Source: Streptomyces canus
GTDB taxonomy: Bacteria; Actinomycetota; Actinomycetes; Streptomycetales; Streptomycetaceae
Length of the DNA: 64,000 bases
Direction: 5' to 3'
Assembly (NCBI RefSeq): GCF_030815415.1
Contig: NZ_JAUSWW010000001.1
Location: 5,952,001-6,016,000, forward strand
Positions 1 through 64,000 of this stretch are shown piece by piece. Made by a program: the position numbers and the translations under genes. Positions within the stretch are counted from its first letter, which is position 1. Each line of letters starts with the position of its first letter. Under the pieces are notes generated by a model. That model was not told the origin of the DNA. It worked only from the letters and a program-made list of their open reading frames with translations, and made no database searches.

Positions 1-494
1 AGGGCACCGACTACATCTGGGCCGCCGGCGACAACGCCCAGGTCCCGGACGTCGCCGCCCGCAAGGCCGGCGTCGAGAACGCCTGGTGCCCGCCGAACGC
101 CCAGCACGCGCTGCGTCAGGCCAAGGTCCTCGGCGACAACGTGGTCTCCGGCATGCGGGGCTTCCCGCAGAAGGAGTACGCGCACTCCAACAAGGGTGCG
201 GTGGCCGGTCTCGGCCTCCACAAGGGTGTCGCGATGATCGTCATGGGCAAGATGAAGATCAAGGTCAAGGGCCGTCTCGCCTGGTACATGCACCGTGGCT
301 ACCACGGTCTGGCGATGCCGACCTGGAACCGCAAGGTCCGCGTCTTCGCCGACTGGACCCTCGGCATGTTCCTCAAGCGCGAGGTCGTCTCCCTCGGCGC
401 GATGGAGCACCCGCGCGAGGAGTTCTACGAGGCCGCGAAGCCCGTGCCGGCGGCCGCGAAGTCGGAGCAGAAGACCGAGGCGAAGGCCTCCTGA
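1..494 (+). CDS. Type II NADH dehydrogenase (NDH-2), C-terminal part
   Basis: The gene enters from the left edge in the frame starting at base 3, so about 163 C-terminal residues are visible. They include the FAD-contacting block 'YIWAAGDNAQVPD', typical of NAD(P)/FAD-dependent oxidoreductases, followed by the NDH-2 pattern in which a conserved Gln-rich helix and a membrane-facing tail (LAWYMHRGYHGLAMP) end the protein. The family transfers electrons from NADH to quinone at the inner face of the membrane without pumping protons. The tail is Ala/Lys/Glu-rich. The two nucleotide-binding domains lie mostly outside the window, so the assignment rests on the C-terminal third. The gene ends in a strong terminator and stands apart from the next gene. 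Confidence 0.85.
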   Translation, partial: GTDYIWAAGDNAQVPDVAARKAGVENAWCPPNAQHALRQAKVLGDNVVSGMRGFPQKEYAHSNKGAVAGLGLHKGVAMIVMGKMKIKVKGRLAWYMHRGYHGLAMPTWNRKVRVFADWTLGMFLKREVVSLGAMEHPREEFYEAAKPVPAAAKSEQKTEAKAS

Positions 495-516
495 CCCGCT
501 CCGGTCACCGAACCAC

Positions 517-558
517 CCGAAGGACCTCCCGCCATCCGTGGTGCGGGAGGTCCTTCGG
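517..558 (+). terminator. Rho-independent-type hairpin after NDH-2
   Basis: Perfect 16-bp inverted repeat (517-532 with 543-558, loop of 10) lying 22 bases after the stop codon. It has no T-tract, as is usual for high-GC actinobacteria. Confidence 0.85.
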
Positions 559-638
559 CGTTCCCGGGATTGCGTCCTGGCATGTCGTTGTTTAAGCAGG
601 TGGACAAAAGCGGGATCCTCGTCACGGAGGTGTGCGCC

Positions 639-1928
639 ATGTCCGATGCCGCCCTGCGGCTGAACAACCACTTGGAACAACTACTGGGAAACCCCCTCCC
701 GGTGCGCATCCGCGCGTGGGACGGATCCCAGGCAGGCCCGCCGGGCGCCCCCGTGCTGGTCGTGCGCAACCGCCGAGCCGTCCGGCGGCTGCTGTTCAAG
801 CCCGGCGAGCTCGGCCTCGCGCGCGCCTGGGTCGCCGGCGACCTCGACATCGACGGCGATCTCTACACGGCCCTCGGCCTCATCTCGGGCCTCGTCTGGG
901 AACGCGACGAGGACTCCAGGAGCCTCTCCGAGGCGCTGCGCGACCCCCGTGCACGGTCCGCCGTACGCGGCCTCGTGCAGCTCGGCGGAGTTCCGCTGCC
1001 GCCCGCCCCGCCCCGCGAGGAGGTCCGCCGCCGCGGTCACCTCCACACCAGACGCACCGACAGACGGGCCGTCAGCCACCACTACGACGTCGGCAACGAC
1101 TTCTACGAGATCGTCCTCGGCCCGTCGATGGTCTACTCGTGCGCCTACTGGGAGTCCCCCCGCGGCACACTCGAGGCCGCCCAGCGCGACAAGCTCGAAC
1201 TCGTCTGCCGCAAACTCGGCCTGACACCCGGTCAGCGACTTCTCGACGTCGGCTGCGGCTGGGGATCGATGGCCGTCCACGCCGCCCGCGAGCACGGCGT
1301 GAGCGTCGTCGGCGTCACCCTCTCCCAGGAACAGGCCGCCTACGCCCGTAAGCGCGTCGCCGACGAGGGACTCACCGACCGGGTCGAGATCCGCGTCCAG
1401 GACTACCGGGACGTCACCGACGGGCCCTACGACGCGATCGCCTCCATCGGCATGGCCGAACACGTCGGCGCCGACCGCTACCTGGAGTACGCCCGAGACC
1501 TGTACGCCCTCCTGAAGCCCGGCGGACGGCTCCTCAACCATCAGATCGCCCGCCGCCCCGAACGCGAGGAGACCACCTACCACGTCGACGAGTTCATCGA
1601 CGCCTACGTCTTCCCCGACGGCGAACTCGCCCCCCTCGGCACCACCGTCACCCAACTGGAGCGCGCCCGGCTGGAGGTGCGCGACGTCGAGTCGATCCGC
1701 GAGCACTACGGCCTCACCCTGCGCCGCTGGGTCGCGAACCTGGAGGCCGACTGGCCCCGTGCCCAGCGGATCGCGGGCCCCGGCCGGGCCCGGGTCTGGC
1801 TCCTCTACATGGCGGCCTGTGCCCTGGCCTTCGAACGCAACCGCATCGGCGTCAACCAGATCCTGGCCGTCCGGCCACCGGCGTCCGGCGCGTCCGGGCT
1901 GCCGCTGCGGGCACGCACCTGGAACTGA
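639..1928 (+). CDS. Cyclopropane-fatty-acyl-phospholipid synthase-family methyltransferase
   Basis: This SAM-dependent methyltransferase (429 aa) belongs to the CFA/mycolic-acid cyclopropane synthase family, which methylenates or methylates double bonds of membrane phospholipid acyl chains. Visible features are an N-terminal CFA-type lipid-binding domain (about residues 1-130), the substrate-entry block 'YDVGNDFYEIVLGPSMVYSCAYW', the SAM motif 'LLDVGCGWGSMA' and the downstream 'SIGMAEHVG' motif. The ATG at 639 is preferred over ATGs at 570 and 582 because GGAGG sits at 626-630, eight bases upstream, and family similarity begins there. It is a single gene between two terminators. Whether it makes cyclopropane or methyl-branched lipids cannot be told from sequence. 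Confidence 0.88.
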   Translation: MSDAALRLNNHLEQLLGNPLPVRIRAWDGSQAGPPGAPVLVVRNRRAVRRLLFKPGELGLARAWVAGDLDIDGDLYTALGLISGLVWERDEDSRSLSEALRDPRARSAVRGLVQLGGVPLPPAPPREEVRRRGHLHTRRTDRRAVSHHYDVGNDFYEIVLGPSMVYSCAYWESPRGTLEAAQRDKLELVCRKLGLTPGQRLLDVGCGWGSMAVHAAREHGVSVVGVTLSQEQAAYARKRVADEGLTDRVEIRVQDYRDVTDGPYDAIASIGMAEHVGADRYLEYARDLYALLKPGGRLLNHQIARRPEREETTYHVDEFIDAYVFPDGELAPLGTTVTQLERARLEVRDVESIREHYGLTLRRWVANLEADWPRAQRIAGPGRARVWLLYMAACALAFERNRIGVNQILAVRPPASGASGLPLRARTWN

Positions 1929-1938
1929 ACGGACGAAA

Positions 1939-1968
1939 GGGGCCCGCCGCTTGCACGCGACGGGCCCC
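1939..1968. terminator. Bidirectional terminator between convergent genes
   Basis: GGGGCCCG at 1939-1946 pairs with CGGGCCCC at 1961-1968. It lies between two convergent genes and can serve both. Confidence 0.75.
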
Positions 1969-1981
1969 GAGCAACGTACGG

Positions 1982-4510
1982 CTATTCCGACTTGATGGCC
2001 GTCAGCATGTTCAGCCGGGACGCGCGCCGCGCCGGCCACAGGGCCGCCAGGACACCGACCGCCGCCGCCAGCAGCAGGAAGAGGCCCATCCTGGTCCACG
2101 GTAGGACCAGCTCGTACGTCGCCATCTTGGTGCCCAGCAGCTCGCCGGCCGCCCAGCCGAAGAAGACGCCCAGGCCGATACCGAGCACCCCGCCGAACAG
2201 GGAGATCACCAGGGACTCCAGGCGGACCATCCGCTTGATGCCCTTGCGGTCCAGGCCGATCGCGCGGAGCATGCCGATCTCCTGGGAACGCTCGAAGACC
2301 GACATGGCCAGGGTGTTGATGACCCCGAGGACCGCGACGATCACCGCCATGGCGAGCAGGCCGTAGAGCATGTTCAGCATCAGCGTGAACATCTGCGCGA
2401 TGTCGTCGGACAGGTCCTGCTTGCTCTGGACCTTGATGGCCGGGTTGGTGCCGAGGGCCTTCTCCAGCTTGTCCTTCGTCGCGCTCGTCGCGCCGTCGGA
2501 CGTCTTCACCATGACCATCATGTCGGCGGTGTCCGGCAGATGCGGGGTGAGCGTGGCGTTGTCGACGAGGACACCGCTGAAGAACTCGTTGCCCTCGTAG
2601 ACCCCGGCGACCGTCAGCTTCTGCTTCTTGCCGTCCTCGTAGGCGACGGTGAAGCTCGAACCGGCCTTCCAGCCACGCTCCTCGGCACGATCGGCGTCCA
2701 CGACGATCCGCGTGCCGCCCACCTTGAACGCGCCGTCGTCGACCTTGAGGTCGGTGAGCTTGCCGAACGAGGCTCCGTTGACGCCGGTCAGGTACTCCGT
2801 CTCGCCGCCGATGCGGGAGGGGGAGTTGCGCATCGGGCTGATCTCGGTGACGTCGTCGACCCGGGTCAGCTCCTTCGCCACGTCCGGCGAGAGCTCGTTG
2901 CCGTTGGCCATCGACACGACGTAGTCCGCGCGGATCGCCGACGACGCCATCTTGTCGATCGACTTCTGGAGGCTGCCCGCCATCACCGTCATACCGGTGA
3001 TGAGGGTCAGGCCGATCATCAGCGCGGAGGCGGTGGCAGCGGTACGACGGGGGTTGCGGACCGAGTTCTGACGGGCCAGCTTGCCCGCCGTGCCGAAGAT
3101 CCGCAGGACGGGCGCGGCGGCCGCGATCAGCGGGCGGGACAGCAGCGGGGTCAGGATGAACACACCGATGATCAGCAGGACCGCGCCGAGGCCCATCGGG
3201 GCCTGACCGTCCGAGCCCTCCATCGTGGTGGCCGCCAGGACGACCGCGACACCGGCACCGCTGAAGAGGGCGCCCAGGGTGTTGCGCAGCACCAACGACT
3301 TGGTGGTGGCCTGCGCGTGCACGCTGCTCATCGCGGCGACCGGCGGGATCTTCGCGGCCCGGCGGCCCGGCAGCCACGCCGCCAGCATGGTGATGAGGAC
3401 ACCGACCGCGAGGGCGGTGGCGATCGTGCCTCCGGAGATGATCAGCGGGCCGTCGGGGACGGTGGCGCCCAGGGTGCCCATCAGCGAGCGGAGCCCGGCG
3501 CCGATGCCGATGCCCGCGACCAGACCGGTCACCCCGGCGACCGTGCCGACCACGAACGCCTCGATCAGCACCGACCGCGTGACCTGCCGACGCGAGGCGC
3601 CGACGGCCCGCAGCAGCGCGAGTTCCTTGGTGCGCTGGGCGACCAGCATGGTGAAGGTGTTGGCGATGATGAACGTGCCCACGAAGAGCGCGATGCCCGC
3701 GAAGACCAGCAGACCCTGCTTCAGCCCGGCCATCGACGCGGAGATCATCTCGGCCTGGTCGTCGGCGAGTTGCCGCCCCGTCGTGGTCTCCACGAGGTTC
3801 ATCGGCAGCGCCTTGTCGAGGGCGGCCTTCAGCGCGGTCTGGGAGGTGCCGGAGGCGGCCTTCACATCGATCTGGTCGTACGTGCCGGTCTTGCCGAACA
3901 ACGTCTGCGCGGTCGCCGTGTCGAACAGGGCGAGGCTGCCGCCGGCTGCGACATTGCCGTCGTCGGTGGTGAAGATCCCGGTGATCTTCGGTGCGAGGAC
4001 CGGCCCGTCGACGGAGATCCGCACCGTGTCGCCGACCTTGTAGCCGGCGCGCTCGGCGGTCTCGGAGTCGATGGCGACCTGGTTCCTGCCGTGCGGTGCC
4101 GCACCTTCCTTCAGCGGGTACCGCGGGTCCTTGTCCCCCCAGTAGTTCCCGCCCTGCGACTGGAAGCCGCCGCCGATGAGCTTGCCGTCCTTGTCGGCGA
4201 TGGCGGTGAAGCCGTTGACGACGCCGATGGCCGAGGCGGCCCCGTCGGCCTTCGCGGTTTCGTCGAGCAGCGCCTGGGTGAGTTCGGGGGTCTTGCCGAC
4301 CTTGTCGCCCTTGCTCTCCTGGTAGTTGGGCTGCACGGCCACGTCAACCTGGTCGAAGCCCTTGGCCGAGCTGTTCTGGTAGGCGTTCGAGATGGTGCTG
4401 GTGAAGACCAGCGTCCCGGACACGAAGGCCACGCCGAGCATCACGGCGAGCACCGTCATGAGCAGCCGGGCCTTGTGCGCGAGGACGTTGCGCAGGGCGG
4501 TGCGGAACAT
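1982..4510 (-). CDS. ABC transporter permease, MacB/FtsX family, two FtsX domains
   Basis: Large permease of 842 aa. An N-terminal transmembrane helix is followed by a periplasm-like extracytoplasmic domain, an FtsX permease domain (about 260-390), a central pair of helices, a second extracytoplasmic domain and a second FtsX domain (about 710-840). This is the duplicated layout of LolC/MacB-type mechanotransmission transporters, which couple ATP hydrolysis to extracytoplasmic events or to export of peptides, lipids or drugs. Its start codon overlaps the upstream ATPase stop by one base (TGATG), so the pair is translationally coupled. The substrate is unknown; such actinobacterial pairs are usually annotated as putative macrolide exporters without proof. 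Confidence 0.9.
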   Translation of the reverse strand: MFRTALRNVLAHKARLLMTVLAVMLGVAFVSGTLVFTSTISNAYQNSSAKGFDQVDVAVQPNYQESKGDKVGKTPELTQALLDETAKADGAASAIGVVNGFTAIADKDGKLIGGGFQSQGGNYWGDKDPRYPLKEGAAPHGRNQVAIDSETAERAGYKVGDTVRISVDGPVLAPKITGIFTTDDGNVAAGGSLALFDTATAQTLFGKTGTYDQIDVKAASGTSQTALKAALDKALPMNLVETTTGRQLADDQAEMISASMAGLKQGLLVFAGIALFVGTFIIANTFTMLVAQRTKELALLRAVGASRRQVTRSVLIEAFVVGTVAGVTGLVAGIGIGAGLRSLMGTLGATVPDGPLIISGGTIATALAVGVLITMLAAWLPGRRAAKIPPVAAMSSVHAQATTKSLVLRNTLGALFSGAGVAVVLAATTMEGSDGQAPMGLGAVLLIIGVFILTPLLSRPLIAAAAPVLRIFGTAGKLARQNSVRNPRRTAATASALMIGLTLITGMTVMAGSLQKSIDKMASSAIRADYVVSMANGNELSPDVAKELTRVDDVTEISPMRNSPSRIGGETEYLTGVNGASFGKLTDLKVDDGAFKVGGTRIVVDADRAEERGWKAGSSFTVAYEDGKKQKLTVAGVYEGNEFFSGVLVDNATLTPHLPDTADMMVMVKTSDGATSATKDKLEKALGTNPAIKVQSKQDLSDDIAQMFTLMLNMLYGLLAMAVIVAVLGVINTLAMSVFERSQEIGMLRAIGLDRKGIKRMVRLESLVISLFGGVLGIGLGVFFGWAAGELLGTKMATYELVLPWTRMGLFLLLAAAVGVLAALWPARRASRLNMLTAIKSE

Positions 4511-5334
4511 CAGGAGGTACGGCCCTTCGCGTCGAACTCGGGGGTCTGGGGCCGCGCGGCGGAGCCGCTGGTGTTGCCGCCCCCAGGAAGGAGGCGCATG
4601 AAGTCCAGGACCGAGTCCGCGGTCGGCTGGAGCATCTCGTCCACGATCCGCCCGTCGGCGAGGAAGACGACCCGGTCCGCGTACGCGGCGGCCACCGGGT
4701 CATGGGTCACCATCACCACGGTCTGCCCCAACTCCCTTACGGAGTTGCGGAGAAAGCCCAGCACCTCGGCGCCGGAGCGCGAGTCGAGGTTTCCGGTGGG
4801 CTCGTCGCCGAAGATGATGTCGGGCCTGGAGGCGAGGGCACGGGCCACGGCGACGCGCTGCTGCTGGCCGCCGGAGAGCTGGGAGGGCCGGTGGGAGAGC
4901 CGGTCCTTCAGCCCCACCATCCGGATCACCGAGTCCAGCCACTCCTTGTCCGGCTTACGGCCCGCGATGTCCATGGGGAGCGTGATGTTCTCCAGCGCGG
5001 TCAGCGTCGGCAGCAGGTTGAACGCCTGGAAGATGAAGCCGATCTTGTCCCGGCGGAGCCTGGTGAGCTGCTTGTCCTTGAGGGAGCCCAGCTCGGTGTC
5101 GCCGATGCGCACGGACCCGGAGGAGAACGTGTCCAGTCCGGCCACGCAGTGCATCAGCGTGGACTTGCCGGACCCCGACGGGCCCATGATCGCGGTGAAC
5201 TCGGCCTGCCGGAACTCGACGGAGACCCGGTCGAGGGCGACCACCTGGGTCTCGCCCTGTCCGTAGATCTTCGACAGATCCGTGGCGCGAGCGGCCACGG
5301 TGGTGGCTCGGCCGGCGATGGGAGTGGTGGTCAC
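4510..5334 (-). CDS. ABC transporter ATP-binding protein (MacB/LolD-like)
   Basis: Nucleotide-binding subunit partnered with the permease just downstream. Walker A 'GPSGSGKST', signature 'LSGGQQQRVAVARAL', Walker B 'IIFGDEPTGNLDS' and the H-loop 'VTHDP' are all present; 'GNLDS' after Walker B is typical of the LolD/MacB class. I place the start at GTG 5334, which has AGGAG at suitable spacing. An in-frame ATG at 5364 would add 10 residues but has no visible ribosome-binding site. It is the first gene of a two-gene operon. Confidence 0.9.
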   Translation of the reverse strand: MTTTPIAGRATTVAARATDLSKIYGQGETQVVALDRVSVEFRQAEFTAIMGPSGSGKSTLMHCVAGLDTFSSGSVRIGDTELGSLKDKQLTRLRRDKIGFIFQAFNLLPTLTALENITLPMDIAGRKPDKEWLDSVIRMVGLKDRLSHRPSQLSGGQQQRVAVARALASRPDIIFGDEPTGNLDSRSGAEVLGFLRNSVRELGQTVVMVTHDPVAAAYADRVVFLADGRIVDEMLQPTADSVLDFMRLLPGGGNTSGSAARPQTPEFDAKGRTS

Positions 5335-5725
5335 GGGTGGGCGCTCCTGACGGGACGACGACATGTTCGGGGACGTGATCCATCGTCTCGGTACCCCGGC
5401 GCCGTGTAGTCAGCCGCTGTTCCGGTTCCGGGGGGCGACTTGCGGCTGACCGCGCCCGGCCGTGTCATACCTGGGGATGACGGGAGCCCCTGAGGGCGGG
5501 CCAGGTCGAGAACAGGTGGAGCCCCCTCGTTCGGGCGGTGAAATTCCGTCATTCCGCATGCGCGGCCGACCGTCACGCGTAAGGCTATTGGCAAGTGCGG
5601 ATGGCCCGTTCCATGGGCTGATGCGCCCTCAGACGTCAATAAAATAAGACAACATCGGTCCGCCCGTCCGCTGTTCGGGGGATGTATCCCGATAGGCTCG
5701 AACCTCGACGCGGAGCCCATGGCCT
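5335..5725. other. Intergenic region upstream of bldA
   Basis: About 390 bases without a convincing protein gene. It should hold the promoter of the ABC operon on the minus strand and that of bldA on the plus strand. Close to the tRNA I see a short AT-rich patch (about 5638-5652) and a -10-like TAGGCT at 5693-5698, which would start the transcript about 20 bases before the mature tRNA. No good -35 is visible. Confidence 0.4.
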
Positions 5726-5808
5726 GCCCGGATGGTGGAATGCAGACACGGCGAGCTTAAACCTCGCTGCCCCTCGCGGGCGTACCGGTTCAAGTCCGGT
5801 TCCGGGCA
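5726..5808 (+). tRNA. bldA: tRNA-Leu, anticodon UAA (bldA)
   Basis: An 83-nt class II tRNA. The acceptor stem GCCCGGA (5726-5732) pairs with TCCGGGC (5801-5807), with discriminator A at 5808. The anticodon stem GCGAG/CTCGC closes the loop CTTAAAC, giving anticodon TAA at 5758-5760. There is a long variable arm and the T arm is CCGGTTCAAGTCCGG. The 3' CCA is not encoded. In Streptomyces this tRNA is the only efficient decoder of the rare leucine codon UUA and is the developmental regulator bldA: its abundance rises late and gates translation of TTA-containing genes for sporulation and antibiotics. One such TTA codon lies in this window at 54809-54811. Confidence 0.97.
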
Positions 5809-5982
5809 CCTCCGACCTTTTCAGGACCCGTAGGCAGACACCGCTTCCGGTGGGATCCTTCCTTCAGTACATCGCGACAGTGCGATGGCGCGGCCAACCT
5901 TCCCGCGAACCCCCCGGCGTTCTGCCCCGCACCGACCGTTGACACACGGCGCCACCCGCCGCAGACTCGCGAGAGCAATTGG

Positions 5983-5998
5983 GTGAAGTAAATTTCAC
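5983..5998. promoter_or_regulatory. Candidate operator upstream of pobA
   Basis: Dyad GTGAA-N6-TTCAC in an unusually AT-rich patch, 79 bases upstream of pobA. Its position and symmetry suit a dimeric repressor or activator. No regulator gene is adjacent, so the cognate protein is unknown. Confidence 0.35.
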
Positions 5999-6076
5999 TA
6001 CACGAACAACAGCCATCAATCACGAGCCACGACTCACGCGAACAGCGGCAATGACGCCCACCGAAGGGAACGACCG

Positions 6077-7252
6077 ATGCGCACCACCGTCGGCATCATC
6101 GGAGCCGGCCCCGCCGGCCTCCTCCTCGCCCGGCTGCTCCACCGCGCCGGCATCGACTCGGTCGTCCTCGAAAGCCGCGACCGCTCCTACGTCGAGCAGC
6201 GCCAGCGGGCCGGGATCCTGGAGCAGGGGACCGTGGACGTGCTGCGGGCCGCCGGGGCCGGGGAGCGGATGGAGCGGGAGGGGCTGCGGCACGACGGGAT
6301 CGAGCTGCGGTACGACAGGAAACGGCACCGGGTCGACTTCCCGGCCCTCACCGGCGGGCGGTCGGTGATGGTCTACGCGCAGACCGAGGTGTGCAAGGAC
6401 CTCATCGCCCTCCAGCTGAAGGAGGGCGGGCCGCTGCTCTTCGAGGCGGAGGCGCTGGCCGTGGAGGGGGCGGACGGGGACAGCCCGAGCATCCGGTTCC
6501 GGCACGAAGGGCGCGAGGACGTTCTCGAGTGCGCGTACGTCGTCGGGTGCGACGGGTTCTGGGGCGTCTCGCGCAAGGCGATCCCCGAGGCGCTGACCCG
6601 GGTCTTCGAGCGGACGTACCCCTTCGGCTGGCTCGGCATCCTCGCCGACGTCCCGCCCTCCCACGACGAGCTGGTCTACGCCCGCCACGACCGCGGCTTC
6701 GCCCTGCTGTCCATGCGGTCGCCGTCCGTCTCGCGGCTCTACCTCCAGGTGCCCGAGGGAACCGACGCGCAGAGCTGGGGCGACGAGCGGATCTGGGACG
6801 AGCTGGAGCGGCGCTTCGAGACCGACGACGACTGGCGGCTCCAACGGGGCCCCATCACCCAGAAGTCCGTCACGCCCATGCGGTCGTACGTCCACGAGCC
6901 CATGCGGCACGGCCGGCTCTTCCTCGCCGGGGACGCCGCCCACATCGTGCCGCCGACCGGGGCCAAAGGGCTGAATCTCGCCGTGGGGGACGTCGTCACC
7001 TTCGCGCGGGCGCTGACGCATGAGAAGGAGACGGGGTCCACCGAGCTCCTCGACACCTACTCCGAGACCTGTCTGGCCCGCGTCTGGCAGGCCGAGCGGT
7101 TCTCGTACGACATGACGACGCTGCTGCACCGGGCCCCCGACGCCACCCCCTTCGAGGACCGGCTCCAGGTGGCGCGGCTGGAGCGGATCGCCTCGTCCGA
7201 GGCCGCCGAGACCGATCTGGCCGAGGGATACACCGGGTTCCCGTTCGCGTGA
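6077..7252 (+). CDS. pobA: 4-hydroxybenzoate 3-monooxygenase
   Basis: FAD-dependent aromatic hydroxylase (391 aa, the family's usual length) that converts 4-hydroxybenzoate to protocatechuate using NAD(P)H and O2, feeding the beta-ketoadipate pathway. It shows the N-terminal dinucleotide fold 'GIIGAGPAGLLLARLL', the substrate/FAD arginine in 'RAGILEQGTVD', the DG motif 'VVGCDGFWGVSRK' and the second FAD motif 'GDAAHIVPPTGAKGLNLA'. These match PobA better than generic salicylate hydroxylases. It is monocistronic, 270 bases downstream of bldA. A dyad at 5983-5998 is a candidate control site. Confidence 0.93.
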   Translation: MRTTVGIIGAGPAGLLLARLLHRAGIDSVVLESRDRSYVEQRQRAGILEQGTVDVLRAAGAGERMEREGLRHDGIELRYDRKRHRVDFPALTGGRSVMVYAQTEVCKDLIALQLKEGGPLLFEAEALAVEGADGDSPSIRFRHEGREDVLECAYVVGCDGFWGVSRKAIPEALTRVFERTYPFGWLGILADVPPSHDELVYARHDRGFALLSMRSPSVSRLYLQVPEGTDAQSWGDERIWDELERRFETDDDWRLQRGPITQKSVTPMRSYVHEPMRHGRLFLAGDAAHIVPPTGAKGLNLAVGDVVTFARALTHEKETGSTELLDTYSETCLARVWQAERFSYDMTTLLHRAPDATPFEDRLQVARLERIASSEAAETDLAEGYTGFPFA

Positions 7253-7446
7253 GTGATCTCCGCCCGGTCGCGGCGATGTACCGGCTTGGTCATGAAGCTG
7301 CCCCTCCGTGGCCGGGAATCAGCGGGCCGCGTAGCGTGTTGGCGAGCACAACAAGGGAAAGATCCTCCCCAAGCATTAGGGTCAATCCTTTGCCTACCTA
7401 TTACTCTTGAGCCAAGGCCCACACGAAGTGGCCATGGAGGAGTGAA

Positions 7447-8373
7447 ATGAGGAGCAGCAACCCGGTCTTCTCGCGACGGGGGTTCAGCCGCGACAACGGC
7501 TACGCGGGCTTCAATGCCCAGCCGCAGGCCGGGGGCGCCGCTGTAGGCACGCAGGCCAACCCCTACGCGCAGGGCAACCCGTATGCCCAGCCGCAGGCGG
7601 ACCCCTACGCGCAGAACCCGTACGCGCAGAATCCCTACGCCCAGCAGGACCTGCAGCACGGCGCGCCGCCGCAGGCCCCGGCCACCACCGGCCGGATGAC
7701 CATGGACGACGTCGTCCTGCGCACCGGCACCACCCTCGGCATCCTGGTCGTCACGGCCGCGGTCGCCTGGGCAGCCCTGCCGGTCGACGACGCCAACATC
7801 GGCCGGTCGTACGGCATCGCCATCGGCGCCGCCCTGATCGGCATGGTCCTGGCGCTCGTCCAGTCCTTCAAGCGCAAGGCCTCGCCCGCGCTGATCGTCT
7901 CGTACGCGGCGTTCGAGGGTGTCTTCCTCGGCGTCGTCTCCAGCGTCGTGGACAACCGCATCGCCAGCGGTGCGGCCATGCAGGCGGTGATCGGCACGCT
8001 CGCGGTCTTCGCCGCGGTCCTGGTGGCGTACAAGGCGGGCTGGATCCGCGTCAACCGCCGGTTCTACGGCTTCGTGATGGCGGCCGCGCTCGGCTTCGTC
8101 CTGCTGATGATGGTGAACCTGCTGTTCGCCGCCTTCGGCGGCGGTGACGGCCTCGGCTTCCGCAGCGGCGGCCTCGGCATCGTCTTCGGCATCATCGGCG
8201 TCCTGCTCGGTGCGTGCTTCCTCGCCCTCGACTTCAAGCAGGTCGAGGACGGCATCGCCTACGGTGCCCCGCGCGAGGAGGCCTGGCTGGCGGCGTTCGG
8301 TCTGACGATGACGCTGGTCTGGATCTACCTCGAGTTCCTGAGGCTCATCGCGATCCTCAACAGCAGCGACTGA
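7447..8373 (+). CDS. Bax inhibitor-1/YccA family membrane protein with NPYAQ repeats
   Basis: Integral membrane protein of 308 aa. The first ~80 residues are a disordered, low-complexity segment rich in repeated NPYAQ/DPYAQ units. Seven hydrophobic helices of the BI-1/YccA/TMBIM family follow (about 95-305), ending in 'LEFLRLIAILNSSD'. Family members are implicated in membrane ion (calcium) leak and protease modulation; the role in Streptomyces is unknown. The ATG is preceded by GGAGG (7436-7440). It is a single gene followed by a strong terminator. Confidence 0.88.
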   Translation: MRSSNPVFSRRGFSRDNGYAGFNAQPQAGGAAVGTQANPYAQGNPYAQPQADPYAQNPYAQNPYAQQDLQHGAPPQAPATTGRMTMDDVVLRTGTTLGILVVTAAVAWAALPVDDANIGRSYGIAIGAALIGMVLALVQSFKRKASPALIVSYAAFEGVFLGVVSSVVDNRIASGAAMQAVIGTLAVFAAVLVAYKAGWIRVNRRFYGFVMAAALGFVLLMMVNLLFAAFGGGDGLGFRSGGLGIVFGIIGVLLGACFLALDFKQVEDGIAYGAPREEAWLAAFGLTMTLVWIYLEFLRLIAILNSSD

Positions 8374-8390
8374 CGCACCCCGCGTGCGTG

Positions 8391-8420
8391 AAGGGGCCCC
8401 GGGTTCTCCCGGGGCCCCTT
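8391..8420. terminator. Terminator after the BI-1 family gene
   Basis: Perfect 12-bp stem (8391-8402 with 8409-8420) around a 6-nt loop, ending in TT. It is placed to serve both the plus-strand gene and the convergent small gene. Confidence 0.9.
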
Positions 8421-8444
8421 CGTCGTCTGGGTGCGTGCGCGCGC

Positions 8445-8675
8445 CTAGAGGAGGTTGCGCGCGGCCCTCCTCAGGTCGTACTCGTGGATGAGCGCTTTCG
8501 CGTGGCCGTAGGCGAGGTTGTGTTCGTGGCGGAGCCAGCTGACCTTTTCCTCGAAGCGGAAGAGAGCCGGGCCGTCTTCGACGGTGCGGAGCCAGTCGGA
8601 AACTTCACGACCGGTGCAATGGGGGATGCGGGCGAGCAGATTGCGGTGGGTCTCCTCGGAGAGGACGTGGGACAT
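8445..8675 (-). CDS. Small DUF4287-like protein
   Basis: 76-residue soluble protein. It looks like the short DUF4287 family, whose members share an N-terminal ERTGRSLDEW-like helix, here 'IPHCTGREVSDWLRTVED', and a C-terminal 'LRHEHNLAYGHAKALI' block close to the family's 'LKxxHGLGHGxANAI'. The function is unknown. The ATG at 8675 gives the whole domain. It is transcribed away from the next gene, with a divergent spacer of about 100 bp. Confidence 0.75.
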   Translation of the reverse strand: MSHVLSEETHRNLLARIPHCTGREVSDWLRTVEDGPALFRFEEKVSWLRHEHNLAYGHAKALIHEYDLRRAARNLL

Positions 8676-8779
8676 CGGCGCCTCCGGACGCAAAGGGGAT
8701 GTAAGCCGGTCCTTCAGGTCACCGTGCCTGAGCGTTCGCCCGTTGGCAACAGTCCCGGTGTGGCGCGTACGGTGTCGCC

Positions 8780-9091
8780 GTGGCCGATACAGCGCGTTTG
8801 ACGCAAGCCGTGGATCACTTCGCCGACCGGTTGAGGGCAGCCTCCCAGAGCCGGTTGCAGCGGGGGGCCGCCACCGAGGCACTGGGGCTGGCCAGGGAGT
8901 TGGTCCGCCGGGCGCAGCTTCTCGAAGATCCCTCGAAGGAGCCCCGGGAGATGCCGGACGCCGGGATGTTCGCGGCCGCGGACCAAATCACCGTGGCCGT
9001 GCACGACTTGGCCCTCGTCCTGACGGACGAGGGCCAAGTCGATGAAGCCGTGCAACTGGTGGAGGAGGCGCAGAAGCGCGCCGGGGTCTGA
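8780..9091 (+). CDS. Hypothetical helical protein, probably leaderless mRNA
   Basis: Protein of 103 aa, predicted all-helical, with no recognised domain. It ends in a repeat-like helix pair (VDEAVQLVEEAQKRAG) reminiscent of a single TPR unit. GTG at 8780 has no ribosome-binding site. Instead TTGGCA (8743-8748) and TACGGT (8768-8773, spacer 19) place the transcription start at about the GTG, suggesting a leaderless message. It is followed by a palindrome at 9123-9139. Confidence 0.65.
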   Translation: MADTARLTQAVDHFADRLRAASQSRLQRGAATEALGLARELVRRAQLLEDPSKEPREMPDAGMFAAADQITVAVHDLALVLTDEGQVDEAVQLVEEAQKRAGV

Positions 9092-9122
9092 GCTACCGGG
9101 ATTCCTTCGCAGTGCTCCGGGG

Positions 9123-9139
9123 TTCACCCCGGGGGTGAA
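9123..9139. terminator. Palindrome between hypothetical gene and tnpB element
   Basis: TTCACCCC-G-GGGGTGAA, a perfect 17-bp palindrome 31 bases after the stop codon. It could be a terminator or part of the left-end structure of the adjacent IS200/IS605-type element. Confidence 0.45.
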
Positions 9140-9272
9140 GCGAATCTCACGCCTGCGACGCGGAGCGTCGCGGTGTCGTTCCGGCGGGGCCGGATTGTAC
9201 TGCGGTGACGGTGAAGGTTCGCTCGAATGTTCTTGGTGACGGTACTCGTTCGACGTGCCTAGTGTGATCGTC

Positions 9273-10496
9273 ATGCAGCTCCGGTACGCGTTTCGCCTGT
9301 ACCCGGATGCCGGTCAGCGGATCGCGTTGGCGAGGGCGTTCGGGTGCGCCCGCGTCGTGTTCAACGACTGCGTACGGGCCCGTGAGGACGCCCGCAGGGC
9401 GGGCAGGCCCTTCCCGAAGGCCGGTGAGCTGTCCATCCGTCTGATCACCGAGGCGAAACGGACCATGGAGCGGTCCTGGCTGGGCGAGGTCTCCGCGGTC
9501 GTGCTCCAGCAGTCCCTGCGGGATGCCGAGAGTGCCTACAAGAACTTCTTCGCCTCCCTCAAGGGCACCCGCAAGGGCCCCAAGCTGGGTGCGCCCCGGT
9601 TCAAGTCCCGCAAGGACGCCCGGCAGTCGATCCGGTTCACCGCCAACTCCCGCTGGAACATCACCGCCACCGGCCGGCTCAACCTGCCGAAGATCGGAGC
9701 GGTGAAGGTGAAGTGGTCCCGCACCCTGCCCGCCACGCCCACCTCCGTCACCGTCATCAAGGACAGCGCGGGCAGGTTTTTCGCGTCGTTCGTCATCGAC
9801 ACCGACCCCGTGGCCGACGCGGCCCGGATGCCCGCCACCGGCCAGAGCATCGGCATCGATCTCGGGCTCACCCACTTCGCCGTGCTGTCCACCGGCGAGA
9901 AGATCGACTCCCCGCGGTTTCTGCGCCGGGCGGAGAAGAAGCTGAAGAAGGCCCAGCGCGAGCTGTCCCGCAAACAGAAGGGATCGAACAACCGCACCAA
10001 GGCCCGTCTCAAGGTCGCCCGCGCCCACGCCAAGGTCACCGACGCCCGCAAAGAGTTCCACCACCAGCTCTCCACCCGGCTGATCTCCGAGAACCAAGGA
10101 ATCGCCCTGGAGAGCCTGGCGGTGGCAGGACTCGCGCGTACCCGGCTGGCCAAGTCCGTCTACGACGTGGGCTGGACGGCATTCGTGAACATGCTGGAAT
10201 ACAAGGCGGAACGGTACGGGCGCACCCTGGTCAAGATCGGCCTGTTCGAGCCGACAAGTCAGGTCTGCTCCACCTGCGGGGTCAAGGACGGTCCCAAACC
10301 CCTCACCATTCGGGAATGGACGTGTACCGCCTGCGGCACCCTCCACGACCGGGACCACAACGCCGCACTCAACGTCAAACAGGCCGCCGGACTGGCGGCA
10401 ACAGCCTGCGGAGCGCCGGTAAGACCAGAACCTGTTCTGGCACAGCGTGAAGAAACAGGAAGCCACGGATTCTCCACCGGAAACCGTGCCGCGTAG
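9273..10496 (+). CDS. tnpB: RNA-guided endonuclease TnpB (OrfB_IS605/zinc-ribbon)
   Basis: Full-length TnpB of 407 aa, apparently intact. It has an N-terminal helix-turn-helix-like segment 'YAFRLYPDAGQRIALARAFG', the RuvC-I motif 'GIDLGLTHFAVL' (Asp196), the RuvC-II motif 'IALESLAVAGLA' (Glu280), a zinc ribbon with paired 'CSTC' and 'CTAC', and RuvC-III 'HDRDHNAALNV' (Asp361). Known TnpBs are guided by an RNA made from the element's right end and cut target DNA, helping the element persist. I start at ATG 9273, where family similarity begins; an in-frame GTG at 9255 would add six residues. No tnpA is nearby. Confidence 0.92.
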   Translation: MQLRYAFRLYPDAGQRIALARAFGCARVVFNDCVRAREDARRAGRPFPKAGELSIRLITEAKRTMERSWLGEVSAVVLQQSLRDAESAYKNFFASLKGTRKGPKLGAPRFKSRKDARQSIRFTANSRWNITATGRLNLPKIGAVKVKWSRTLPATPTSVTVIKDSAGRFFASFVIDTDPVADAARMPATGQSIGIDLGLTHFAVLSTGEKIDSPRFLRRAEKKLKKAQRELSRKQKGSNNRTKARLKVARAHAKVTDARKEFHHQLSTRLISENQGIALESLAVAGLARTRLAKSVYDVGWTAFVNMLEYKAERYGRTLVKIGLFEPTSQVCSTCGVKDGPKPLTIREWTCTACGTLHDRDHNAALNVKQAAGLAATACGAPVRPEPVLAQREETGSHGFSTGNRAA

Positions 10497-10556
10497 CGGC
10501 ACGGCAACCAGTCGAGAAGGCCAGAATCCTCGCCCTTCAGGGCGAGGAGCATGTCA
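10400..10556 (+). ncRNA. Candidate omega RNA (tnpB 3' end to right end)
   Basis: By analogy with characterised TnpB systems, the guide RNA overlaps the 3' end of tnpB and ends at the right end of the element. Here that interval ends with the strong hairpin at 10528-10547 and GAGCATGTCAA. The guide would be the roughly 16 bases just after 10556, which are the 3' end of the neighbouring gene. Position and the hairpin are seen; existence of the RNA and its 5' end are inferred. Confidence 0.4.
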
Positions 10557-11336
10557 AAGGCTCGCTATGACCCTGTCGGCCAGGATGTAGACGTTCTCCT
10601 CGCCGCACGCGAAGGTCAGGGTGTACGCGCCCGACACTCCCGAACCGCCCAGCAGTATCGGGGTCTCGCCGGCCGTCAGGGCCGCCGAGAGGCGCTCCGC
10701 GGTCTCCCGGTGACCCGGGGTCATGCAGAGCGTGGTGCCGTCGGTGAAGACATAGACGTCGAGGGTGCCCAGCGGGCCCGGGCGGACGTCGGCCAGTTCC
10801 ACGCGACCGGCGGCCAGTTCCTCGAGGGTGGCCACCGTGCGCTCATGGTCGTTCACCACCGGCGACTGCACCGGGACGAAGTCCGGGTGGGAGGGGTGGC
10901 GGCGGCGGGCCGCGGCCAGCTCCGGGGAGTCCCCGGCGAACTCGTCGATGTCGGCCGTCGGCTCGGAGACCGGCTCCAGGCCCACGAAATCGGCCTGGCG
11001 GGGCAGGAACAGCTCGCTGTCGGGCAGGCCGAGCAGGGTGGGCGCGTCGGAGGCGTCACGGGCCTCCTGGGCGGCCCAGAACGCCCGCGCCTCGGCAAGC
11101 TCCCGCTCCCGCTCCTCGGCGAGGGCCTCGGCCACGGCGGCCCGTATCTCAGCGGCGTCGGCGGAGTGGCGGGCGGCGGGCACGAGACCGTGCGCGGCGG
11201 CCGTGTTCGTCCTGGCGAGCTCGGTGTGCAGGGCCGCGACCTGGCGGCGCAGCTGCATGAGGGTGCGCAGGACGGCGACGGCCACGGCGCCCGTGGCGGC
11301 CGTGGTGACCAGCAAGGCGATCGGCATGGCGCTCAC
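10554..11336 (-). CDS. Membrane-anchored coiled-coil protein, actinobacterial hypothetical
   Basis: Protein of 260 aa with an N-terminal transmembrane helix (about 4-26), a charged helical/coiled-coil segment (about 28-95), an acidic linker and a C-terminal beta-rich domain (about 165-260). No function recognised. The stop codon TGA (10556-10554) coincides with the right end of the tnpB element, so the last residues or the stop itself may have been set by the insertion. It is monocistronic and transcribed toward the element. Confidence 0.75.
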   Translation of the reverse strand: MSAMPIALLVTTAATGAVAVAVLRTLMQLRRQVAALHTELARTNTAAAHGLVPAARHSADAAEIRAAVAEALAEERERELAEARAFWAAQEARDASDAPTLLGLPDSELFLPRQADFVGLEPVSEPTADIDEFAGDSPELAAARRRHPSHPDFVPVQSPVVNDHERTVATLEELAAGRVELADVRPGPLGTLDVYVFTDGTTLCMTPGHRETAERLSAALTAGETPILLGGSGVSGAYTLTFACGEENVYILADRVIASL

Positions 11337-11534
11337 TGACGTACTCCCGGTTCAAAGTCGACCCCCGACTTCCTACATCAGCTTGAAGGGCGGACTATCC
11401 CGCTGTCAGTGCGTAACGTCACGAAACGGGCAGGGCTTTGGGCCCGGGGTTTAGTGCGAGAACGGCTCTGACCTGCGTAAATCCCTTCCCGAAGGGAGAT
11501 AGGTCACATCCTGGGGGAGATTGGATCACAAAAC

Positions 11535-11569
11535 GGCCCAGAACCCTGGTGGTTCAAGGGTTCTGGGCC
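11535..11569. terminator. Terminator downstream of thiolase
   Basis: 13-bp perfect stem, 11535-11547 with 11557-11569, 42 bases after the thiolase stop (minus strand). Confidence 0.85.
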
Positions 11570-11610
11570 CGGGCCTCACGCGGAGTACCCGTGGGATCAC
11601 GGGCAGTTGG

Positions 11611-12831
11611 TCAGCTGAGGCGCTCGATGACCATCGCCATGCCCTGGCCGCCGCCGACACACATCGTCTCCAGACCGAACTGCTTGTCGTGGAACTGGAG
11701 GGAGTTGATGAGCGTGCCCGTGATACGGGCGCCGGTCATGCCGAAGGGGTGGCCGACGGCGATGGCGCCGCCGTTGACGTTCAGCTTGTCCAGGTCGATG
11801 CCGAGGTCGCGGTAGGAGGGGATCACCTGGGCGGCGAACGCCTCGTTGATCTCGACCAGGTCGATGTCGTCGATGGTCAGACCCGCGCGGCGCAGGGCCT
11901 GGGTGCTCGCCTCGACCGGGCCGAGGCCCATGATCTCGGGGGACAGGCCCGACACGCCGGTCGACACGATGCGGGCGAGCGGGGTGAGGCCGAGCTCGCG
12001 GGCCTTGGTGTCGGACATGATGACGACCGCGGCGGCGCCGTCGTTGAGCGGGCAGCAGTTGCCGGCGGTGACGAGTCCGTCGGGACGGAAGACGGGCTTG
12101 AGGCCGCCGACGGCCTCCAGGGTGACGCCGGCGCGCGGACCGTCGTCCTTGCTGACGACCGTGCCGTCGGGAAGCGTCACCGGGGTGATCTCGCGCTCCC
12201 AGAACCCGTTCTTGATGGCCTCTTCGGCGAGGTTCTGCGACCGTACGCCGAACTCGTCCATGTCCTGGCGGGTGACGCCCTTGAGACGGGCGAGGTTCTC
12301 GGCGGTCTGGCCCATCCCGATGTAGGCGTCCGGCACGAGGCCGTCCTCGCGCGGGTCGTGCCAGGTCGTGCCCTCCTGCTGCGCGACCTCGACCGTGCGG
12401 GCCTCGGCCTCGGCGAAGAACGGGTTGTGCGTGTCCGGGAGGCTGTCGGAGTTGCCCTTGGTGAAGCGGGAGACCATCTCGACACCGGCCGAGATGAAGA
12501 CGTCGCCCTCGCCGGCCTTGATGGCGTGCAGGGCCATACGGCTCGTCTGCAGCGAGGAGGAGCAGTAGCGGGTGACCGTACAGCCGGGAAGGTGGTCCAT
12601 CCCCATCTGCACGGCGACGATACGGCCGAGGTTGTTGCCCTGCTCGCCGCCGGGCAGACCGCAGCCGAGGTGCAGGTCGTCGATGTCCCTCGGGTCCAGC
12701 TCAGGAACCTTGGCCAGGGCCGCCTGGATGATCGTGGCGGTGAGGTCGTCCGGGCGGAGGTCCTTCAGCGAGCCCTTGAAAGCGCGGCCGATGGGCGAGC
12801 GGGCGGTCGAGACGATCACTGCTTCGGGCAT
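11611..12831 (-). CDS. Acetyl-CoA C-acetyltransferase (thiolase)
   Basis: Thiolase of 406 aa. The nucleophilic cysteine lies in '[10 protein letters not shown]', the histidine in '[17 protein letters not shown]' and the second catalytic cysteine in '[12 protein letters not shown]'. The enzyme either condenses two acetyl-CoA to acetoacetyl-CoA or cleaves 3-ketoacyl-CoA in beta-oxidation; sequence alone does not decide which. I start at ATG 12831, which has GGAG upstream and directly begins the family's '[19 protein letters not shown]'. A longer start at 12867 would add an atypical 12-residue tail. It is monocistronic with a strong terminator. Confidence 0.92.
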
Positions 12832-12977
12832 GACGACTCCATTGGCGTACGAGGTTCTTCGGGGCACGGGCTGGTTGGGAAGTTACCCGTACGTATGGAC
12901 GAGGTCACGGGTATGGGGGTGTGACCCTGACCGCAGTTTACTAAGCGCTTGCTTTCCTCGCCCCCGCCGGGCCGGAG

Positions 12978-14009
12978 TCAGGGCTGTGCCGGGGTCCGCT
13001 CCGGTTCCGTCACCGATACCCGGCGGCGCTTCCTGCGCTTCAGCAGGGCCCAGGGCCCCTTCGGACCCGTCGGCATCGCCGCCGTCACCTCGGTGCCGGG
13101 CTCCGCGACCGCCTCCGCGGCTGCTCGGGCCACCGGCAGGAAGCCCTCGCGGCGGGAGACGTCCGGGCGCTCTTCCTCCGCCGGCCACAGACCCAGGGTC
13201 GCGCAGACCGTGGGCAGGACCGCCATGGCCGCCGTCGCGTACCCCTCCGCCGAGGGGTGGTAGTTGTCCGGACCGAAGAGCTCGCGGGGGTTCGCCGCGA
13301 ACTCCGGGCCGAGCAGGTCGCCCAGGGACACCGTGCGGCCACCCTGTTCGACCGTGCCGATCGTCTGGGCGGCCGCCAGCTGCCGCGAGGCCCGGCGGGC
13401 CAGCCAGCGCAGCGGCTGCTGCACCGGCTCGATCGAACCGAGATCGGGGCAGGTGCCGACCACCACCTCCGCACCCGCCGTACGCAGCCGGCGCACCGCC
13501 GCCGCCAGATGGCGGACCGACTGGGTCGGCGCGATGCGGTGCGTCACGTCATTCGCGCCGATCATGATCACGCAGACGTCCGGCAGCCGCCCGGGGTCCG
13601 CGAGGATCAGCGCCACCTGACGGTCCAGGTCGTCGGAGCGGGCCCCGGGGTTCGCCACGTTGCGCAGCTCCACCGGGCGCTCCGCCACCGCCGCCAGCCC
13701 CGACGCCAGCAGCGCCCCCGGAGTCTGGCCCGAGCGGTGCACGCCCTGGCCCGCGGCCGTGGAGTCGCCCAGCATCGTCAACCGCAACGCGGGTACACCC
13801 GGTGTGGTGTACGCGATGCCGTACAGGCCCTGCGCGTTCGGCACATGCGGCGACGGACCGTTGCCGTTGCCCACCTGCCGCTTGGCCAGCCGCACCTCCG
13901 CCAGCAGCAGCCCCACGGCCGCCGCGCCCACCAGACCGATCCCGCCGCCGCCGTACGCCGCGCCGGCCGCGATCCGCCGGGCCACCCTGGCCCTCGACAT
14001 GCTCGTCAT
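12978..14009 (-). CDS. SGNH/GDSL-family hydrolase, membrane-anchored or exported
   Basis: Esterase/lipase-type protein of about 343 aa. A basic N-terminus and one hydrophobic helix (signal peptide or anchor) precede the SGNH blocks: block I 'TMLGDSTAAGQG' (catalytic Ser), block II Gly in 'NPGARSDDL', block III 'MIGANDVT' (Asn) and block V 'DNYHPSAEGY' (Asp-x-x-His). The C-terminal tail is basic and proline-rich. ATG 14009 and 14000 are both possible, with GGAGG about 12 bases before the former. It is divergent from the cystathionine beta-synthase gene. The substrate is unknown. Confidence 0.88.
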   Translation of the reverse strand: MTSMSRARVARRIAAGAAYGGGGIGLVGAAAVGLLLAEVRLAKRQVGNGNGPSPHVPNAQGLYGIAYTTPGVPALRLTMLGDSTAAGQGVHRSGQTPGALLASGLAAVAERPVELRNVANPGARSDDLDRQVALILADPGRLPDVCVIMIGANDVTHRIAPTQSVRHLAAAVRRLRTAGAEVVVGTCPDLGSIEPVQQPLRWLARRASRQLAAAQTIGTVEQGGRTVSLGDLLGPEFAANPRELFGPDNYHPSAEGYATAAMAVLPTVCATLGLWPAEEERPDVSRREGFLPVARAAAEAVAEPGTEVTAAMPTGPKGPWALLKRRKRRRVSVTEPERTPAQP

Positions 14010-14157
14010 ACGTCGCCGCCACCTCCGTGCTAGCCGTACACCCACTCCTTGCCCCGTACAGGCCGTCGTCCAATCTCAACGGCGAGTGAACGACCGCTCC
14101 GGGCTTTAGGCTGGCGGAACACTTAGACCACATCTTTTGCAGCATCCGGAGACAACG

Positions 14158-15543
14158 GTGCAATTCCACGACTCGATGATCAGCCTCGTCGGCAACACCC
14201 CGCTGGTGAGGCTCAACAACGTCACCAAGGGCATCCAGGCGACCGTCCTGGCCAAGGTGGAGTACTTCAACCCGGGCGGGTCCGTGAAGGACCGCATCGC
14301 CCTGCGCATGATCGAGGCGGCGGAGGAGAGCGGCGCACTCAAGCCCGGCGGGACGATCGTCGAGCCGACCAGCGGCAACACCGGCGTGGGCCTTGCCATC
14401 GTGGCCCAGCAGAAGGGGTACAAGTGCATCTTCGTGTGCCCCGACAAGGTGAGCACCGACAAGATCAACGTGCTGCGGGCCTACGGGGCCGAGGTCGTCG
14501 TCTGCCCCACCGCGGTCGACCCCGAGCACCCGGACTCGTACTACAACGTCTCCGACCGGCTCGTCCGTGAGACGCCGGGTGCGTGGAAGCCCGACCAGTA
14601 CTCCAACCCCAACAACCCCCTGTCCCACTACCACTCCACCGGCCCCGAGCTGTGGGAGCAGACGGAGGGGAAGATCACCCACTTCGTCACGGGTGTGGGG
14701 ACGGGCGGCACCATCTCCGGCACCGGCCGCTATCTCAAGGACGCCAGCGACGGCAAGGTGAAGGTCATCGGCGCCGACCCCGAGGGGTCCGTGTACTCCG
14801 GCGGCTCCGGGCGGCCGTATCTCGTCGAGGGCGTCGGTGAGGACTTCTGGCCGACCGCCTACGACCGGACCGTCGCCGACGAGATCGTCGCCGTGTCCGA
14901 CAAGGACTCCTTCCAGATGACCCGCCGCCTGGCCAAGGAGGAGGGGCTGCTGGTCGGTGGCTCCTGCGGCATGGCCGTCGTGGCGGCGCTGCGGGTGGCC
15001 GAGCGGCTCGGTCCCGACGACGTCGTCGTCGTGCTGCTGCCCGACAGCGGTCGCGGGTACCTGTCGAAGATCTTCAACGACGAGTGGCTGGCGTCCTACG
15101 GATTCCTCGAGGAGTCGGAGCCGGCCGCGAGCGTCGCGGATGTCCTGAGGCACAAGGCGGGCGCCATTCCCAGCCTGGTCCACATGCACCCGGAGGAGAC
15201 GGTCGGTCAGGCCATCGAGGTGCTGCACGAGTACGGCGTCTCCCAGATGCCGGTGGTCAAGCCGGGGGCCGGGCACCCCGATGTCATGGCGGCGGAGGTG
15301 ATCGGCTCCATCGTCGAACGGGACCTCCTGGACGCCCTGTTCACCCAGCGCGCCACCCTCGCCGACCCGCTGGAGAAGCACATGTCCTCGCCTCTGCCGC
15401 AGGTGGGATCCGGTGAGCCGATCGAAGACCTCATGGCGGTCCTGGGCCGTGCGGACGCCGCGATCGTGCTGGTCGAGGGCAAGCCGACCGGAGTGGTGAC
15501 GCGTCAGGACCTTCTCGCGTACATGGCGCGCGCCGCTCAGTGA
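14158..15543 (+). CDS. Cystathionine beta-synthase (PLP domain plus CBS pair)
   Basis: PLP enzyme of 461 aa that condenses serine (or O-acetylserine) with homocysteine to form cystathionine in reverse transsulfuration. The Schiff-base lysine is in 'NPGGSVKDRIA', the phosphate-binding loop is 'GTGGTISGTGRYL', and the asparagine loop is 'EPTSGNTGVG'. Two CBS repeats (about 335-460) follow, as in classical CBS enzymes and unlike cysteine synthase. GTG 14158 has CGGAGA six bases upstream; the TTG at 14137 would add seven poorly conserved residues. A strong terminator follows. Confidence 0.93.
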   Translation: MQFHDSMISLVGNTPLVRLNNVTKGIQATVLAKVEYFNPGGSVKDRIALRMIEAAEESGALKPGGTIVEPTSGNTGVGLAIVAQQKGYKCIFVCPDKVSTDKINVLRAYGAEVVVCPTAVDPEHPDSYYNVSDRLVRETPGAWKPDQYSNPNNPLSHYHSTGPELWEQTEGKITHFVTGVGTGGTISGTGRYLKDASDGKVKVIGADPEGSVYSGGSGRPYLVEGVGEDFWPTAYDRTVADEIVAVSDKDSFQMTRRLAKEEGLLVGGSCGMAVVAALRVAERLGPDDVVVVLLPDSGRGYLSKIFNDEWLASYGFLEESEPAASVADVLRHKAGAIPSLVHMHPEETVGQAIEVLHEYGVSQMPVVKPGAGHPDVMAAEVIGSIVERDLLDALFTQRATLADPLEKHMSSPLPQVGSGEPIEDLMAVLGRADAAIVLVEGKPTGVVTRQDLLAYMARAAQ

Positions 15544-15550
15544 GGCGGAC

Positions 15551-15580
15551 GGGGGTGCCGAACGCAAGCACGGCACCCCC
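15551..15580 (+). terminator. Terminator after cystathionine beta-synthase
   Basis: 10-bp GGGGGTGCCG/CGGCACCCCC stem (15551-15560 and 15571-15580), 10-nt loop, immediately after the stop. Confidence 0.9.
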
Positions 15581-15998
15581 GGAGGCCCTTCCGCTCAGCT
15601 CACGGGCGTGATCCGAAGGATCCCGGGAACGAACGCGGCCCGACGCGACCGACCGGGCGGAAGAAAGAAGGGCCGCCGGGTGACGTCGTGGCCTTGGCCC
15701 CGCCGGCCTTCCTCGCCAAGAGGGGAAGTGACGGTGAACGTCCGGTGAACCGGTGGGGTGGCGGGCGGACTTTCGGTTGTCCACCGAAGTGGTGGACTTC
15801 GCGGAAGTGGTACGAGCGCGTCACGTCCGCGCAGCACACGCTTAACACGGGTCGGGCACATTAGTGGATGTCGGCAGGGCGGGAGCGGCTCCCCGCCCAG
15901 GCCGGCACCCAAACGGCGTCACAGGACCTCCGGAGCGGCTCCCGGACCTCCACAGACGCCTTGGACGCGAGGCCCGGCCTGACCCGGTCAGCGTCCCT
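15581..15998. other. Intergenic spacer, no convincing gene
   Basis: About 420 bases with several short open frames on both strands, none with a ribosome-binding site, family similarity or typical codon bias. It separates two terminators and no promoter is obvious. I see nothing I can name. Confidence 0.5.
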
Positions 15999-16053
15999 CG
16001 CGGGGACCGCCGTCGTCCCGCCCCCCGGCAACGGGGGTGCGGCGGTCCCCGCG
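15999..16053 (-). terminator. Long two-tier hairpin downstream of the MmyB-type regulator
   Basis: 13-bp perfect outer stem (15999-16011 with 16041-16053), with an inner C-rich/G-rich stem inside. It lies 67 bases past the stop of the minus-strand regulator, so it probably terminates that transcript. Confidence 0.7.
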
Positions 16054-16119
16054 AAAGCTCCTTTCTGCGCCTGAACCGGCGCCGCTCTCGCGGACGTGGT
16101 CGCCCGCCGTCGTGGTTCC

Positions 16120-16983
16120 TCAATCAGGGGTTGCGGCCGTCGTCGCTTTCCAACTGCCCAGCAACTGCAACCGCTCCGCCGTCTCCGACCCCGGCTCCGG
16201 TGTGTAGACCAGTAGTGTCAGGTCGCCTTCTCCCGGGAGCGTCAGCGTCTCGTAGGGGAGCACCAGTCGGCCCGCGGCCGGGTGCTGGACGCGCTTCACG
16301 CCGTAGGCGCACTCCCTGACCTGGTGGTCGGCCCACAGGCGGCGGAAGTCCTCGCTCTTGAGGGAGAGTTCGCCGACGAGTGCGGTCAGCTGCCGGTCGT
16401 TCTGGTGGTGGCCGGCCTGGACCCGCAGATGGGCCACGGACTGGGCGGCCACGGCCTGCCACTCCGGGTAGAGGTCATGGGCCGCGGGGTCGAGGAAGAC
16501 CTGGCGGGGGATGCTGCGGGCCTCGGCCGTCGTACCGCTGTAGCCGAAGACGGCGTCGGCCAGGGCGTTCCAGGCCAGGACGGTCATACGGCGGTCCAGG
16601 ACGAAGGCCGGGGTGCGGTCCATGCTGTCGAGCAGCAGCTGGATGCCCGCGCGGACCCGGGGCGCGGCCGGGCGCGCGCCCTGTTTACGGGGCCGGGCCA
16701 CCGCGTGCAGATAGGCGTGTTCCGTCTCGTCGAGGCGCAGTACGCGCGCGACGGCGTCCAGGACGGCATCGGAGACTCCCCCAGACTTCGTCCGGGAGGG
16801 ACCCCCAGGGCCTCTGCCCTGTTCCAGACGGATGTAGTAGTCGACGCTCACGCCCGCCAGCTGCGCCACCTCCTCGCGGCGCAGACCGGGTACGCGGCGC
16901 CGCCCGTGCGAGGGCAGCCCCACTTCCTCCGGCTGGATACGAGCACGGCGTGTGCGCAGAAAGTCTCCGAGGTCCCCGTCCAT
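16120..16983 (-). CDS. Helix-turn-helix regulator with MmyB-like ligand domain
   Basis: Transcriptional regulator of 287 aa. The N-terminal XRE-type HTH shows 'RVPGLRREEVAQLAGVSVDYYIRLEQGRG'-like spacing (residues about 25-55), and the C-terminal MmyB domain (about 115-280) is thought to bind a fatty-acid-like ligand. Between the HTH and the 'VLDAVARVLRL' helix lies an extra Gly/Pro/Ser stretch encoded by a palindromic repeat (16774-16806). The gene is divergent from an SDR oxidoreductase, its likely target. TACGAT at 16996-16991 is seven bases before the ATG, and no ribosome-binding site is seen, so the message may be leaderless. Confidence 0.87.
   Translation of the reverse strand: MDGDLGDFLRTRRARIQPEEVGLPSHGRRRVPGLRREEVAQLAGVSVDYYIRLEQGRGPGGPSRTKSGGVSDAVLDAVARVLRLDETEHAYLHAVARPRKQGARPAAPRVRAGIQLLLDSMDRTPAFVLDRRMTVLAWNALADAVFGYSGTTAEARSIPRQVFLDPAAHDLYPEWQAVAAQSVAHLRVQAGHHQNDRQLTALVGELSLKSEDFRRLWADHQVRECAYGVKRVQHPAAGRLVLPYETLTLPGEGDLTLLVYTPEPGSETAERLQLLGSWKATTAATPD
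16774..16806. repeat. Palindromic repeat inserted in frame in a regulator gene
   Basis: CTCCCCCAGACTTCGTCCGG and the following GAGGGACCCCC form an imperfect hairpin with a TTC loop. The motif is familiar to me as a short dispersed Streptomyces palindrome. It adds about 11-14 residues to the protein without breaking the frame. Confidence 0.55.
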
Positions 16984-17133
16984 GAGTTCGATCGTAGGGG
17001 AGCGGCGGGCTGCGAACCTGGTACTGGCAGACCCAGGAAAAGCGCATCCCTGGGTACGGCGGACCGGGCGGCGCAGGGTGGTGGTCGTCGCCGGGGGCGC
17101 CCGGCGGACTTCCGGCCACTGAGGAGCACCGCA

Positions 17134-17895
17134 ATGTCGTACGAGAATCTGTCCGGCCGTACCGCCGTCGTCACCGGGGCCGCGAGCGGGATCGGTGAGG
17201 CCATCGCCGTACTGCTGGCCGCGCAGGGTGCGAAGGTCGCGCTGCTGGCGCGGCGTCAGGAGCGGCTGGACGCCGTCGTCGAGAAGATCCGCGCCGATGG
17301 CGGGCAGGCGCTCGCCGTGGTCGCCGACGTGACCGACGACGGTTCGGTGGACGCGGCCGTCGAGCGGATCCATGCCGCCTACGGGGCTGTCGACCTGGTG
17401 GTGAACTCGGCGGGCGTGATGCTGCCGAACCCGGTCGACGACGGGCGCGTCGACGAGTGGCAGCGGATGATCGACACCAATGTCACCGGGGTACTGCGGA
17501 TGATCCGGGCCTTCACCGCCGATCTGGTGGGCACCGCCGCCGAGGGGCGGACCGCGGACCTCGTGAACATCTCGTCCATCGGTGCGCACATCACGTTCCC
17601 CAACTACGCGGTGTACGGGGCCACCAAGGCCGCGCTGACCTATCTCTCGCAGTCGCTGCGGAGTGAGTTCGGGCCGCGCGATGTGCGGGTCACCAACGTC
17701 GAGCCGGGGCTGACGCAGACCGAACTCGCCTCGCACATCGACAGCGACGGGCTGCGGGAGCAGCTCGGCGGGATGGTCGACGCGGTGGGCACGCTGTCGG
17801 CCGAGGAGGTCGCCGACGTCGTCGCATACGTCGCCAGCCGTCCCCGGCACGTCAACCTGCGGCAGATCATGGTGCTGCCGACCCGGCAGGCGTGA
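17134..17895 (+). CDS. SDR-family NAD(P)-dependent oxidoreductase
   Basis: Classical short-chain dehydrogenase of 253 aa. The cofactor motif is 'TGAASGIGEA', the structural motif is 'VNSAGVM', the catalytic Ser lies in 'VNISSIGAH' and the active-site pair is 'YAVYGATKAA' (Tyr-x3-Lys). 'ALLARRQERL' after beta-2 suggests NADP preference. Substrate unknown. It is divergent from the MmyB-type regulator, a pairing common in actinobacteria that implies local control. The stop lies nine bases from the convergent neighbour's stop. Confidence 0.92.
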   Translation: MSYENLSGRTAVVTGAASGIGEAIAVLLAAQGAKVALLARRQERLDAVVEKIRADGGQALAVVADVTDDGSVDAAVERIHAAYGAVDLVVNSAGVMLPNPVDDGRVDEWQRMIDTNVTGVLRMIRAFTADLVGTAAEGRTADLVNISSIGAHITFPNYAVYGATKAALTYLSQSLRSEFGPRDVRVTNVEPGLTQTELASHIDSDGLREQLGGMVDAVGTLSAEEVADVVAYVASRPRHVNLRQIMVLPTRQA

Positions 17896-17904
17896 CCCGT
17901 CCGG

Positions 17905-18342
17905 TCAGTCCTTCCAGGCGTCGTCGTCCTTGTGGTGACGGCGGCGGCCCCGGAACAGCTCCGGGTTCGTGCGGACCGCCTGGAAGGCGTTGACGCCCAC
18001 GATGCCGGCCCAGGCGACCAGGAGGCCCGGGAGATGGGCGATGCCGCCGCCGATCGCGGACAGCGGGATCGCCAGGACCATGGAGACGATGCCGAAGCCG
18101 AAGCGCTCCCCCCAGGAGTCCGTGGGCTTCGGCGACCGGGAGCCCCGGGCCACCACCATCTGCTGCTCGGCCATCTGCCGGCGCACCCGGCGCTCCACCG
18201 CGCCGTCGATGCGCTGGTCGACCTTCTCGAGGAAGGAGTCGACCAGCGCGGACTCGTACTCCTCGCCCAGTTCCCTGCGGGCCTGCAGGGTGGCGTCGAG
18301 TTCCTTCTTCAGGTCGGCGTCCCGCGCGTCCATTCCGCTCAT
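17905..18342 (-). CDS. Small membrane protein, conserved hypothetical
   Basis: Protein of 145 aa. A charged helical N-terminal half (about 1-75, rich in E/R, with the coiled-coil-like 'FLEKVDQRIDGAVERRVRRQM') precedes two hydrophobic helices (about 90-125) and a basic His/Arg C-terminus. The layout resembles the DUF1707/'integral membrane protein' accessory proteins of actinobacteria, but I cannot name the family. ATG 18342 is chosen; an ATG nine bases inside is an alternative. It is convergent with the SDR gene. Confidence 0.72.
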   Translation of the reverse strand: MSGMDARDADLKKELDATLQARRELGEEYESALVDSFLEKVDQRIDGAVERRVRRQMAEQQMVVARGSRSPKPTDSWGERFGFGIVSMVLAIPLSAIGGGIAHLPGLLVAWAGIVGVNAFQAVRTNPELFRGRRRHHKDDDAWKD

Positions 18343-18420
18343 GGAATCCAAGTTAGGCAGCGCCGACGCCCGCCGCACTGGGGATATCCCCCGTGTTGAT
18401 GGTCGGGTTCAGCCCCTCGG

Positions 18421-19350
18421 TCAGCTCAGTCCGTGCTGGGTGGCGTAGCTGTTCGCCACGTCCTCCGGGTCCTTCTTGTCCTTGTCGACCTGGCGGTTGA
18501 GTTCGGTGAGCTGGGCCGTGGTGAGGACGTTGCCGAGGCGGGCGAGGGCCTTGCGGACCGTGGAGTCGGCCTTGCGGTCGGCGATGAGGGGGACGATGTG
18601 CTGGCTGGGGATGAGGTTCTTGGGGTCGGTCAGCACGACCCAGTCGTGGGCCGCGATGTCGGTGTCGGTGGTGAAGAGGTTCGCCACGTCGACGTCGCCC
18701 TTCTTCAGGGCGCCCTTGACCAGCGGGCCGTCCGAGTCGAGGGACTTGAACTCCTTGAACTCGACGCCGTACACGTCCTTCAGCCCGACCGCGCCCACCC
18801 GGCGCTTCTTGACCTCGGGGGCGGCGCCGATGACCAGTTCGCCGTTCTGCTTCGCGAGGTCGGCCAGGGTGGTCAGGCCGTACTTCCGTGCGGTCGCCCG
18901 GGTGACGACGAAGCAGTCGGAGTCGGCCGCCTGCCCGTACGGGAGCACCTGGAGTCCGGCGGGCAGGGCCAGGGTGAGGGCGTTCTGCATGGTGCCGGGC
19001 TCGGACGACGCGTCCTTCGGGGCGAGGTAGTTGAGGAGGGCGCCCTGGTACTCGGGCAGCAGGTCGATGTCGCCCGCCTTGAGGGCCGGGATCACGATCT
19101 CGCGGGTGCCGAGGTTGGGGCGGACCTTCACCTTTACGCCGGCCTGCTGGAGCACGGCCGCGTACAGGTACCCGAGGACCTGGTTCTCGGTGAAGTTGGC
19201 GGTGCCGATGGTGACTCCGCCCTTGCTGGAGCCGCTCCCGCCGGAGGCCGTGCCGCCGCCGTCGAGGGAGGTGACGCCGCTGGAACAGGCGGCGAGGGCG
19301 GGGACGGAGGCCGCTGCGAAGAGGCCGCCGAGGAGGGTGCGTCGGTTCAT
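18421..19350 (-). CDS. Glycine-betaine/choline-type ABC substrate-binding lipoprotein
   Basis: Binding protein of 309 aa with a lipoprotein signal ending in the lipobox 'LAAC' and an 'NRRTLL' n-region that could direct it to the Tat pathway. The mature part is an OpuAC/ProX-type type-II periplasmic binding fold with 'IGTANFTENQVLGYLYA' at the start and 'LPEYQGALLNYL' in the ligand region. It delivers an osmoprotectant (betaine, choline, carnitine or similar) to the two permeases upstream. It is the last gene of the four-gene importer operon. The exact substrate cannot be read from sequence. Confidence 0.9.
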   Translation of the reverse strand: MNRRTLLGGLFAAASVPALAACSSGVTSLDGGGTASGGSGSSKGGVTIGTANFTENQVLGYLYAAVLQQAGVKVKVRPNLGTREIVIPALKAGDIDLLPEYQGALLNYLAPKDASSEPGTMQNALTLALPAGLQVLPYGQAADSDCFVVTRATARKYGLTTLADLAKQNGELVIGAAPEVKKRRVGAVGLKDVYGVEFKEFKSLDSDGPLVKGALKKGDVDVANLFTTDTDIAAHDWVVLTDPKNLIPSQHIVPLIADRKADSTVRKALARLGNVLTTAQLTELNRQVDKDKKDPEDVANSYATQHGLS

Positions 19351-19359
19351 CGGGGGTCC

Positions 19360-20022
19360 TTAAGCGGTGCGGTGGCGGAAGAGGAAGCGCTGGAGGGCGG
19401 AGAGCGAGAGGTCGAGGGTTACGGCGATCACGGCGACCAGCACCGCCCCGCCGAGCACCTGGACGAGGTCGCGCTGGGCCAGGCCGTCGAAGACGTAGCG
19501 GCCGAGGCCGCCGAAGGAGACGTACGCGGCGATGGTCGCCGTGGCGACGACCTGGATCAGCGCCAGGCGCAGGCCCGTCATGACCAGGGGGAGCGCGAGC
19601 GGCAGTTCGACCTGGAACAGGACCTGGTGGCCGCGCATGCCCTGGCCGCGGGCGGCGTCGCGGACGTCCGGGTCGACCGCGGTCATCCCGGCGTAGGTGT
19701 TGGTGACGATCGCCGGGACCGCGAGGGCGACCAGGGCGACGTACACCGGCAGCATCGACAGGCCGCCGGCCAGGAAGACCAGGACGACCAGGCCCACGGT
19801 CGGCAGCGCGCGGCCGAAGGACGCGAGGTTGATCGCGATGAAGGCGCCCTTGCCGGTGTGGCCGATCAGCAGGCCGAGGGGGAGGCCGATCGCGGCCGCG
19901 ATGAGGGTCGCGAGGAGCGAGTACTGGAGGTGCTCGGCGAGGCGGTGGGCGATGCCGTCCGCGCCGGACCAGCTCGCGCCGCTGGTCAGCCAGGTGCCGA
20001 GGTTCTTGAAGAGTTCGTACAT
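19360..20022 (-). CDS. Osmoprotectant ABC permease (OpuCB/OpuCD type), second copy
   Basis: Permease of 220 aa with about six transmembrane helices and the BPD_transp_1 EAA-like loop 'VDPDVRDAARGQGMRGHQVL'. Its start codon overlaps the previous permease's stop by one base (TGATG). It ends nine bases before the binding-protein start. It forms the channel together with the other permease. Confidence 0.9.
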   Translation of the reverse strand: MYELFKNLGTWLTSGASWSGADGIAHRLAEHLQYSLLATLIAAAIGLPLGLLIGHTGKGAFIAINLASFGRALPTVGLVVLVFLAGGLSMLPVYVALVALAVPAIVTNTYAGMTAVDPDVRDAARGQGMRGHQVLFQVELPLALPLVMTGLRLALIQVVATATIAAYVSFGGLGRYVFDGLAQRDLVQVLGGAVLVAVIAVTLDLSLSALQRFLFRHRTA

Positions 20023-20663
20023 CAGGCGCGCCGCCTCTTCCACGGGGTGAGGACGTACTGGAGGGCGACCAGCAGGGCGTCCGCGACCACCGCGAGGAGG
20101 ATCGTGAGGACCACGCCCACGATCACCGGCGTCGGGAAGTTGCGCTGGAAGCCGTCGGTGAAGAGCTGGCCGAGTCCGCCGTCGCCGATGTAGGTCGCGA
20201 CGGAGACGAGGGAGATCGACATGACCGTCGCGATGCGGACGCCCGCCATGATCACGGGGAGCGCGAGCGGGAACTCGACGGTGAGGAGCGTGCGCAGCGG
20301 GCGGGTGCCCATCGCCCTCGCCGCCTCCTTGGTCTTGACGGGGACCGAGTCGAGGCCCTCGACGGTGTTCCGGAGCAGTACGACCAGCGTGTAGACGGTC
20401 AGACCGATCACGGTCGTGGTGCGGGTGAGGCCGCTGACCGGCAGCAGCAGCACGAAGATCGCGATCGACGGGATCGTGAACAGGACGTTGGAGACGCCGA
20501 GCAGGAAGCCGCGCAGGAGCCGGATCCGATGGGCGATCACCGCGAGCGGGAGCGAGATCAGGAGGCCGAAGAAGACGGCACCGAGGGCTGCCTGCAGATG
20601 GGAGATCGTGAGGGTGGTGAGGTCGTCGGTGTGGTCGCCGATCCATGACCAGTCGATGGTCAT
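20022..20663 (-). CDS. Osmoprotectant ABC permease, first copy
   Basis: Permease of 213 aa with about six transmembrane helices and the EAA loop 'TKEAARAMGTRPLRTLLTVEFPLALP'. The start ATG overlaps the ATPase stop by four bases (ATGA), so translation is coupled. The two permeases are paralogues about 30-35% alike by eye, as in OpuCB/OpuCD heterodimers. Confidence 0.9.
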   Translation of the reverse strand: MTIDWSWIGDHTDDLTTLTISHLQAALGAVFFGLLISLPLAVIAHRIRLLRGFLLGVSNVLFTIPSIAIFVLLLPVSGLTRTTTVIGLTVYTLVVLLRNTVEGLDSVPVKTKEAARAMGTRPLRTLLTVEFPLALPVIMAGVRIATVMSISLVSVATYIGDGGLGQLFTDGFQRNFPTPVIVGVVLTILLAVVADALLVALQYVLTPWKRRRA

Positions 20664-21697
20664 GCGGTCACCACCCGGGCCTCGCTGTGCGCCTGGCCCG
20701 CGTGCGCGTGGATGTCGTCGCGGGAGGAGACGCCGGTGAGGACGCCGTCCGCGTCGACGCGGGCTATCAGGCCGGTGGGGGAGGCGATGGACTCGTTGAG
20801 GGCCGACAGCAGGGAATCGTTGTCGGTCAGCGGTCGTACGGGGATCTCGGTGTCCTTCGCGGCCCAGCGCAGGGGCTTGTCCGCCGCGTCGAGGACGAGG
20901 GACCACGTGCCGCCCTCGGGCGCGGGGCCCTGCGGGACGTTCGCCAGGGTCTTCAGCGAGAGCAGCTTCAGGCCGCGCTCGGCGCCGAGGAAGTCGGCCA
21001 CGAAGTCGTCGGCGGGGCGGGCGAGGAGTTCGGCGGGGGTGGCGCACTGGACGAGGTGGCCGCCGACGCGGAAGACGGCGATGCGGTCGCCGAGCCGGAC
21101 CGCTTCGTCGATGTCATGGGTGACGAAGACGATGGTCTTGCCCAACTCCTTCTGGAGCCGCAGGAGTTCGTCCTGGAGCTGGGTGCGTACGACGGGGTCG
21201 ACCGCGCCGAACGGCTCGTCCATGAGCAGCACCGGCGGGTCGGCGGCGAGGGCGCGGGCCACGCCGACGCGTTGCTGCTGGCCGCCGGAGAGCTGGTGCG
21301 GGTAGCGGCGGCCGGCGTCCGGTGCGAGGCCCACGGTCTCCAGGAGCTCGGCGGCCCGGGCCCGGGCCTTCCTGCGGCCGTGGCCGAGGAGGAGCGGCAC
21401 GGTGGCGATGTTGTCGAGCACCGTGCGGTGCGGGAAGAGGCCGGCCTGCTGGATGACGTAGCCGATGGAGCGGCGCAGTTCGGCCGCGTCCTGGCGGGTG
21501 ATGTCCTTGCCGCCGACCTTGATGGTGCCGGAGGTCGGCTCGACCATCCGGTTGATCATTCTGAGGGTGGTCGTCTTGCCGCAACCGGAGGATCCGACGA
21601 GGACGGTCACGCCGCCTTCCGGCATGTCGAGGGTCAGGTCGTGGACTGCTGTCGTGCCGTTGGGGAAGCGCTTGTGGACCGTGTCGAACTGGATCAT
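20660..21697 (-). CDS. Osmoprotectant ABC ATPase with C-terminal CBS region (OpuCA type)
   Basis: ATPase of 345 aa. Walker A 'GSSGCGKTTTLRMIN', signature 'LSGGQQQRVGVARAL', Walker B 'VLLMDEPFGAVDP' and H-loop 'VTHDIDEA' are present. Beyond residue 240 lies a CBS-like regulatory segment (ends near 'GLIARVDADGVLTGVSSRDD'), typical of ProV/OpuCA proteins, where it senses ionic strength or c-di-AMP. ATG 21697 with an AAGGGA site upstream is chosen over ATG 21730. It is the first gene of the operon, divergent from the lyase homologue. Confidence 0.9.
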   Translation of the reverse strand: MIQFDTVHKRFPNGTTAVHDLTLDMPEGGVTVLVGSSGCGKTTTLRMINRMVEPTSGTIKVGGKDITRQDAAELRRSIGYVIQQAGLFPHRTVLDNIATVPLLLGHGRRKARARAAELLETVGLAPDAGRRYPHQLSGGQQQRVGVARALAADPPVLLMDEPFGAVDPVVRTQLQDELLRLQKELGKTIVFVTHDIDEAVRLGDRIAVFRVGGHLVQCATPAELLARPADDFVADFLGAERGLKLLSLKTLANVPQGPAPEGGTWSLVLDAADKPLRWAAKDTEIPVRPLTDNDSLLSALNESIASPTGLIARVDADGVLTGVSSRDDIHAHAGQAHSEARVVTA

Positions 21698-21839
21698 GAG
21701 ATGTCCCTTGCCCGGGCTGTATAACGTCATGCAGAGTTCTCTGTAGCTGAATAACTTGTCAACGGGTTGATGTAAAACCGGCGTAACGGATGACCGACAG
21801 GCAAGATCATGTGTCCTGATTGAGGGGAGTTTGGGCTTG
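21698..21839. promoter_or_regulatory. Divergent promoter region, importer operon versus lyase homologue
   Basis: AT-richer 140-bp spacer. It must carry both promoters. A 'TTGTCAACGGGTTGATGTAA' stretch with half-site symmetry (GTCAAC...GTTGA) at about 21757-21773 could be an operator. No firm -10/-35 pair was assigned. Confidence 0.35.
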
Positions 21840-23426
21840 ATGTCGTCTCATATCGTGGACGCACCAGGTTCTGTGCACACCGGTTTGGTGGTCCTCGACG
21901 GGATCGGACTCGGCGTCGCGGACGTCGTGCGGCTCGCCGACGGGGCCGCGCGACCGGTGCCCGGGACCGATGCGATGAAGCGGGTGACCGAGTCCTGGGA
22001 CGCCGCCCGGCAGATCGCCGCGACCGGACGCGTCTACGGCCGCTCCACCGGTGTCGGCGCCAACCGGAACGAGTCCGTGCCCACCGAGGCGGCCGCGGAG
22101 CACGGGCTGCGGCTGTTGCGCAGCCACGCCGGGGCGATCGGGGAGGAGCTCCCGGCGAGGCAGGTCCGCGCGATGCTCGCCGTCCGTGCGAACCAGCTCC
22201 TCGCGGGCGGGGCGGGGCTGCGGCCGACCGTGGTCACCGCGCTGTGCGAGGCGCTGGAGAGCGGGGCGTATCCGGTCGTCAACGAGTTCGGCTCGGTGGG
22301 GACCGGAGACATCGCCGCGCTGGCCCAGGTGGGGCTGGCGTTGGCGGGGGAGCACCCGTGGCGGAGCGCGACGGGAGCGGGCGGGGGGCTTTCCGGCACC
22401 TCCGGCGGGCTCGGTGTGGGTGGTTCCGGTGTGCTCCGAGGCTCGGTCGGTGCCCCCGAGGCGCAGCTCCTGGACAACAACGACGCCCTCGCCTTCATCA
22501 GCAGCAACGCCCTCACCCTCGGGCAGGCCGCCCTCGCCCTGCATGAGCTGCGGGGGCTGCTGGAGGCCACGCAGGTCGTCGGGGCGCTGTCCCTGCTCGC
22601 CGTGGACGGGTCGCACGAGGCGTACGCGGCGCCCGTGCACGCCGCCCGGCCGCACCGGGGGTCCTCCGAGGTCGCCCGGCGGATGCGGGAGCTGATCGGT
22701 GCCGACGAGCGGCCCACCCCGCCGCTCGGGCGGATCCAGGACCCGTACGGCTTCCGGTGTCTGCCCCAGATCCACGGTCCCGCACATGACGCGGCCGACG
22801 CCCTGGAGGAGGTCGTCGCGATCGAGATCAACGCGGCCGCGGAGAACCCGCTGATCACCCCCGAGGACATGGCCGCCTACCACCACGGCGGTTTCTACCA
22901 GGCCCAACTCGCCCTCGCCCTGGACCACTTCAGGCTGGCGCTGACCCAGGTCGCGCGGCTGTCGACGTCACGGCTGTCCACCCTCAACGAGCCCGCCTAC
23001 ACCCGCCTGCGCCCCTTCCTCGCCGACCACGAACCCGCCTCCTCCGGCGTGATGATCCTGGAGTACGCCGCCGGCGCCGCCCTCGGCGAGCTGCGGGCCT
23101 TCTCGGCACCCGCCTCGCTCGGTCACGCTGTACTCTCCCGGGGCGTCGAGGAACAGGCCAGCTTCGCCTCGCTCGCCGCACGGCAGACACTGCGGGCGTG
23201 CGGTGCGTACCGTCTGGTGGTGGGCTGCGAACTCGTCGCCGCCGTAAGGGCGCTGCGCCAGCGCGACCTCGGCCCCGACCCGGACCTCCCGGTGGGCCGC
23301 GCGCTGGAGCTCGCCATGTCGGTGCTCGACGAGAACCAGGCCGACCGGCCGCTCACCGACGACGTGACGGCGGCGACCACACTGCTCGACCGGTTCACGG
23401 ACATCTGGAGGGGGAGCGAGTCATGA
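21840..23426 (+). CDS. Aromatic amino acid (histidine) ammonia-lyase homologue without MIO triad
   Basis: Protein of 528 aa with the HAL/PAL fold signature throughout: 'VYGRSTGVGANRN', 'LRLLRSHAGAIGEE' and 'RIQDPYGFRCLPQIHGP'. True HAL/PAL enzymes build the MIO cofactor from Ala-Ser-Gly in 'GSVGASGDLAPL'. Here the segment reads 'FGSVGTGDIAALAQ', one residue shorter, with no Ala-Ser-Gly (residues about 154-156), and the family's 'LNGTQ' region reads 'FISSNALTLG'. Classical deamination is therefore doubtful. The start is ATG 21840 with GAGGGGAG upstream; TTG 21831 is an alternative. It overlaps the next gene by four bases (ATGA), so both are coexpressed. Confidence 0.85.
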   Translation: MSSHIVDAPGSVHTGLVVLDGIGLGVADVVRLADGAARPVPGTDAMKRVTESWDAARQIAATGRVYGRSTGVGANRNESVPTEAAAEHGLRLLRSHAGAIGEELPARQVRAMLAVRANQLLAGGAGLRPTVVTALCEALESGAYPVVNEFGSVGTGDIAALAQVGLALAGEHPWRSATGAGGGLSGTSGGLGVGGSGVLRGSVGAPEAQLLDNNDALAFISSNALTLGQAALALHELRGLLEATQVVGALSLLAVDGSHEAYAAPVHAARPHRGSSEVARRMRELIGADERPTPPLGRIQDPYGFRCLPQIHGPAHDAADALEEVVAIEINAAAENPLITPEDMAAYHHGGFYQAQLALALDHFRLALTQVARLSTSRLSTLNEPAYTRLRPFLADHEPASSGVMILEYAAGAALGELRAFSAPASLGHAVLSRGVEEQASFASLAARQTLRACGAYRLVVGCELVAAVRALRQRDLGPDPDLPVGRALELAMSVLDENQADRPLTDDVTAATTLLDRFTDIWRGSES

Positions 23427-24352
23427 GCGCGGAGAAGGCCGCGGAGCGGGGCGAGCGGGGCGGCGAGCACGGTGGCGAGCCGGGTGCCGAGCGCGCCGGC
23501 GAGAAGGCCACGGCCGTGGCCGACAGCCCGGCCGCACGGCTCCAGGCGCTCTTCGAGGGGCACCGGCTCACACCGACCCAGCGGCGCATCGCGCACAGCA
23601 TGGTGCGGCGCGCCGCCGACGTGCCGTTCCTGTCCAGCGTCGAGCTGGCCGAGCTCGCCGGGGTCAGCCAGCCGTCCGTCACCCGCTTCGCGGTCGCCCT
23701 CGGCTTCGACGGCTACCCGGCCCTGCGCAAGCACCTGCGCGAGGTCGCGCCCGCCGAACAGAGCGCGGCCTCGGCGTCGTACAACGAATACCAGCAGGCC
23801 GTCGAGGCCGAGATCGAGAACCTCCGGCACCTGGCGGAGCTGCTCGCCGACCCGCGGCCCGTGCAGAAGGCCGGACGGCTCCTCGCCGCCTCGCGTCCGC
23901 TGCCGGTGCTGGGCCTGCGGGCGGCCGCCTCCCAGGCGTACGGCTTCGCGTACTTCGCCGCTAAGGTCCATCCGGACGTACGGCTGCTCCACGAGGGCGG
24001 CACGATGATCCACGACCGGATCGACGCCGCCGTCCGCGCGGGCGCCTCGACGCTGCTGTGCTTCGCGCTGCCCCGGCATCCGCGGGAGGTCGTGGACACC
24101 CTCGGGTACGCGAAGGAGGCCGGCCTGAGCGTCGTCACCGTCGCCGACTCCGCGTTCGCGCCGGTCGCCAAGGTGTCCGACCTGCTGCTGCCGGCCGCCG
24201 TGGGCACGGGGCTCGCCTTCGACACCGCGTGCGCGCCGATGCTGCTCGGGCGGGTGCTCCTCGAGGCGATGTGCGACGACCTGCCGGATGCCCAGGCGCG
24301 GCTCGAGGAGTTCGACGCGCGGGCGGCGGCGCGGGGACTTTTCGTGGAATGA
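23423..24352 (+). CDS. MurR/RpiR-family transcriptional regulator
   Basis: Regulator of 309 aa with an N-terminal Glu/Gly/Ala-rich tail (1-35), an RpiR HTH (about 45-115; 'LSSVELAELAGVSQPSVTRFAVALGFDGYPALR') and a C-terminal SIS domain (about 145-280) that in relatives binds phosphosugars. Start ATG overlaps the lyase homologue's stop (ATGA), so it likely controls this operon and perhaps the divergent importer. The SIS domain suggests that a sugar-phosphate or related effector is the signal. Confidence 0.9.
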   Translation: MSAEKAAERGERGGEHGGEPGAERAGEKATAVADSPAARLQALFEGHRLTPTQRRIAHSMVRRAADVPFLSSVELAELAGVSQPSVTRFAVALGFDGYPALRKHLREVAPAEQSAASASYNEYQQAVEAEIENLRHLAELLADPRPVQKAGRLLAASRPLPVLGLRAAASQAYGFAYFAAKVHPDVRLLHEGGTMIHDRIDAAVRAGASTLLCFALPRHPREVVDTLGYAKEAGLSVVTVADSAFAPVAKVSDLLLPAAVGTGLAFDTACAPMLLGRVLLEAMCDDLPDAQARLEEFDARAAARGLFVE

Positions 24353-24432
24353 CGCCTCTTTAAGGCGCGTCTCACGTTCGCTTACTATTCTGCGCCGCCA
24401 AGGACTGTGCCAGAGCGACGAGGAGGCGGAAC

Positions 24433-25026
24433 GTGGCACGCGGAGATCGCAGAGCTCAAGGTCTGGCCCGGGTGGCCGTGGTGGTGCGCGCGGGGGCGGC
24501 GCCGCTGTGGTGGGCCGGGGTGTTCGCGGCCGGTGTGGGGGTCCTGGTGCCGGGGCTGACCGGGCGCCGGATCGGCGTCCTGGCCGGGGCGGCGCTGTTC
24601 ATCGTCGCGGCGGCCCTCGTGGCGTACCGCCGTCGCAGGCGTTACACCGGTCTGACCCGCGGTGCCGCCCGCGCCGGCAAGCACGATGTGCTCCAGGACC
24701 GCGCGGTGACCGTACGGAACTGGCGCCGCGGCCACCGCTGGTGGCTGCTGCTCGCCTTCGCGGCCGCGCTGGGCAGCTCCTTCGTCGTGCCCGCGGCGGG
24801 CGGCATGCTGCTCGCCGGGACCGGCGTGGGACTGTGGCTGAAGGCCGCGTGGCTCGGGCGGCGCGAGCGGGCCGAGGAGGCCCTGCTGTGGGTGCGGGTC
24901 GACTGGCTCGACGCACGCGGCGGACGCCCGGCCGGCAAGGCGGTCAAGGCGTACCGCGGCACCGGCATCGCGGCGGGCGACGCGGCCCCGGGCGGGGCGC
25001 GCCGCCGCGCCGCGGCACTGGTCTGA
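24433..25026 (+). CDS. Integral membrane protein, hypothetical
   Basis: Protein of 197 aa, very basic, with about four hydrophobic helices in two pairs (about 20-65 and 100-135). No domain recognised. GTG 24433 is preceded by GAGGAGGCGG. It is convergent with the Roadblock cluster; the stops are four bases apart. Confidence 0.7.
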   Translation: MARGDRRAQGLARVAVVVRAGAAPLWWAGVFAAGVGVLVPGLTGRRIGVLAGAALFIVAAALVAYRRRRRYTGLTRGAARAGKHDVLQDRAVTVRNWRRGHRWWLLLAFAAALGSSFVVPAAGGMLLAGTGVGLWLKAAWLGRRERAEEALLWVRVDWLDARGGRPAGKAVKAYRGTGIAAGDAAPGGARRRAAALV

Positions 25027-25029
25027 GCG

Positions 25030-25404
25030 TCAGACCTCCAGGTCCTCCTCGATCTTCCGCAGCTGATGGCGGGCCATCGCCAGGTTGGCGCGCTTGGCGT
25101 CGAGGACCAGGTAGATGAACAGTCCGTTGCCGCCGCGGCCGCTGATCAGACGGAGCAGGTGGTACTGGTCGGAGAGGGTGATCAGGATGTCCTCGATCTG
25201 TCCCTTGAGCCCCAGGTGCTCCATGGTGCGCATCTTGGCGCGCACCACGTCGGTGTTACCGGCGGCCGCGACGTTCAGGTCGAAGCTCTTGCTGCCGCCC
25301 ATCGTGCCGAGTGCCATACCGCTGGTGTAGTCGACGAGGGCGACTCCGGTCGCGCCCTCGATGGAGGCGAGAGCTTCCTTCAGACAGGTTTCGGTGTTGG
25401 CCAT
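25030..25404 (-). CDS. Roadblock/LC7-domain protein (third in cluster)
   Basis: Single-domain protein of 124 aa: 'CLKEALASIEGATGVALVDYTSGMALG' is the typical first helix-strand of Roadblock/LC7 (MglB-like) folds, followed by the central helix and 'DQYHLLRLI...GLFIYLVLDA'. Such proteins dimerise and act as GTPase partners or scaffolds. It starts at ATG 25404 with AGAGGGG upstream, 35 bases after the preceding gene. It is closely similar to the 26835-27221 protein, so the two are paralogues. Confidence 0.85.
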   Translation of the reverse strand: MANTETCLKEALASIEGATGVALVDYTSGMALGTMGGSKSFDLNVAAAGNTDVVRAKMRTMEHLGLKGQIEDILITLSDQYHLLRLISGRGGNGLFIYLVLDAKRANLAMARHQLRKIEEDLEV

Positions 25405-25439
25405 GGTGGGTGTGCCCCTCTGGTCGGGTCTGGTCGGGT

Positions 25440-25925
25440 TCAACTTTCGGTGGATGTGCGCGCGTTGGTGGTACGTGGCGTGCGCGCCGTTCTCGTTCGT
25501 GGGGTGCCGGTCCGGGCGGGCGCCCGGGCCGGTTTCGCGGGTGTCTCGACGGGGGCCCGGGAGTCGACGAGCTCCCCGATGCGGGCACTGGCGCGCCGGC
25601 CCTCCAGATGCAGCCGCCCGATGCTGACGCTGTCCTGGGCGAGCAGGGTCAGGACGGCCGTGCGGCCCGCCGCGTACGTCGACACATAGCCGTAGGCCCC
25701 GCGCACCAGCAGTTCGCGGAAGTCGCCCTGCCCGGTCGCGTCGGCCAGCCGTAGGGAGACACCGAGCGCGGCGGCGGTCAGCGCGGCCATGCCCTCGGGC
25801 TCGACACCGGGTGTGTCCTGGGCGATGACGAGTCCGTCCACGCTCGCGGCCAGGGCGCCGGTGAGGTGCGGCACCCGACTTCTCAACCGGCGCAGCTCGT
25901 CCAGGATTTCGGGTTCGGCCGCCAT
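25440..25925 (-). CDS. Roadblock/LC7-domain protein with basic Pro/Thr tail
   Basis: Protein of 161 aa. The Roadblock/LC7 domain occupies about residues 8-115 ('VPHLTGALAASVDGLVIAQD', 'LTAAALGVSLRLAD'), close to the DUF/MglB-type protein of Streptomyces conservons. The last 40 residues are an Arg/Thr/Pro-rich disordered tail. It lies between a DUF4388-like protein and another Roadblock protein in the same operon. Confidence 0.83.
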   Translation of the reverse strand: MAAEPEILDELRRLRSRVPHLTGALAASVDGLVIAQDTPGVEPEGMAALTAAALGVSLRLADATGQGDFRELLVRGAYGYVSTYAAGRTAVLTLLAQDSVSIGRLHLEGRRASARIGELVDSRAPVETPAKPARAPARTGTPRTRTARTPRTTNARTSTES

Positions 25926-25959
25926 CAGGTCTCTCCTCTCGGCGCGTGCCCGCTGCCGC

Positions 25960-26838
25960 TCAAAGGGACTCCAGCGCATCTCTGAGCCTCTTCAGCAACG
26001 TGATGTCGGGATCGGCGACCTCGGGCATGGCCGCGTCGGAGGGGAGCAGGGGGCCGCGGGTGGCCAGGGGTATCGGCGTGCCGCGGCTCGCGGGGCCGGG
26101 TCTGCGGGGGGCGGCCGCCGGGTCGCGGGTCACGACTCCGGCCGCCGCCAGCCGCCGTACGTCCACCAGGGTGTGGAACGCCGGGCGGCCCAGCCGGTGG
26201 GCGATGTCCGAGGCCGCGCGGACGCCGTCGACCAGGTGCAGCACGGCACGCTGGCGGGCCGTGAGGCCGGGGGCGGCCAGGGCGTCGGAGGGCAGCAGTG
26301 GCGCCTCGTCGGTCGTGGGGTCGGGCCAGATGCGGTGCAGCAGGTCGCGGCGGCGCAGCGTCTCGTGCTCCAGGGCGGCCACGGTGACCGGGCGCACGGC
26401 ACCGAGGCGGCCGGCGCCCGTGAACCGGAAGCGGCCCGGGCTGCTGCTGGGCGCCAGCGCGAAGTAGGCGGCGTCGTACAGCGCCTCCAGGTGGCACAGC
26501 TCCAGCGCGCCCCGGGTGAGCAGGCCGCGTCCGGCCAGCAGGAGGCCGGCGCCCGGAGCGCCGTCGGCCTCGGCGACCGCCTTGCTCCAGGTGTCGGCGT
26601 CCAGCGTGCCGTGGGCCGTGAGGAGCACGTCGAGGCCCGGCGCCGACGGGCTCTCGGCGTGCACCACCCGGCCCTCGGCCAGATGCAGGGTGCCGCGCTC
26701 GCGGACGAGGACGCCGGTGGCCCGCTCGGCGGCGAGCCGGGTCAGCATCGGTGAGACGCCGCCCCAGGCGCGGTCGCGGGCCTCCACCTTGTCCCGCACC
26801 GGCAGCCTGGGCGGCGGTGGGGTCCTGACCGCCGTCAT
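25960..26838 (-). CDS. DUF4388/PATAN-like regulatory protein
   Basis: Protein of 292 aa. The N-terminal part (about 25-130) has the DUF4388 (PATAN) pattern 'LAAERATGVLVRERGTLHLAEGRVVHAES', found in effectors next to MglA/MglB and Roadblock systems. The C-terminal part (about 180-240) looks like a winged-helix ('ARQRAVLHLVDGVRAASDIAHRLG'). It begins with an ATGA overlap with the upstream Roadblock gene. It may bind the Roadblock partners or DNA; neither is shown. Confidence 0.72.
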   Translation of the reverse strand: MTAVRTPPPPRLPVRDKVEARDRAWGGVSPMLTRLAAERATGVLVRERGTLHLAEGRVVHAESPSAPGLDVLLTAHGTLDADTWSKAVAEADGAPGAGLLLAGRGLLTRGALELCHLEALYDAAYFALAPSSSPGRFRFTGAGRLGAVRPVTVAALEHETLRRRDLLHRIWPDPTTDEAPLLPSDALAAPGLTARQRAVLHLVDGVRAASDIAHRLGRPAFHTLVDVRRLAAAGVVTRDPAAAPRRPGPASRGTPIPLATRGPLLPSDAAMPEVADPDITLLKRLRDALESL

Positions 26839-27221
26839 CCGAGCACCAGCCGTCCGGTCATCTCACCGAGGCGGATCCGGGCCAGCGCGAGGTTGCCCTC
26901 CACGCGGGCCAGCCACAGATGCAGGAAGACGCTGCTGTCGAAGGACGTCCGGACGAAGCACAGGACGTGGTAGCTGTCCCGGTTGCTGATGATCACGTCC
27001 TCGACCGGTGGGTCGGTGACGTCGTCGTCCGGGGCGAACGCCCGGTGTTCGGCGGCCAGTCGGGCCAGCTCGGCCACCTCCGCGGCGGCCGCCTCGTGGT
27101 CGCCGCCCGGTGACTCCCCGGCGGTGCCCAGAGCCAGCCCGCTCGTCCAGTCGACCAGCGCGACGCCCCGGGCACCGGGTAGTTGCATGGCTTCCAGCAG
27201 ACACTCGTCGATTCCGGGCAC
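26835..27221 (-). CDS. Roadblock/LC7-domain protein (first in cluster)
   Basis: Single-domain protein of 128 aa: 'CLLEAMQLPGARGVALVDWTSGLALG' then 'DSYHVLCFVRTSFDSSVFLHLWLARVEGNLALARIRL'. It is a paralogue of the 25030-25404 protein. It is the first gene of a four-gene operon, overlapping the next by four bases, with a cluster of TGCGTCAA-like boxes upstream. No Ras-like GTPase is encoded nearby, unlike in conservons. Confidence 0.85.
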   Translation of the reverse strand: MPGIDECLLEAMQLPGARGVALVDWTSGLALGTAGESPGGDHEAAAAEVAELARLAAEHRAFAPDDDVTDPPVEDVIISNRDSYHVLCFVRTSFDSSVFLHLWLARVEGNLALARIRLGEMTGRLVLG

Positions 27222-27318
27222 CGCGGTTCCCCTCCCGCATGGGGTTCGGCTGAGTGACGCCGAAACTACGCAGGGTGTGCGTGAGGGGTGAGGATTCTGG
27301 CATTTTCCAGTGGAACAT

Positions 27319-27394
27319 GCGTCAGATGACTAAGGTGGGTCAACTGAGCTCGTTTTCGGGACAGTTGACGCACATGTCCACCGGCGTGCGTCAA
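27319..27394. promoter_or_regulatory. Cluster of TGCGTCAA-like boxes upstream of the Roadblock operon
   Basis: GTCAACTG (27339-27346) and CAGTTGAC (27362-27369) form an inverted repeat. TGCGTCA (27318-27324) and TGCGTCAA (27387-27394) are further copies, and 27364-27372 reads the same box on the other strand. Four copies within 80 bases suggest a regulator-binding region, 120-175 bases before the operon start. Confidence 0.45.
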
Positions 27395-27408
27395 CGGCGC
27401 GCGGTTGT

Positions 27409-28812
27409 TCAGAGGGTGGTGAGCCCGGACGCGTGCGCCCCTCCGGATTCGGCCACGATCTCGTCCAGGGTCTGCGGCGTACGGACGGTCGCGAAAGCGA
27501 CCCCGCCACCGTCGCCGTCACCACGGCCGTCAGTCGGGCCGAAGCCGTAAATCCCCGGCCGGGCCAGGGAGTTGTACGCGTAGTGATGCGCGAAGTAGTA
27601 CGCCCCCGTGTCCAGTGCCGCCGCGTAGTCCCCCTGCTCCAGCAGCGGCAGGGCCCGCCCCTCGGCGAGCAGATCCCCGGCGAAGCAGGCCGGCCCGGCG
27701 ATGTCCTGCACCACCTCGGGCCCCTCTTTGGGCCGCCCCTTCGCGTCGTACGCCGCGATCCTGAGCGGCCACGACCCCGGCACATACACCGTCCGCGTCG
27801 CCACCTGCACCCCCGCGTGGGTCACCGCGACCGCCCGCCCGCCCGCGCTCTTGGCGTACTCGACCCGCGCCACGATCGTCCCGTGCTTGGCCAGCAACGA
27901 CCGCCCGAACTCGGTGACCAGCCCGTACCGCCCGTCGAACAGCCCCGGCACCGTCTCGCTCAACAGCCGCGCGTACTGCGCGTACGTCGGCGCCGTCGCG
28001 TCCGAGGCGAAGTTCACCGGCAGCCCGCCACCGATGTCGACCGTGTCGATCTGCCGCCGCCCGATGCTCCGGTTGATCTCCTCGGCGAGCGCGTACGTCT
28101 CCGCGGCCCCCTGCGTCATCAGCGAGAGCGGGATGCCCTGGGAGCCGGTGTGCGCGTGCAGCCGGGTGAGCCAGGGGCGGTCGGCGTAGGCGCGCACGAT
28201 CCACTCCCGGGCGCCCTCGTCCCGGAGCGCCACCCCGAACTTCGAGGTCGCCGTGGCCGTGGACGTCGCTCCGATCGAACCCCCGCCGACCTGCGGGTTG
28301 ACCCGGATCCCGATGGGGGAGCGGCTCGTGGCGGACCGCATCATGGCGTCGATACGGTCCAGCTCCTGCGGATTGTCGGCGTTGACGGCGATCCCCAGCG
28401 CCAGCGCCTCCCGCAGCTCGGCCGGCGTCTTCGCGGGCGAGTCCAGAACGGTCATCTCCGGACGCAGCCCCGCCGCGCGCGCCAGCGCCAGCTCGCCCGG
28501 ACTGGCCACCTCCGCGCCGATCCCCGCCTCCCGTAGCAGCCGCAGTACCGGCACCAGCGGGGTCGCCTTCACCGCGAAGGCGTGCAGCACTGGGGTGCCG
28601 GGCGCGGTGACCGCGTCGAACGCCGCCCGCAGCTCGGCCGCCGACTCCCGGATGCCGGTCACGTCCAGAAGGCCGACGATGGGGTGGCCGAGCCCCAGCA
28701 GCCCCTGCTCCACGGCGGCCCGCACCGCCTCGTCCCGCCGTACCGCGCGTGCCAGGTGCTCCCCGTCGCCGTTGTCCACGCCGTCCCCCGTCAGGTCGAT
28801 GTCCGTGCCCAT
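27409..28812 (-). CDS. LysA-like fold-III PLP decarboxylase (Y4yA-type)
   Basis: Protein of 467 aa in the group IV (alanine-racemase fold) decarboxylases related to diaminopimelate decarboxylase. The PLP lysine is K82 in 'HAFAVKATPL', with a glycine-rich phosphate loop 'DIGGGLPVNF' and a C-terminal 'GPACFAGDLL' containing the CxxxD-type substrate loop. The 'VTEFGRSLLAKHGTIVARV' block is typical. Divergence from true LysA (long insertions, Ala/Gly-rich linker) and lack of lysine-pathway neighbours suggest a different D-stereocentre amino acid substrate. ATG 28812 is chosen over 28824. It is divergent from hutU. Confidence 0.8.
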   Translation of the reverse strand: MGTDIDLTGDGVDNGDGEHLARAVRRDEAVRAAVEQGLLGLGHPIVGLLDVTGIRESAAELRAAFDAVTAPGTPVLHAFAVKATPLVPVLRLLREAGIGAEVASPGELALARAAGLRPEMTVLDSPAKTPAELREALALGIAVNADNPQELDRIDAMMRSATSRSPIGIRVNPQVGGGSIGATSTATATSKFGVALRDEGAREWIVRAYADRPWLTRLHAHTGSQGIPLSLMTQGAAETYALAEEINRSIGRRQIDTVDIGGGLPVNFASDATAPTYAQYARLLSETVPGLFDGRYGLVTEFGRSLLAKHGTIVARVEYAKSAGGRAVAVTHAGVQVATRTVYVPGSWPLRIAAYDAKGRPKEGPEVVQDIAGPACFAGDLLAEGRALPLLEQGDYAAALDTGAYYFAHHYAYNSLARPGIYGFGPTDGRGDGDGGGVAFATVRTPQTLDEIVAESGGAHASGLTTL

Positions 28813-28860
28813 GCATCCAGCCAAACACCGGTTCCCGCCCCATGCCGAAGGACCGCGCTA

Positions 28861-28889
28861 TTGACTAGATCTATTCAGAAAGTCAAGAT
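28861..28889 (+). promoter_or_regulatory. Candidate hut operon promoter
   Basis: TTGACT (28861-28866), a 17-bp spacer and CAAGAT (28884-28889). A palindrome TAGATCTA (28866-28873) inside the spacer could be an operator. The whole patch is strikingly AT-rich. Confidence 0.45.
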
Positions 28890-28927
28890 GTGAATAACAG
28901 CAGCAACAGTCCGCTAGGAGGCAGACC

Positions 28928-30607
28928 ATGTCAGGACCCCGCCCCGTCCGAGCGTCACGCGGTACGGAACTGAGCGCCCTGGGATGGCAGCAGGAAGCCG
29001 CCCTGCGGATGCTGCAGAACAACCTCGACCCCGAGGTCGCCGAGCACCCCGACAAGCTCGTCGTCTACGGCGGCACGGGCAAGGCGGCCCGTGACTGGCG
29101 CTCCTTCGACGCGATGGTCCGCACACTGCGCACCCTCAAGCAGGACGAGACGATGCTGGTCCAGTCCGGCCGGCCCGTCGGCGTCATGCAGACCCACGAG
29201 TGGGCGCCGCGCGTGCTGATCGCCAACTCCAACCTCGTCGGCGACTGGGCGAACTGGGAGGAGTTCCGCCGCCTGGAGGCCCTCGGCCTGACCATGTACG
29301 GCCAGATGACCGCCGGCTCCTGGATCTACATCGGCACCCAGGGCATCCTCCAGGGCACCTACGAGACGTTCTCCGCCGTCGCCGCGAAGAAGTTCGACGG
29401 CACCCTCGCCGGGACGATCACCCTCACCGCCGGCCTCGGCGGCATGGGCGGCGCCCAGCCGCTCGCCGTCACCATGAACGACGGTGTCGCGATCTGCATC
29501 GACTGCGACCCGCGGGCGATCGAGCGCCGGATCGAGCACCGGTACCTGGACGTACGGGCGGACAGCCTCGAGCACGCGCTCCAGCTGGCGGTCGAGGCCC
29601 GTGACCAGCGCAAGCCGCTGTCCATCGGCGTCCTCGGCAACGCGGCGGACCTGGTGCCCCAGCTGCTCGCCATGGGCGCTCCCATCGACATCGTCACCGA
29701 CCAGACCTCCGCCCACGACCCGCTGGCGTATCTGCCGACCGGCCTCGCCTTCGAGGACATGGCGGACGCCGCGGCGAAGGACCCCGCCGGGTTCACCCAG
29801 CGCGCCCGGGAGTCGATGGCCCGGCACGTCGAGGCCATGGTCGGCTTCATGGACGCCGGCGCCGAGGTCTTCGACTACGGCAACTCGATCCGCGGCGAGG
29901 CCCAGCTCGCCGGGTACGAGCGGGCGTTCGCCTTCCCCGGCTTCGTCCCCGCCTACATCCGGCCGCTGTTCAGCGAGGGCAAGGGCCCCTTCCGCTGGGC
30001 GGCCCTGTCCGGCGAGGCGTCCGACATCGCGAAGACCGACAAGGCGATCCTGGAGCTGTTCCCCGAGGCTGAGTCCATTCACAACGCGTCCCTGCACCGC
30101 TGGATCAAGATGGCGGGGGAGCGGGTCCACTTCCAGGGCCTGCCCGCCCGTATCTGCTGGCTCGGCTACGGCGAACGCGACAAGGCCGGCGAACGCTTCA
30201 ACGACATGGTGGCCTCGGGTGAGCTGGCGGCCCCGCTGGCGATCGGCCGCGACCACCTCGACTCGGGTTCCGTCGCCTCCCCCTACCGCGAGACCGAGGC
30301 CATGCTCGACGGCTCCGACGCGATCGCCGACTGGCCGCTGCTGAACGCCATGGTGAACGTGGCGTCCGGGGCGTCGTGGGTGTCCATCCACCACGGTGGC
30401 GGCGTGGGCATGGGGCGGTCGATCCACGCGGGCCAGGTGTCCGTGGCCGACGGCACGAAGCTCGCCGGCGAGAAGCTCCGGCGGGTGCTGACGAACGACC
30501 CCGGCATGGGGGTCATCCGGCACGTGGACGCGGGATACGACATCGCGGCGTCGGTCGCCGACGAGCGGGGCGTGCGGGTGCCCATGCGCGAGGGTGACGA
30601 CGCGTGA
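28928..30607 (+). CDS. hutU: Urocanate hydratase
   Basis: Urocanase of 559 aa, the usual length. It hydrates urocanate to 4-imidazolone-5-propionate using a tightly bound NAD+. It shows the N-terminal '[27 protein letters not shown]', the Rossmann motif '[14 protein letters not shown]' and the family's conserved Cys in '[15 protein letters not shown]'. AGGAGG precedes the ATG. It is the first gene of the hut operon and overlaps the next by GTGA. The preceding step, histidine deamination, has no proven gene in this window. Confidence 0.97.
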
Positions 30608-31882
30608 CGGTGAGCGAGAGCGCCCTGCGGGACGGCCGCCCACAGCCCGGGGCCGGCAGTTCCTTCCACAGCATGTGGAGCGAGCTTCGCCCCATCGGCC
30701 GTCACCCCGACTCCCACGGCTACCGCCGCTACGCCTGGACCGGCGCCGACGGCGAGTGCCGGGCCTGGTTCAAGGAGCAGGCCGAGGCCCGCGGGCTGAC
30801 CTACGAGCTGGACCGCAACGGCAACCAGTGGGCCTGGCTCGGGGACCCCTCCGCCGGGGACGCCGTCGTCGCCGGGTCGCATCTGGACTCCGTGCCGGAC
30901 GGTGGTGCCTTCGACGGCCCTCTCGGCGTCGTGTCCTCCTTCGCCGCGCTCGATGAACTCCGCGCCCGCGGGGCGACGTTCACCAGGCCCCTCGCCCTCG
31001 TCAACTTCGGCGACGAGGAGGGCGCCCGGTTCGGGCTGGCCTGTGTGGGGTCGCGGCTCACCTCGGGGCAGCTCACCGTGGAGCAGGCGCACCGGCTCAC
31101 CGACGGGGACGGGGTCACGCTCCCGAGGGCCATGGAGGCCGCCGGGTACGACCCCGACGCCCTCGGCGCGGACCCGGAGCGGCTCTCCCGCATCGGCGCC
31201 TTCGTCGAGCTGCATGTCGAGCAGGGCCGGGCGCTGGACCTGTCCGGCGACCGGGTCGGGCTCGCCAGCGCCATCTGGCCGCACGGGCGGTGGCGGTTCG
31301 ACTTCCGGGGCGAGGCCAACCACGCCGGCACCACCCGGCTCGTCGACCGGCGCGACCCGATGCTGTCGTACGCCGAGACCGTCCTCGCCGCCCGCCGCGA
31401 GGCCGAACTCGCCGGTGCCGTCGCCACCTTCGGCAAGATCTCCGTCGAGCCCAACGGCGTCAACGCCATCCCGTCCCTCGTCCGCGGCTGGCTCGACTCC
31501 CCGCGCCGCCGACCAGGAGAGCCTGGACGCCGTCGTCGGCGGGGTCGAGAAGGCCGCCCGCGAGTACGCGGCAGCCCACGGCATCGACCTCGACGTGGTC
31601 CGCGAGTCCTTCACCCCCGTCGTCGAGTTCGACCACGCCCTGCGCGACGAACTCGCCCGCATCCTCGGCGGGAGCGGCGGCACCGACCTCAAGGTCCCCG
31701 TCCTGGGAACCGGCGCCGGACACGACGCCGGGATCCTCTCCGGGCACATCCCGACCGCCATGCTGTTCGTACGCAACCCCACGGGCGTCTCGCACTCCCC
31801 GGCCGAGTTCGCGGCCGAGGACGACTGCGTGGCCGGGGTACTCGCACTCGCCGACGTACTGGAAGGGCTGGCCTGCAGGTGA
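30604..31882 (+). pseudogene. M20 amidohydrolase (allantoate amidohydrolase-like), frameshifted
   Basis: Homologue of allantoate amidohydrolase/N-carbamoyl-amino-acid hydrolase. Metal ligands appear in 'GSHLDSVPDGGAFDGPLG', 'DEEGARF' and '[11 protein letters not shown]'. The frame starting at GTG 30604 is good to 'SLVRGWLDS', then breaks. The homologous continuation ('[19 protein letters not shown]...' to the final His in 'SHSPAEF') lies in the +1 frame and stops at 31882. One extra C in the run 31499-31502 accounts for the break: either a sequencing error or a true inactivation. Corrected length would be 425 aa. In hut context it is a candidate N-formylglutamate deformylase replacing HutG. 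It overlaps hutU and hutF by GTGA. Confidence 0.85.
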
Positions 31883-33231
31883 CCCGGAAGACCTACTGGC
31901 TCGAACACGCCTGGCTCGACACCCACGTCGAGCCGGGCGTGGCCGTGGCGACCGAGGACGGGCGCATCGCCACCGTCCGCACCGACACACCCACCCCGCC
32001 CCCCGGCGCCGAGATCCTGCGCGGCCTCACGCTGCCCGGCCTCGCCAACGCCCACTCGCACGCCTTCCACCGCGCCCTGCGCTCCACCGTCCAGGTCGGC
32101 TCCGGCACCTTCTGGACCTGGCGCGAGGTCATGTACGCCACGGCCGACCGGCTGACCCCGGAGAACTACCACGCCCTCGCCCGGGCCGCCTACGCCGAGA
32201 TGGCCCTGGCCGGCATTACCGCGGTCGGCGAGTTCCACTACGTCCACCACGCCCCCGGCGGCACCCCCTATGCCGACCCCAACGCCATGGGCGAGGCCCT
32301 CATCGCGGCCGCCGCCGATGCCGGTATCCGCATCACCCTCCTCGACACCGCCTACCTCTCCTCCGGCATCCTGAACAAGCACAGCGGACAGCCGCCCAAC
32401 ACCCACCAGCTGCGCTTCTCCGACGGCAGCGCGGACGCCTGGGCCGAACGCTGTTCAGTTCTCAAGGAACGGGATCACGCGCGGATCGGGGCGGCCGTCC
32501 ACTCCGTACGGGCCGTGCCGGCCGGCCAGTTGGCGACCGTGGCGCAGTGGGCCGAGGAGCGGCGGGCCCCGCTCCATGTCCATCTGTCCGAGCAGACCGC
32601 CGAGAACGACGCCTGCCGGGCCGCCCACGGATGCACCCCCACCCAGCTGCTCGCCGAGCACGGCGTCCTCGGCCGGCGCACCACCGGCGTCCACAACACC
32701 CACCTCACCGACGAGGACATCGCCCTCATCGGCGACTCCGGCACCGGCACCTGTATGTGCCCCACGACGGAACGCGACCTCGCGGACGGCATCGGACCCG
32801 CGGTCGCCCTCCAGAGGGCGGGCTCCCCGCTCTCCCTCGGCTCCGACAGCCACGCCGTCATCGACCTGCTCGAAGAGGCACGGGCGATGGAGCTCAACGA
32901 GCGCCTGCGCACCCGCACCCGGGGCCACTGGACCGCCGCCGCGCTGCTACGGGCCGCCTCCGCCGACGGTCACGCGGCCCTCGGCTGGGACGGGGCGGGC
33001 ACCCTGGAGGCCGGCGCGCTCGCCGACTTCACGACCATCGCCCTCGACTCGGTCAGGACGGCAGGGTCGCTGCCGCGGCTCGGGGCCGAGACGGCCGTAT
33101 TCGCCGCGTCGGCAGCAGACGTGTCGCATACGGTCGTGGGAGGTCGCCATGTCGTACGGGACGGGGTCCACTGCCTCGTACCGGATGTGCCGAAGGCCCT
33201 CGCGGACGCGGTCGAAGCCCTGCGCGGATGA
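31879..33231 (+). CDS. hutF: Formimidoylglutamate deiminase
   Basis: Amidohydrolase of 450 aa that hydrolyses N-formimidoyl-L-glutamate to N-formyl-L-glutamate and ammonia. It shows the Zn ligands '[11 protein letters not shown]', 'GEFHYVHH', 'HLSEQTAEN' and '[19 protein letters not shown]', all typical of HutF rather than guanine or chlorohydrolase relatives. The start is GTG 31879, overlapping the preceding gene's stop by four bases. Because of the frameshift upstream, the uncorrected frame reads straight through into hutF without a stop. Confidence 0.93.
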
Positions 33232-33308
33232 CTCCGGGCCGCGCGCCCGCTCGGCCCGCCCCTGTCCCCGAACCCGCCCCCACCGCCGACCAGGCCACCA
33301 AGGACGCC

Positions 33309-34523
33309 ATGAGCAACGCGACGACCGTCAGCCCCGCCCATTCCGCGAGCACCGCCAGCACGCTCATCACCAACATCGCCGCCCTGGTCACCAACGACCC
33401 CTCTCTAGGTGACGGATCCCCCCTCGGACTGATCCAGGACGCGGCCGTCGTCATCGAGGGCGACCGCGTCGTGTGGACCGGTGATCAAAGCAAAGCACCC
33501 GCCACTGACAACCGGGTCGACGCGGCCGGCCGGGCGGTCGTCCCCGGCTTCGTGGACTCCCACTCCCACCTCGTCTTCGCGGGCGACCGGACGCAGGAGT
33601 TCAACGCCCGGATGTCGGGGCGGGCGTACAGCGCGGGCGGCATCCGGACGACGGTCGCGGCGACCCGGGCGGCGAGCGACGCCGAACTGGAGGCCAACCT
33701 CACGCGCTACCTCGCCGAGGCCCTCCGTCAGGGCACCACGACCTTCGAGACGAAGTCCGGCTACGGCCTGACCGTCGAGGACGAGGCCCGTGCCCTGCGC
33801 ATCGCCGCCGCGCACACCGAGGAGGTCACCTACCTGGGCGCGCACATCGTCCCGCCCGACCACGCCGAGGACCCGGCCGCCTATGTGGACCTCGTCACCG
33901 GCGAGATGCTCGACGCCTGTGCCCCGTACGCCCGTTGGATCGACGTCTTCTGCGAGAAGGGCGCCTTCGACGGCGACCAGGCCCGCGCGATCCTCACGGC
34001 CGGCAGGGCGAAGGGGCTGCACCCGCGCATCCACGCCAACCAGCTCTCCCACGGCCCGGGCGTCCAGCTCGCCGTCGAACTCGACGCCGCCAGCGCGGAC
34101 CACTGCACCCACCTCACGGACGCCGACGTGGAGGCACTGGCGAACAGCAGCACCGTCGCCACGCTCCTGCCCGGCGCCGAGTTCTCCACGCGCGCGCAGT
34201 GGCCGGACGCCCGCCGCCTGTTGGACGCGGGCGTCACGGTCGCCCTCTCCACGGACTGCAACCCGGGCTCGTCCTTCACGTCGTCCGTCCCGTTCTGCAT
34301 CGCCCTCGCGGTACGGGACATGGGCATGACCCCCGACGAGGCGATCTGGTCGGCCACGGCGGGCGGCGCGGCGGCCCTGCGCCGCGACGACATCGGCCGC
34401 CTCACGCCGGGCGCCCGAGCCGACCTCACCCTCCTCGACGCCCCGAGCCACGTCCACCTGGCCTACCGGCCGGGGGTGCCGCTGGTCGCCGGGGTATGGC
34501 GACGGGGCGTGCGCGAGATCTGA
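33309..34523 (+). CDS. hutI: Imidazolonepropionase
   Basis: Amidohydrolase of 404 aa that opens imidazolonepropionate to formimidoylglutamate. It shows '[13 protein letters not shown]', '[11 protein letters not shown]', '[10 protein letters not shown]' and '[11 protein letters not shown]', all classical HutI blocks. ATG 33309 has AAGGA just upstream and gives the usual length. An in-frame ATG at 33228 overlaps the hutF stop (ATGA) and would add 27 Pro/Ala-rich residues, so translation may instead begin there by coupling. Last gene of the operon. Confidence 0.94.
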
Positions 34524-34594
34524 GCAAAAACGTCAGATCCGCCCGCACGCCCCGCACTCACCACCGTCATGCCCCGCGCTCGCACCGGGTGGGG

Positions 34595-35488
34595 TCACTC
34601 CTCGACCGTCAGCCCCTTCCGCAGCCGCACCAGCGTCCGCGACAGCAGTCGTGACACGTGCATCTGGGAGATCCCGAGCTCGTCGCCGATCTCGGACTGG
34701 GTCAGGCCCGCCACGAACCGCAGGGAGAGGATCTTCCGGTCCCGGGGCGGGAGTTCGGCGATCAGGGGCTTCAGGGACTCGACGTACTCGATGCCCTCGA
34801 TGCCGTGGTCCTCGTAGCCGATCCGGTCGGCCAGGGCGCCCTCGGCGTCGTCCTCCTCCGGCTGGGCGTCCAGGGAAGAGGCCGTGTACGCGTTGGACGC
34901 GGCCATGCCCTCGACGACCTCGTCCTTGGTCAGGCCGAGGCGCTCGGCCAGTTCACCCACCGTCGGGGCGCGGTCCAGCCGCTGGGCCAGTTCGTCGCCC
35001 GCCTTGGCGAGGTCGAGCCGGAGCTCCTGGAGCCGGCGGGGCACTCGCACCGACCAGGACGTGTCGCGGAAGAAGCGCTTGATCTCACCGACGATGGTTG
35101 GCATCGCGAAGGTGGGGAACTCCACACCTCGGGAGAGTTCGAAGCGGTCGATCGCCTTGATCAGGCCGATCGTGCCGACCTGGATGATGTCCTCCATCGG
35201 TTCGCTGCGGGAGCGGAAGCGGGAGGCGGCGAACTTGACCAGGGCGAGGTTGAGCTCGACGAGCGTGTTGCGGACGTACGAGTATTCGTGGGTGCCCTCC
35301 TCCAGCGACTCCAGCCGCGCGAAGAGGGTCTTGGAAAGGGCCCGTGCGTCCACCGGCCCCACCTCGTCGAACGGGGGGATCTCCGGAAGCCCGGCAAGTG
35401 GGTCGTCCTGCTCGATGGGATCCAGATGTTCCGGGGGGGATGTCGACGTCGCTGTCGGGGTATGCGAGGCGTCGAGCCGGGGTGACAT
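34595..35488 (-). CDS. RNA polymerase sigma factor, SigB/SigF/SigI type
   Basis: Group 3 sigma factor of 297 aa. Region 2 spans about 70-140 ('LVKFAASRFRSRSEPMEDIIQVGTIGLIKAIDRFE'), region 3 about 150-215 ('TVGELAERLGLTKDEVVEGMA') and region 4 about 235-295 ('LPPRDRKILSLRFVAGLTQSEIGDELGISQMHVSRLLSRTL'). The acidic, Pro-rich N-terminus lacks region 1.1. Start ATG 35488 has GGAGG five bases upstream. It is divergent from an STAS antagonist and a HATPase anti-sigma gene, so control by partner switching is expected. From memory, the S. coelicolor counterpart is sigI. Confidence 0.92.
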   Translation of the reverse strand: MSPRLDASHTPTATSTSPPEHLDPIEQDDPLAGLPEIPPFDEVGPVDARALSKTLFARLESLEEGTHEYSYVRNTLVELNLALVKFAASRFRSRSEPMEDIIQVGTIGLIKAIDRFELSRGVEFPTFAMPTIVGEIKRFFRDTSWSVRVPRRLQELRLDLAKAGDELAQRLDRAPTVGELAERLGLTKDEVVEGMAASNAYTASSLDAQPEEDDAEGALADRIGYEDHGIEGIEYVESLKPLIAELPPRDRKILSLRFVAGLTQSEIGDELGISQMHVSRLLSRTLVRLRKGLTVEE

Positions 35489-35740
35489 GATGTCCTCCAT
35501 CGTTCTCGGCATATGGGCTGCCGAAGCCATTTGCGTGCACTGCGGTGTGCGGCGCCTCCAAAGCCGGCCGTGTCGAGTACGTGTCCTTACTAGCCCTACC
35601 CGCTTTCCTGACCCCACCGCAAGTGCATTCTGTTCGGATATGTCCGTTTGTGTGCAGATGTTCGGGTGTCGAGGCGTGAAGGGAAGGCGTAGTGTTCGTG
35701 GGCGTCAGGAGCAGCCACGACGTCGGGAGAGAGAGACGGC

Positions 35741-36118
35741 ATGGACCGCGGGACGGTCGGCAGCGCACAGTCTGGCCGGCTTCTGGTCGAGGTGCGGAAA
35801 CAAGGCGCCAGCGCCGTTGTGACCCCGGCGGGTGAGTTGGATCACCACACCGCCGATCTGTTGCGTGAGCCACTCGAGGCCTGCCTCGACGACGGCTTCC
35901 ATCGGCTGGTGGTGGACTGCTCGCGTCTGGAGTTCTGTGACTCCACCGGGCTCAACGTACTTCTCGGCGCACGACTGAAGGCCGAGGCCGCCGGTGGCGG
36001 AGTCCATCTCGCCGGGATGCTGCCCGTGGTGGCACGCGTCTTCGAGATCACCGGCGCCGATGCGGTGTTCACCGTCCATGACACGCTCGAAGCGGCCCTG
36101 GCCGACGAGACCGGCTGA
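35741..36118 (+). CDS. Anti-anti-sigma factor (STAS domain)
   Basis: Single STAS domain of 125 aa, RsbV/SpoIIAA-like. The phospho-acceptor serine lies in 'LEFCDSTGLNVLLGARL'. When dephosphorylated, such proteins bind the anti-sigma kinase and release sigma. A GGGAGAGAG site precedes ATG 35741. It is followed by a small hairpin, then the anti-sigma gene 235 bases on, and is divergent from the sigma gene. Confidence 0.93.
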   Translation: MDRGTVGSAQSGRLLVEVRKQGASAVVTPAGELDHHTADLLREPLEACLDDGFHRLVVDCSRLEFCDSTGLNVLLGARLKAEAAGGGVHLAGMLPVVARVFEITGADAVFTVHDTLEAALADETG

Positions 36119-36144
36119 GCCGGTCCGTCGGGCCTCGTGGTGCC

Positions 36145-36166
36145 CCGGGCGTCCCTGTGCGCCCGG
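36145..36166 (+). terminator. Small hairpin after STAS gene
   Basis: 7-bp stem CCGGGCG/CGCCCGG, 26 bases after the stop. It may attenuate or end the STAS transcript before the anti-sigma gene. Confidence 0.4.
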
Positions 36167-36353
36167 TGCGTTCCACGCGCGTCCGCCTCGCGAGGAAAGG
36201 CGCGGGCCGAAACAGGGGGGTGTTCCGCCGGTTCGGTCGGGCAGGAGACATCCTGAAAAAGACGTCAGGCGCGGCGACGGATCCATCGTCGATCTACGTA
36301 CTGAACTCTGACTATTGAATTGTGAACTGGTGAATCGGTGAGGTGAAGCGCTG

Positions 36354-36869
36354 ATGAGCAGCACCCGGCCTTTCTCGCCGGGCGACCGCGGCCCGGAGGC
36401 CGACGGCGCTTCCGGGGTGTCCGAAGGGGGTGCGGCCGTGCCGCCCGAGTCGTCGGCGGGCCGGCAGGTCCGCAGACTGAGCTTCGACGGCGCGAGCGGC
36501 GTCGTCCCCCTGGCCCGCGACTTCGCCCGACAGGCGTTGTACGCGTGGGGCTGGCTGCCCGCCACAGGCGCCGACCAGCGGGCCGCCGCCGAGGATGTCC
36601 TGCTCGTCGTCTCCGAACTGGTCACCAACGCCTGTCTGCATGCCGAGGGCCCCGACGAGCTGTGGATCGCGCTCGACAACAAGGTGATCCGCGTCGAGGT
36701 CTCCGACAAGGGCAACGGCCAGCCGGCCCCCCGCACCCCGCACCGCGCGGGCCGCCCCGGCGGCCACGGCATGTTCATCGTGCAGCGCCTCTGCCTGGAC
36801 TGGGGTGTGGTCCGCAGCCCCGGACTGGCGGGCAAGAAGGTGTGGGCGGAGCTGGGCGCACCGGCGTAA
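36354..36869 (+). CDS. Anti-sigma factor/serine kinase with HATPase_c domain (RsbW-like)
   Basis: Protein of 171 aa. The Bergerat-fold N box 'ELVTNACLHAEG', the D/G motif 'VSDKGNGQPAPR' and the glycine-rich lid 'GRPGGHGMFIVQRL' identify a GHKL ATPase of the RsbW/SpoIIAB class. The first 40 residues are disordered. The likely role is to hold the divergent sigma factor inactive and to phosphorylate the STAS protein. An AGGTGAAG site lies before ATG 36354. Confidence 0.9.
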   Translation: MSSTRPFSPGDRGPEADGASGVSEGGAAVPPESSAGRQVRRLSFDGASGVVPLARDFARQALYAWGWLPATGADQRAAAEDVLLVVSELVTNACLHAEGPDELWIALDNKVIRVEVSDKGNGQPAPRTPHRAGRPGGHGMFIVQRLCLDWGVVRSPGLAGKKVWAELGAPA

Positions 36870-36874
36870 TCCGG

Positions 36875-36904
36875 TTGGCGGGCCGGGCGCGGCCCCCCTA
36901 CCCT
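36875..36904 (+). promoter_or_regulatory. Candidate promoter of the serS T-box transcript
   Basis: TTGGCG (36875-36880), spacer 18, TACCCT (36899-36904). The predicted start at about 36911 leaves a leader of nearly 300 nt before serS. Confidence 0.55.
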
Positions 36905-36910
36905 CGACCG

Positions 36911-37205
36911 CAACGCGCTGACGGAGACAAGTAGCCCCGGGCCACGCGAGCAGAGAGAGCCGCCGACAGCTGTGAAGGCGGCCTCGCGGTCCCGGTGCGA
37001 ATCCACTCCCGAGTGCGGGGAGGAAATGCCCCGCCGGCCGGCCCCCGTCATCGGGCCCGAACGAGACCGTCGTATCGGCCGCAGCGATACGGCTCTACGA
37101 CGGTGAAGACGTGGTGGCACCGCGAGCACCCTCTCGCCCACGTCCCGAGGGGCCCACCCCGGGGCGGCGCCTGCCGCTTCGGCAGCACCGGACGGAGCGG
37201 GCACC
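36911..37205 (+). ncRNA. T-box leader (serine-responsive) upstream of serS
   Basis: The antiterminator/antisequestrator fold is complete. ACGTGG (37109-37114) pairs with CCACGT (37138-37143), the 7-nt bulge TGGCACC (37115-37121) fits the UGGNACC consensus that pairs with the uncharged tRNA 3' end, and GCGA (37122-37125) pairs with TCGC (37134-37137). Upstream, AGAGAGCC and GCTGTGAAGGC suit stem I, and the specifier region GCGAATCCACT offers TCC (37002-37004), a serine codon. CGTCC (37141-37145) can alternatively pair with GGACG (37190-37194) next to the GGAG ribosome-binding site, implying translational control. The 3' half is clear; stem I was folded by eye only. Confidence 0.88.
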
Positions 37206-38483
37206 ATGCTCGACGTCACCCTCATCCGACAGCACCCCGACCGAGTCCAGGACGCCCTGCGCAAGCGCGCCGTGGACGCCGACATCCCCACCTTCCTCGC
37301 CCTGGACGCCGCGTTCCGCGAGGCCCGTACCGCCGTGGAGCGGCTGCGTGGGGAGCGGCGGCGGATCTCGGCCGACATCGCCGTACGACGCCGGGCGGGC
37401 GAAGCCGCCGAGGAACTCCAGGCCGACGCCAAGGAGCTGACCGACCGGCTGGCCGCGGCCGAGACGGAACTCGCCCGGCTGACGCGGGAACACCGGACGT
37501 TCCTGGACGCTCTGCCCAACCTCCCGGACGACGACGTCGTCGCGGGCGGCAAGGAGAACAACCAGGTCGTACGGGTCACCGGAACCCCGCCCCAGTTCGA
37601 CTTCGACGCCAAGGACCACGTCCGGCTCACCGAGGAACTCGGCCTCGTCGACCACAAGCGCGGCACCCGGCTCGCCGGCAGCGGCTACTGGGTCTACCGG
37701 GGCGACGGCGCCGCCCTGGAGTGGGCGCTGCTCAACCACTTCCTCGACACCCACCGCCGCGCGGGCTACGAGTTCGTGCTGCCGCCGCACCTGCTCACCT
37801 ACGAAGCCGGTTATACGGCGGGGCAGTTCCCGAAGTTCGCCGACGAGGTCTTCCGCACGGACGACGACCACTTCCTCCTGCCCACCGCCGAGACCGCCCT
37901 GGTGAACCTGCACCGCGGCGAGACCCTCGACGAGGCCGAGCTCCCGCTCAAGTACGTGGCCTACACGCCCTGTTACCGCAAGGAGAGCGGCAGCCACCGC
38001 ACCGCCGACCGGGGCACCCTGCGCGGCCACCAGTTCAACAAGGTCGAGCTGTTCCAGTTCGCCCGCCCCGAGGACTCGGAAGCCGCCCAGCGGGAACTCC
38101 TCGCCCGTGCCGAGGAGTTGGTCGCCGGGCTCGGACTGCACCACCGGGTCACCCAGCTCGCCGCCGAAGACACCAGCCCCGCCCAGGCCAAGACCTACGA
38201 CGTCGAGGTCTGGCTGCCCAGCCTCGGCGCGTACGCCGAGGTCAGCTCGGTGTCGAACGCCCGTGAGTACCAGGCCCGGCGCGGCGGCATCCGCTACCGG
38301 CCGGCGGGCGGCGCCAAGTCGGCGTACGTCCACACCCTCAACGCCTCGGGCCTCGCCACCAGCCGGCTGCTGCCCGCTGTCCTGGAACAGCACCAGCGGG
38401 CCGACGGAACGGTCGAGGTGCCACGGGTGCTGAGGCGCTGGGGAGCCCCCGAACTCCTCCGTCCTCGGGTTACCCGGGGTTAG
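37206..38483 (+). CDS. serS: Seryl-tRNA synthetase
   Basis: Class II synthetase of 425 aa. The N-terminal helical arm (about 25-105) binds the tRNA-Ser long arm. Motif 1 lies at about 190-200 ('GYEFVLPPHLL'), motif 2 is 'CYRKESGSHRTADRGTLRGHQFNKVELFQF' in outline (conserved Arg and Gly), and motif 3 is 'NASGLATSRLLPAVLE'. Several positions differ from the housekeeping actinobacterial enzyme (motif 2 'GSAGRDTRG' becomes 'GSHRTADRG'), so this may be a second, T-box-induced copy. GGAG at 37194-37197 precedes ATG 37206. A strong terminator follows. Confidence 0.92.
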   Translation: MLDVTLIRQHPDRVQDALRKRAVDADIPTFLALDAAFREARTAVERLRGERRRISADIAVRRRAGEAAEELQADAKELTDRLAAAETELARLTREHRTFLDALPNLPDDDVVAGGKENNQVVRVTGTPPQFDFDAKDHVRLTEELGLVDHKRGTRLAGSGYWVYRGDGAALEWALLNHFLDTHRRAGYEFVLPPHLLTYEAGYTAGQFPKFADEVFRTDDDHFLLPTAETALVNLHRGETLDEAELPLKYVAYTPCYRKESGSHRTADRGTLRGHQFNKVELFQFARPEDSEAAQRELLARAEELVAGLGLHHRVTQLAAEDTSPAQAKTYDVEVWLPSLGAYAEVSSVSNAREYQARRGGIRYRPAGGAKSAYVHTLNASGLATSRLLPAVLEQHQRADGTVEVPRVLRRWGAPELLRPRVTRG

Positions 38484-38505
38484 CTCTCCACTCGAACCTC
38501 CTCTC

Positions 38506-38539
38506 GTGCGCGCCGGATCGTCACAACTCCGGCGCGCAC
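38506..38539 (+). terminator. Terminator after serS
   Basis: Perfect 12-bp stem GTGCGCGCCGGA/TCCGGCGCGCAC (38506-38517 and 38528-38539), 10-nt loop, 22 bases after the stop. Confidence 0.92.
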
Positions 38540-38651
38540 CTTGTCTTCCCTCCTTGCGAGCCCGGGCGTACCTTGACGGCCCATCTGATGTGCCGTCAGG
38601 TACTCGCGCAAGGCAGGAACCAGTCAGGGAAACGAGTAAGGGAGCGGAACC

Positions 38652-39350
38652 GTGTCGTACCGGAAACGAACCGCCGCGCTCGCGTCCACCGCGGCCCTGG
38701 CCGGCTCGGTGGTGCTGATGGCCGCCCCCGCCGCCCGGGCCGAGGTCGTCGACGTCAAGTACCAGTGCAAGACGCCGATCGGCGACAAGAGCGCCGTCTC
38801 GCCCATCGACATCAAGGGCGTCAAGAGCGGCAGCGGCTACAAGATCACCATGTCCTGGCAGAAGGGCGTCTCGTCCAGCCCGGTCGACCTGGGCAAGGGG
38901 TCGATGAAGCCGAGCGCGGTCATCCAGCTGGGCGGTGCGGAGAAGGGCACCCTGAAGGTGACCGGCTCGGCCAACCAGGCGGTGGTGCCCGCCAACACCC
39001 CCATCAAGATCAATGACTTGAGCGGGACGTACACGCCGAAGGAGTCCGGCAAGGTCACCTTCACGGCGGGTGTGCTGACGATCATCGCGCTCGGTACGAC
39101 GACGACGTGTACGCCGACGAACAGTCCTGGGCCGTCTCTGAGTCTCGATGTGACCGCCGCGGGTGGCTCCGCCGGGGGTGCGCAGGGTGGGTCCGGCTCC
39201 GATTCCGACTCCGGTTCCGGTGACTCGCTTCCGCAGACCGGGCCCGAGGATTCGGCGATCGCGCTCGGGACGCTGGGCGGCACGGTGTTGCTCGCGGGGG
39301 CGGCGGGGTCGTTGTGGGTTACGCGGAGGCGTCGGCGTTCTGCTGGGTGA
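38652..39350 (+). CDS. Secreted surface protein with LPQTG sortase signal
   Basis: Protein of 232 aa. Signal peptide to about residue 30 ('AAPAARA'), one beta-rich domain (about 31-160) with two conserved cysteines ('YQCKTPIG' and 'TTTTCTPTN'), a Gly/Ser/Asp linker, then 'LPQTG', a hydrophobic helix and 'RRRRR'. This is the layout of a sortase-anchored wall protein. The domain recurs twice in the 43191-44477 protein; I believe it matches a DUF of secreted streptomycete proteins (possibly DUF6801) but cannot confirm. GTG 38652 has AGGGAGCGG upstream. Confidence 0.82.
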   Translation: MSYRKRTAALASTAALAGSVVLMAAPAARAEVVDVKYQCKTPIGDKSAVSPIDIKGVKSGSGYKITMSWQKGVSSSPVDLGKGSMKPSAVIQLGGAEKGTLKVTGSANQAVVPANTPIKINDLSGTYTPKESGKVTFTAGVLTIIALGTTTTCTPTNSPGPSLSLDVTAAGGSAGGAQGGSGSDSDSGSGDSLPQTGPEDSAIALGTLGGTVLLAGAAGSLWVTRRRRRSAG

Positions 39351-39402
39351 GGGGCGCCTTCGGGGGTGCCGCGCCGTGGCCTCTTGCGGCTGCGGCGCCG
39401 TT

Positions 39403-39458
39403 GTCGCTGGTCGCGCCCGCGCGGCGGTAGCCGCAGATCGATACAGCCCCGCGCCCCT
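39403..39458 (+). repeat. Dispersed palindromic intergenic repeat, copy 1
   Basis: Core GCTGGTCGCGCCCGCGCGGCGGTAGCCGC followed by ATACAGCCCCGCGCCCC. It has an internal GCGGC-GGTA-GCCGC hairpin. Same sequence as copies at 44493-44552 and 47997-48055, with about 10% divergence. Confidence 0.8.
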
Positions 39459-39499
39459 GACGGGGCGCGTATCTCAACGCATGATCTACGGAGCCGCCG

Positions 39500-40315
39500 A
39501 TGTCGTTCGCCCTTCGGGTCATGGGGCTGACCTTGCTCGCTCTGCTCTTCGCCGCTCCGGGCGCGGCTGCCGCCGACGGGTGGTCTGTCGCGCCCTCGGG
39601 TGGGGCGCGGCCGGCGTTCTATGCCGAGGGTGAGCCCGGGGTGGTGCTGGAGGACACGGTGGCGTTGGTCAATAGGGGGGAGCGGGCTGTTGACGTCTCG
39701 CTGTCGGGCGTCGGTGCCCGTGTCGTCTTCGCCGGCTCCCGGCTCCGGCTGGTTCCGGGGACGCGTACCGAGGTGCCCTTCACTGTGACCGTTCCGGACG
39801 AGGACGGTGCCGCCGGGATCGTGGTCCGGGACTCCGACGGGCGTACCCGGCGGGTGGCCGTTCACCTCCGGGCCGCGGTGCCCACCGTGTCCGCGCTGAC
39901 CGTCGAGCACCTTGCCGTGCGCGGGGACCGGATCACGTACGAGCTGGTCAATCGGGGGACGACGCCCCTCGTGCCCACGCTCGCGGTCCGCGCGGACGGA
40001 ATCTTCGGCCGGGTCCTCGACCGGGCCCCGCGCACCCTGTCGGCCGAGCTGGCGCCGGGGCGGCGGCTCAGGCTCAGCGAGCCGTGGAGTGCGCCCGCGC
40101 TGGACTCCGTCGAGGTGCGGCTGACGGTGACGGCGGCGGGCGGGGTGCGGGACACGGCGAGTGTGTCGACGGGGAGCGGGCCGTGGGGGGCGGGGGTCGC
40201 CGGGGCGGTGGCCGCCGGGGGTGCGCTGTTCGTCGTACGACGTCGAAGGCGCCGTCAGGGCGACGCGCCTGAACCCCCTTGTGCCGAGGTCGAGTTGACG
40301 GGAGCGGTGTCGTGA
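39500..40315 (+). CDS. Secreted, membrane-anchored surface protein (COG1470/DUF916-like)
   Basis: Protein of 271 aa with a signal peptide (about 1-26), two Ig-like beta domains ('VVLEDTVALVNRGERAVDVSLSG' then 'ITYELVNRGTTPLVPTLAV'), a transmembrane helix near 235-250 and a basic tail 'RRRRRRQ'. The 'N-R-G' Ig-type pattern recalls the DUF916/WIP partners of WxL proteins in Firmicutes; homology is by eye only. ATG 39500 has CGGAG upstream. It overlaps the next gene by GTGA, so these two are cotranscribed. Confidence 0.75.
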   Translation: MSFALRVMGLTLLALLFAAPGAAAADGWSVAPSGGARPAFYAEGEPGVVLEDTVALVNRGERAVDVSLSGVGARVVFAGSRLRLVPGTRTEVPFTVTVPDEDGAAGIVVRDSDGRTRRVAVHLRAAVPTVSALTVEHLAVRGDRITYELVNRGTTPLVPTLAVRADGIFGRVLDRAPRTLSAELAPGRRLRLSEPWSAPALDSVEVRLTVTAAGGVRDTASVSTGSGPWGAGVAGAVAAGGALFVVRRRRRRQGDAPEPPCAEVELTGAVS

Positions 40316-41364
40316 AGGTGCGGATCCTGGTGCTGGCGGCGCTCCTGGCGCTGGTGTCGGTCGGGTCGTTGCCCGTCCAGGCCGCCGAGCGGCCCACCGT
40401 GAAGCTCTCCAAGTCCCAGGCGGGGACCGGCGGTTCGATCACCGTCACCGGCAGCGGCTGGCGTTCGAAGGCGCTGCTGATGATCCTGGTCTGCGGTCAG
40501 GCCGTGCCGTCACGGGGTGTGCCCGGCGGCACCAACTCCTGTGCCAACGCGGACGGTCGGGCCGTCACCACCGATGCCGACGGCCGTTTCAGCAAGAAGC
40601 TGCCGGTCGCCGAGCCGCCCGTGCCCTGCCCCTGTGTGGTGCACGTGGCGACGGTGACCGGGGCGAAGGCCGAGGCCGACGCCATCTTCCAGGTCGCCGG
40701 ACACGCGGTGGAGCCGCTGCCCGCCGAGGCCTCCGGCGGGCGGCTGTCGGTGCTCACCGACACCCGGCTCGACGGCTCCAGCGGACTGCTGACCTGGTTC
40801 GGGGCCCCGCCCGTCCGCACCCTCGTCTTCACCGTCGGCAACGTCGGCACCTCGGAGATCAAGAACCCCCTCTTCCAGGTCGGCACCTCCCACGGCGTGT
40901 TCGCGCCGCAGTGGGAGGAACAGCAGTGGCGCGGCACGATCGGGCCCGGAAAGAAGGCGCGCATCGAACTGCCCGTCGAACTCACCGGCGGCGCGCACGG
41001 TGACTACACCGTGTCCCTCAAGTACGGCGGCAAGGTCCTCGCCGAACAGCCCTGGGGCGTGGGCCGGCCCTGGGGCGTGACCGTGTTCTGGATCCTGGTC
41101 TGTCTGGTCGTGCCCGCCGCGCTGTTCCGTATCGGGATGGCCGTGATCGACCGGGCGCGGCCGCACCGGTCCGGCCGCGCACGGACCCCGGTCCGGCTGC
41201 GACTGCCCGAACTCACCCTGCGGCTCCCGGGGTTGCACATCCCGGACCGGGAGCCGCCGCCCCCTTCGACCCTGCCGTGGTTCACCCCGGACTCCGATCC
41301 GGGCGCCGCCGGCCGGCTCTCCGCACCGCACGACGACAACTCCACGACCGTTCCTAGAGACTGA
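40312..41364 (+). CDS. Secreted, membrane-anchored protein with neocarzinostatin-like domain
   Basis: Protein of 350 aa: signal peptide (1-25), a neocarzinostatin-like Ig fold (about 26-125; 'VKLSKSQAGTGGSITVTGSGW', disulfide cysteines in 'VCGQAV' and 'NSCANADG', and 'PCPCVVHV'), a second beta domain (about 140-250), a transmembrane helix (about 258-280) and a basic, Pro-rich cytosolic tail. GTG start at 40312 overlaps the preceding stop. The 3' end abuts a TnpB-related element: this stop codon and that of the element's gene overlap by 11 bases. Role unknown, probably part of a wall complex with its neighbours. Confidence 0.75.
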   Translation: MKVRILVLAALLALVSVGSLPVQAAERPTVKLSKSQAGTGGSITVTGSGWRSKALLMILVCGQAVPSRGVPGGTNSCANADGRAVTTDADGRFSKKLPVAEPPVPCPCVVHVATVTGAKAEADAIFQVAGHAVEPLPAEASGGRLSVLTDTRLDGSSGLLTWFGAPPVRTLVFTVGNVGTSEIKNPLFQVGTSHGVFAPQWEEQQWRGTIGPGKKARIELPVELTGGAHGDYTVSLKYGGKVLAEQPWGVGRPWGVTVFWILVCLVVPAALFRIGMAVIDRARPHRSGRARTPVRLRLPELTLRLPGLHIPDREPPPPSTLPWFTPDSDPGAAGRLSAPHDDNSTTVPRD

Positions 41365-42991
41365 GCGGGAGTGAGTCCTGTTGCCAGAACTCATGCTCAG
41401 CCGAACGCCCCGAACGGTGCTGAGCGTTCTGGTGGCCCGCGTTCGCTCCGCGGTCCGGCGGCACGGATCGTGTCCGTGGTCCGGAGATGTGGGGGCGGGT
41501 TCCCTCACGCCCAGGGACTCCTGGTCCGGCCTGGACGGTCCGATGCCCGACACCATCGCTCTGGTGGTGCCGGGGCGGTGCCGTCCGTCGCCGGATCGGG
41601 CGTCCCTGGGCGCGCCGTCCGATCGCCACGGCGGCCGCGTCGTGGCGAGTCGTCTTCCTGTTTTCGTGGGTGAGGGGCTTTTGCCAGTGCTGGGCGCCCC
41701 ACTTGGAGGTGTAGGCGGGGTCGACCGCGACGATCGTGATGGCGGTCTGGTCGGCCATGGAGGTGAGCCGGGCGCGGAGCCTGCCGGTGGGCATGCCGGA
41801 GATCAACTGCCTGAACCGTTTGCGTCGGCCGTGTTTCTCACGGGTCTTCTCCGCGGCGAAGTCCAGGTCCTCGACCGCGATCGCCTTCACGCCGCAGGTG
41901 CGGGCCCAGTGCAGCAGCCGGGTCAGAGCGTGGCGGACCTGAGCGTCCCGATGCTCGGCGGTGCCGGTCAGGTCGAAGGCGAAGCGGCGCGGGCTGCCGG
42001 CCGGGTTGCCGTGGGTGTCCAGGCGCCAGGCGGCCAGGTGATCGGCGTTCATGTCTACGCCGATCACACCGTGCGCGAGGGCGGCGGCCATCGGGACGGT
42101 CCGGGAAATCGGGAGCTGCCAGGAAGCGGTCAGATACCAGCGGCCACGGTCCACATCGAGGTGGATGCGGTAGGCGACCGCCCGGTTCGCCGCCACCCGG
42201 TCCGCCCACTCCTGCCCCCGGTGCGGGAAGCCGACCCGGCAGGCCAGGACGTACCGGCCGTGCGGGGCGTTGGCCAGATGTGTGAGCGGCGCCGGGAGTT
42301 TGATGCTCACCTCGCCGTCCGGGCTGACACGGATCGTCTCGTTGCCGTATCGCTTCCCCGACTCGCCGTCCGCCTGCAGGAAGCAGCGCTCTGCCTCCCA
42401 CCGCCGACGCCAGTCGGCCTCGGTGAGCTGGGCGTCAGACAGGTGGTGGCGGGTGCGGGCCAACCGTTTCCCGCCGCGCACCACGTGTACGGTCCCGGCC
42501 TCGCGGTCGGCCCGCACGCGCTCCAGACGGCCCTCCAGGACGTGCAGGCGGCGGGTCTTGGCGTGCCACTCCCGCCTGCTGCGATAACCACCGGGCGCCT
42601 TCTTCGAGCCCTTCGCGCCGACCGGCAGCGACAGCCGGTGCGCGATCGTACGGATCCCCGCCTCAAGGCACTGGATGTGGGCGAGCTGGCAGCGGCGGGC
42701 CAGCGCCCACTGATCATGCGTGGCCTTGGTCAGCGACCCGGCCCACCGGGACGACGACGCAGCCGTCAGCTCCCGCTTGCGGGCCGCCGACGTCGTTGCG
42801 GAGTGCCCCAGACCCTCCGTACACCGCACCTTCAAGTCCCGGGAGGCCAGCGAGCCGAGGTGCGCACCGACCAGCGCGAGGACCTTCTCATCGGCGGGCG
42901 TGAGCTGCTTGAGACGGGTCCGGACCGCCACCCCCGAGGGACCGGGCACGACAAACGACGCCGCAACCTCCCGCAACCCGTCCACCCCCAT
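41354..42991 (-). CDS. IS200/IS605 family TnpB-related protein, no zinc ribbon
   Basis: Protein of 545 aa, about 140 longer than typical TnpB. RuvC-I is 'VIGVDMNADHLAAW', RuvC-II 'IAVEDLDFAAEKT' and the final Asp lies in 'TRHDAAAVAIGRR'. Where TnpB has a CxxC...CxxC ribbon, this protein reads 'YTSKWGAQHWQKPLTHENRKTT' with no cysteine pair. The long N-terminal half (about 1-300) is unlike compact TnpB. I recognise it as the streptomycete 'TnpB-related' family. ATG 42991 is chosen; ATG 43030 is possible. Converges on the surface-protein gene at 41364. Confidence 0.8.
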   Translation of the reverse strand: MGVDGLREVAASFVVPGPSGVAVRTRLKQLTPADEKVLALVGAHLGSLASRDLKVRCTEGLGHSATTSAARKRELTAASSSRWAGSLTKATHDQWALARRCQLAHIQCLEAGIRTIAHRLSLPVGAKGSKKAPGGYRSRREWHAKTRRLHVLEGRLERVRADREAGTVHVVRGGKRLARTRHHLSDAQLTEADWRRRWEAERCFLQADGESGKRYGNETIRVSPDGEVSIKLPAPLTHLANAPHGRYVLACRVGFPHRGQEWADRVAANRAVAYRIHLDVDRGRWYLTASWQLPISRTVPMAAALAHGVIGVDMNADHLAAWRLDTHGNPAGSPRRFAFDLTGTAEHRDAQVRHALTRLLHWARTCGVKAIAVEDLDFAAEKTREKHGRRKRFRQLISGMPTGRLRARLTSMADQTAITIVAVDPAYTSKWGAQHWQKPLTHENRKTTRHDAAAVAIGRRAQGRPIRRRTAPPRHHQSDGVGHRTVQAGPGVPGREGTRPHISGPRTRSVPPDRGANAGHQNAQHRSGRSAEHEFWQQDSLPLSL

Positions 42992-43180
42992 ACAGCCCCC
43001 GAGAACCCGTTCATCACACCCAACGAACACCGCGCGGAAAGGTCACACATTCGACGACCGAACCCCGATTCCCCTCGCGGAAAGCAGCACCCAGCAGCGC
43101 GTCAGACCCCTGCGCGCTCACTCACACCAGAACGCACTCGTACTCAGTCAAACTCCAGCAGTTCCCAACCCCCACCAGAA
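41354..43180 (-). mobile_element. Element carrying a TnpB-related gene, inserted in the surface-protein cluster
   Basis: The large TnpB-related gene lies on the minus strand between two plus-strand surface-protein genes whose products belong together. No tnpA or flanking repeats were seen. The right end (relative to the gene) falls at about 41355-41400, at the 3' end of the 40312 gene. The left end is not defined. Confidence 0.5.
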
Positions 43181-43190
43181 AGGGATCCAC

Positions 43191-44477
43191 GTGAGACAGC
43201 GAAGGAGAGTCCTGCCGGGCGCGAGAGTCGCGCTCGCGCTCGGCTGTGCGGGCGCGCTGATCGGTGTGGCCGCGGGGCCCGCGCAGGCCGCCGAGGTGTC
43301 GTTCGCCACCAAGTGCGTACCGCCCGCGGCCTCCGGGCTCGACCCGGTCGACGGCACCACCAAGGTCGAGATCACCGCGCCGGCCACCGCCAAGGTCGGC
43401 GACGAGGTCGAGGTGGTGTGGAAGTTCGTCCAGGCCGCATCCAAGAACCCCGACCTCATCGACCTGCCGGCGAACTCCGTCAAGCCGTCCGGCACCCTCA
43501 AGGCGGCCGGCGCCCAGAGCGCCGACGTCCCGATGGCGGGCCCGCAGGAGAACCCGGCCATTCCCAAGGGCGGCGCCATGGTCCTCTCCGACATGAAGGG
43601 CAAGCTGAAGCTGACGACGGCCGGCGAGGTCACGCTGACGCCGGACGCGTACAAGATCACTGCCTTCAGCACGGACACGAACTGCACGCCGACGGAGACC
43701 GTGCAGTCGGCGGCGACCATCAAGGTCGAGGCGGGGAACGGGAGTTCGTCACCGAGTCCCACCCCGAGTCCGACCGAGAGCGAGAGCACGTCCCCGACGC
43801 CGACGGAGACTGCCACGCAGAGCCCTTCCTCCAGTCCGTCCGAGACCGGCGGCGGGCAGACCGACTTCACCGGCGAGGTCGTCGACATCCCCTACACCTG
43901 CGAATCGCCCATCGGGACACAGAAGGCGACCTCCACGATCCAGATCAACGCCAAGAAGAACGGCGGGGACTTCGACATCACCGTCCAGTTCAAGAAGTCG
44001 CCGATGAACAGTCCGGCGCCCATTCCCGCGGGCAAGCTCCAGCCGTTCATGAACGTCGTGCTGGGCGGCGCCGACGAGGGGTCGGTGTCGGTGGAGGGGC
44101 CGGTCAACGCCGAGGAGATCAAGTCGGGGGACCCGATCGAGATCCCGGACATGACCGGTACCTACAAGCCGGGGGCCACGGGTGAGTCGACGCTGTCGCC
44201 GGGGGTGCTGACGATCAAGGCACTCGGTACGACGACGACTTGCACGCCGGACAAGACGTCAGTGTCGCTGACTCTGGACACGGCCGAGCAGGAGGGTGGG
44301 GCGTCCGGTGGATCGTCGTCCACGGGGGGTGGCGGTTCGTCGTCCTCCGGGGGGCTCGCCGCGACGGGGTCCGAGGACCATGGCGCGTTGAAGGCCCTGG
44401 GGTTGGTGGCCGGTACGGCCGTTTTGTTGGGTGCGGGTGTGTTCACCTTCCTTCCGGGGCGGCGGCGTCTGCGGTGA
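43191..44477 (+). CDS. Secreted surface protein with LAATG sortase signal, two Cys-pair domains
   Basis: Protein of 428 aa: signal peptide (about 1-34), a first domain ('FATKCVPPAA'...'TNCTPTETV'), a Ser/Thr/Pro linker (about 185-220), a second domain ('IPYTCESPIG'...'TTTCTPDKT'), a Gly/Ser linker and a C-terminal 'LAATG', hydrophobic helix and 'RRRLR'. LAxTG is the motif of streptomycete class E sortases. The second domain is clearly homologous to the single domain of the LPQTG protein at 38652. GTG 43191 has AAAGGGA upstream. Confidence 0.83.
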   Translation: MRQRRRVLPGARVALALGCAGALIGVAAGPAQAAEVSFATKCVPPAASGLDPVDGTTKVEITAPATAKVGDEVEVVWKFVQAASKNPDLIDLPANSVKPSGTLKAAGAQSADVPMAGPQENPAIPKGGAMVLSDMKGKLKLTTAGEVTLTPDAYKITAFSTDTNCTPTETVQSAATIKVEAGNGSSSPSPTPSPTESESTSPTPTETATQSPSSSPSETGGGQTDFTGEVVDIPYTCESPIGTQKATSTIQINAKKNGGDFDITVQFKKSPMNSPAPIPAGKLQPFMNVVLGGADEGSVSVEGPVNAEEIKSGDPIEIPDMTGTYKPGATGESTLSPGVLTIKALGTTTTCTPDKTSVSLTLDTAEQEGGASGGSSSTGGGGSSSSGGLAATGSEDHGALKALGLVAGTAVLLGAGVFTFLPGRRRLR

Positions 44478-44492
44478 CGGGGCTGCGGGCCG

Positions 44493-44552
44493 GTGGGGGC
44501 TTGTCGCGCCCACGCGGCGGTAGCCGCACATGGAACACAGCCCCGCGCCCCT
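44493..44552 (+). repeat. Dispersed palindromic intergenic repeat, copy 2
   Basis: GTGGGGGCTTGTCGCGCCCACGCGGCGGTAGCCGCACAT...CAGCCCCGCGCCCCT in outline. GGGGCT/AGCCCC can close the outer stem, with the GCGGC-GGTA-GCCGC hairpin inside. It lies 16 bases after the LAATG protein gene and may serve as its terminator. Confidence 0.82.
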
Positions 44553-44565
44553 AGGTCGGTTGCGC

Positions 44566-45378
44566 CTACGCGTGTTTCACCAGCCAACGTAGGACCAGCT
44601 CGTCCACCTGGCTCATGAGGGCGCCTCCATGGGAGGCGCCCTCCAGTGTGCGGACGGTCGCGTCCCTGTGACCCAACCGCCGTTCCGCTGCCGCCAGTTC
44701 CGTCGAATGGGCCGGTGGTACGAAGTCCCGCTTCGAGTGGATGAGCAGCATCGGGGCGTCGTTCGGGCCGGAGGCGTGGGTGCGGGCCGCCAGGTCGGTC
44801 CAGCGGGACCAGCACCGGGGGCCCGTGCGGTCGGGGTCGCAGCCGACCAGGCGCTGCCCCTCCTGGCGTAGGCGGCGCTGCTGGGCCGTGGCTCCGGGGC
44901 GGCCGCCGTCCACCCAGGCGCGGTAGGGGGAGGCGACCGGGGAGAGGGCCACCACGCCCCGGACCAGCGATCCGCCCGCGCCGTACGTCGCCGCGTCCAG
45001 GGCGAGCTGGCCGCCCGCGGAGGAGCCGAGCAGCAGGGGCCGGCCGGGGGAGTCGGCGGCGATCCAGCGCAGAGCCGCCCGGACGTCCTCGCGTTGCGCG
45101 GGCCAGCGGGCGTCGGTGTTCAGCCGGTAGTCGGTCTCGTAGACGCGGAAGCCCCGGGCCGCCAGCCACCGTGCCGTGCGGCTCCAGTCGGCGTCCTCGG
45201 CCCAGTACCCGCCGTGCAGGATCACCAGCGGCGGGGCGCCCCGGTCGCCGTAGACCGTGATCGTCTGCCGTTCGTGGCCGCCGTACGGGATGGTCTCCGG
45301 GGCCGCCTCGACGACCGCGCCGGACGACGACATGAGGAAGCCGAGGGCCGCGGCCACGGACAGGAACGTACGACGCAT
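44566..45378 (-). CDS. Secreted alpha/beta hydrolase (esterase/dienelactone-like)
   Basis: Protein of 270 aa with a signal peptide to about residue 26. The oxyanion loop is 'ILHGGYW', the nucleophile elbow 'LLGSSAGGQLA', the Asp lies near 'LIHSKRDFVPP' and the His in 'GASHGGALM'. The HGG...GxSAGG pattern fits the kynurenine formamidase/BD-FAE-like carboxylesterases. The substrate is not predictable. It is monocistronic and convergent with the surface-protein cluster. Confidence 0.86.
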   Translation of the reverse strand: MRRTFLSVAAALGFLMSSSGAVVEAAPETIPYGGHERQTITVYGDRGAPPLVILHGGYWAEDADWSRTARWLAARGFRVYETDYRLNTDARWPAQREDVRAALRWIAADSPGRPLLLGSSAGGQLALDAATYGAGGSLVRGVVALSPVASPYRAWVDGGRPGATAQQRRLRQEGQRLVGCDPDRTGPRCWSRWTDLAARTHASGPNDAPMLLIHSKRDFVPPAHSTELAAAERRLGHRDATVRTLEGASHGGALMSQVDELVLRWLVKHA

Positions 45379-45423
45379 GCTCCCGATGGTGTGGTGCGGT
45401 CCTCGAGCGCGGCCGGAAAACCC

Positions 45424-45461
45424 CGAAGGGCCACCGCACCGGGTGGTGAGGCGGCCCTTCG
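45424..45461 (-). terminator. Terminator of the POT transporter gene
   Basis: 9-bp stem CGAAGGGCC/GGCCCTTCG (45424-45432 and 45453-45461), 13 bases downstream of the stop on the minus strand. Confidence 0.8.
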
Positions 45462-45473
45462 TTCGAAGAAACG

Positions 45474-46970
45474 TCAGTGCACGGAGCCCATGAGCTCCTT
45501 GACGCGGCTGCGGTACATCCAGACCGCGACACCGGCGACCACGGCGAGCGTGGCCTCCAGGGCGACGATGCCCGTCTTGTTGAGGTCGACGCCGGCGATG
45601 GAGAGCAGACCGGTCGTGGCGTCACCGGCGGTGACGGCCAGGAACCAGACGCCCATCATCTGGGAGGCGTACTTGGCCGGGGCCATCTTCGTCGTCACCG
45701 ACAGGCCGACCGGCGACAGAAGCAGCTCGCCCACCGTCTGGACGAAGTAGATCGCCACCAGCCACGCCGCGGCCGCCTTGTGACCGCCCTCGGCGATCGA
45801 CAGCGGGGCGAGGAACAGGAAGAAGGACGCGCCGACCAGGACCAGGCCCGAGGCGAACTTCACGATCGTGCTCGGCTCCTTGCCGCGCCGGTTCAGCGCG
45901 AGCCAGAACCAGGCGAAGACCGGGGCCAGCGCCATGATCAGGACCGGGTTGACCGACTGGTACCAGGAGACCGGGAACTCCCAGCCGAAGATGGTGTTGT
46001 CGGCGGAGGAGTCGGCGAAGATCGACAGGGTCGAGCCGCCCTGGTCGTAGATCATCCAGAACACGGCCGCGGCGACGAAGAACCAGATGTACGCCGACAT
46101 CGAGCGCTGCTCGGTGCGGTCCAGGTCCTTGTCGCGCTTGATGCGGCCCAGCACCATCACCGGGATGATCAGGCCGAGCAGCGTCAGCGGGACCAGGATC
46201 CAGTTCAGCGTGTAGTGGCCGGAGAAGCCGACGATCGCGTAGAAGACCACGGCGACGGCGGCCCAGATCGCGGCCTTGCGGAGCGTGGAGGCCTTCTCCT
46301 CGGCGGACAGCGGCGTCGGTACGACGCTGGAGCGGTCCGCGAGGTGACGGGAGCCGATCAGGAACTGGCCGAGGCCCAGCGCCATGCCGAGCGCGGCGAG
46401 CGCGAAGCCCAGGTGCCAGTTGACGTTCTCCCCGATGGTGCCGATGACCAGCGGCGCGGCGAACGCGCCGAGGTTGATGCCCATGTAGAAGACGGTGAAG
46501 CCACCGTCGCGGCGCGGGTCGTCCTTGCCCTCGTAGAGGTGGCCGACCATCGTCGAGATGTTGGCCTTCAGCAGACCGGAGCCGATCGCCACGAGGCCGA
46601 GACCGGCGTAGAAGGTGCCGGAGTTCGGCAGGGCCAGGGTGAGGTGGCCGAGCATGATGACGCCACCGGCGACGGCGACGGTCTTGCGGGGACCCCAGAC
46701 GCGGTCGCCGAACCAGCCGCCGGGCAGCGCGAGCAGGTACACCAGCGACACGTACACGGAGTAGATCGCGGTCGCCGTCGCGGCGCTGAGGTGGAGGCCG
46801 CCCGGGGCGACGAGGTACAGCGGGAGGAGAGCCCTCATGCCGTAGTAGGAGAAACGCTCCCACATCTCGGTCATGAAGAGAGTGGCCAGTCCGCGGGGGT
46901 GGCCGAAGAAGGTCTGCTCGGTGCCGGGGGTGCCCGGTCGGGCCGAGTCCTTCGTCAGGCTGGACGCCAT
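45474..46970 (-). CDS. POT/PTR2-family di-/tripeptide transporter
   Basis: Proton-coupled oligopeptide symporter of 498 aa with 14 predicted helices. The PTR2 signature 'FMTEMWERFSYYGMRALLPLYL' carries the ExxER proton-coupling motif. 'FYMGINLGAFAAPLVIG' and 'SVNPVLIMALAPVFAWFW' are further family blocks. ATG 46970 has AAGGAA upstream; a longer start at 47036 lacks similarity. It imports short peptides, which fits the peptide-degrading dipeptidase a few kb away. Monocistronic. Confidence 0.94.
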   Translation of the reverse strand: MASSLTKDSARPGTPGTEQTFFGHPRGLATLFMTEMWERFSYYGMRALLPLYLVAPGGLHLSAATATAIYSVYVSLVYLLALPGGWFGDRVWGPRKTVAVAGGVIMLGHLTLALPNSGTFYAGLGLVAIGSGLLKANISTMVGHLYEGKDDPRRDGGFTVFYMGINLGAFAAPLVIGTIGENVNWHLGFALAALGMALGLGQFLIGSRHLADRSSVVPTPLSAEEKASTLRKAAIWAAVAVVFYAIVGFSGHYTLNWILVPLTLLGLIIPVMVLGRIKRDKDLDRTEQRSMSAYIWFFVAAAVFWMIYDQGGSTLSIFADSSADNTIFGWEFPVSWYQSVNPVLIMALAPVFAWFWLALNRRGKEPSTIVKFASGLVLVGASFFLFLAPLSIAEGGHKAAAAWLVAIYFVQTVGELLLSPVGLSVTTKMAPAKYASQMMGVWFLAVTAGDATTGLLSIAGVDLNKTGIVALEATLAVVAGVAVWMYRSRVKELMGSVH

Positions 46971-47295
46971 GGTCGTTCCTTGCTGGTGGGGACGCGCAAC
47001 GTGTTTCCAGGCCGACGGTGGCCGGCCCGCACACAAAAGAGACCCTCAGCCGAACTGCTCTGCCAAAGGTCCCCGTGCTGCAAAAGGCGTCTTTCACCAT
47101 ACGGCAGGACAGTGCCGGAAATGAAAGGACTTGAGAGATGGATCACAGGTGTCAGGGAACCGTACACACCTTTTCCAAGGCTCTTACCGGGTTCTCACCG
47201 TCAAGACATAGGTTCGTACCAGAACGCCCCATGGTAAGAATCACGGGCTTGCGATCACACCCCAGCTTCTGTCAAGGGCGGTCTACCATCAGCTC
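46971..47295. other. Intergenic spacer between POT transporter and two-component genes
   Basis: About 325 bases, AT-richer than average, which must hold divergent promoters. TACCAT at 47284-47289 ends seven bases before the response-regulator ATG, suggesting a leaderless message, but no good -35 is seen. No gene or strong hairpin found. Confidence 0.45.
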
Positions 47296-47973
47296 ATGAC
47301 CCGTGTACTGCTCGCCGAGGACGATGCGTCCATCTCGGAGCCGCTGGCCCGCGCACTGCGACGGGAGGGGTACGAGGTCGAGGTGCGCGAGGACGGCCCC
47401 ACCGCCCTCGACGCCGGCATCCAGGGCGGCATCGATCTGGTCGTGCTGGACCTCGGACTCCCCGGCATGGACGGCCTCGAGGTGGCACGCCGACTGCGTG
47501 CCGAAGGCCTCACCGTGCCCATCCTCATCCTGACCGCGCGTGCGGACGAGGTGGACACCGTCGTGGGGCTCGACGCCGGCGCCGACGACTACGTCACCAA
47601 GCCGTTCCGGCTCGCCGAACTGCTCGCCCGTGTCCGGGCCCTGCTCCGGCGCGGTGCGGCGGAGCCGGCGCAGCCGCCGGCGACGCACGGGGTGCGGATC
47701 GACGTGGAGTCCCACCGTGCGTGGATGGGCGAGGAGGAGCTTCAGCTGACGGCCAAGGAGTTCGACCTGCTGCGGGTCCTGGTGCGGGATGCCGGGCGGG
47801 TCGTCACGCGTGACCAGCTCATGCGCGAGGTCTGGGACACGACGTGGTGGTCGTCCACCAAGACGCTCGACATGCACATCTCGTGGCTGCGGAAGAAGTT
47901 GGGCGACGATGCGGCCAACCCCCGTTACATCGCCACCGTGCGTGGAGTGGGCTTCCGGTTCGAGAAGAGCTGA
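47296..47973 (+). CDS. OmpR-family response regulator
   Basis: Protein of 225 aa: receiver domain (about 1-115) with the acidic pair 'LAEDD', phospho-acceptor Asp in 'LVVLDLGLPGMDG' and the switch Lys in 'DYVTKPF', then a winged-helix DNA-binding domain (about 128-225; 'LTAKEFDLLRVLVRDAGRVVTRDQL' and 'IATVRGVGFRFE'). It pairs with the sensor kinase 143 bases downstream. No ribosome-binding site before the ATG. The target is unknown. Confidence 0.95.
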   Translation: MTRVLLAEDDASISEPLARALRREGYEVEVREDGPTALDAGIQGGIDLVVLDLGLPGMDGLEVARRLRAEGLTVPILILTARADEVDTVVGLDAGADDYVTKPFRLAELLARVRALLRRGAAEPAQPPATHGVRIDVESHRAWMGEEELQLTAKEFDLLRVLVRDAGRVVTRDQLMREVWDTTWWSSTKTLDMHISWLRKKLGDDAANPRYIATVRGVGFRFEKS

Positions 47974-47996
47974 GCTTCGTCGGCGGCCGCGGGCCC

Positions 47997-48055
47997 GTGG
48001 GGGCTGGTCGCGCCCACGCGGCGGTAGCCGCACATCGGGACAGCCCCGCGCCCCT
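47997..48055 (+). repeat. Dispersed palindromic intergenic repeat, copy 3
   Basis: Almost identical to copy 2 (GGGGCTGGTCGCGCCCACGCGGCGG...). It lies inside the two-component operon, between regulator and kinase, and may act as a partial terminator or an mRNA-stabilising fold. Confidence 0.85.
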
Positions 48056-48115
48056 AGGGGGTTGACCGTGCCGTCGGCACAAAGCTCAACGTAAGTCACC
48101 TGCCCGGAGGGCCCC

Positions 48116-49387
48116 GTGCGTCGCCGTCTTATTCAGTCCACCCTCGCTGTCGTGCTGGTCGTCATCGCTGTCTTCGGTGTGAGTCTCGTCATCGTCGAGA
48201 CGCGGACCATCAGCAACAGTGCCCAGGAGCGGGTCGACTCCGAGGCCGTGCGGCTGGCCAGCATCGTGGACAGCCGGCTGCTCGGGGAGCAGACCGTCGA
48301 CGCGCGGGTGCTGAAGGAGCAGGTCGCCGGGGACCGGTACGCCGTGATCCGGATCCCGGGAGAGCCCGTCATCGAGGTCGGCACCGAGGCGACCGGGGAC
48401 GTCATCAGCGCCACGGAGACGGGCGAGGAGGGCGAGACGGTCACCGTCCAGGAGCCGCGCTCGTCGGTGACCCGGGAGGTCGGCCGGACCCTGCTGATCA
48501 TCGGGGCGGTGGCGCTGCTCGCGGTGATCGCGGCCGTGCTGCTCGCCGTACGGCAGGCCAACAAGCTGGCGTCGCCGCTGACCGACCTCGCCGAGACCGC
48601 GGAACGGCTCGGTTCCGGCGACCCGCGCCCCCGGCACAAGCGCTACGGCGTCCACGAGCTCGACCGGGTCGCCGACGTCCTGGACTCCTCCGCCGAGCGC
48701 ATCGCCCGCATGCTCACCGCCGAGCGGCGGCTGGCGGCGGACGCCTCCCACCAGCTGCGCACGCCGCTCACCGCCCTGTCCATGCGGCTTGAGGAGATCA
48801 CCCTCACCGAGGACCTGGACACGGTGAAGGAAGAGGCCACCATCGCGCTCACGCAGGTGGAACGCCTGACGGACGTGGTGGAGCGGCTGCTCACCAACTC
48901 CCGCGACCCCCGTACCGGCTCCGCCGTCTCCTTCGAGCTCGACGAGGTCATCCAGCAGCAGCTCGCCGAGTGGCGCCCCGCCTACCGCAGCGCGGGCCGC
49001 GCCATCGTGAGCTCCGGCAAGCGGCATCTGCGCGCGGTCGCTACACCGGGCGCGGTGGCGCAGGTGCTGGCGGCACTGATCGAGAACTCGCTCATGCACG
49101 GTGGCGGCACGGTGGCGCTGCGTACCCGGGTGACCGGCAACCAGGCGGTCATCGAGGTCACGGACGAGGGGCCGGGGGTGCCTGCGGACCTGGGCGCGCG
49201 GATCTTCGAGCGGGCGATCAGCGGGCGGAACTCGACGGGTATCGGCCTCGCCGTGGCCCGGGACCTCGCGGAGGCCGACGGAGGGCGTCTGGAGATGCTC
49301 CAGGCGCAGCCGGCGGTGTTCGGGCTGTTCCTGTCGCGTACGCCGGTGCAGAAGCCGGTACCGGAAGCGGAGCCGACCGTACGGTGA
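48116..49387 (+). CDS. HAMP-containing sensor histidine kinase
   Basis: Protein of 423 aa: a transmembrane helix (about 10-30), a short extracytoplasmic sensor (about 31-125), a second helix (about 128-150), HAMP (about 150-205), HisKA with phospho-acceptor 'ADASHQLRTPLTAL' and HATPase_c ('LIENSLMHGGG', 'DEGPGVPAD', 'GRNSTGIGLAVARDLAE'). Start GTG 48116 has GGAGG upstream, so it is translated independently of the regulator. The signal is unknown. Confidence 0.95.
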   Translation: MRRRLIQSTLAVVLVVIAVFGVSLVIVETRTISNSAQERVDSEAVRLASIVDSRLLGEQTVDARVLKEQVAGDRYAVIRIPGEPVIEVGTEATGDVISATETGEEGETVTVQEPRSSVTREVGRTLLIIGAVALLAVIAAVLLAVRQANKLASPLTDLAETAERLGSGDPRPRHKRYGVHELDRVADVLDSSAERIARMLTAERRLAADASHQLRTPLTALSMRLEEITLTEDLDTVKEEATIALTQVERLTDVVERLLTNSRDPRTGSAVSFELDEVIQQQLAEWRPAYRSAGRAIVSSGKRHLRAVATPGAVAQVLAALIENSLMHGGGTVALRTRVTGNQAVIEVTDEGPGVPADLGARIFERAISGRNSTGIGLAVARDLAEADGGRLEMLQAQPAVFGLFLSRTPVQKPVPEAEPTVR

Positions 49388-49396
49388 CCGGGCGGC

Positions 49397-49954
49397 TCAG
49401 CCGACCCGCTGCCTGCTCCGCTGCTTCGGCCGCCGGGTCTGCACCGCTTCCGCCTCGGCCAGGAACGATTCCGCGCTGGCGACCACCTCGGGTCCCGGCA
49501 GGGTCTTGAACACCCACGACCGGTAGGACCAGAAACGGAACAGGGTGGCGACGCCGATGCCGACGAACTTGAAGATGTTGCTCTGCAGCGGGCTGTCCCA
49601 GCCGAACCCGTACGTCGCCGCGTAGAGCACGCCGTTCTCGATCACCAGACCGACCGCGCTGAACAGCAGGAAGAGGGTCAGCTCCTTGGTGCGGCCGCTC
49701 TTGTCGCGCTCCCGGTAGGTGAAATACCGGAAGCCGATGTAGTTCGAGATGATCGCGACGACCGTGGCGACCACACTGGCGCGCACCACCGGGAGGTCGG
49801 TCGTGTGCCGCACCAGGTTGAAGACGAGAAGGTTGACGAGCAGACCCGCTCCGCCCACGGCGCCGAACTTGGCGGCCTCGCGCACGAGCCGGTCGACGCG
49901 TTGTCGTACCGCGCTCGGAGGCGCCGCATGAAGCGCCGAGGAACCACGTCCCAT
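49397..49954 (-). CDS. GtrA-family membrane protein
   Basis: Small protein of 185 aa with four transmembrane helices (about 28-150) and the GtrA blocks 'KFGAVGGAGLLVNLLVFNLV', 'NYIGFRYFTYR' and 'LFRFWSYRSWVF'. GtrA proteins are thought to flip lipid-linked sugars for cell-surface polysaccharide modification. Basic C-terminal tail. It is convergent with the kinase; the stops are nine bases apart. Confidence 0.9.
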   Translation of the reverse strand: MGRGSSALHAAPPSAVRQRVDRLVREAAKFGAVGGAGLLVNLLVFNLVRHTTDLPVVRASVVATVVAIISNYIGFRYFTYRERDKSGRTKELTLFLLFSAVGLVIENGVLYAATYGFGWDSPLQSNIFKFVGIGVATLFRFWSYRSWVFKTLPGPEVVASAESFLAEAEAVQTRRPKQRSRQRVG

Positions 49955-50149
49955 GGTCGTGCCTGCCCCGTCCGTCCGGTTTCGTCAACCAAGCCATGCT
50001 AACCACCCCCCTGTGCAAACGCTTGTGGACGAGCTCACAGATTGGGAACAGGACGTGAAGACGGGTGCGGCTTTCGGGCCAGATCGGCGGAAATGGCGTG
50101 CACAAGAGACGGAATCCGGCCGCCCCGATATGGCCGATACCCTAGGAGC

Positions 50150-51289
50150 GTGACGTTCCCGGTAGTCGGCATGGTCGGCGGAGGCCAGCTCGCTCGTATG
50201 ACACACGAGGCAGGCATCCCGCTCGGCATCAGGTTCAAGCTCCTCAGTGACACCCCGCAGGATTCCGCGGCGCAGGTCGTAGGTGATGTCGTCATCGGCG
50301 ACTATCGCGACCTCGACACGCTGCGTGACTTCGCGCGGGGCTGCGATGTGATCACCTTCGATCACGAACACGTACCCACCGAGCACCTCCGGGCGCTGGA
50401 GGCGGACGGCATCCCCGTGCGTCCCGGGCCCGACGCGCTCGTGCACGCCCAGGACAAGGGCGTCATGCGAGCGAGGCTCGACGCGATCGGGGTGCCGTGT
50501 CCACGGCACCGGATCGTGAGCGACCCGGCGGACGTGGCCGCCTTCGCGGCGGAGGGGGACGGCTTCCCGGTCGTCCTCAAGACCGTCCGCGGCGGCTACG
50601 ACGGCAAGGGTGTGTGGGTCGTCGACAGCGTCGAGGAGGCCGCCGACCCCTTCCGGGCCGGTGTCCCGGTCCTCGCGGAGGAGAAGGTCGACTTCGCCCG
50701 TGAGCTCGCCGCCAACGTCGTACGGTCGCCGCACGGCCAGGCCGTCGCCTACCCGGTGGTGGAATCCCAGCAGGTCAACGGCGTGTGCGACACCGTGATC
50801 GCCCCGGCGCCCGACCTGGACCCGGCCCTCGCGCTCAAGGCCGAGGAGATGGCGCTGAGCATCGCCAAGGAACTGGACGTCGTCGGCCACCTCGCCGTCG
50901 AGCTGTTCCAGACCCGCGACGGCCGCATCCTGGTCAACGAGCTCGCGATGCGCCCGCACAACTCCGGCCACTGGACCCAGGACGGCGCGATCACCTCCCA
51001 GTTCGCCAACCACGTCCGGGCCGTCCTCGACCTGCCCCTCGGCGACCCGCGCCCCCGCGCGAAGTGGACGGTCATGGCGAACGTCCTCGGCGGCGACTAC
51101 CCGGACATGTACTCCGCGTACCTGCACTGCATGGCCCGCGACCCCCAGCTGAAGATCCACATGTACGGCAAGGACGTGAAGCCCGGACGCAAGGTCGGCC
51201 ACGTCAACACCTACGGCGACGACCTCGACGACGTGCTGGAGCGCGCCCGTCACGCAGCCGGCTACCTGAGAGGCACGATCACCGAATGA
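50150..51289 (+). CDS. purK: N5-carboxyaminoimidazole ribonucleotide synthase
   Basis: ATP-grasp enzyme of 379 aa in purine biosynthesis that carboxylates AIR to N5-CAIR with ATP and bicarbonate. It shows '[21 protein letters not shown]', the ATP-grasp loop '[17 protein letters not shown]' and '[18 protein letters not shown]', specific to PurK. Start GTG 50150: the -10-like TACCCT (50138-50143) ends seven bases upstream, so this is probably a leaderless message. It overlaps purE by ATGA. Confidence 0.96.
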
Positions 51290-51810
51290 GCCCAGTTGTA
51301 GGCATCGTCATGGGGTCGGACTCCGACTGGCCCGTCATGGAGGCCGCCGCCCAGGCGCTCGACGAGTTCGAGATCGAGTACGAGGTCGACGTCGTCTCCG
51401 CCCACCGCATGCCGCGCGAGATGATCGCGTACGGCGAGGAGGCGGCCGGACGGGGCATCAAGGTGATCATCGCGGGCGCCGGCGGCGCGGCCCACCTGCC
51501 GGGCATGCTCGCCTCCGTCACCCCGCTGCCGGTCATCGGCGTGCCGGTCCCGCTGAAGTACCTGGACGGCATGGACTCGCTGCTGTCGATCGTGCAGATG
51601 CCGGCCGGTGTGCCCGTCGCGACCGTCTCCGTGGCCGGCGCCCGCAACGCGGGCCTGCTGGCGGCCCGGATCCTCGCCGCCCACGACCAGGAGCTCCTCG
51701 GCCGGATGAAGGAGTTCCAGCAGGAGCTGGGCGAACAGGCCGCCGAGAAGGGCAAGCGGCTGCGCGCCAAGGTCGAGGGGCCGGGCAACGGCTTCGGTTT
51801 CGGGAAGTGA
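51286..51810 (+). CDS. purE: N5-CAIR mutase
   Basis: Class I PurE of 174 aa that converts N5-CAIR to CAIR. It shows '[13 protein letters not shown]', the catalytic His in 'VSAHRMP', and '[12 protein letters not shown]' typical of the mutase. Translationally coupled to purK upstream and to the dipeptidase downstream by GTGA overlap. Confidence 0.97.
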
Positions 51811-52994
51811 CGGCTGTGAGCTCCGTGGAGACCGCCCGGGCACTGCTGCGGGAGTTCCCCGTCGTCGACGGCCACAACGACCTGCCCTGGGCGCTGCGCG
51901 AACAGGTCCGCTACGACCTCGACGCCCGGGACATCGCCACCGACCAGAGCGCCCATCTGCACACCGACCTCGCCCGGCTGCGGGCCGGTGGCGTGGGCGC
52001 GCAGTACTGGTCGGTGTACGTCCGCTCGGACCTGCCGGACGCGGTGCCGGCGACGCTGGAACAGATCGACTGCGTACGGCAGTTGATCGACCGGCACCCG
52101 GCCGACCTGCGGGCCGCGCTGAGCGCGGCGGACATGGAGGCGGCGCGGGCGGAGGGCCGTATCGCGTCGCTGATGGGGGCCGAGGGCGGCCACTCCATCG
52201 CCAACTCCCTTGCCACGCTACGCGCGGTGTACGCGCTCGGGGTCCGCTACATGACCCTCACCCACAACGACAACAACGACTGGGCGGACTCGGCGACCGA
52301 CGTGCCGCGCGTCGGTGGGCTGTCGGCCTTCGGCCGTGCGGTGGTGCGGGAGATGAACCGCGAGGGCATGCTCGTCGATCTGTCGCATGTGGCGGCCACG
52401 ACGATGAGGGACGCGCTGGACTCCACACTCGCGCCGGTGATCTTCTCCCACTCGTCGTCGCGGGCGGTGTGCGACCACCCGCGCAACATCCCGGACGACG
52501 TCCTGGAGCGCCTCCCCGCCAACGGCGGCATGGCGATGGTGACCTTCGTGCCGAAGTTCGTGCTCCAGGCCGCGGTGGACTGGACGGCCGCGGCGGACGA
52601 GAACATGCGCGCCCACGGCTTCCACCATCTGGCGACCACTCCGGACGCGATGAAGGTCCACCGCGCCTTCGAGGAGCAGCGCCCGCGCCCCGTCGCCACG
52701 GTCTCCACGGTCGCCGACCACCTGGACCACATGCGCGAGGTGGCGGGCATCGACCATCTCGGCATCGGCGGCGACTACGACGGCACGGCCTTCACCCCCG
52801 ACGGCCTGGACGACGTCTCCGGCTATCCGAACCTGATCGCGGAGCTCCTGGACCGCGGCTGGTCCAGGTCCGACCTGGCCAAGCTCACCTGGCAGAACGC
52901 GGTCCGGGTGCTCGGCGCCGCCGAGGACGTGGCCCGGGACCTTCAGGCGACGCGCTCGCCGTCGAACGCGACGATCGAGTCGCTGGACGGCTGA
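51807..52994 (+). CDS. Membrane dipeptidase (M19 family)
   Basis: Zn-dependent dipeptidase of 395 aa. The metal ligands are all there: His23/Asp25 in 'DGHNDLPW', Glu in 'MGAEGGHS', His in 'LVDLSHVA' and 'IFSHSSSR', and Asp in 'GIGGDYDGT'. No signal peptide is seen, so a cytoplasmic enzyme is likely. It cleaves dipeptides, probably broad in specificity. GTG start overlaps the purE stop (GTGA), so it is the third gene of the purK operon. Its 3' end overlaps the convergent OYE gene by 52 bases. Confidence 0.93.
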
Positions 52995-54082
52995 GCGGGC
53001 TCTTCGGTGAGTTCGTCGAGGGCGGGGTAGTCGGTGTATCCGGCCGCCCCGCCCACGTACATCAGGTAGCGGTCCCGAACGGGGTTGAGGGGCGCGCCCG
53101 TTCGCAGCCGCGCCACCAGGTCGGGGTTGGCGAGGAACGGACGTCCGAGGGCGACGAGATCGGCTCCGGCGGCGAGGGCGCGCTCGGCGGCGTGACGTAC
53201 TTCGCCGGCCGAGAAGTCCTTCAGCACCGGGTTCGCGATCAGGGTGCCCGGCCACTGCGCGCGGATCCGCTGGAACAGGGTCGAGTCCGGGTCGGCGTAC
53301 ACGATGTGCAGATAGGCGAGTCCGAGAGCGCCGAGTTTCTCGACGAGCGGCGGATAGATCTCCTCCGCGTCGCCCTCGTCGATGCCGTTCACGGTGACGC
53401 CGGGGGAGATGCGTACGCCCACCCGCTCGGGGCCGATCGCGGCGGCGACGGCCTCGACGACCTCCGCCGTGAAGCGGGTCCGCTCGGTGCCGTAGGCGTC
53501 CGTGCGCCGGTTGGTGTTGGCGGACAGGAACTGGTGCAGGAGATGGCCGTTGGCGGAGTGCACCTCGACGCCCTCGAATCCGGCCTCGATCGCGTTGCGC
53601 GCGGCCGTGGCGAAGTCGGCGGCGGTGGAGCGGATGTCGTCGGTGGTCATCTCCCGCGGTGTCACGGCCTGTTGGTGGCCCTCGGGCGTGAAGATCGTCT
53701 CCGGGAGCGGGACGGGAGAGGGTGCGACCGGGGTGTGCCCGCTGGTGGCCGGGTGGCCCACCCGGCCGCCGTGCTGGAGCTGGAGGAACATCTGGCCGCC
53801 CGCCTTCCGTACGGCGTCCGTGACCTGCCGCCACCCCGTCACGTGCCGCGGGGCGTGGATCGCCGTGATGTTCGGGTACGTCTGCCCGACCGCGTTCGGC
53901 GTCGCGGCCTCGGCGATGATCAGGCCGGCGGAGGCGCGCTGGGCGTAGTAGGTGACCATGAGGGGGGAGGGTGTGCCGTCGTCCTCGGCCCTGTTGCGGG
54001 TCATCGGGGCCATCACCAGACGGTTGGGGAGGGCCAGGGAGCCGAGGCGGGACGGTGCGAGGAAGTCCGTTGTCTGCGTCAT
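52943..54082 (-). CDS. Old Yellow Enzyme-family alkene reductase
   Basis: FMN ene-reductase of 379 aa. It shows '[17 protein letters not shown]', the substrate His/Asn pair in '[16 protein letters not shown]', a '[12 protein letters not shown]' block, and the FMN phosphate loop '[18 protein letters not shown]'. It reduces activated C=C bonds (enones, maleimides, nitroalkenes), usually a detoxification role. It is divergent from a MerR regulator with a dyad between them, so inducible control is likely. The C-terminus overlaps the dipeptidase gene. Confidence 0.94.
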
Positions 54083-54097
54083 GACCGTACGGTAGAA

Positions 54098-54121
54098 CTT
54101 GACACTGATGTCAGATTCAAG
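54098..54121. promoter_or_regulatory. MerR-type operator between OYE gene and merR-family gene
   Basis: Nested dyads CTTGA...TCAAG (54098-54102 and 54117-54121) and TGACA-CTGA-TGTCA (54100-54113). The position between divergent promoters is typical for MerR proteins. Confidence 0.65.
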
Positions 54122-54138
54122 CCCGGGGGTGGCTGCGC

Positions 54139-54498
54139 ATGCGGATCGGTCAACTGGCCCGGCGGACCAATGTCAGCGAGCGGTCCCTGCGGTACTACGA
54201 AGCCCAGGAGCTGCTGCGCGCCGACCGGACCCCCGGCGGGCACCGTGACTACCCGGAGGCGGCCGTCGACCGGGTCGTGCGGATCCAGGAGCTGTTCGCG
54301 GCCGGACTGCACAGCAGCCGGATCGCTCAGTTGCTGCCCTGTATGCGGGACACCGACGGCGGCCCCTCCGCCGTCGCCACTCCGCGGCTCGTCGCCGACC
54401 TCACCGCGGAGCGCGACCGCATCGACCGGATGATCGCCGACCTGGTCCGCTCCCGGGACACCCTGGACGAGGTGATCGACGCGGCGCAGGGTCGCTGA
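54139..54498 (+). CDS. MerR-family transcriptional regulator
   Basis: Protein of 119 aa: MerR winged HTH (1-70) 'MRIGQLARRTNVSERSLRYYEAQELLRADRTPGG', then a coiled-coil dimer helix. Only a single Cys ('LLPCMRD') is near the effector end, so it is not a classic metal sensor. It probably controls the divergent Old Yellow Enzyme gene in response to electrophiles or oxidants. Confidence 0.92.
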   Translation: MRIGQLARRTNVSERSLRYYEAQELLRADRTPGGHRDYPEAAVDRVVRIQELFAAGLHSSRIAQLLPCMRDTDGGPSAVATPRLVADLTAERDRIDRMIADLVRSRDTLDEVIDAAQGR

Positions 54499-54601
54499 AC
54501 CGGAGTACCCCCGAACGCCCCGCCCACCAGGAAGCCTTCCGCCCCCCGTGCGACGGTGACCGTACTGCTGATGCCGCCCATCACGACGTACGGAGCCCGC
54601 C

Positions 54602-55720
54602 ATGGCAGACCTCCAGGACGAACTGCACTCCACCAGCGAGGTCGCCGGGCTCGACGACCTGCCCGACCCGTTCGTCGAGTCGGAGCCCTACACGCCGGTC
54701 TCCGATCCGGACACCGAACCCCTGGAGCGGGCGCACGTCATCCTCGCCGCGCATCCCGTCGCCGACGGGTACAGCGGACTGCCGTGGGCGCTGCGGCATC
54801 TGCCGTGGTTAGACCTGGAGATCGGCGAGAGTTCCGTCGACACCGATGTGCCGCGGCTGCGGGAAGGGCATGTCGGCGCGCTGTTCTGGTCGCTGCATCT
54901 GCCCGAGAGCATCGGCGGCGACCGGGCCGTCGGCGCGACGCTGGAGCAGCTGGACCTGGTGAAGACCGTCGTCGGGGCCCATCCGGAGGGGCTACGGCTC
55001 GCCCGTACCGCCGGGGAGACCGCCGATGCACGGCACTGCGGCCGGGTCGCCGTGCTGCTCGGGCCCGCCGGTGCCGCCGCGCTCGGTGACTCGCTCGGCA
55101 TCCTGCGCTCGCTGCGCGCCCTCGGCCTGCGTGTGCTCACTCTGTCCGGCGTGACCTGGGCGAGCGAGGCGGGTCTGACCCGGTTCGGCGAGGAGGTGCT
55201 GCGCGAGATGAACCGGCTCGGTGTCCTCGCCGATCTCTCGGGCGCCTCCGCCGAGACCGCCCGCCGCGCTCTCGCCGTGTCCAAGGCGCCGGTCGTGTGC
55301 ACCCGCTCCGCCGCCCGGGCCCTGCGCCCCCACCCGGCGAACCTCCCCGACGACCTGCTCGCCGAGCTGGGAGCCGCCAAGGGGCTGTGCATGGTGCCGC
55401 TCACCGCCGAGCAGACCGGCCCGTCCGTGCGGGACGTCGCCGACCACCTCGACCACGTCCGCTCCCTCGCGGGCGCCGAGTGCGTGGGCCTGTCCGGCAC
55501 CTACGACGCCGGCACCGCCCATCCGCAGGACCTCACCGACGCCTCCTGCTACCCGCACCTGATCGCCGAACTCCTGCGCCGCGACTGGTGCGAGTCCGAC
55601 ATCGCCCTGCTGGCCTGGGGCAACGTCCAGCGTGTACTGCGCGGCGCCGACTTCGCGGCCCGCGCGGCCCAGGAGCGCCGCGAGGCGTCGACGGCGAGGA
55701 TCTCCGACCTGGACGGCTAG
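54602..55720 (+). CDS. M19 dipeptidase paralogue lacking metal ligands; contains a TTA codon
   Basis: Protein of 372 aa, clearly homologous to the dipeptidase at 51807 along most of its length ('REMNRLGVLADLSGAS', 'YPHLIAELLRRDWCESDIALLAWGNVQRVL'). Every metal-binding position is changed: DGHND is DGYSG, GAEGG is GPAGA, LSHV is LSGA, FSHSSSR is CTRSAAR, and GGDYDG is SGTYDAG. It is therefore expected to be catalytically dead. Codon 70 is TTA (54809-54811), so translation should depend on bldA. The first 45 residues are acidic and disordered. GGAG precedes ATG 54602. Confidence 0.85.
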   Translation: MADLQDELHSTSEVAGLDDLPDPFVESEPYTPVSDPDTEPLERAHVILAAHPVADGYSGLPWALRHLPWLDLEIGESSVDTDVPRLREGHVGALFWSLHLPESIGGDRAVGATLEQLDLVKTVVGAHPEGLRLARTAGETADARHCGRVAVLLGPAGAAALGDSLGILRSLRALGLRVLTLSGVTWASEAGLTRFGEEVLREMNRLGVLADLSGASAETARRALAVSKAPVVCTRSAARALRPHPANLPDDLLAELGAAKGLCMVPLTAEQTGPSVRDVADHLDHVRSLAGAECVGLSGTYDAGTAHPQDLTDASCYPHLIAELLRRDWCESDIALLAWGNVQRVLRGADFAARAAQERREASTARISDLDG

Positions 55721-55784
55721 CGGCATACCGATCGAGCGGGACGATCCGGCGCCGTCCTCGTCGGTCTCGGCGGCGGCCCACCGG

Positions 55785-56168
55785 TCACGCGTGCTCGATC
55801 CGGCAGAGGCAGAACGGATGCCCCGCCGGATCGGCGTACACCCGGAAGTCCTCCTTGTCCTCCGCGTGCAGCGGACGCGCGCCCAGGGCCAGTACCTCCC
55901 GTTCCGCCGCGTCGATCTCCTCCCATGTCGACCCGCCGTCGAGGTCGATGTGGAACTGCTGCGAGTTGCGGTCCGCCCGCGGCCACTCCGGGGGTGTGAA
56001 CCCGGGTGCCTGCTGGAAGGCGAGCCGTGGTGCGCCGGGGGTCTCCAGGACGACCCAGTCCGCCTCCTCCACGCGGGGGGTTCCGCCCACGATCGCCGCG
56101 TAGAACTGGGCGAGCGCGAGCGGGTCGGGACAGTCGATCACGACGGAACGGAAACGAGCCACAGTCAC
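55785..56168 (-). CDS. VOC-family (glyoxalase/bleomycin-resistance-like) protein, copy 2
   Basis: Small VOC-fold protein of 127 aa: 'FRSVVIDCPDPLALAQFYAAIVGG' and 'FHIDLD...AAEREVLALGARPL...YADPAGHPFCLC'. The metal-ligand pattern is incomplete. Strong similarity to the next gene shows a tandem duplication. GTG 56168 with GGAGGG six bases upstream is chosen over GTG 56162. Confidence 0.87.
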   Translation of the reverse strand: MTVARFRSVVIDCPDPLALAQFYAAIVGGTPRVEEADWVVLETPGAPRLAFQQAPGFTPPEWPRADRNSQQFHIDLDGGSTWEEIDAAEREVLALGARPLHAEDKEDFRVYADPAGHPFCLCRIEHA

Positions 56169-56185
56169 GGCGGACCCTCCAGGTC

Positions 56186-56548
56186 TCAGCAGGCGCACAG
56201 ACAGAACGGGTGCCCCGCCGGGTCCGCGTACACACGCCAGGTGCGTGAGCGGTCGGCGGTGTCCAGCGGCCGGGCGCCGAGGGCCAGCACTTCCTTCTCG
56301 GCCGCGTCCATGTCGTCGACGGTCAGGTCCAGGTGGAACTGCTGCGAGTTGTGGTCCGCGCGCGGCCACTCGGGCGGTACGAATCCGGAGGCGGCCTGGA
56401 AGGCCAGCGACGGTCCGCCGGGCACCTTCAGGTCCACCCAGTCGCCGTCGCCCTCGACGGTGCCGCCCACCACCTCGGCGTAGAAACCGGCCAGCGCACG
56501 GGGGTCCGGACAGTCCAGGACGACGACGCCCAGTGTGGCGAGAGCCAT
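56186..56548 (-). CDS. VOC-family protein, copy 1
   Basis: VOC-fold protein of 120 aa: 'LGVVVLDCPDPRALAGFYAEVVGG' at the start, 'PPEWPRADHNSQQFHLDL' and 'YADPAGHPFCLC' at the end. The segments shared with copy 2 are nearly identical. It is the first gene of a two-gene unit, divergent from a CGNR regulator with GGTAACC boxes between. Function unknown, perhaps a metabolite-binding or small detoxifying protein. Confidence 0.88.
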   Translation of the reverse strand: MALATLGVVVLDCPDPRALAGFYAEVVGGTVEGDGDWVDLKVPGGPSLAFQAASGFVPPEWPRADHNSQQFHLDLTVDDMDAAEKEVLALGARPLDTADRSRTWRVYADPAGHPFCLCAC

Positions 56549-56567
56549 GACTTCCTCCTCGAAGCGG

Positions 56568-56628
56568 GGTTACCTCTATAGCCGGGTAACCGGTAACCGT
56601 TACTGCATGCTGCCCCATAGGCGGTAAC
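56568..56628. promoter_or_regulatory. GGTAACC boxes between VOC genes and CGNR regulator
   Basis: GGTTACC (56568-56574), GGTAACC (56585-56591 and 56592-56598) and GCGGTAACG (56621-56629). Four copies of a 7-bp palindromic box in 60 bases at a divergent promoter. Candidate binding site of the CGNR regulator. Confidence 0.5.
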
Positions 56629-56637
56629 GTCGCAAGC

Positions 56638-57138
56638 ATGAGTGAACGATCGGCCGCGCCGGGGGGCCTGGCTCTGGTGGAGTCCCTGGTCAACACCCTC
56701 GACCTCGAGTCGGGCGCCGACGCGCTCGACACGGCGGACGGCCGGACGCGCTTCGGACTCACGGAGGAAGAGGCCGCAGGCGCCCGTGAGCTGCGCGAAG
56801 CACTGCGCGCGGCCCTGCTCGCGCACGCCGGCCACCCGCCGCACCGCGCGGTGACCCCGCTCGGCGAGCTGCTGGCGGCGGCGCCGCTGGTCGTGACGGT
56901 CGACGCGGGCGACGGCTCGGCCGCGCTCGCGCCCGCCGACGACGCGCCACTGCTCTCCCGGGTCGCGGCGGCCGTCGCCGAGGCACTGGTCGCGGGGACC
57001 TGGCTGCGGCTGAAGGCCTGCGAGGCCGCCGACTGCCACTGGGCCTACTACGACCGCAGTCCCGCGGGCCGGGGCCGCTGGTGCTCGATGCAGGTGTGCG
57101 GGGCACGCGCGAAGATGCGGCGCTACCGGGCGAGGTAG
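56638..57138 (+). CDS. CGNR zinc-finger/ABATE-domain transcriptional regulator
   Basis: Protein of 166 aa: ABATE domain (about 1-115; 'LVESLVNTLDLESG') and C-terminal CGNR zinc finger (about 120-165; 'CEAADCHWAYYDRSPAGRGRWCSMQVCGARAKMRRYR'-type, with the usual Asn of CGNR replaced by Ala). The family is thought to act in stress or sugar-related regulation and to bind DNA by the zinc finger. Probable autoregulator of its divergent promoter. Confidence 0.9.
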   Translation: MSERSAAPGGLALVESLVNTLDLESGADALDTADGRTRFGLTEEEAAGARELREALRAALLAHAGHPPHRAVTPLGELLAAAPLVVTVDAGDGSAALAPADDAPLLSRVAAAVAEALVAGTWLRLKACEAADCHWAYYDRSPAGRGRWCSMQVCGARAKMRRYRAR

Positions 57139-57148
57139 CGCCGCACGG

Positions 57149-57826
57149 TCAGTCCTCGGCGCCGGACGCGGCCGCCCGGGAGCCGACCAGGAGCAGACAG
57201 AGGACGGCCACCCCGGCGATGAGTCCGGTCAGGAGCAGCAGGGGTTGCAGGGGGCGGGCCGCGGCCACGGGTTCGGTCTGCGGGGCCGCCGCCGCGACGG
57301 GGGGCGAGGTGCTCGGCGACTCCGACGGCGAGGCCGGTGCGGAGGGCTTCGAGGACGTGCCGGCGGCCCGGTGCGTGGTCGGGGCCGTCCGGGTCGGCAT
57401 CGGCATGGCCTCGTGCGAAGTGCCGGTTCCGTGCTGGTGGGTGGGGGTGGGCGTCGGCTTCGGGGTGGGCTTCGGTGGCGCCAGCACCGTGATCCGCGCC
57501 GTCATGTCCGGATGCACCGTGCAGTAGTAGCCGTACGAACCGGCCACGGTGAACGTGTAGGTCCAGCTCTGCCCCTTGTTCAGCATCGGGGAGTGGATCG
57601 AGACCGGACCGGACGTCGTCTTCACGTCGTGCGGCGCCGTGTCCCCGTTGGTCCAGGTCACGGTGGACCCGACAGGCACGGTGAGGGAGGCGGGCGCGAA
57701 GGCGTACCCCTGCATCGCCACCCGGTACGAGGCCGCCGAGGCCTGCCCCGGTGCCAGGAGCAGCAGTGCGACGAGGGCGACGAGGGCGAGTACGGCGCCG
57801 AGCGCCGCCCGCCGGGCCGCCCTCAC
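57149..57826 (-). CDS. Secreted cupredoxin (plastocyanin-like) with C-terminal anchor
   Basis: Protein of 225 aa: signal peptide (about 1-30), one cupredoxin domain (about 31-115) with copper ligands His in 'DTAPHDVKT', Cys-His in 'YYCTVHPDM' and the following Met, a Pro/Thr/His-rich linker and a terminal transmembrane helix near the C-terminus. The type I copper centre suggests electron transfer or copper binding at the cell surface. GTG 57826 overlaps the YceI stop by GTGA. Convergent with the CGNR gene. Confidence 0.85.
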   Translation of the reverse strand: MRAARRAALGAVLALVALVALLLLAPGQASAASYRVAMQGYAFAPASLTVPVGSTVTWTNGDTAPHDVKTTSGPVSIHSPMLNKGQSWTYTFTVAGSYGYYCTVHPDMTARITVLAPPKPTPKPTPTPTHQHGTGTSHEAMPMPTRTAPTTHRAAGTSSKPSAPASPSESPSTSPPVAAAAPQTEPVAAARPLQPLLLLTGLIAGVAVLCLLLVGSRAAASGAED

Positions 57827-58314
57827 GCGGACTCCGCGGCGCACGTGAACTCCGCCGCGACCAGCAGCCGCAGCCGCGTGGCCGGCCGGCGCCACGGCAG
57901 CCGGAACCCGGTGGCCCGGCGCAGCAGCCGGTACGGCATCAGGGCCGTGCCGACGACGAGGAGCAGGTCGTCGGTGCGCTCGGCGACCCGCAGCCGCAGC
58001 AGCACCGGGAAGGCGACACCGCGCAGTTCGAGGTCGCCGGTGACCTGGAGGTGCCGGCCGCCGTCGAGCGGCGCGATGTGCGCGCCGGTGAGGACGGCGG
58101 GCGGGTCCAGCAGCTCGAAGCGCAAGGAGGGCCGGGCGTCCGGGTCGTCGTCCGGCACGGTCAGCGAGGCGTCGGCGAGGGTGAGGCGGCGGCGGAAGGT
58201 GGGCAACGGGCCGTACCGGGCGGCGAGTTCGACGAGCGAGCGGCCGGGCGCGACGGCGTACCGCCCGGGCCGGGGGAGGTGCCGCTGCTCGGTGGGCAGC
58301 GTGACGGTTCTCAT
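57823..58314 (-). CDS. YceI-family protein
   Basis: Protein of 163 aa resembling the YceI lipocalin-like family: 'GRYAVAPGRSLVELAARYGPLPTFRRRLT' and 'LQVTGDLELRGVAFPVLLRLRV'. YceI proteins bind isoprenoid or amphiphilic molecules. No signal peptide. ATG 58314 has AAGGAG upstream. Overlaps the next cupredoxin gene. A terminator upstream (58376-58410) separates it from the rest of the copper cluster, so it probably has its own promoter. Confidence 0.82.
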   Translation of the reverse strand: MRTVTLPTEQRHLPRPGRYAVAPGRSLVELAARYGPLPTFRRRLTLADASLTVPDDDPDARPSLRFELLDPPAVLTGAHIAPLDGGRHLQVTGDLELRGVAFPVLLRLRVAERTDDLLLVVGTALMPYRLLRRATGFRLPWRRPATRLRLLVAAEFTCAAESA

Positions 58315-58375
58315 CCGGGGGCTCCTTGAAAGCGGTTCCCGTGGGGAGGCGGGGGCGTGGAGAATGGGGAGCGGC

Positions 58376-58410
58376 GCCGGTCCGGCCGACTGAGCCTCGG
58401 CCGGACCGGC
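58376..58410 (-). terminator. Terminator after the repeat-containing cupredoxin gene
   Basis: Perfect 14-bp stem (58376-58389 with 58397-58410), 7-nt loop, 18 bases beyond the stop codon. Confidence 0.92.
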
Positions 58411-58427
58411 GTTCGTCCCCGGGAAGG

Positions 58428-59411
58428 TCAGCAGCTGCCGGTGACGTAGCTCTCGGTGGGTGCGAGCAGGTGCTCGGCCCAGACCGTGTGCATCTTCACG
58501 TAGCTGTCCGGGTTCAGCAGATCGGTGACCTGCTGCCCGAGCGACTCCTCCAGGTGTGCCTTGTTGATGTGGTCGAGCAGCACGCTGAGCGTGTCGTCGG
58601 CGACCGCCCCGCCACCCGAGGTGAGCGGCGTCAGGATGCTCTCGATCCACACCGTGTGCGTCTTGATGTAGGAGTCGAGCGCGAGCGCGTCCTGCACCTG
58701 CTGACCCGGAGAACGCTCCAGGTGGGCCGCGTTGAGGTGCTGAAGGATCGGGAGCAGGACGTCCTGGACGCTCGCGCACTGCCCGTCGCCGCCGTCACCG
58801 GAACCGCCGGTCGGCGTGGCGGTCGGAGCGGTGGTCGGCGCCGTGGTGGGCGTGGCCGTAGGTGCGGCCGTGGGCGTGGCGGTGGGCGCCGCGGTCGGCG
58901 TGGGCGTCGTTCCGCCGCCGCCGTCGGACGGCTCGACGACCTTCACCGACGCCACCATGTCCGGGTGCACGGCGCAGTAGTACTCGTACGTCCCCGCCGC
59001 GGTGAACGTGTACGACCACGAGTCGCCCTGCTCCAGCGTGCCCGAGTCGAACTTCTTCGGGCCCTTGGTCGTGGTGACCGTGTGCGGAACGCTGTCGTGG
59101 TTCGTCCACCGGACCGTCTGGCCGACCTCGACGACGAGCTGCTTCCCGTCGCCGAACTTGTTGTTCATGATGTCGACCTGGTGGTCCGGCGCGGCGGCCG
59201 CGGCCTGCTGGGCCTCGGCGGCGGCTGCGGGCGCCTGAGCCACGCCCGCAGCGGTGTCCGAGGCGGCCGTCGTGCTGCCGCCCGCGGCTGCCTGGAGCAG
59301 CCCCAGACTGAGCACGGCGGCCAGCGCCGCCCCGAGCCCCGCGACGAGCAGGGCCCGGTTTCCGGCGGGCGGACGGCGCCGCCGTTCGCCGGTGTCTTTG
59401 GTGCGTGTCAC
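58428..59411 (-). CDS. Cupredoxin-domain protein with duplicated C-terminal His/Trp repeat
   Basis: Protein of 327 aa: transmembrane/signal segment (about 20-42), an Ala-rich spacer, a cupredoxin domain (about 75-160; 'HDSVPHTVTTTKGPKKF', 'YYCAVHPDM'), a Thr/Pro/Ala linker with repeated TPTAAPTA units, and two ~45-residue repeats in the tail. These read 'HLNAAHLERSPGQQVQDALALD..THTVW' and 'HINKAHLEESLGQQVTDLLNPD..MHTVW'. I do not recognise the repeat domain. It sits between the CopC-CopD gene and a terminator. Confidence 0.85.
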   Translation of the reverse strand: MTRTKDTGERRRRPPAGNRALLVAGLGAALAAVLSLGLLQAAAGGSTTAASDTAAGVAQAPAAAAEAQQAAAAAPDHQVDIMNNKFGDGKQLVVEVGQTVRWTNHDSVPHTVTTTKGPKKFDSGTLEQGDSWSYTFTAAGTYEYYCAVHPDMVASVKVVEPSDGGGGTTPTPTAAPTATPTAAPTATPTTAPTTAPTATPTGGSGDGGDGQCASVQDVLLPILQHLNAAHLERSPGQQVQDALALDSYIKTHTVWIESILTPLTSGGGAVADDTLSVLLDHINKAHLEESLGQQVTDLLNPDSYVKMHTVWAEHLLAPTESYVTGSC

Positions 59412-59438
59412 TGCAACTCCTTTTGCTTGCGGGTGAGT

Positions 59439-60740
59439 TCAACGGCCGGGATTGGCCGTGACCAGCAGACTCGTCACGGCGAGCACGACGAGGACCAGCC
59501 CCGTCTCGGCCGCGACCGAGTAACCGAAGGGCCGCACGGTGGCGGCGTCGCCGCGCAGCAGCACGGCGAGATCGAGGCGGGTGCGCACCCACCGGCGGCT
59601 GCTCTGCGCGATCAGCAGCACGGCCGCGAGGACGGCCGCCTTGACCAGCAGCAGATGCCCGTACGAGGTGTGCAGCAGACCGTCGTACGACCCCACGACC
59701 TGCCACGCGAGCACCAGCCCGGCGCCGACGATCGCGGTGACGGCGACGGCCGCCAGCCGGGAGTAGCCGGGCACCACCTCCGCCAGCTCGCCCGCCCGCC
59801 GGCGCGGCAGCACCGCCACCGTGAGCATGGCGAGCCCGCCGATCCACAGGGCGGCACCGAGCAGATGGAGCAGATCGGCGAGGGCACCCCAGGTCGGCTC
59901 GCCGCCCTCGGAGTTGTGCCCGCTCATCCCGGTCGCCCGCAGCAGGCCGACCGACACCGCGAGCGCGCCCACCCGCCAGCCCGGCGAGCGGGAGGTCCGC
60001 GCCCCGCCCTGGAGCAGCGCGCCCAGCACCACCGCCGCCAGCACCCACAGCAGCCCGCGTGCGGCGAGCGTGATGCCCGGCCCGGTGGTCAGGACGTCGG
60101 CGTACGACGAGGGACGCAGCGCGTCCCGCAGACCGCCGAAGGAGACGTAGGCGCCCTCCAGTCCGATGCTCGCCACCGTCGACAGCACCCCGCCCGTCCA
60201 CGCCAGCGCGAGCAGCGCCCGCGCCCGCGGCACACCCGCACCGCGCGGCCACAGCAGCGCGACGAAGGCGAGCCCGCCGACGAACAGGGCCAGCGAGAGA
60301 TAGCCGGTCCAGCGAGCGGCGACGAGGCCCTTCCGCACCGAGGGGGAGAGGGCGGGTGCGGCCTCGTCGCCGCGGTCCTGGGCGGCCGGTACCGCGACCC
60401 CGAAGGAGATCCGGCCGGAGGAGGCGTGACCGTCCTCCTCGTCGACGACCGACCAGGTGACGGCGGTCCCGCCGTCGCCGGACCGGGGGAGGGCGACCCG
60501 CACGCTGTCCTTGCCGAGGCGGGACACCGGGAGCCGGTTGCCGTCCACCGTCACGACGCGTACGTCGTCCAGGGCGACCGGCTCGTCGAAGACGAGGGTG
60601 AGCCGCTCGGGGGCGCGCTTCAGCTCGGCGCCGTCCGCGGGCGTGGAGCGGACCAGTTCGGTGTGGGCGGCGGCGGGGGTGGCGAGGAGGACGGGGGCGA
60701 GCAGGAGGAGCAGGAGGACGGCGGCGCGGCGGAGGGTCAT
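59439..60740 (-). CDS. CopC-CopD fusion, copper resistance/uptake membrane protein
   Basis: Protein of 433 aa: signal peptide, CopC domain (about 26-120; the mature N-terminal His in 'AAAHTELVRSTPADG' and 'DEEDGHASSGRISF' are copper ligands), then an integral CopD domain with eight helices (about 140-430; 'LHLLGAALWIGGLAML'). This architecture moves copper across the membrane. It overlaps the 60737 gene by ATGA. Confidence 0.92.
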   Translation of the reverse strand: MTLRRAAVLLLLLLAPVLLATPAAAHTELVRSTPADGAELKRAPERLTLVFDEPVALDDVRVVTVDGNRLPVSRLGKDSVRVALPRSGDGGTAVTWSVVDEEDGHASSGRISFGVAVPAAQDRGDEAAPALSPSVRKGLVAARWTGYLSLALFVGGLAFVALLWPRGAGVPRARALLALAWTGGVLSTVASIGLEGAYVSFGGLRDALRPSSYADVLTTGPGITLAARGLLWVLAAVVLGALLQGGARTSRSPGWRVGALAVSVGLLRATGMSGHNSEGGEPTWGALADLLHLLGAALWIGGLAMLTVAVLPRRRAGELAEVVPGYSRLAAVAVTAIVGAGLVLAWQVVGSYDGLLHTSYGHLLLVKAAVLAAVLLIAQSSRRWVRTRLDLAVLLRGDAATVRPFGYSVAAETGLVLVVLAVTSLLVTANPGR

Positions 60741-61351
60741 GGCGTGGCCTCCGGCAGCGGGGGCGCGCTGATGCCGAGGAGACCGGGGACGGATACGGGG
60801 GCGAGTCCGACGCAGGGGGAGGGCTCCGCCGACGGGGTCGCGGTGGGGGTGGGGGCGGCGAGCAGCCCCGTCAGGGTGCCGGTCAGGCCGGTGAGCAGCG
60901 GCTGGGCCAGCCGTACCTCGCCGTCCGCGCAGGTGTCGGAGGGCGGCTCCGTCGTCGGGCCGGACGGCGAGGGGGCGGGGGTGGCCGGGGCGCCGGGGGA
61001 GCCGCCGTGCCCGGTGTGCCCCTCGCCCCGGTCCCCGGTGCCGTGCCCGGTGTGTGCGGCGCCGCCGCCGGTGCCACCGAGGCCGCCGATGGTGCCGTAC
61101 CCGGGCAACTCCCCGGTGCCGACGGGGACCTGTCCGCCCGGGTCCTGCGGCGACGGCACGGCCGGGCTCTGCGGTGCCGTGGCGGCGGGCGGGGAGGTCG
61201 GGGGTGCGGCGGCCTCACCGGCACCGGAGGCGGTGGGGGCGCCGATGCCGGACGCGTAGCCGAGCACGATCACCACCGCGCCGACGAGCGCGCCCGCGAC
61301 CAGCTCGTCACGGTGATCGCCCGGCCACTGCGCCCTGCGGAACAAGGGCAT
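60737..61351 (-). CDS. Proline/glycine-rich membrane protein in the copper cluster
   Basis: Protein of 204 aa with a short basic cytosolic N-terminus, one transmembrane helix (about 18-38) and a long Pro/Gly/Thr-rich extracytoplasmic tail with repeated HTGHG motifs that could bind copper. No known domain. First gene of the minus-strand cluster, overlapping the CopC-CopD gene by four bases. Confidence 0.75.
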   Translation of the reverse strand: MPLFRRAQWPGDHRDELVAGALVGAVVIVLGYASGIGAPTASGAGEAAAPPTSPPAATAPQSPAVPSPQDPGGQVPVGTGELPGYGTIGGLGGTGGGAAHTGHGTGDRGEGHTGHGGSPGAPATPAPSPSGPTTEPPSDTCADGEVRLAQPLLTGLTGTLTGLLAAPTPTATPSAEPSPCVGLAPVSVPGLLGISAPPLPEATP

Positions 61352-61777
61352 GGGTCACTCCTGTCATGGTCCGGTCAACCCGAACTGAGAGTGCTGCGAA
61401 TGCGCACCAGTGGAGTGGAGGGTGGATTCCGCTTGGCTACGCGCCCGTTAACCGGTTGTTGCCTGCCTCTCTTCGAGGGGTGGCCCCGTTGTGAGAACGG
61501 GCTAGACCGCCTTTATTCCGCGCATTGTGAAAGTGAAGAATTCGGGGAGGCGAATCGATATTTCCGCCACACTGCTCGAATGAAATCGAACCCCGTTTGA
61601 TGATTCCGGGGAGCCTGGCATATGCAGCCGAACGAAGGGCCTGCTGCCCAGTACTGAAGCGGTCTGACAGGCCCGGGCAAGACGAAGCGGGCCACCGCTT
61701 TTATGTACGGAGACCCGCTCGCCGAGTATTTCTTTGCCGCGTTATTGCGTAATTCCGAATTCCGCCGCCGGGCAGGC
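61352..61777. other. Intergenic spacer, unusually AT-rich in its middle
   Basis: About 425 bases. The stretch 61510-61620 and the stretch near 61700-61760 are clearly lower in GC than the genes. They should hold the promoter of the copper cluster and perhaps a terminator for the UDP-glucose dehydrogenase gene. Short open frames here lack coding character. No named element found. Confidence 0.45.
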
Positions 61778-63121
61778 TCAGGCCGTCGGCCGGCCCATGG
61801 CCCGGAACGACCATCCGGCCTTGCGCCACACCTCCGGGTCGAGCGCGTTCCGCCCGTCCAGAATCAGCCGCGTCGCCGCGACCTCGCCCAGCGCCGCCGG
61901 GTCCAGCTCACGGAATTCCTGCCACTCCGTCAGATGCAGCACGACATCGGCGCCCCGGACGGCCTCGACGGCGGAGTCGGCGTACCCGAGCGTCGGGAAG
62001 ACCTGACGGGCGTTCCCCATGCCCTTCGGGTCGTACACCGTCACCTGGCCGCCCTGGAGATGGATCTGGCCGGCGACGTTCAGCGCCGGCGAGTCCCGGA
62101 CGTCGTCCGAGTCGGGCTTGAAGCTGGCGCCGAGCACCGCGACCCGCTTGCCGAGGAACGACCCGCCCCCCAGCGCCTCCCTCGCCAGCTCCACCATCTG
62201 CCCGCGCTGACGCATGTTGATCGAGTCGATCTCGCGCAGGAACGACAGCGCCTGGTCCGCGCCGAGCTCACCGGCGCGCGCCAGGAAGGCCCGGATGTCC
62301 TTGGGCAGACAGCCGCCGCCGAAGCCGATGCCGGCCCGCAGGAACTTCCTGCCGATCCGGTCGTCGTACCCGATGGCCTCGGCCAGCTTGACGACATCGC
62401 CGCCCGCGGCCTCGCACACCTCCGCCATCGCGTTGATGAAGGAGATCTTCGTGGCGAGGAAGGAGTTCGCCGAGGTCTTCACCAGCTCGGCGGTCGGGAA
62501 GTCGGTGACGACGAACGGCGTCCCCTCGCCGACCGGCGTCGCGTACACCTCGCGCAGCAGCTTCTCGGCCCGCTCGCTGCGCACCCCGACCACGATCCGG
62601 TCGGGGTGCAGGGTGTCGCCGACGGCGAAGCCCTCGCGCAGGAACTCCGGGTTCCAGGCCAGCTCGGCGTCCGCACCGGCGGGCGCGTGCTCGGCGAGGT
62701 ACGTGGCGAGCCGGTCCGCGGAGCCGACCGGAACGGTGGACTTGCCGACGACGAGGGTGGGGCCGGGGAGGTGCGGCGCGAGCGAGGCGATCGCGGAGTC
62801 CACGTACGACATGTCGGCGGCGTACTCGCCGTGCCGCTGCGGGGTGTTCACGCAGACGAAGTGGACGTCACCGAACGCACCGACCTCGGCGAAGTCCATG
62901 GTGAAGCGGAGCCGCCCGGTGGAGCCCTCGATCCCGGCGACGTGCTTGCGCAGCAGGTCCTCCAGGCCGGGCTCGTACATGGGGACCTCGCCGCGCTGGA
63001 GCATGGCGATCTTCTCGGGTACGACATCCAGCCCCAGCACCTCGAAGCCGAGCTCGGCCATGGCCGCGGCGTGGGTGGCGCCGAGATAGCCGGTGCCGAT
63101 CACGGTGATCTTGAGGCTCAT
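61778..63121 (-). CDS. UDP-glucose 6-dehydrogenase
   Basis: Protein of 447 aa, UDP-glucose/GDP-mannose dehydrogenase family. It shows the NAD motif 'VIGTGYLGATHAAAMAELG', the catalytic Lys in 'NSFLATKISFINAMAEVCE' and the catalytic Cys in 'GFGGGCLPKDIRAF'. It oxidises UDP-glucose to UDP-glucuronate for cell-surface or glycosylation pathways. ATG 63121 begins the NAD fold directly. Divergent from the acyl-CoA dehydrogenase gene. Confidence 0.95.
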   Translation of the reverse strand: MSLKITVIGTGYLGATHAAAMAELGFEVLGLDVVPEKIAMLQRGEVPMYEPGLEDLLRKHVAGIEGSTGRLRFTMDFAEVGAFGDVHFVCVNTPQRHGEYAADMSYVDSAIASLAPHLPGPTLVVGKSTVPVGSADRLATYLAEHAPAGADAELAWNPEFLREGFAVGDTLHPDRIVVGVRSERAEKLLREVYATPVGEGTPFVVTDFPTAELVKTSANSFLATKISFINAMAEVCEAAGGDVVKLAEAIGYDDRIGRKFLRAGIGFGGGCLPKDIRAFLARAGELGADQALSFLREIDSINMRQRGQMVELAREALGGGSFLGKRVAVLGASFKPDSDDVRDSPALNVAGQIHLQGGQVTVYDPKGMGNARQVFPTLGYADSAVEAVRGADVVLHLTEWQEFRELDPAALGEVAATRLILDGRNALDPEVWRKAGWSFRAMGRPTA

Positions 63122-63215
63122 GGGTGCTCCAGAGAGGGACGTCGTTCGGTGCGCTGCCCGATCCTAGTAGGGGCGTGACGGGCCCTTCGGCGGGCAGCTC
63201 TCCCTCTGTCGCCAA

Positions 63216-63274
63216 GCTCACGTATCACTCGCGTGAGCGGGCCCCTAAAATTTGAGTTACTTAACGGTAATTAG
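63216..63274. promoter_or_regulatory. Palindromes upstream of acyl-CoA dehydrogenase
   Basis: GCTCACG-N9-CGTGAGC (63216-63238) followed by a very AT-rich TTACTTAACGGTAA dyad (about 63254-63267). The location suits TetR/FadR-type repression of the acyl-CoA dehydrogenase gene. Confidence 0.4.
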
Positions 63275-63310
63275 CGTCGGCACCGCAGCGCATTTGGAGC
63301 GTGAGACACC

Positions 63311-64000
63311 TTGGCCGGATCGGCTGACTTCGACCTGTACCGCCCGTCCGAGGAGCACGACATGCTCCGCGACGCCATCCGCTCGCTGGCCGAGGCGAAG
63401 ATCGCGCCGTACGCCGCCGCGGTGGACGAGGAGGCCCGCTTCCCGCGGGAGGCCCTCGACGCTCTGGTCGCGAGTGACCTGCACGCGGTACACGTGCCCG
63501 AGGAGTACGGCGGCGCGGGCGCGGACGCGCTGGCCACGGTGATCGTGATCGAGGAGGTCGCGCGCGTCTGCGTCTCCTCCTCCCTGATCCCGGCGGTCAA
63601 CAAGCTGGGCTCCCTGCCCGTCATCCTCTCCGGCTCCGAGGAGCTGAAGAAGAAGTACCTGGGCCCGCTCGCCAAGGGCGACGGCATGTTCTCGTACGCG
63701 CTCTCGGAGCCCGACGCGGGCTCCGACGCGGCCGGCATGAAGACCAAGGCGGTCCGCGACGGCGACCACTGGATCCTCAACGGCGTGAAGCGCTGGATCA
63801 CCAACGCGGGCGAGTCCGAGTACTACACGGTGATGGCCGTGACGGACCCGACGAAGCGCTCGAAGGGCATCTCCGCCTTCGTCGTCGAGAAGTCCGACGA
63901 GGGCGTCTCCTTCGGCGCCCCCGAGAAGAAGCTCGGCATCAAGGGCTCCCCGACCCGCGAGGTCTACCTCGACAACGTCCGCATCCCCGCCGACCGCATG
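63311..64000 (+). CDS. Acyl-CoA dehydrogenase, N-terminal part
   Basis: The gene runs off the right edge; 230 residues are visible. It opens with a TTG start at 63311 ('LAGSADFDLYRPSEEHDMLRD'). It shows 'VPEEYGGAGAD', the FAD loop 'YALSEPDAGSDAAGMKTKA', 'WITNAGESEYYTVMAV' and 'KLGIKGSPTREVYLDNVRIP', all acyl-CoA dehydrogenase signatures. It catalyses the first, alpha-beta oxidation step of acyl-CoA catabolism. The catalytic base lies outside the window. The TTG is inferred: no ATG or GTG fits upstream, and similarity starts within a few residues. Confidence 0.92.
   Translation, partial: MAGSADFDLYRPSEEHDMLRDAIRSLAEAKIAPYAAAVDEEARFPREALDALVASDLHAVHVPEEYGGAGADALATVIVIEEVARVCVSSSLIPAVNKLGSLPVILSGSEELKKKYLGPLAKGDGMFSYALSEPDAGSDAAGMKTKAVRDGDHWILNGVKRWITNAGESEYYTVMAVTDPTKRSKGISAFVVEKSDEGVSFGAPEKKLGIKGSPTREVYLDNVRIPADRM

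Follow-up and report, generated by a model that had tools for sequence, protein, structure and literature searches.

The window analysed here, a stretch of 64,000 nucleotides from Streptomyces canus, contains a second seryl-tRNA synthetase gene, serS2, whose leader is, with near certainty, a T-box riboswitch (Table 1). The serS2 product scores 380.6 bits against TIGR00414, for which the cut-off is 301.65, and retains the ordinary SerRS motifs; the other SerRS of the genome also passes this model, and the two serS are 36% identical. No T-box match was found within the 6.5 kb of the other serS. Genes for a sigma factor, a STAS protein and an ATPase precede serS2, and a gene for an LPXTG-type protein follows it. 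An open reading frame on the reverse strand, at positions 41354-43030 of the window, is TnpB-like, although its score of 43.1 bits falls short of the cut-off of 100. A promoter was proposed by eye such that the transcript start would fall about at the start of the T-box, and TAnnCT occurs at the place of TACCCT in all 23 serS leaders compared; a scan with the sigma-70 consensus gave no promoter match there.

Table 1. Features of the serS2 leader and gene (positions in the window).
Feature	Position	Strand	Sequence or pairing	Remarks
Proposed promoter	36875-36904	+	TTGGCG 36875-36880, 18 nt, TACCCT 36899-36904	by eye
T-box riboswitch, whole element	36909-37144	+		RF00230 match plus covariation
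Stem I	36923-37009	+	base GGAG 36923-36926 with CTCC 37006-37009	
Stem I, AG-rich side	36948-36957	+		
Stem I, distal helix	36959-36982	+	GCCGCC 36959-36964 with GGCGGC 36977-36982	
Stem I, apical loop	36965-36976	+		
Specifier codon	37002-37004	+	TCC (Ser), context GAA-TCC-A	TCC in 23/23 serS leaders
Stem II	37015-37034	+	GCGGGG 37015-37020 with CCCCGC 37029-37034	covariation alignment
Stem IIA/B region	37035-37063	+	CCGUCA	F-box-like
Stem III	37066-37104	+	ACCGTCGT 37066-37073 with ACGACGGT 37097-37104	
Antiterminator/antisequestrator	37108-37144	+	helices A1 and A2 around the bulge	
Helix A1	37108-37144	+	GACGTGG 37108-37114 with CCACGTC 37138-37144	
T-box bulge	37115-37121	+	TGGCACC (UGGCACC)	UGGC complementary to tRNA 3' GCCA
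Helix A2	37122-37137	+	GCGAG 37122-37126 with CTCGC 37133-37137	
Proposed relay	37141-37200	+	four strands	pairings possible in 14 aligned leaders
Relay strand 1	37141-37146	+	CGTCCC	
Relay strand 2	37159-37167	+	CCGGGGCGG	
Relay strand 3	37174-37182	+	CCGCTTCGG	
Relay strand 4	37194-37200	+	GGAGCGG	Shine-Dalgarno side
Shine-Dalgarno	37194-37197	+	GGAG	8 nt upstream of ATG
serS2	37206-38483	+		second seryl-tRNA synthetase, 425 aa; TIGR00414

An earlier note, made from the sequence alone, had recognized a T-box in front of serS, and this reading is borne out. In a search of 411 bases, the leader matches the covariance model RF00230 end to end (1-219/219, 63.7 bits, E 1.1e-13; E 6.7e-13 at genome scale). 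With gathering scores applied, a default Rfam scan found nothing in the window, because the score of the leader is below the curated cut-off of 93. However, T-box matches at E ≤0.001 occur in 245 of 246 Streptomyces genomes and none of them reaches 93, so this cut-off is uninformative for the T-boxes of the genus, and the leader was consequently filed as a T-box by its other features. All the standard parts are present, namely Stem I, specifier loop, Stem II, F-box-like stretch, Stem III and the antiterminator with its bulge, and among them the stems, the bulge and the TCC specifier that the earlier note had named could all be located. Within Stem I, we take the AG-rich side and the apical loop to be the positions of the elbow-binding motif; likewise, CCGUCA is likened by us to the F-box consensus. 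The distal part of Stem I is absent from three of the 23 serS leaders (L008, L009 and L010), and the long arm is kept in the other 20. The folding energy of positions 36911-37205 is only weakly unusual (z -1.75, with 12 of 200 shuffles equally low). A folP RNA match inside the element (24.8 bits, against a cut-off of 99) was taken as a chance overlap.

The structure was further examined by covariation in an alignment of 49 distinct Ser and Asp leaders over 301 columns, in which identical cores were merged and from which 24 rows failing a motif filter were excluded. Over the 53 pairs of the structure, 97.8% of cells are paired, and double changes are found in 147 cells, in 23 pairs; shuffles give 43.8, and none of 500 reaches 147. 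Slid versions of the structure gave at most 30 doubly changed cells, a comparison that favours the real structure because it was derived from the same alignment. Both sides have changed in seven of the eight pairs of Stem III. In the antiterminator, 100% of cells are paired, with both-side changes in four of the seven A1 pairs and none of the five A2 pairs; A2 and the base of Stem I are almost invariant and of little informative value in this respect. Could the leader then be a functionless sequence that resembles a T-box through decay or by chance? Its score lies under the Rfam cut-off, and the genomes G326 and G067 have lost the 3' half of the element together with serS2, but the E-value, the covariation and the agreement of codon with gene contradict this reading, which we regard as hardly credible.

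The specifier, which the earlier note had read as serine, agrees with a tRNA of the same genome. Three tRNA-Ser sequence patterns had no match on the genome; the Rfam tRNA model then succeeded, and five tRNA-Ser genes were recognized among eleven long tRNA genes retrieved. One of these tRNAs has the anticodon GGA and an encoded 3' end GCCA, so that the UCC specifier is complementary to the former and the UGGC of the bulge to the latter. Neither of the outcomes that the earlier note had named as a refutation was seen: the covariance model does match, the bulge UGGCACC is found in 22 of the 23 serS leaders, and the specifier is TCC in all of these leaders.

For a survey of the genus, a 27-base pattern leaving the specifier free was run on 392 Streptomyces genomes. 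It gave 59 matches in 45 genomes, of which 23 have TCC, 36 have GAC and none has another codon; a reversed control pattern gave no match in the same genomes. Over 65 distinct loci, TCC lies upstream of serS in 34 of 35 and GAC upstream of aspS in 29 of 30, and the two are never crossed: codon and gene agree in all 63 loci that have synthetase sequence downstream, and at the remaining two the gene is gone. One of the 34 TCC-serS loci retains the 3' end of serS alone. The N base of the bulge is C in 29 of 30 TCC elements, the exception being T in Catenulispora; of 19 GAC elements, 15 have C and four have T. The base after the specifier, where a purine is expected, is A in the window and C in 15 of 30 TCC and 17 of 19 GAC elements.

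Neither the divergent second-copy nature of serS2 nor the existence of this sister T-box with the specifier GAC had been mentioned in the earlier note. The sister element lies upstream of a second, archaeal-type aspS in Streptomyces, the product of which matches NF003483, aspartate--tRNA(Asn) ligase, with E 8e-146 at locus L163. Its architecture is identical to that of the serS2 T-box and the two can be aligned over 301 columns, whereas the specifier and the gene differ. At L163:9265-10587 and 28 other loci, an archaeal-type aspS follows a GAC T-box of this architecture. The GAC element is present in 34 and the TCC element in 22 of the 392 genomes, and they co-occur in 11 (Fisher p 1.5e-7, uncorrected for kinship), in eight of which they lie at most 15 kb apart. 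In addition, a search of 394 genomes of other genera of the class found seven more GAC elements before AspRS-like genes (37-40% identity). A match with the specifier GGC in the genome G745 has two mismatches, no bulge motif and no synthetase match, and was dismissed as chance.

Several further observations concern the surroundings of aspS2. Between the T-box-bearing serS2 and aspS2 there is an APH-kinase-like gene at L148:10204-11235(-) and L150:10095-11078(-); both matches are weak, one above and one below the cut-off. Downstream genes are common to seven aspS2 neighbourhoods; at three loci (L163:10664-14029(-), L147:16726-20000(-) and L148:13260-15024(-)) they match radical SAM and cupin-like models or are small open reading frames, and there they resemble a peptide biosynthesis cluster. 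In the aspS leaders L086-L147, a hairpin (GTCC..GGAC or GCCC..GGGC) surrounds the Shine-Dalgarno sequence and a GGATCAT/ATGATCC complement covers the start codon; the ON/OFF folding test does not separate these.

Where did serS2 and its T-box come from? In a tree of 90 proteins with a midpoint root (L120 and L132, being too short, were omitted), the 28 T-box-bearing SerRS rows form one clade with a support of 100/99, well apart from the genome's other serS. Besides L031, the rows closest to the clade under this root come from an Oligoflexia, a planctomycete and clostridia; it should be noted that several rows of the tree are long or oddly composed. Based on this placement, the sequences suggest that serS2 was imported from outside the genus and that its T-box arose once. 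The T-box is present at 19 of the 80 loci of a search of named genomes, 18 from Streptomyces and one from Catenulispora, and was not seen at L031, a Streptomyces serS of 56% identity, nor at more distant loci. An Rfam scan of nine of the 61 weaker serS loci gave nothing at E ≤0.01. Upstream of all 61 (at most 400 bases, less at contig ends), TGGNACC matched six times (L025, L026, L053, L061, L070 and L080), each time without an antiterminator context. These upstream searches thus do not support the idea that the T-box came along with serS from its closest relatives outside the actinobacteria. Cases of decay were also seen, at L130, L124, L154 and L129: serS2 is deleted along with the 3' half of the T-box in G067 and at the first locus of G326, it has an in-frame stop in G110, and aspS2 is lost behind an intact-looking T-box in G319.

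As for the mechanism, the UCC specifier would read the anticodon of tRNA-Ser(GGA), and from these complementarities we infer that the leader binds this tRNA. The 3' GCCA of the uncharged tRNA would pair with the UGGC of the bulge and hold the antisequestrator A1/A2, whereby the ribosome-binding site of serS2 would be open and spare SerRS would be made. When the tRNA is charged, A1 would be given up, its 3' strand would join the hairpin CGUCCC...GGGGCG, and the Shine-Dalgarno strand with the start region would be masked by strand 3 (CCGCUUC), by the freed 5' strand of A1, or by both. In the relay that we propose for the window group, the OFF state would pair strand 1 (37141-37146) with strand 2 (37161-37166), so that strand 3 (37174-37180) would mask strand 4 (37194-37200); in the ON state A1 would be formed, strand 2 would pair with strand 3, and strand 4 would be free. 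In all 14 aligned leaders the helix of strands 1 and 2 is complete, with 8-9 of 9 pairs between strands 2 and 3 and 5-7 of 7 pairs between strands 3 and 4. No compensatory changes in the relay helices, which are GC-rich, were found among these leaders. The earlier note had proposed another route, the pairing of CGTCC (37141-37145) with GGACG (37190-37194) beside the ribosome-binding site; the window leader has this pairing, yet it is the single one of the 14 aligned leaders to have it complete, and the pairing was therefore rejected as a general mechanism. The translational regulation that it was meant to explain remains likely by structure prediction.

Folding tests were made on 29 serS and 19 aspS leaders, with L023 omitted. 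For the window leader, the predicted pair probability of the antisequestrator without tRNA is 0.08, and the Shine-Dalgarno sequence is predicted to be unpaired at 0.71 in the ON and 0.33 in the OFF state. The ON state is predicted to open the Shine-Dalgarno sequence or the AUG relative to OFF in 23 of the 29 serS leaders; a gain in exposure above 0.1 is absent in the other six and in 13 of the 19 aspS leaders, six of which show the effect. In L020, one of the aspS-linked serS leaders, the 3' strand of A1 is the predicted partner that masks the Shine-Dalgarno sequence. However, among ten leaders with shuffled spacers, the ON/OFF difference was matched in 0.05-0.78 of trials for the Shine-Dalgarno sequence (0.07 for the window) and in 0.13-0.88 for the AUG, and since shuffled spacers so often give an equal difference, folding does not establish the switch.

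The same T-box could instead act on transcription, if CGUCCC-GA-GGGG...CCCC-GGGGCG were a terminator without a U-tract that the antiterminator prevents. This hairpin shares bases with the 3' strand of A1, which is typical of terminators, and it is complete in all 14 leaders, and exposure of the ribosome-binding site is nearly independent of state in part of the window group. But the hairpin is followed by GC-only sequence with no U-run, and a scan of the leader found no terminator with a U-run; furthermore, for the eight serS leaders that are linked to aspS, the Shine-Dalgarno sequence is predicted to be unpaired at 0.40-0.61 in the ON and 0.00-0.01 in the OFF state, which fits translation there. 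We consider action on transcription unlikely. The best explanation, and in our judgement a probable one, is a translational T-box that would make a spare SerRS when tRNA-Ser(GGA) is uncharged.

The T-boxes of serS in Firmicutes are transcriptional and act on the usual serS, unlike the present one, in which no terminator was found and the gene is auxiliary. According to PMC2494555, serS is among the ligases controlled by T-boxes in almost all Firmicutes examined. For actinobacteria, T-boxes were found on ileS alone in PMC1262725. As described in PMC1262725 and PMC7583486, these translational ileS T-boxes likewise lie before a synthetase gene without a U-tract terminator, and Shine-Dalgarno masking is proposed; they have an Ile specifier and UGGU, in contrast to the serine specifier, the UGGC and the second-copy synthetase of serS2. 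Most translational T-boxes are without the distal Stem I arm according to the review (PMC1262725/PMC7583486), unlike the serS2 leaders, which mostly keep it. The S. canus genome has two T-box matches, the serS2 leader and an ileS leader (46.3 bits), and the opinion of the earlier note that a serine-specific T-box on serS is unusual is borne out for Streptomyces. A literature search by title and abstract start found no description of a Streptomyces serS or aspS T-box, and the TBDB passages searched do not name Streptomyces or serine, although TBDB entries may include them. The observed T-box, with its covariation, its fit to tRNA-Ser(GGA) and its link to a second-copy serS, is a regulator of a known kind, and its setting, a second serS or aspS in Streptomyces, was not found in the literature searched.

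Then, what could a spare SerRS be for? Most likely, SerRS2 would serve as a backup at times of serine shortage or of a block of the main SerRS, as by the albomycin warhead or another mimic of seryl-adenylate. A second, insensitive synthetase has been described for each of albomycin, mupirocin and indolmycin (PMC9437257, PMC9032320), a resistant second SerRS occurs in an albomycin producer and microcin C targets AspRS (both in PMC9032320). By the descriptions in these papers, serS2 resembles SerRS2/AbmK of albomycin producers in that a Streptomyces strain has, next to its housekeeping SerRS, another that is divergent; here the two share the 36% identity given above and both pass TIGR00414. The albomycin review PMC9032320 contains no occurrence of the term T-box. 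A relation to an albomycin cluster was considered and set aside, as the genes around L031, inspected by eye, include an ABC exporter but none that evidently belong to albomycin. We put forward the hypothesis that serS2 confers inducible resistance to SerRS inhibitors, tentatively and at somewhat less than an even chance.

Plain homeostasis would let an ordinary second SerRS rise at low serine or low charged tRNA-Ser, with no link to inhibitors. Firmicutes serS T-boxes commonly serve in this way (PMC2494555), and the window locus, lying amid sigma factor, STAS, ATPase and LPXTG-type genes, has no evident antibiotic cluster; this absence of a biosynthetic cluster among the genes examined is neutral on resistance. 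Against homeostasis, the TCC element is restricted to 22 of 392 genomes, the other serS of the genome is without a T-box match, and serS2 comes from a divergent lineage and is broken or deleted in some genomes. We regard homeostasis as quite possible, if short of probable. A role in natural-product synthesis, in which serS2 would supply seryl-tRNA or seryl-adenylate like VlmL/AbmK and the T-box would adjust its amount to how much charged tRNA is available, seems rather improbable: both roles are described in PMC9032320, and in G269 the TCC T-box serS2 adjoins NRPS, ATP-grasp and dehydrogenase genes, but this is one of 20 neighbourhoods retrieved, the window is without such a cluster in the genes examined, and the ordinary SerRS motifs are retained. 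In G269 (L157:6743-18988 with L177:179-11782), sugar-type genes were also seen beside serS2, along with the NRPS and ATP-grasp genes.

Taken together, imported SerRS and AspRS under T-boxes, some by biosynthetic genes and some decayed, fit inducible resistance, as well as homeostasis or biosynthesis. To return to resistance, drug-tolerant SerRS and AspRS under paired T-boxes may have been imported to form an RNA-sensed resistance regulon in some Streptomyces, the Ser and Asp T-boxes being one element with a changed specifier and the genes travelling together in part of the genus; we offer this as a tentative proposal that could well be right, though we would not yet call it probable. What such a riboswitch would sense is the uncharged tRNA that the antibiotic brings about, rather than the antibiotic itself, and it would then turn on the insensitive synthetase.

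If so, the T-boxes of Streptomyces would extend beyond ileS to the guarding of second synthetases. The element pairs a long Stem I with a terminator-less leader and would read a class II tRNA with its long variable arm, and the three leaders that lack the distal Stem I are natural variants for probing the purpose of that arm. A genome that carries a TCC or GAC element with this core would be marked as one that expects inhibitors of SerRS or AspRS, which would provide a sequence handle for discovering such inhibitors and their self-resistance genes.
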